A DNA stretch of 7,825 nt from Oscillospiraceae bacterium (lineage in GTDB: Bacteria; Bacillota; Clostridia; Oscillospirales; Ruminococcaceae). Positions 1-7,825 of the stretch are shown one piece after another. Every line of letters begins with the position of its first letter. Position 1 is the first letter of the stretch. The translations under genes and the position numbers were made by a program. The stretch spans positions 1 through 7,825 of the forward strand of contig JAGBFZ010000018.1 in NCBI GenBank assembly GCA_018110855.1, given 5' to 3'. Below the pieces are notes generated by a model. That model saw nothing but the letters and a program-made list of their open reading frames with translations. It did no database searches and was not told where the DNA came from.

Positions 1-40
1 ATAATTATACCATTTCCTGTATATTTTGTCAAATAAAGCA

Positions 41-75
41 AAAAATATCCGCAGACCATTATAGTCTGCGGATAT
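41..75 (-). terminator. Intrinsic terminator of the tRNA-Leu gene
   Basis: A perfect 12-bp stem (45-56 paired with 64-75) closes a 7-nt loop. Read on the minus strand it is followed at once by a T run (TTTTTGC, complement of 39-45). It lies 8 nt past the CCA end of the minus-strand tRNA, so it most likely ends that transcript. The plus strand has no T run after the stem, so it should act in one direction only. Confidence 0.9.
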
Positions 76-82
76 CAAGCCT

Positions 83-166
83 TGGTGCGAGAGATGGGAC
101 TTGAACCCACACGTCAAAGACACACGCACCTCAAACGTGCCTGTCTGCCTATTCCAGCACTCTCGC
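83..166 (-). tRNA. tRNA-Leu, anticodon GAG, CCA encoded
   Basis: On the minus strand the sequence folds as a class II tRNA. The 7-bp acceptor stem pairs 160-166 with 87-93, followed by discriminator A (86) and a genomically encoded CCA (83-85). The anticodon stem is CACGT/GCGTG and its 7-nt loop TTGAGGT (128-134) places anticodon GAG at 130-132, which reads CUC and CUU leucine codons. A short extra arm (GTC-TTT-GAC) and a T arm with loop TTCAAGT follow. The D-arm segment containing GGAATAGGCAGACA is typical of bacterial tRNA-Leu. Shifting the loop by one or two bases to give UGA or UUG anticodons breaks the stem pairing, so GAG is preferred. The gene stands alone between its own promoter and terminator. 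Confidence 0.95.
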
Positions 167-200
167 ATATTTTTTCTTCCGTTTTTCAACCGACTATGCC

Positions 201-229
201 ATTATATCACATGAGAAATTGTTTGTCAA
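201..229 (-). promoter_or_regulatory. Consensus sigma-A promoter of tRNA-Leu
   Basis: Reading the minus strand, TTGACA (224-229) is followed by a 17-nt spacer and TATAAT (201-206). Both hexamers and the spacer match the housekeeping consensus exactly, as expected for a strongly expressed stable RNA. Transcription should start near 194, about 28 nt before the mature tRNA 5' end, leaving a short 5' leader for RNase P to remove. Confidence 0.9.
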
Positions 230-357
230 GAGTTTTTTTGAAATTTCCCGAAAAATTTTTCTGCTTTTTCCCGCTGCATTGTACATACTTATGATTTTTG
301 CGTTATATTGCTGTACAATCCGCCCTGCGCCCCTTTGGAATTTTGTTATAATCGCTA
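230..357. other. Divergent intergenic region with a paired TGTACA motif
   Basis: No credible gene is seen between the tRNA promoter and the rlmB promoter. ORFs crossing this AT-rich stretch lack ribosome binding sites and resemble nothing. The only structure noticed is an 8-bp inverted repeat, ATTGTACA (278-285) and TGTACAAT (312-319). Each copy contains the self-complementary hexamer TGTACA, and the two are spaced 32 nt apart. A TATAAT preceded by TGT (344-352) resembles an extended -10 element but has no matching -35, so it is not called as a promoter. Confidence 0.4.
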
Positions 358-386
358 TTGAAAAAAGCTGTCGTATGCTGTATAAT
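358..386 (+). promoter_or_regulatory. Sigma-A promoter for rlmB and the downstream gene
   Basis: TTGAAA (358-363), a 17-nt spacer and TATAAT (381-386) form a near-consensus promoter, with a start expected near 393. This gives a 5' leader of about 70 nt before the ribosome binding site and ATG at 465. No internal promoter is obvious in the 48 nt after rlmB, so the same promoter probably also transcribes the long membrane-protein gene. Confidence 0.8.
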
Positions 387-464
387 ATATTAGTATAGGA
401 AAATATGCATAAATGTATAATTTGTCGTACCGTCCCCAAAAAGACGGATAGATTGGAGAAAAAT

Positions 465-1343
465 ATGGCATATCAGCGTTATGATAAAAACAAGGGCAGA
501 AACAGCGGAAAGGACTTCTCTTCAAAGCCCCGCAGAGGCGGCAGACCCGAAAAGTCCTTTGAGGAGCCTCTGAGAAATATTCCCGACGCAGCCGACAGAG
601 GAGAGGCAGAGGGACTTATTATAGGCAGAAACCCCGTTATGGAGGCTCTTAAATCGGGCAAGTCCATCGACACTATCTACGTTAACGGCGAGGCCGGAGG
701 AAGCATCAGCACAATTACCCGTATAGCCCGTGAAAAGGGCATTGTAATAAAGAACGTTAGCGACCAGAAGCTCACTCAGATGTGTGCGGGAGCCTCCCAT
801 CAGGGAATAATCGCTTCGGGAGCCTGCGCAGAATACGTTTCCGTTGAGGATATACTGAATATCTCAAAGAAAAAGGGAACAGCCCCCTTTATCATAATCT
901 GCGATGAGATAGAGGATCCCCACAATCTGGGAGCTATCATCAGAACAGCGGAGGCTGCGGGAGCGGACGGCATCATTATCCCCAAGCGGAGAAGTGCTTC
1001 TCTCAACGCTACCGTTTTCAAGACCTCTGCGGGAGCGGCAAGCTGGCTTCCCGTTGCGAGAGTTGCGAATTTAGGCGCAGCAATTGACGAGCTGAAGAAA
1101 AACGGCGTGTGGATATACGGCACAGACGCTTCGGGCAGCGATTACACAAAGGCTTCCTTCACAGGACCCGCAGCCTTTGTTATCGGCTCGGAGGGCTTCG
1201 GCATGGGAAGGCTCATAAAGGAAAAGTGCGATTTCCTTGTAAAGCTCCCCATGTACGGAAAGATAACCTCTCTGAACGCTTCGGTTGCGGCGGGAATATT
1301 CATGTACGAGGCTGTAAGGCAGAGAGCTTCGGCGGGGGAGTAA
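465..1343 (+). CDS. rlmB: 23S rRNA 2'-O-ribose methyltransferase, RlmB/TrmH group 3 (SPOUT)
   Basis: The product (292 residues) belongs to the SpoU/TrmH family, which transfers a methyl group from S-adenosylmethionine to a ribose 2'-OH; the RlmB branch modifies a guanosine in 23S rRNA. Residues 1-48 are a basic, low-complexity tail rich in R, K and G. Residues about 50-130 form the substrate-binding domain (GRNPVMEAL, SHQGI), and about 141-290 the knotted SPOUT domain. Motif 1 is DPHNLGAIIRT (151-161; conserved N154 and R160), motif 2 FVIGSEGFGM (238-247; E243), and motif 3 SLNASVAAG (269-277; N271). All key residues are present. The start at 465 has GGAG at 455-458. An in-frame ATG at 405 would add 20 residues but sits only about 12 nt after the predicted transcript start and has a weaker site, so 465 is preferred. 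The fold is certain; the exact target (RlmB rather than another TrmH-like enzyme) is inferred from the domain layout. Confidence 0.9.
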   Translation: MAYQRYDKNKGRNSGKDFSSKPRRGGRPEKSFEEPLRNIPDAADRGEAEGLIIGRNPVMEALKSGKSIDTIYVNGEAGGSISTITRIAREKGIVIKNVSDQKLTQMCAGASHQGIIASGACAEYVSVEDILNISKKKGTAPFIIICDEIEDPHNLGAIIRTAEAAGADGIIIPKRRSASLNATVFKTSAGAASWLPVARVANLGAAIDELKKNGVWIYGTDASGSDYTKASFTGPAAFVIGSEGFGMGRLIKEKCDFLVKLPMYGKITSLNASVAAGIFMYEAVRQRASAGE

Positions 1344-1375
1344 CTTTTCCTGCGTAAATCGGCAGAACACTTTGC

Positions 1376-1382
1376 AAGGAGG
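1376..1382 (+). promoter_or_regulatory. Ribosome binding site supporting a TTG start
   Basis: AAGGAGG lies 9 nt before the TTG at 1392. It is a near-perfect anti-Shine-Dalgarno match. The first in-frame ATG of this reading frame encodes residue 66, far downstream of this site, so it fixes the unusual TTG start of the 991-residue protein. Confidence 0.85.
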
Positions 1383-1391
1383 AAATAAAAT

Positions 1392-4367
1392 TTGTCTGAT
1401 AAATTTTCCCTTGACGATATATTGAACGAATATTCAGGCTCAGGTGGCAATAGCTCGGGGCAGTCCCTTGACGATATCCTTAACAGCTATCCTGCTACCA
1501 AGAACTATGAGGATTCGGGGCTTGCGGAGATATTTGACAGCAGAAGCTCTACCACTGATATCGACCTGAGCGGGATAAGCATATCCATGCCGCAGGATTA
1601 TCCATCTCCCGAGGAGATACGCAGAAGCAAGGAGCAGCCTGTCAGCGTTCACGATATCCCCGAGGATCAGCTCACCGAGGAAGAGCGGATAAAAAAGAGC
1701 AAGCAGATAGATTATGAGATAATCAGCGGCGATTACGAAAGAAAATATATGCCCGATGAGCTGAAAACCGAGGCTGAGCTTAAAGCCGAGGGAAAGACCG
1801 ATATGGCTGCTAAGGCTGATGCCGCTTCCGAGGACAAGGCTTCCAAGAAAAAGGTCAAGGTAAAGCCTGCAAAGAAGAAATTCGCTGCGGATTTCGGCGA
1901 GGGTCTGAAAGGAGTTCATTCTTCCTTTGACGATGACGAATTTGACCGCAAATACGGCGGCGCCCCTCTTTTCACATCAGAGGACCGTGACGAGCTTATC
2001 GGCGAAGAGCTGCATGAGATACCCTTTGAAATAAAGCCTCCTTCAGGCTCAAGTTTGTCGGAAAAGCTCGAACGGGAAGCGGAATTTAACGAGAAATACA
2101 GTTCCTCCGCAGGGGTAAAGCATGAGCATAAGGTAAGACCCGAAAGGGTCGTGCAGAAGCAGGAAGCAGCAAGCCCCTTTGATAAATATGCAGCCATTGA
2201 CGATCTTGACAGTATTCTCGGGCAGTATGAGAAAAAGGAGCAGCCTCAGACCTTAAAGCGCTCCGAAACCTCTCCTCTCAAGGGCTTCACCGATATTTTC
2301 AATAAGATAATGGCAAAGGAGGAAGCAGGCGGAGAAGGCTCCGAGCTTTTAGAAGAAAGCAAGAAGCTGAAGCGCTCCGATGTTGCCATCGAGAGAAAGA
2401 AGATATCCGATATCGGTCTTGATCTTTCGGACAAAATGATAAAGGACACTTCTCAGATAAATATAGACAAGACCAATGCGGAGCTTGAAAAGCTCAATGC
2501 TCTCAAGGAGCGCAGAAGCAAGAAGATCAAGGATTTCGTGCTTATGGGCGGCGAGGAGGAGAATACTCCCGAGGAAAACGCCGAGGCTTCGGAAAATACT
2601 GAGATCGACGATTTTGAGAGCCTTGTGGACGCTCCCGATATACAGGAGCATATCACGGGGCAGAAAAACAAGCTGATCTTCAGGCTTGCTATACTGTTCA
2701 TCTGCTTTGCGGCTACTACATATATGGCAGTTGCCAATGATTTCAAGCTGCCCGTTTTAGAGTCGCTGTCAATTATAGATAAGAGAAGCCAGCCGGATGT
2801 ATTTCTGTTCATAAACAGCGTTATCGGCGTGGTTGCAGGCTTTGTTGCGTCCCAGACCATTTCCGGGGGCATATCGAAGCTCCTTTCGGGAAAGGCGGAC
2901 TGCGATTCCCTTTCGGCAATGACACTTGTGTCCTGCCTGCTCACATCGATGATATCACTTGCGGATTCCAATATGGTAAGGGGAAGCTATGTTTACATTT
3001 TCACTCCTGTTGCCATTGGTTCCCTTATATTCAATACTATCGGAAAGCTGCTGATAATCAGCCGTACACAGCGCAGCTTTACCTTCATTTCAGATGATAA
3101 CGACCGCTATGCTCTCTTTGTTGTGGATGACGAGGAAAAGGCTCAGAACTTTACCCGAGGCTCCCTGTCGGATTTTCCTGTGCTTGCGGGAATGCAGAAA
3201 ACTGAGGTCATTACCGATTTCCTCAAAACCTCCTATGCAGGGGACAGCACCGACAGATTCAGCAAGATGGTCTGCCCCATAATTGCGGCGGCAGGACTTG
3301 TTATCGGAATAATCGCTGCTCTTCTCGCAAGAGTTGAGCATGGAACAATGGGTGCGGTATGTGTTGGACTTTCCACATTTTCAGCCTGCGCTTCAATATG
3401 CTCCTGCTTCGGAATGATGCTTGTGGTTAATCTCCCCATGGAAAAGGCTTCCTCAAAGTACAGCTCAAAGCAGGGCGCTATTGTGGGCTATGACAGCATT
3501 GAGGAATTCGGTGATGTAAACAGCATTATGATAGACGCAGCCTCGCTTTTTCCTCCGGGAAGCATTATTCTCAGAAATATCAAGTCCTTCCCCGATTCAA
3601 GCATAGATGAAGCTATTGTTGAAGCGGCAAGCCTTACAAGCCAGTCGGGCAGCGTCCTCAATAATATGTTCTATGATATAATTGTTGGAAAAACGGAAAT
3701 GCTTGACCCTGTGGAGAGCTATATTTACGAGGATTCCATGGGACTTTGCGGCTGGATAAACAACAAGCGTGTGCTTCTCGGAAACAGGGAGCTTATGCAG
3801 AATCACAGCATTGAAGGGCTTCCTTCCATTGCCAAGGAAAACGAGTACACTGACGGAGACAAGATAGCCGTATATCTGTCCATATCGGGACAGCTTTCTG
3901 CCATGTTCATAATCGAGCTGACCGCCTCCTATCAGATAAAGAAGGCTCTCAAGGAGCTGGAAAGGGGCGGCGTGGCGGTAATGCTCCGCTCGGTGGATTC
4001 CATGCTTTCGGTAAGCAGGCTTTCGGAGCTGTTTGAGGTAACTCCTCTTCTTTTCAAGCTTATTCCCTTCAGGCTCCACCCCGATTACGAAGCATCAACG
4101 GAATATTCCGCCAAAAGGTCTGCGACCCTTGTATGCTCGGGAAGATTTGCTTCCTTTGCACAGCTGATCCTTGGCGCTAACCGCCTGAGAGGGACTATCT
4201 CCGCAGGAATTGCGATGCAGGCGGCGGAGATACTTCTGGGAATCCTGCTCACCCTTGCGCTGGTGCTTCTGCACTCCATGGCAGAGCTTACGGTAACGAA
4301 TATCCTGCTTTATAATTTTGTTTTTGTGTGCCTGTATTTTGTATTTCAGGCGTTCAGAAAGGTATAA
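1392..4367 (+). CDS. Large membrane protein: apparent catalytically dead P1B-type ATPase homologue with long hydrophilic N-terminus
   Basis: The product has 991 residues. Residues 1-425 are hydrophilic, charged and probably largely disordered, with a lysine-rich patch (151-163) and a short LDDIL-type motif near residues 6-11 and 25-30. Eight hydrophobic segments follow in a 4+2+2 pattern (about 428-448, 469-490, 507-525, 533-557; 627-648, 652-682; 936-960, 964-986), the topology of P1B metal-transporting ATPases. CSC (670-672) stands where CPC is expected. The stretch SSKQGAIVGYDSIEEFGDVNS just after it (691-711) resembles the segment before the phosphorylation loop, but DKTGT is replaced by DAASL (715-719). 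RVLLGN (793-798) recalls the nucleotide-domain VGN motif. The usual HP is replaced near 753-755, TGDN is replaced by SVDS (867-870), and TGE and GDGxND are not found. Inference: it keeps the fold but cannot run an ATP cycle, so it may be a sensor, scaffold or regulator. It lies 48 nt after rlmB and is probably cotranscribed. Function unknown. Confidence 0.75.
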   Translation: MSDKFSLDDILNEYSGSGGNSSGQSLDDILNSYPATKNYEDSGLAEIFDSRSSTTDIDLSGISISMPQDYPSPEEIRRSKEQPVSVHDIPEDQLTEEERIKKSKQIDYEIISGDYERKYMPDELKTEAELKAEGKTDMAAKADAASEDKASKKKVKVKPAKKKFAADFGEGLKGVHSSFDDDEFDRKYGGAPLFTSEDRDELIGEELHEIPFEIKPPSGSSLSEKLEREAEFNEKYSSSAGVKHEHKVRPERVVQKQEAASPFDKYAAIDDLDSILGQYEKKEQPQTLKRSETSPLKGFTDIFNKIMAKEEAGGEGSELLEESKKLKRSDVAIERKKISDIGLDLSDKMIKDTSQINIDKTNAELEKLNALKERRSKKIKDFVLMGGEEENTPEENAEASENTEIDDFESLVDAPDIQEHITGQKNKLIFRLAILFICFAATTYMAVANDFKLPVLESLSIIDKRSQPDVFLFINSVIGVVAGFVASQTISGGISKLLSGKADCDSLSAMTLVSCLLTSMISLADSNMVRGSYVYIFTPVAIGSLIFNTIGKLLIISRTQRSFTFISDDNDRYALFVVDDEEKAQNFTRGSLSDFPVLAGMQKTEVITDFLKTSYAGDSTDRFSKMVCPIIAAAGLVIGIIAALLARVEHGTMGAVCVGLSTFSACASICSCFGMMLVVNLPMEKASSKYSSKQGAIVGYDSIEEFGDVNSIMIDAASLFPPGSIILRNIKSFPDSSIDEAIVEAASLTSQSGSVLNNMFYDIIVGKTEMLDPVESYIYEDSMGLCGWINNKRVLLGNRELMQNHSIEGLPSIAKENEYTDGDKIAVYLSISGQLSAMFIIELTASYQIKKALKELERGGVAVMLRSVDSMLSVSRLSELFEVTPLLFKLIPFRLHPDYEASTEYSAKRSATLVCSGRFASFAQLILGANRLRGTISAGIAMQAAEILLGILLTLALVLLHSMAELTVTNILLYNFVFVCLYFVFQAFRKV
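1407..1477 (+). repeat. Two copies of a 14-nt coding repeat (LDDIL motif)
   Basis: TCCCTTGACGATAT occurs at 1407-1420 and 1464-1477 in the same reading frame, each encoding SLDDIL (residues 6-11 and 25-30) followed by NEY or NSY. A looser version, IDDLDSILGQY, is encoded around 2196-2228 (residues 269-279). The motif repeats as protein in an otherwise low-complexity region, suggesting a short helical docking peptide rather than a DNA-level element. Confidence 0.6.
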
Positions 4368-4370
4368 TAA

Positions 4371-4410
4371 AAAGATTCCCCGTGTTAATGCAAAACATGG
4401 GGAATTTTTG
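4371..4410 (+). terminator. Intrinsic terminator of the rlmB unit
   Basis: A 12-bp stem with one G-U pair (4375-4386 with 4394-4405) closes a 7-nt loop and runs into TTTTT (4405-4409), only 7 nt after the stop codon at 4365-4367. The A run at 4371-4373 could pair with the T run and help terminate on the opposite strand, but no minus-strand gene approaches it. Confidence 0.9.
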
Positions 4411-4478
4411 TTATAGATTAAAATCAGATTAAAACCCGTTCTAACGGTGACAGATAAATGAAAATTAGGTTAAAGTCA

Positions 4479-4507
4479 TTGACGGGGAAATGGTAATATG
4501 CTACAAT
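4479..4507 (+). promoter_or_regulatory. Extended -10 promoter of the J-domain unit
   Basis: TTGACG (4479-4484), a 17-nt spacer and TACAAT (4502-4507) form a good sigma-A promoter, strengthened by TGC just before the -10 element (4499-4501). Transcription is expected near 4514, about 33 nt before the ATG at 4547. It lies after a strong terminator, so the three following genes appear to be independently transcribed. Confidence 0.85.
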
Positions 4508-4546
4508 AAAAAAGAGAAAAACAACTAACGGAAATGGAGCAGGATT

Positions 4547-5241
4547 ATGAGCGTTGATCCCTATCAGGTGCTGGGAGTACCCTACAATGCGGACGAGGAC
4601 GAGATAAAAAAGAAATACCGATCTCTTGTAAAGCAGTATCACCCCGATCTGCACCCCAACGACCCCGAGGCTGCAAAAAAATGAGCGAGATAAACGCTGC
4701 CTATGAGATGATAAAGTCGGGTGAAGCCTCCGCATATCGGGGCGGTTCATCATATTCTGGCGGACAGACCTCATCGGGCGGATATTCGGGAGCGCAGTCC
4801 TATCAGTACGGTGATATGGACGATTTCCTCAATTCCTTTTTCGGAGCCTTCGGCTTCGGAACAGCAGCATCTCAGATGAACGAAAATGAGGTATATGAAA
4901 AGGTACGCAGATATATTGCCGAGGGAGATCTGGCTTCTGCGGAGTCGCTTCTGAACCGAATGGTTATACGAGGCGGAAGGTGGTATTATTATGCCGCCCA
5001 GCTTTGCAGCATGGCAGGAGAATACCGTGAAGCTGTGCGATACGCCGATGAAGCAAGGAGATCTGACCCATCTGACCCCGAATTTGCGGAGCTTTCCGCA
5101 GATTATCATAAGCGGTATGACGCTGTTATCAGAAGAAGCAGGATAATTCCCTCAATATTGACCGTTGTGACCTATTCACTTGTTGTCATATTTATTCTCA
5201 GAATGGCAGTTTCCCTTTTCGGCTGGCTGTTTTTCATGTAA
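4547..5241 (+). CDS. J-domain (DnaJ-like) TPR-like membrane protein, reading frame interrupted at an A7 run
   Basis: Frame 1 starts at ATG 4547 (GGAG at 4536-4539) and encodes the first 45 residues of a J domain: DPYQVLGV, the basic helix [13 protein letters not shown] and the HPD tripeptide (residues 32-34) that stimulates Hsp70 ATPase activity. It stops at TGA 4682-4684. The rest of the J domain ([13 protein letters not shown], typical helix III) continues in the -1 frame from 4681 to 5241. The joined product would be 231 residues: J domain 3-58, a Gly/Ser/Tyr-rich linker 63-105, two TPR-like helical hairpins about 113-180, and a C-terminal membrane segment about 200-228. It would be an anchored DnaK partner with the J domain on the cytoplasmic side. 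The break lies exactly on A_AAA_AAA (4675-4681). Options are programmed -1 frameshifting, two coupled proteins (the stop and an ATG overlap as ATGA), a frameshift mutation, or a one-base error in the A run. The family call is secure; the way it is expressed is not. Confidence 0.8.
4675..4684 (+). other. A_AAA_AAA heptamer followed by UGA: candidate -1 slippery site with ATGA overlap
   Basis: Seven A residues (4675-4681) are phased as A AAA AAA in the upstream frame, matching the X XXY YYZ slippery pattern, and UGA follows directly. Slipping back one base lets translation continue as ATG AGC GAG in the downstream frame and restores a normal J domain. GAGG (4667-4670) lies 4 nt before the run; it could stimulate slippage or serve the ATG at 4681 as a weak ribosome binding site. 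I see no strong stem-loop at the usual 5-9 nt distance; only a 4-bp stem (4684-4687 with 4695-4698). Confidence 0.6.
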
Positions 5242-5262
5242 CTTTTGAACCGAGGTAATTTT

Positions 5263-5667
5263 ATGGAAAAGCTCAGAAATAAATTTATTGCCTTTATGTA
5301 CGGCAGAAACGGAGCCGACAGTCTTTATAAAGCCTCTGTGGCGGTATATTTTGCAATGGCAGCGGCAAATCTTTTCCTGCGCTCTGCAATTCTCAGCATA
5401 TTGATGTGGGCGCTTTTTATATGGGCAACCTTCCGCTGCTTTTCGAAGAATGTCTATAAGCGCAGCCTTGAAAATCAGGCGTTTCTGAGAATAGAGGAAA
5501 AGGCGGCACGAAAATTTAAAATGACAAAAACAATGCTCACCGACAAGGAGCACTGCTATAAAAAATGTTCTCACTGCAAAGCATATCTCAGGCTCCCGAA
5601 ACGTTCGGGAACCCATACCGCAGTCTGCCCGAAATGCGGTGAGAAGCTGACAGTCAGAATAAGATAA
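5263..5667 (+). CDS. Small membrane protein with C-terminal zinc ribbon
   Basis: The product (134 residues) has two hydrophobic segments (about 22-39 and 42-60) and then a basic, soluble C-terminal part. Two CxxC pairs at C102/C105 and C122/C125, in CSHC and CPKC followed by GEKLTVRIR, form a typical zinc ribbon; C98 is an extra cysteine outside it. With both termini in the cytoplasm, the ribbon would face inward and could bind nucleic acid or protein. The start at 5263 is chosen because GAGG (5252-5255) lies 7 nt upstream; an in-frame TTG at 5245 would add six residues that include this site. The gene begins 21 nt after the J-domain gene, so the two are probably cotranscribed and may act together at the membrane. 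I know of no firm function for this protein type. DNA-level function is unlikely to be inferable from the ribbon alone. Confidence 0.8.
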   Translation: MEKLRNKFIAFMYGRNGADSLYKASVAVYFAMAAANLFLRSAILSILMWALFIWATFRCFSKNVYKRSLENQAFLRIEEKAARKFKMTKTMLTDKEHCYKKCSHCKAYLRLPKRSGTHTAVCPKCGEKLTVRIR

Positions 5668-5671
5668 AGGA
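5666..5671 (+). promoter_or_regulatory. Ribosome binding site for the TTG start of the TauE/SafE gene
   Basis: AAAGGA overlaps the stop codon of the zinc-ribbon gene (5665-5667) and lies 11 nt before TTG 5683. The spacing is a little long but no better site or ATG is near. The next in-frame ATG is residue 15, inside the first conserved membrane segment. The overlap suggests translational coupling between the two genes. Confidence 0.55.
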
Positions 5672-5682
5672 CTGAATATATC

Positions 5683-6462
5683 TTGGAACTCATAAAAACC
5701 ATAATAGTCTGCCTGTTTGCAGGAATGGGAGCAGGGCTTGGTACAGGCTTTGCGGGAATGAGCGCAGCGGCAGTCATCACACCCATGCTTGTGACCTTTC
5801 TGGGGATCCCAACCTATGAAGCAGTGGGGATAGCACTTGCCTCGGACGTGCTTGCCAGCGCAGTCTCGGCATATACCTACGGAAAAAACAAGAATCTTGA
5901 TATAAAAAACGGACTTATCATGATGGCGGCTGTCCTTGCTTTCACAATAGTGGGCAGCTATGTTTCAAGCCTTGTGCCCAATGAGACCATGGGCGGATTT
6001 TCCGTATGCATGACCTTTCTTCTCGGAATAAAATTCATTGTGAAGCCCGTTATGACTACAAAAGAAACAATGCAAAGCGTCTCTGCCAAAAAGCGGGCGG
6101 TGCAGTCTGTCCTCTGCGGCAGCATGATTGGCTTCATATGCGGATTTGTGGGCGCAGGCGGCGGAATGATGATGCTCCTTATCCTTACAAGCGTGCTGGG
6201 CTACGAGCTGAAAACCGCAGTGGGAACCAGCGTTTTCATTATGGCTTTTACGGCATTTACAGGCTCGGCTTCACATATTGTCATCGGCGGAATGCCCGAT
6301 ATGACAGTGCTTTTGCTGTGCGTGTCCTTCACCCTTATATGGGCGAGAATTGCCGCAAAATTTGCTAATAAGGCGTCTCCCGAGATTCTGAACCGTGCAA
6401 CGGGAATAGTGCTTGCTACCCTTGGTCTTGCCATAATGGCTGTAAATTTCTTTGTAAAGTGA
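5683..6462 (+). CDS. TauE/SafE family membrane permease
   Basis: The product (259 residues) is hydrophobic throughout, with about seven or eight membrane segments, the usual size for the TauE/SafE (sulfite exporter, formerly DUF81) family. The family's internal duplication is visible: a glycine-rich segment GAGLGTGFAGMSAAAVITPM at residues 16-35 and its counterpart GFICGFVGAGGGMMMLLIL at 150-168. The second half continues with a small-residue helix (AVGTSVFIMAFTAFTGSASH, 179-198). Characterised members export sulfite, sulfoacetate or other organosulfur anions, but the substrate cannot be read from this sequence. It starts at TTG, 15 nt after the zinc-ribbon gene, and seems to be the last gene of the J-domain unit. 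The link between a J-domain protein and an anion permease is unexplained and may simply reflect shared transcription. Confidence 0.88.
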   Translation: MELIKTIIVCLFAGMGAGLGTGFAGMSAAAVITPMLVTFLGIPTYEAVGIALASDVLASAVSAYTYGKNKNLDIKNGLIMMAAVLAFTIVGSYVSSLVPNETMGGFSVCMTFLLGIKFIVKPVMTTKETMQSVSAKKRAVQSVLCGSMIGFICGFVGAGGGMMMLLILTSVLGYELKTAVGTSVFIMAFTAFTGSASHIVIGGMPDMTVLLLCVSFTLIWARIAAKFANKASPEILNRATGIVLATLGLAIMAVNFFVK

Positions 6463-6470
6463 TATGCTTC

Positions 6471-6508
6471 AAAGTCCATTTTTCCTAAGCAGAGGATAAT
6501 GGACTTTT
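6471..6508 (+). terminator. Probable terminator after the TauE/SafE gene
   Basis: A perfect 10-bp outer stem, AAAGTCCATT (6471-6480) with AATGGACTTT (6498-6507), encloses a smaller TCCT/AGGA stem (6483-6486 with 6493-6496). The T tract after it is short (TTTT then GG), so termination may be partial and some reading into the VWA gene is possible. It lies 8 nt after the stop codon. Confidence 0.7.
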
Positions 6509-6536
6509 GGCAATATTATCCAATTTAAAATAATAT
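6507..6536 (+). promoter_or_regulatory. Possible promoter of the VWA gene
   Basis: TTGGCA (6507-6512) matches the -35 consensus at five of six positions and is followed after 18 nt by TAATAT (6531-6536), four of six. An alternative pair, TTGATT (6589-6594) and CAAAAT (6612-6617) with a 17-nt spacer, lies nearer the gene but is also weak. Neither is convincing alone; the gene may need an activator. Confidence 0.3.
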
Positions 6537-6592
6537 GTTTTGTAAAGTCATACAAACATTGCCCCAAGGTGAAAAATATCCGATTTATTGAT

Positions 6593-6605
6593 TGTTTACT
6601 AAACA
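6593..6605. promoter_or_regulatory. Palindrome TGTTTA-C-TAAACA upstream of the VWA gene
   Basis: A perfect 6-bp inverted repeat around a single C lies 37 nt before the ATG at 6642. GATT at 6590-6593 and AATC at 6607-6610 extend the symmetry imperfectly, with a two-base offset. The compact, odd-centred, AT-rich form is typical of a dimeric repressor operator rather than an RNA hairpin, since there would be only a one-base loop. The cognate regulator is unknown. Confidence 0.35.
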
Positions 6606-6641
6606 GAATCGCAAAATTCATTACAGAAAGGACAATGCATT

Positions 6642-7825
6642 ATGAAAAAGCTCTCCGCAATACTTGCCGCAGCAATGGCAGTCTCCTGTATAGGAGCATT
6701 TCCCGCAGAAGCACGTTCCTATATTGATACAGATGATCTCCCCACACTTATGTCAAGCGAAGAAAACGACCCCGCTGCTGTAAAATTCAAGAAAGCAAAA
6801 ACAAAGCTCACTGCCGAGGAATCGAATTATTATTACGAGGGCAGATATCTCAGCTGGAAGCCCGTTGACAATGCTCTGCTCTATTACGTCTATGCCAAGC
6901 CCACCGGAAACAGGAAATATGAAAAGATCGGCGCAACATATGATACAAGCTATTATGTGACCATGTCCCGGACCACCTCCTACATGGTAAAAGCGGTAAC
7001 ATATACGGAGGATGACGAGCGTATTTTCAGCGCCGCTTCGAATGAAGTAACCATCAAATATAAAAAGCCCGAGCCTGTCTTATACGAAGATGATGAGATA
7101 TGCTATGAGGAGGATGAATGGGTAGAAGCAGGAGAGGGCATTGAATACGAGGAAGCAGCCTATGACTCTGAACCGGCAGAAGCAGCTCCTGCTCCTTCAA
7201 ATAAGACAGATTCGATTTATCTTCCTGTCGATTATAACACCGAGGAATATTCTCACACCGAGGAAAACGGCTTCAAGAACGCATATTCCGACCCCGTTTC
7301 CACCTTCTCCGCAGATGTTGACACTGCCTCCTTTGCAAATATCCGCAGGCTGATAAACGACAGCGATAAGATACCCGAGGACGCTGTCCGCATAGAGGAA
7401 ATGATAAACTATTTTGATTATGAATATCCTTCACCTGCAGAGGGAGAGGTTTTCTCCGTATACCGGGAGCTTACCGATTGTCCGTGGAACAAGGAGGCAA
7501 AGCTTCTGCATATAGGAGTTATGGCGGCTGAGCCTGAGGAGCAGCCTGCTTCAAACCTTGTATTTCTGGTGGATGTAAGCGGTTCTATGAGAGATGAAGA
7601 TAAGCTGCCATTGGTGAAGAAATCCATACTGAAGCTGGCAAAGAATATGGGAGAAGAGGATAAGATATCCATCGTCACATATTCGGGAGAGGAAAGGGTG
7701 CTGCTTGCGGGAGCAAATGCAGACTGTATCAAGGCATTTACCGATATATCCAACTGCATGGAAGCCTATGGCTGCACCAACGGCGAAAGCGGAATAAACG
7801 CTGCCTATGAGATAGCCGAAAAATA
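6642..7825 (+). CDS. Secreted YfbK-like von Willebrand factor A protein with an FN3-like domain (3' end outside window)
   Basis: An open frame runs from ATG 6642 (AAAGGA at 6627-6632, 9 nt upstream) to the window edge, giving 394 residues and no stop. Residues 1-24 look like a signal peptide (KK, a hydrophobic stretch, then AEA before R25); AVSC at 13-16 is a poor lipobox, so lipid attachment is possible but less likely. Residues about 55-140 resemble a fibronectin type III domain (LSWKPVDNALLYYVY, SYMVKAVTY, SNEVTIKY). A very acidic linker (about 141-190) follows. Residues about 211-265 (DPVSTFSADVDTASF, IRIEEMINYF-like) match the N-terminal region of YfbK-type proteins, and the VWA domain begins near 305. 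Its metal-ion-dependent adhesion site is intact: DVSGS (D311, S313, S315) and T379 in CTNG. It should act at the cell surface by metal-dependent protein binding. Its partner is unknown and the C-terminal part cannot be seen. Confidence 0.85.
   Translation, partial: MKKLSAILAAAMAVSCIGAFPAEARSYIDTDDLPTLMSSEENDPAAVKFKKAKTKLTAEESNYYYEGRYLSWKPVDNALLYYVYAKPTGNRKYEKIGATYDTSYYVTMSRTTSYMVKAVTYTEDDERIFSAASNEVTIKYKKPEPVLYEDDEICYEEDEWVEAGEGIEYEEAAYDSEPAEAAPAPSNKTDSIYLPVDYNTEEYSHTEENGFKNAYSDPVSTFSADVDTASFANIRRLINDSDKIPEDAVRIEEMINYFDYEYPSPAEGEVFSVYRELTDCPWNKEAKLLHIGVMAAEPEEQPASNLVFLVDVSGSMRDEDKLPLVKKSILKLAKNMGEEDKISIVTYSGEERVLLAGANADCIKAFTDISNCMEAYGCTNGESGINAAYEIAEK

Follow-up and report, generated by a model that had tools for sequence, protein, structure and literature searches.

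A free-standing clade of P1B-type ATPase descendants without catalytic motifs, nearly universal in one bacterial order, as a possible membrane receptor or scaffold

The textbook view of P-type ATPases is that of pumps with a single phosphorylated aspartate as defining feature; CopA is a working pump that carries the DKTGT, TGE, GDGxND, HP, and CPC motifs. Reuse of a membrane catalytic fold for regulation after catalysis was lost is exemplified by the iRhom pseudoproteases. A P-type ATPase domain lacking most signature residues has been reported in Plasmodium guanylyl cyclase beta (PMC6592433). The gene described herein lies in a window of 7,825 nucleotides, i.e., the whole stretch of DNA analyzed, and its product has LpCopA, a P1B-1 copper ATPase (PDB 3rfu/4bbj), as best match by sequence and fold. 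Two extra N-terminal helices, six core helices, and the P and N domains are common to both proteins; unlike LpCopA, the window protein lacks the pump motifs, has only about half of the A-domain loop, and carries a tail of 424 residues. The P1B ATPase of the same genome (locus L061, 622 amino acids) shares the superfamily with the window protein, but its motifs are all intact, and it falls in the P1B group of the tree, outside the pseudo-ATPase clade. The Plasmodium domain is eukaryotic, of the P4 lineage, and fused to a cyclase, whereas the pseudo-ATPase is a free-standing P1B descendant across a bacterial order; the iRhom pseudoproteases have an unrelated fold and a tested function, whereas we infer that of the pseudo-ATPase. 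No report of a comparable bacterial family was found in the literature searched, the scope of which excluded most subscription journals, and the family is not described in the accessible parts of PMC10654040, PMC6592433, and PMC3203118.

The pseudo-P1B-ATPase gene (1392–4367, forward strand) encodes 991 amino acids from a TTG start preceded by AAGGAGG at 1376–1382, and its single open frame agrees with the intact frame over 991 codons claimed in an earlier note on this DNA; the span highlighted there (3450–4364) corresponds to residues 687–991, i.e., the P/N region and the last two membrane helices. A Pfam scan of the window protein returned nothing above threshold and no ATPase model, and no model of Pfam or NCBIfam reached its curated cut-off. 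CopA and P1B models matched at about 1e-7 to 1e-8 (NCBIfam CopA, 5.5e-8), far under their cut-offs, and a phmmer search of the PDB gave LpCopA as the best match with an E-value of 1.9e-11; these matches together indicate that the kinship with P1B pumps is real and easily overlooked by annotation. A Foldseek search with the predicted structure gave 4e-19, and four matches at E ≤ 0.001 in a viral fold library were all viral P-type ATPases. Among 58 scanned family members, the NCBIfam CopA model matched 49 (E ≤ 0.001) and Pfam Hydrolase only five, weakly, and the E1-E2_ATPase model matched none at E ≤ 0.01. By descent, as read from its sequence, the window protein is a member of the P1B subfamily of the P-type ATPase superfamily.

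The structure model aligns with LpCopA (3rfu) over residues 1–567 of the core, and a P1B fold is predicted for the membrane region and the P and N domains. The helices of the model conform to the 4+2+2 membrane order described in the earlier note, with two extra helices preceding the core; helices A and B and the first core pair occupy 2664–3101 (+; residues 425–570, with G493 in 34 of 37 rows) and the last two membrane helices 4146–4364 (+; residues 919–991). The claim that the P1B topology is kept is thus borne out in the membrane region and the P and N domains but not in the A-domain loop, which comprises 57 residues between anchors vs. 118 in the genome's own P1B pump and leaves a residual A domain (3102–3248, +; residues 571–619) from which the TGE loop is absent. 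Of the opposite outcome envisaged in that note (no A/P/N-domain fold, or membrane segments of an unrelated family), the model shows only one part: about half of the A-domain loop is missing, and the fold is predicted for the remainder.

The motif replacements described previously were all found again. DKTGT is replaced by DAASL (residues 715–719, nt 3534–3548, +) and TGDN by SVDS (residues 867–870, nt 3990–4001, +), with D869 retained; HP is replaced by S-V in the alignment to LpCopA and by V-L in that to the genome's own P1B pump; and TGE, GDGxND, and likewise any DKTGT-like motif are missing from the window protein. None of the hallmarks of a working P-type ATPase (DKTGT, A-domain TGE, and TGD with GDGxND) is found in it, nor are those of a P1B metal pump, i.e., a CPC-type membrane site and the N-terminal metal-binding domain, the latter not being universal. 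Family counts refer to a table of 54 rows, from which six duplicate loci had been dropped along with the shorter part of each of two split genes (L027 and L043), and to non-redundant sets of 37 and 36 rows, from which members at least 60% identical to a kept one were removed. DKTGT is present in 0 of 54 family proteins; the tripeptide TGE occurs somewhere in 10 family proteins, and all 54 have a gap in the A-domain TGE column. Asp 715 is found in 12 of 37 rows order-wide and in all 18 close relatives; none of the 37 rows has Lys 716 or the Gly of DKTGT, and of TGD the Asp alone is retained (D869, 36 of 37 rows). Conservation of DAASL as such, for which the note had proposed a survey of homologues, was not borne out: all 18 close relatives have D-A, but 15 of them carry Q at the fourth position. 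With the loss of GDGxND and of both the phosphorylation and TGE loops, a pump cycle is very unlikely, and we infer that ion transport is absent.

Searches yielded 538 homologues at E ≤ 1e-3; among the best 120 of these, 13 carry a source name, in every case "hypothetical protein." In the sampled order, which we take to be Oscillospirales, consistent with the titles of matching records, profile A2 matched 239 of 247 genomes at E ≤ 1e-40, and Ruminococcus bicirculans 80/3 is among the named records with a family member. Eight genomes of the order had no match at this strict cut-off, including one (G394) with a weaker match devoid of DKTGT. In a sample of the class, the 12 order genomes listed scored at least 345 bits over nearly the whole core, against 117 bits over a partial core for the best of 231 others, and 14 genomes, for which names are not given, had no match; in a sample of the phylum, six matches at E ≤ 1e-36 all fell within the order, and 342 genomes (322 of them without names) had no match. 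These genome searches scored at most four candidate places per genome for the class and order and at most two for the phylum, and the absence outside the order is as good as a first look. The 21 matches fetched from outside the order were motif-complete P1B pumps with DKTGT, TGE, GDGxND, and CPC. The collection scan was run with alignment A1, A3 being too divergent. Among the 31 weakest or missing cases of the order, 24 have a member lacking DKTGT (defined here as the exact string missing from the best-scoring frame), five have an active pump only, and two have nothing. Active P1B pumps alone were found in G336, G280, G253, G454, and G434, and nothing was found in G301 and G313, owing either to natural losses or to assembly gaps; genomes without a family member offer a way to ask what stands in for the protein. 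In a tree of 37 family, 22 P1B, and three P2 rows, the pseudo-ATPase family forms one clade (100/100), within which long branches make the internal order unsure. That 239 of 247 sampled genomes from an order to which Ruminococcus belongs carry a member of this motif-less, free-standing clade implies that the P-type ATPase fold has a second job, and owing to this near-universality a role found in one species would hold for the group.

The family is under purifying selection. The window gene and its counterpart in L053 show a dN/dS of 0.041 (dS 0.78), with 0.023 for the P+N region of the pair, and L003 and L004 show a dN/dS of 0.047 (dS 0.40); these two closest pairs alone weigh much, since dS exceeds 1 and is near saturation in many other pairs. 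The low ratios, together with the occurrence in the order and the single clade, bear out the earlier proposal of a maintained pseudoenzyme rather than a decaying gene; the catalytic residues are lost and the predicted fold is retained, as expected of a pseudoenzyme. Regional identity among the 37 non-redundant members is highest in the N-domain (0.284) and in the short P stretch ahead of it (0.278), with 0.18–0.20 elsewhere. By contrast, this ranking is reversed in 22 active P1B pumps, with 0.392 in the N-domain and 0.50–0.58 in the other measured regions, a comparison limited to the ranking within each set because the two sets differ in depth.

The N-domain (3567–3926, +; residues 726–845) is the most conserved long region in the family core and contains a signature, E-D-x2-G-x3-W-x4-R-x3-G (3729–3782, +; residues 780–797), in which G784 is found in 36 of 37 rows, G797 in 37 of 37, and W788 and R793 each in 20 of 37. 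Immediately behind it, N798, R799, and E800 are retained in 20, 25, and 20 of 25 close relatives, respectively; order-wide, Asn is found at 798 in 16 of 37 rows and Glu at 800 in 13 of 37. The first Gly of GxG is present in 16 of 37 rows and lost from the window protein. In the alignment to ATP7B, G784 corresponds to G1101, G797 to G1149, N798 to N1150, and E800 to E1152, and H1069 is the counterpart of the lost HP. According to the accessible part of PMC3203118, NMR data cited therein place G1101 and G1149 near ATP, mutation to Ala shifts ATP affinity slightly at N1150 and clearly at E1152, and, as tabulated there, the H1069Q mutation leaves the ATP affinity of the N-domain nearly unchanged. 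Nucleotide binding by the N-domain is therefore possible in the genus of the window, as judged from aligned residues, and less sure across the order, where the variability of N798, E800, and GxG means that it is not guaranteed; G784 and G797 may serve the fold only.

The N-terminal tail (1392–2663, +; residues 1–424) is acidic, containing 97 acidic residues against 63 basic ones and lacking Cys, is probably disordered, and contains no Pfam domain at E ≤ 0.01. It carries the motif S-L-D-D-I-L-x-E-Y at 1407–1433 (+; residues 6–14) and two similar copies at 1464–1490 (+; residues 25–33), spotted by eye in the translation where the regular expression did not match, and at 2202–2228 (+; residues 271–279). 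Of 36 non-redundant members, 18 have the motif, approximately S-[LIV]-D-D-I-L-x-E-[aromatic or aliphatic], within their N-terminal 80 residues; shuffled controls gave a mean of 0.04 and a maximum of 1, and the reversed pattern was found in 5 of 36. The motif may be a partner-binding peptide. The tail of L044 comprises only 16 residues, and in family f10 (G045, G338, G306, G271, G282, G317, and G328) the open frames of about 541–554 codons suggest that the long tail is absent. Two degenerate DNA patterns of the motif matched three and nine places in the window's own genome, the pseudo-ATPase gene among them, and their reversed forms none and four. No second motif-bearing protein emerged as a partner from these pattern searches: the other places examined, judged by eye, lie in a solute-binding-protein-like ORF, enzyme-like ORFs, and short frames; the sites in enzyme-like ORFs are far from the N terminus, except for a loosely similar site near the N terminus in L104.

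An rlmB-like gene, predicted to encode a SpoU/TrmH-family rRNA 2'-O-ribose methyltransferase, precedes the pseudo-ATPase gene in the window (465–1343, +). The corresponding ORF, open from 405, matches Pfam SpoU_methylase (6.6e-45) and SpoU_sub_bind (1.7e-16), and its start was placed by eye at ATG 465, after GGAGA. A sigma-70-like site at 358–386 ahead of rlmB (11 of 12 matches, in a scan that gave eight such sites in the region vs. 4.9 expected by chance) and a strong terminator-like hairpin at 4371–4409 (+; −21.1 kcal/mol, z −5.8), spotted by eye and missed by a simple scan, predict a two-gene unit opened by rlmB and closed behind the pseudo-ATPase, in which both genes would be co-expressed from a shared promoter. 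By tblastn, 46 of 54 loci have rlmB as the immediate upstream neighbour in the same orientation; an antisense ORF cluster (c4) had masked it in several loci until it was thereby recovered. Of the remaining eight loci, four have less than 400 bp upstream (L006, L013, L016, and L059), two carry rlmB farther upstream with a frame in between (L023, and L027, in which this frame is the leading portion of the split family gene), and two lack rlmB, namely L049, with an Obg GTPase gene upstream instead, and L026 (4020–5573), where an adjoining FtsW/RodA gene precedes the pseudo-ATPase. The intervening ORF of L023 (894 amino acids) was considered as a duplicate of the family gene and rejected, its C terminus matching SpoU methylase instead. 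Among the 80 cases of the named set, 75 have rlmB upstream, including all 74 with at least 300 bp of upstream sequence. Another gene cluster is near the pseudo-ATPase in nine loci (including L031, L033, L037, L051, L052, and L058) and directly downstream in seven; the one member tested is EF-G-like. The neighbours may lean to ribosome and translation genes, and the rlmB linkage points to a housekeeping function whose expression accompanies ribosome maturation; the linkage may also reflect position and not shared function.

The order-wide clade is best regarded as P1B descendants likely to act as a membrane-anchored receptor or scaffold and not as a pump, a reading to which we give a probability of about one half. 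The N-domain would bind nucleotide or another ligand, and the tail would recruit a cytosolic partner through its motif. This receptor or scaffold is favoured because the N-domain is the most constrained long region retained, such that the ligand would be read there and the tail shown to the partner; against it stand the absence of the tail motif in 18 of 36 members, its reversed control, and the nearly tail-less L044. A bolder version is doubtful, in which a dead P1B ATPase would sense a nucleotide signal with its N-domain and, by way of its tail, couple ribosome maturation (rlmB and, in some relatives, neighbours of the EF-G-like or Obg kind) to membrane state; if it were true, a whole bacterial order would have converted a copper-pump ancestor into a near-universal membrane receptor. 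A purely structural scaffold, in which the ATPase fold is a membrane platform and the N-domain holds a partner protein with no small ligand, is tentatively entertained as the strongest rival: neither the catalytic nor the metal sites survive in a fold that is confidently modelled, constraint on the N-domain extends across the order even though ATP-contacting side chains vary, and up to three motif copies occur in the tail. A mere platform, however, would have no need to retain the order-wide G784 and G797 or the N798-R799-E800 of most close relatives, which occupy the former nucleotide pocket.

The other readings fare less well than the favoured receptor or scaffold, which takes in the scaffold half of the earlier note's proposal. 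The other half of that proposal, a sensor that binds copper or a similar metal in the membrane and reports to the cytosol, draws on the C-S-C of the window protein (3399–3407, +; residues 670–672), located where active pumps have CPC, and on Cys 670, which all 18 close relatives share. Only 9 of these 18 have the second Cys; order-wide, the first Cys is found in 11 of 37 non-redundant rows and the second in 5 of 37, with Pro at the second-Cys position in 27 of 37. As this pair is unconserved across the order and the window protein's tail has neither Cys nor a Pfam domain, the metal sensor is rejected as the main reading and appears improbable. An unorthodox working transporter, employing other catalytic residues or moving its substrate without ATP, would suit the helices predicted for all eight membrane segments, the Asp 715 of close relatives, and the order-wide D869; it is hardly probable in view of the scarcity of Asp 715 elsewhere, the missing Lys and GDGxND, the halved A-domain loop without TGE, and membrane parts no better conserved than the remainder (0.19–0.20). 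A decaying gene or a passenger kept by its place behind rlmB would explain the faster divergence of the pseudo-ATPase (mean identity 0.241 vs. 0.499 for rlmB, 820 pairs) and the two fetched copies interrupted by stops; dN/dS values of 0.04–0.05 in the closest pairs, the long open frames of the other fetched copies, and the presence in 239 of 247 genomes render it extremely improbable. In the interrupted copies, L027 (4065–6461) and L043 (5221–7448), the family gene lies in two frames with rlmB just upstream of the first part, reflecting either decay or assembly error.

Pfam annotation of flanking genes covered a few loci only. In the window, a tRNA-Leu gene lies at 83–166 on the reverse strand, and behind the pseudo-ATPase gene come a gene for a J-domain/TPR protein, a small ORF resembling a zinc ribbon, a gene of the TauE/SafE family, and the first part of one for a VWA protein. 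The J-domain/TPR gene (4547–5241) has a promoter-like site of its own at 4479–4507 and is split: the J-domain frame from 4547 stops at 4682–4684, and the remainder lies in another frame, with the switch at an A run at 4675–4681. Its counterpart in the relative L053 is a single 237-residue frame with DnaJ and TPR matches, and the split in the window is either an assembly error or a real frameshift. The small ORF at 5245–5664 has hydrophobic stretches and weak C-terminal zinc-ribbon matches under the cut-off.
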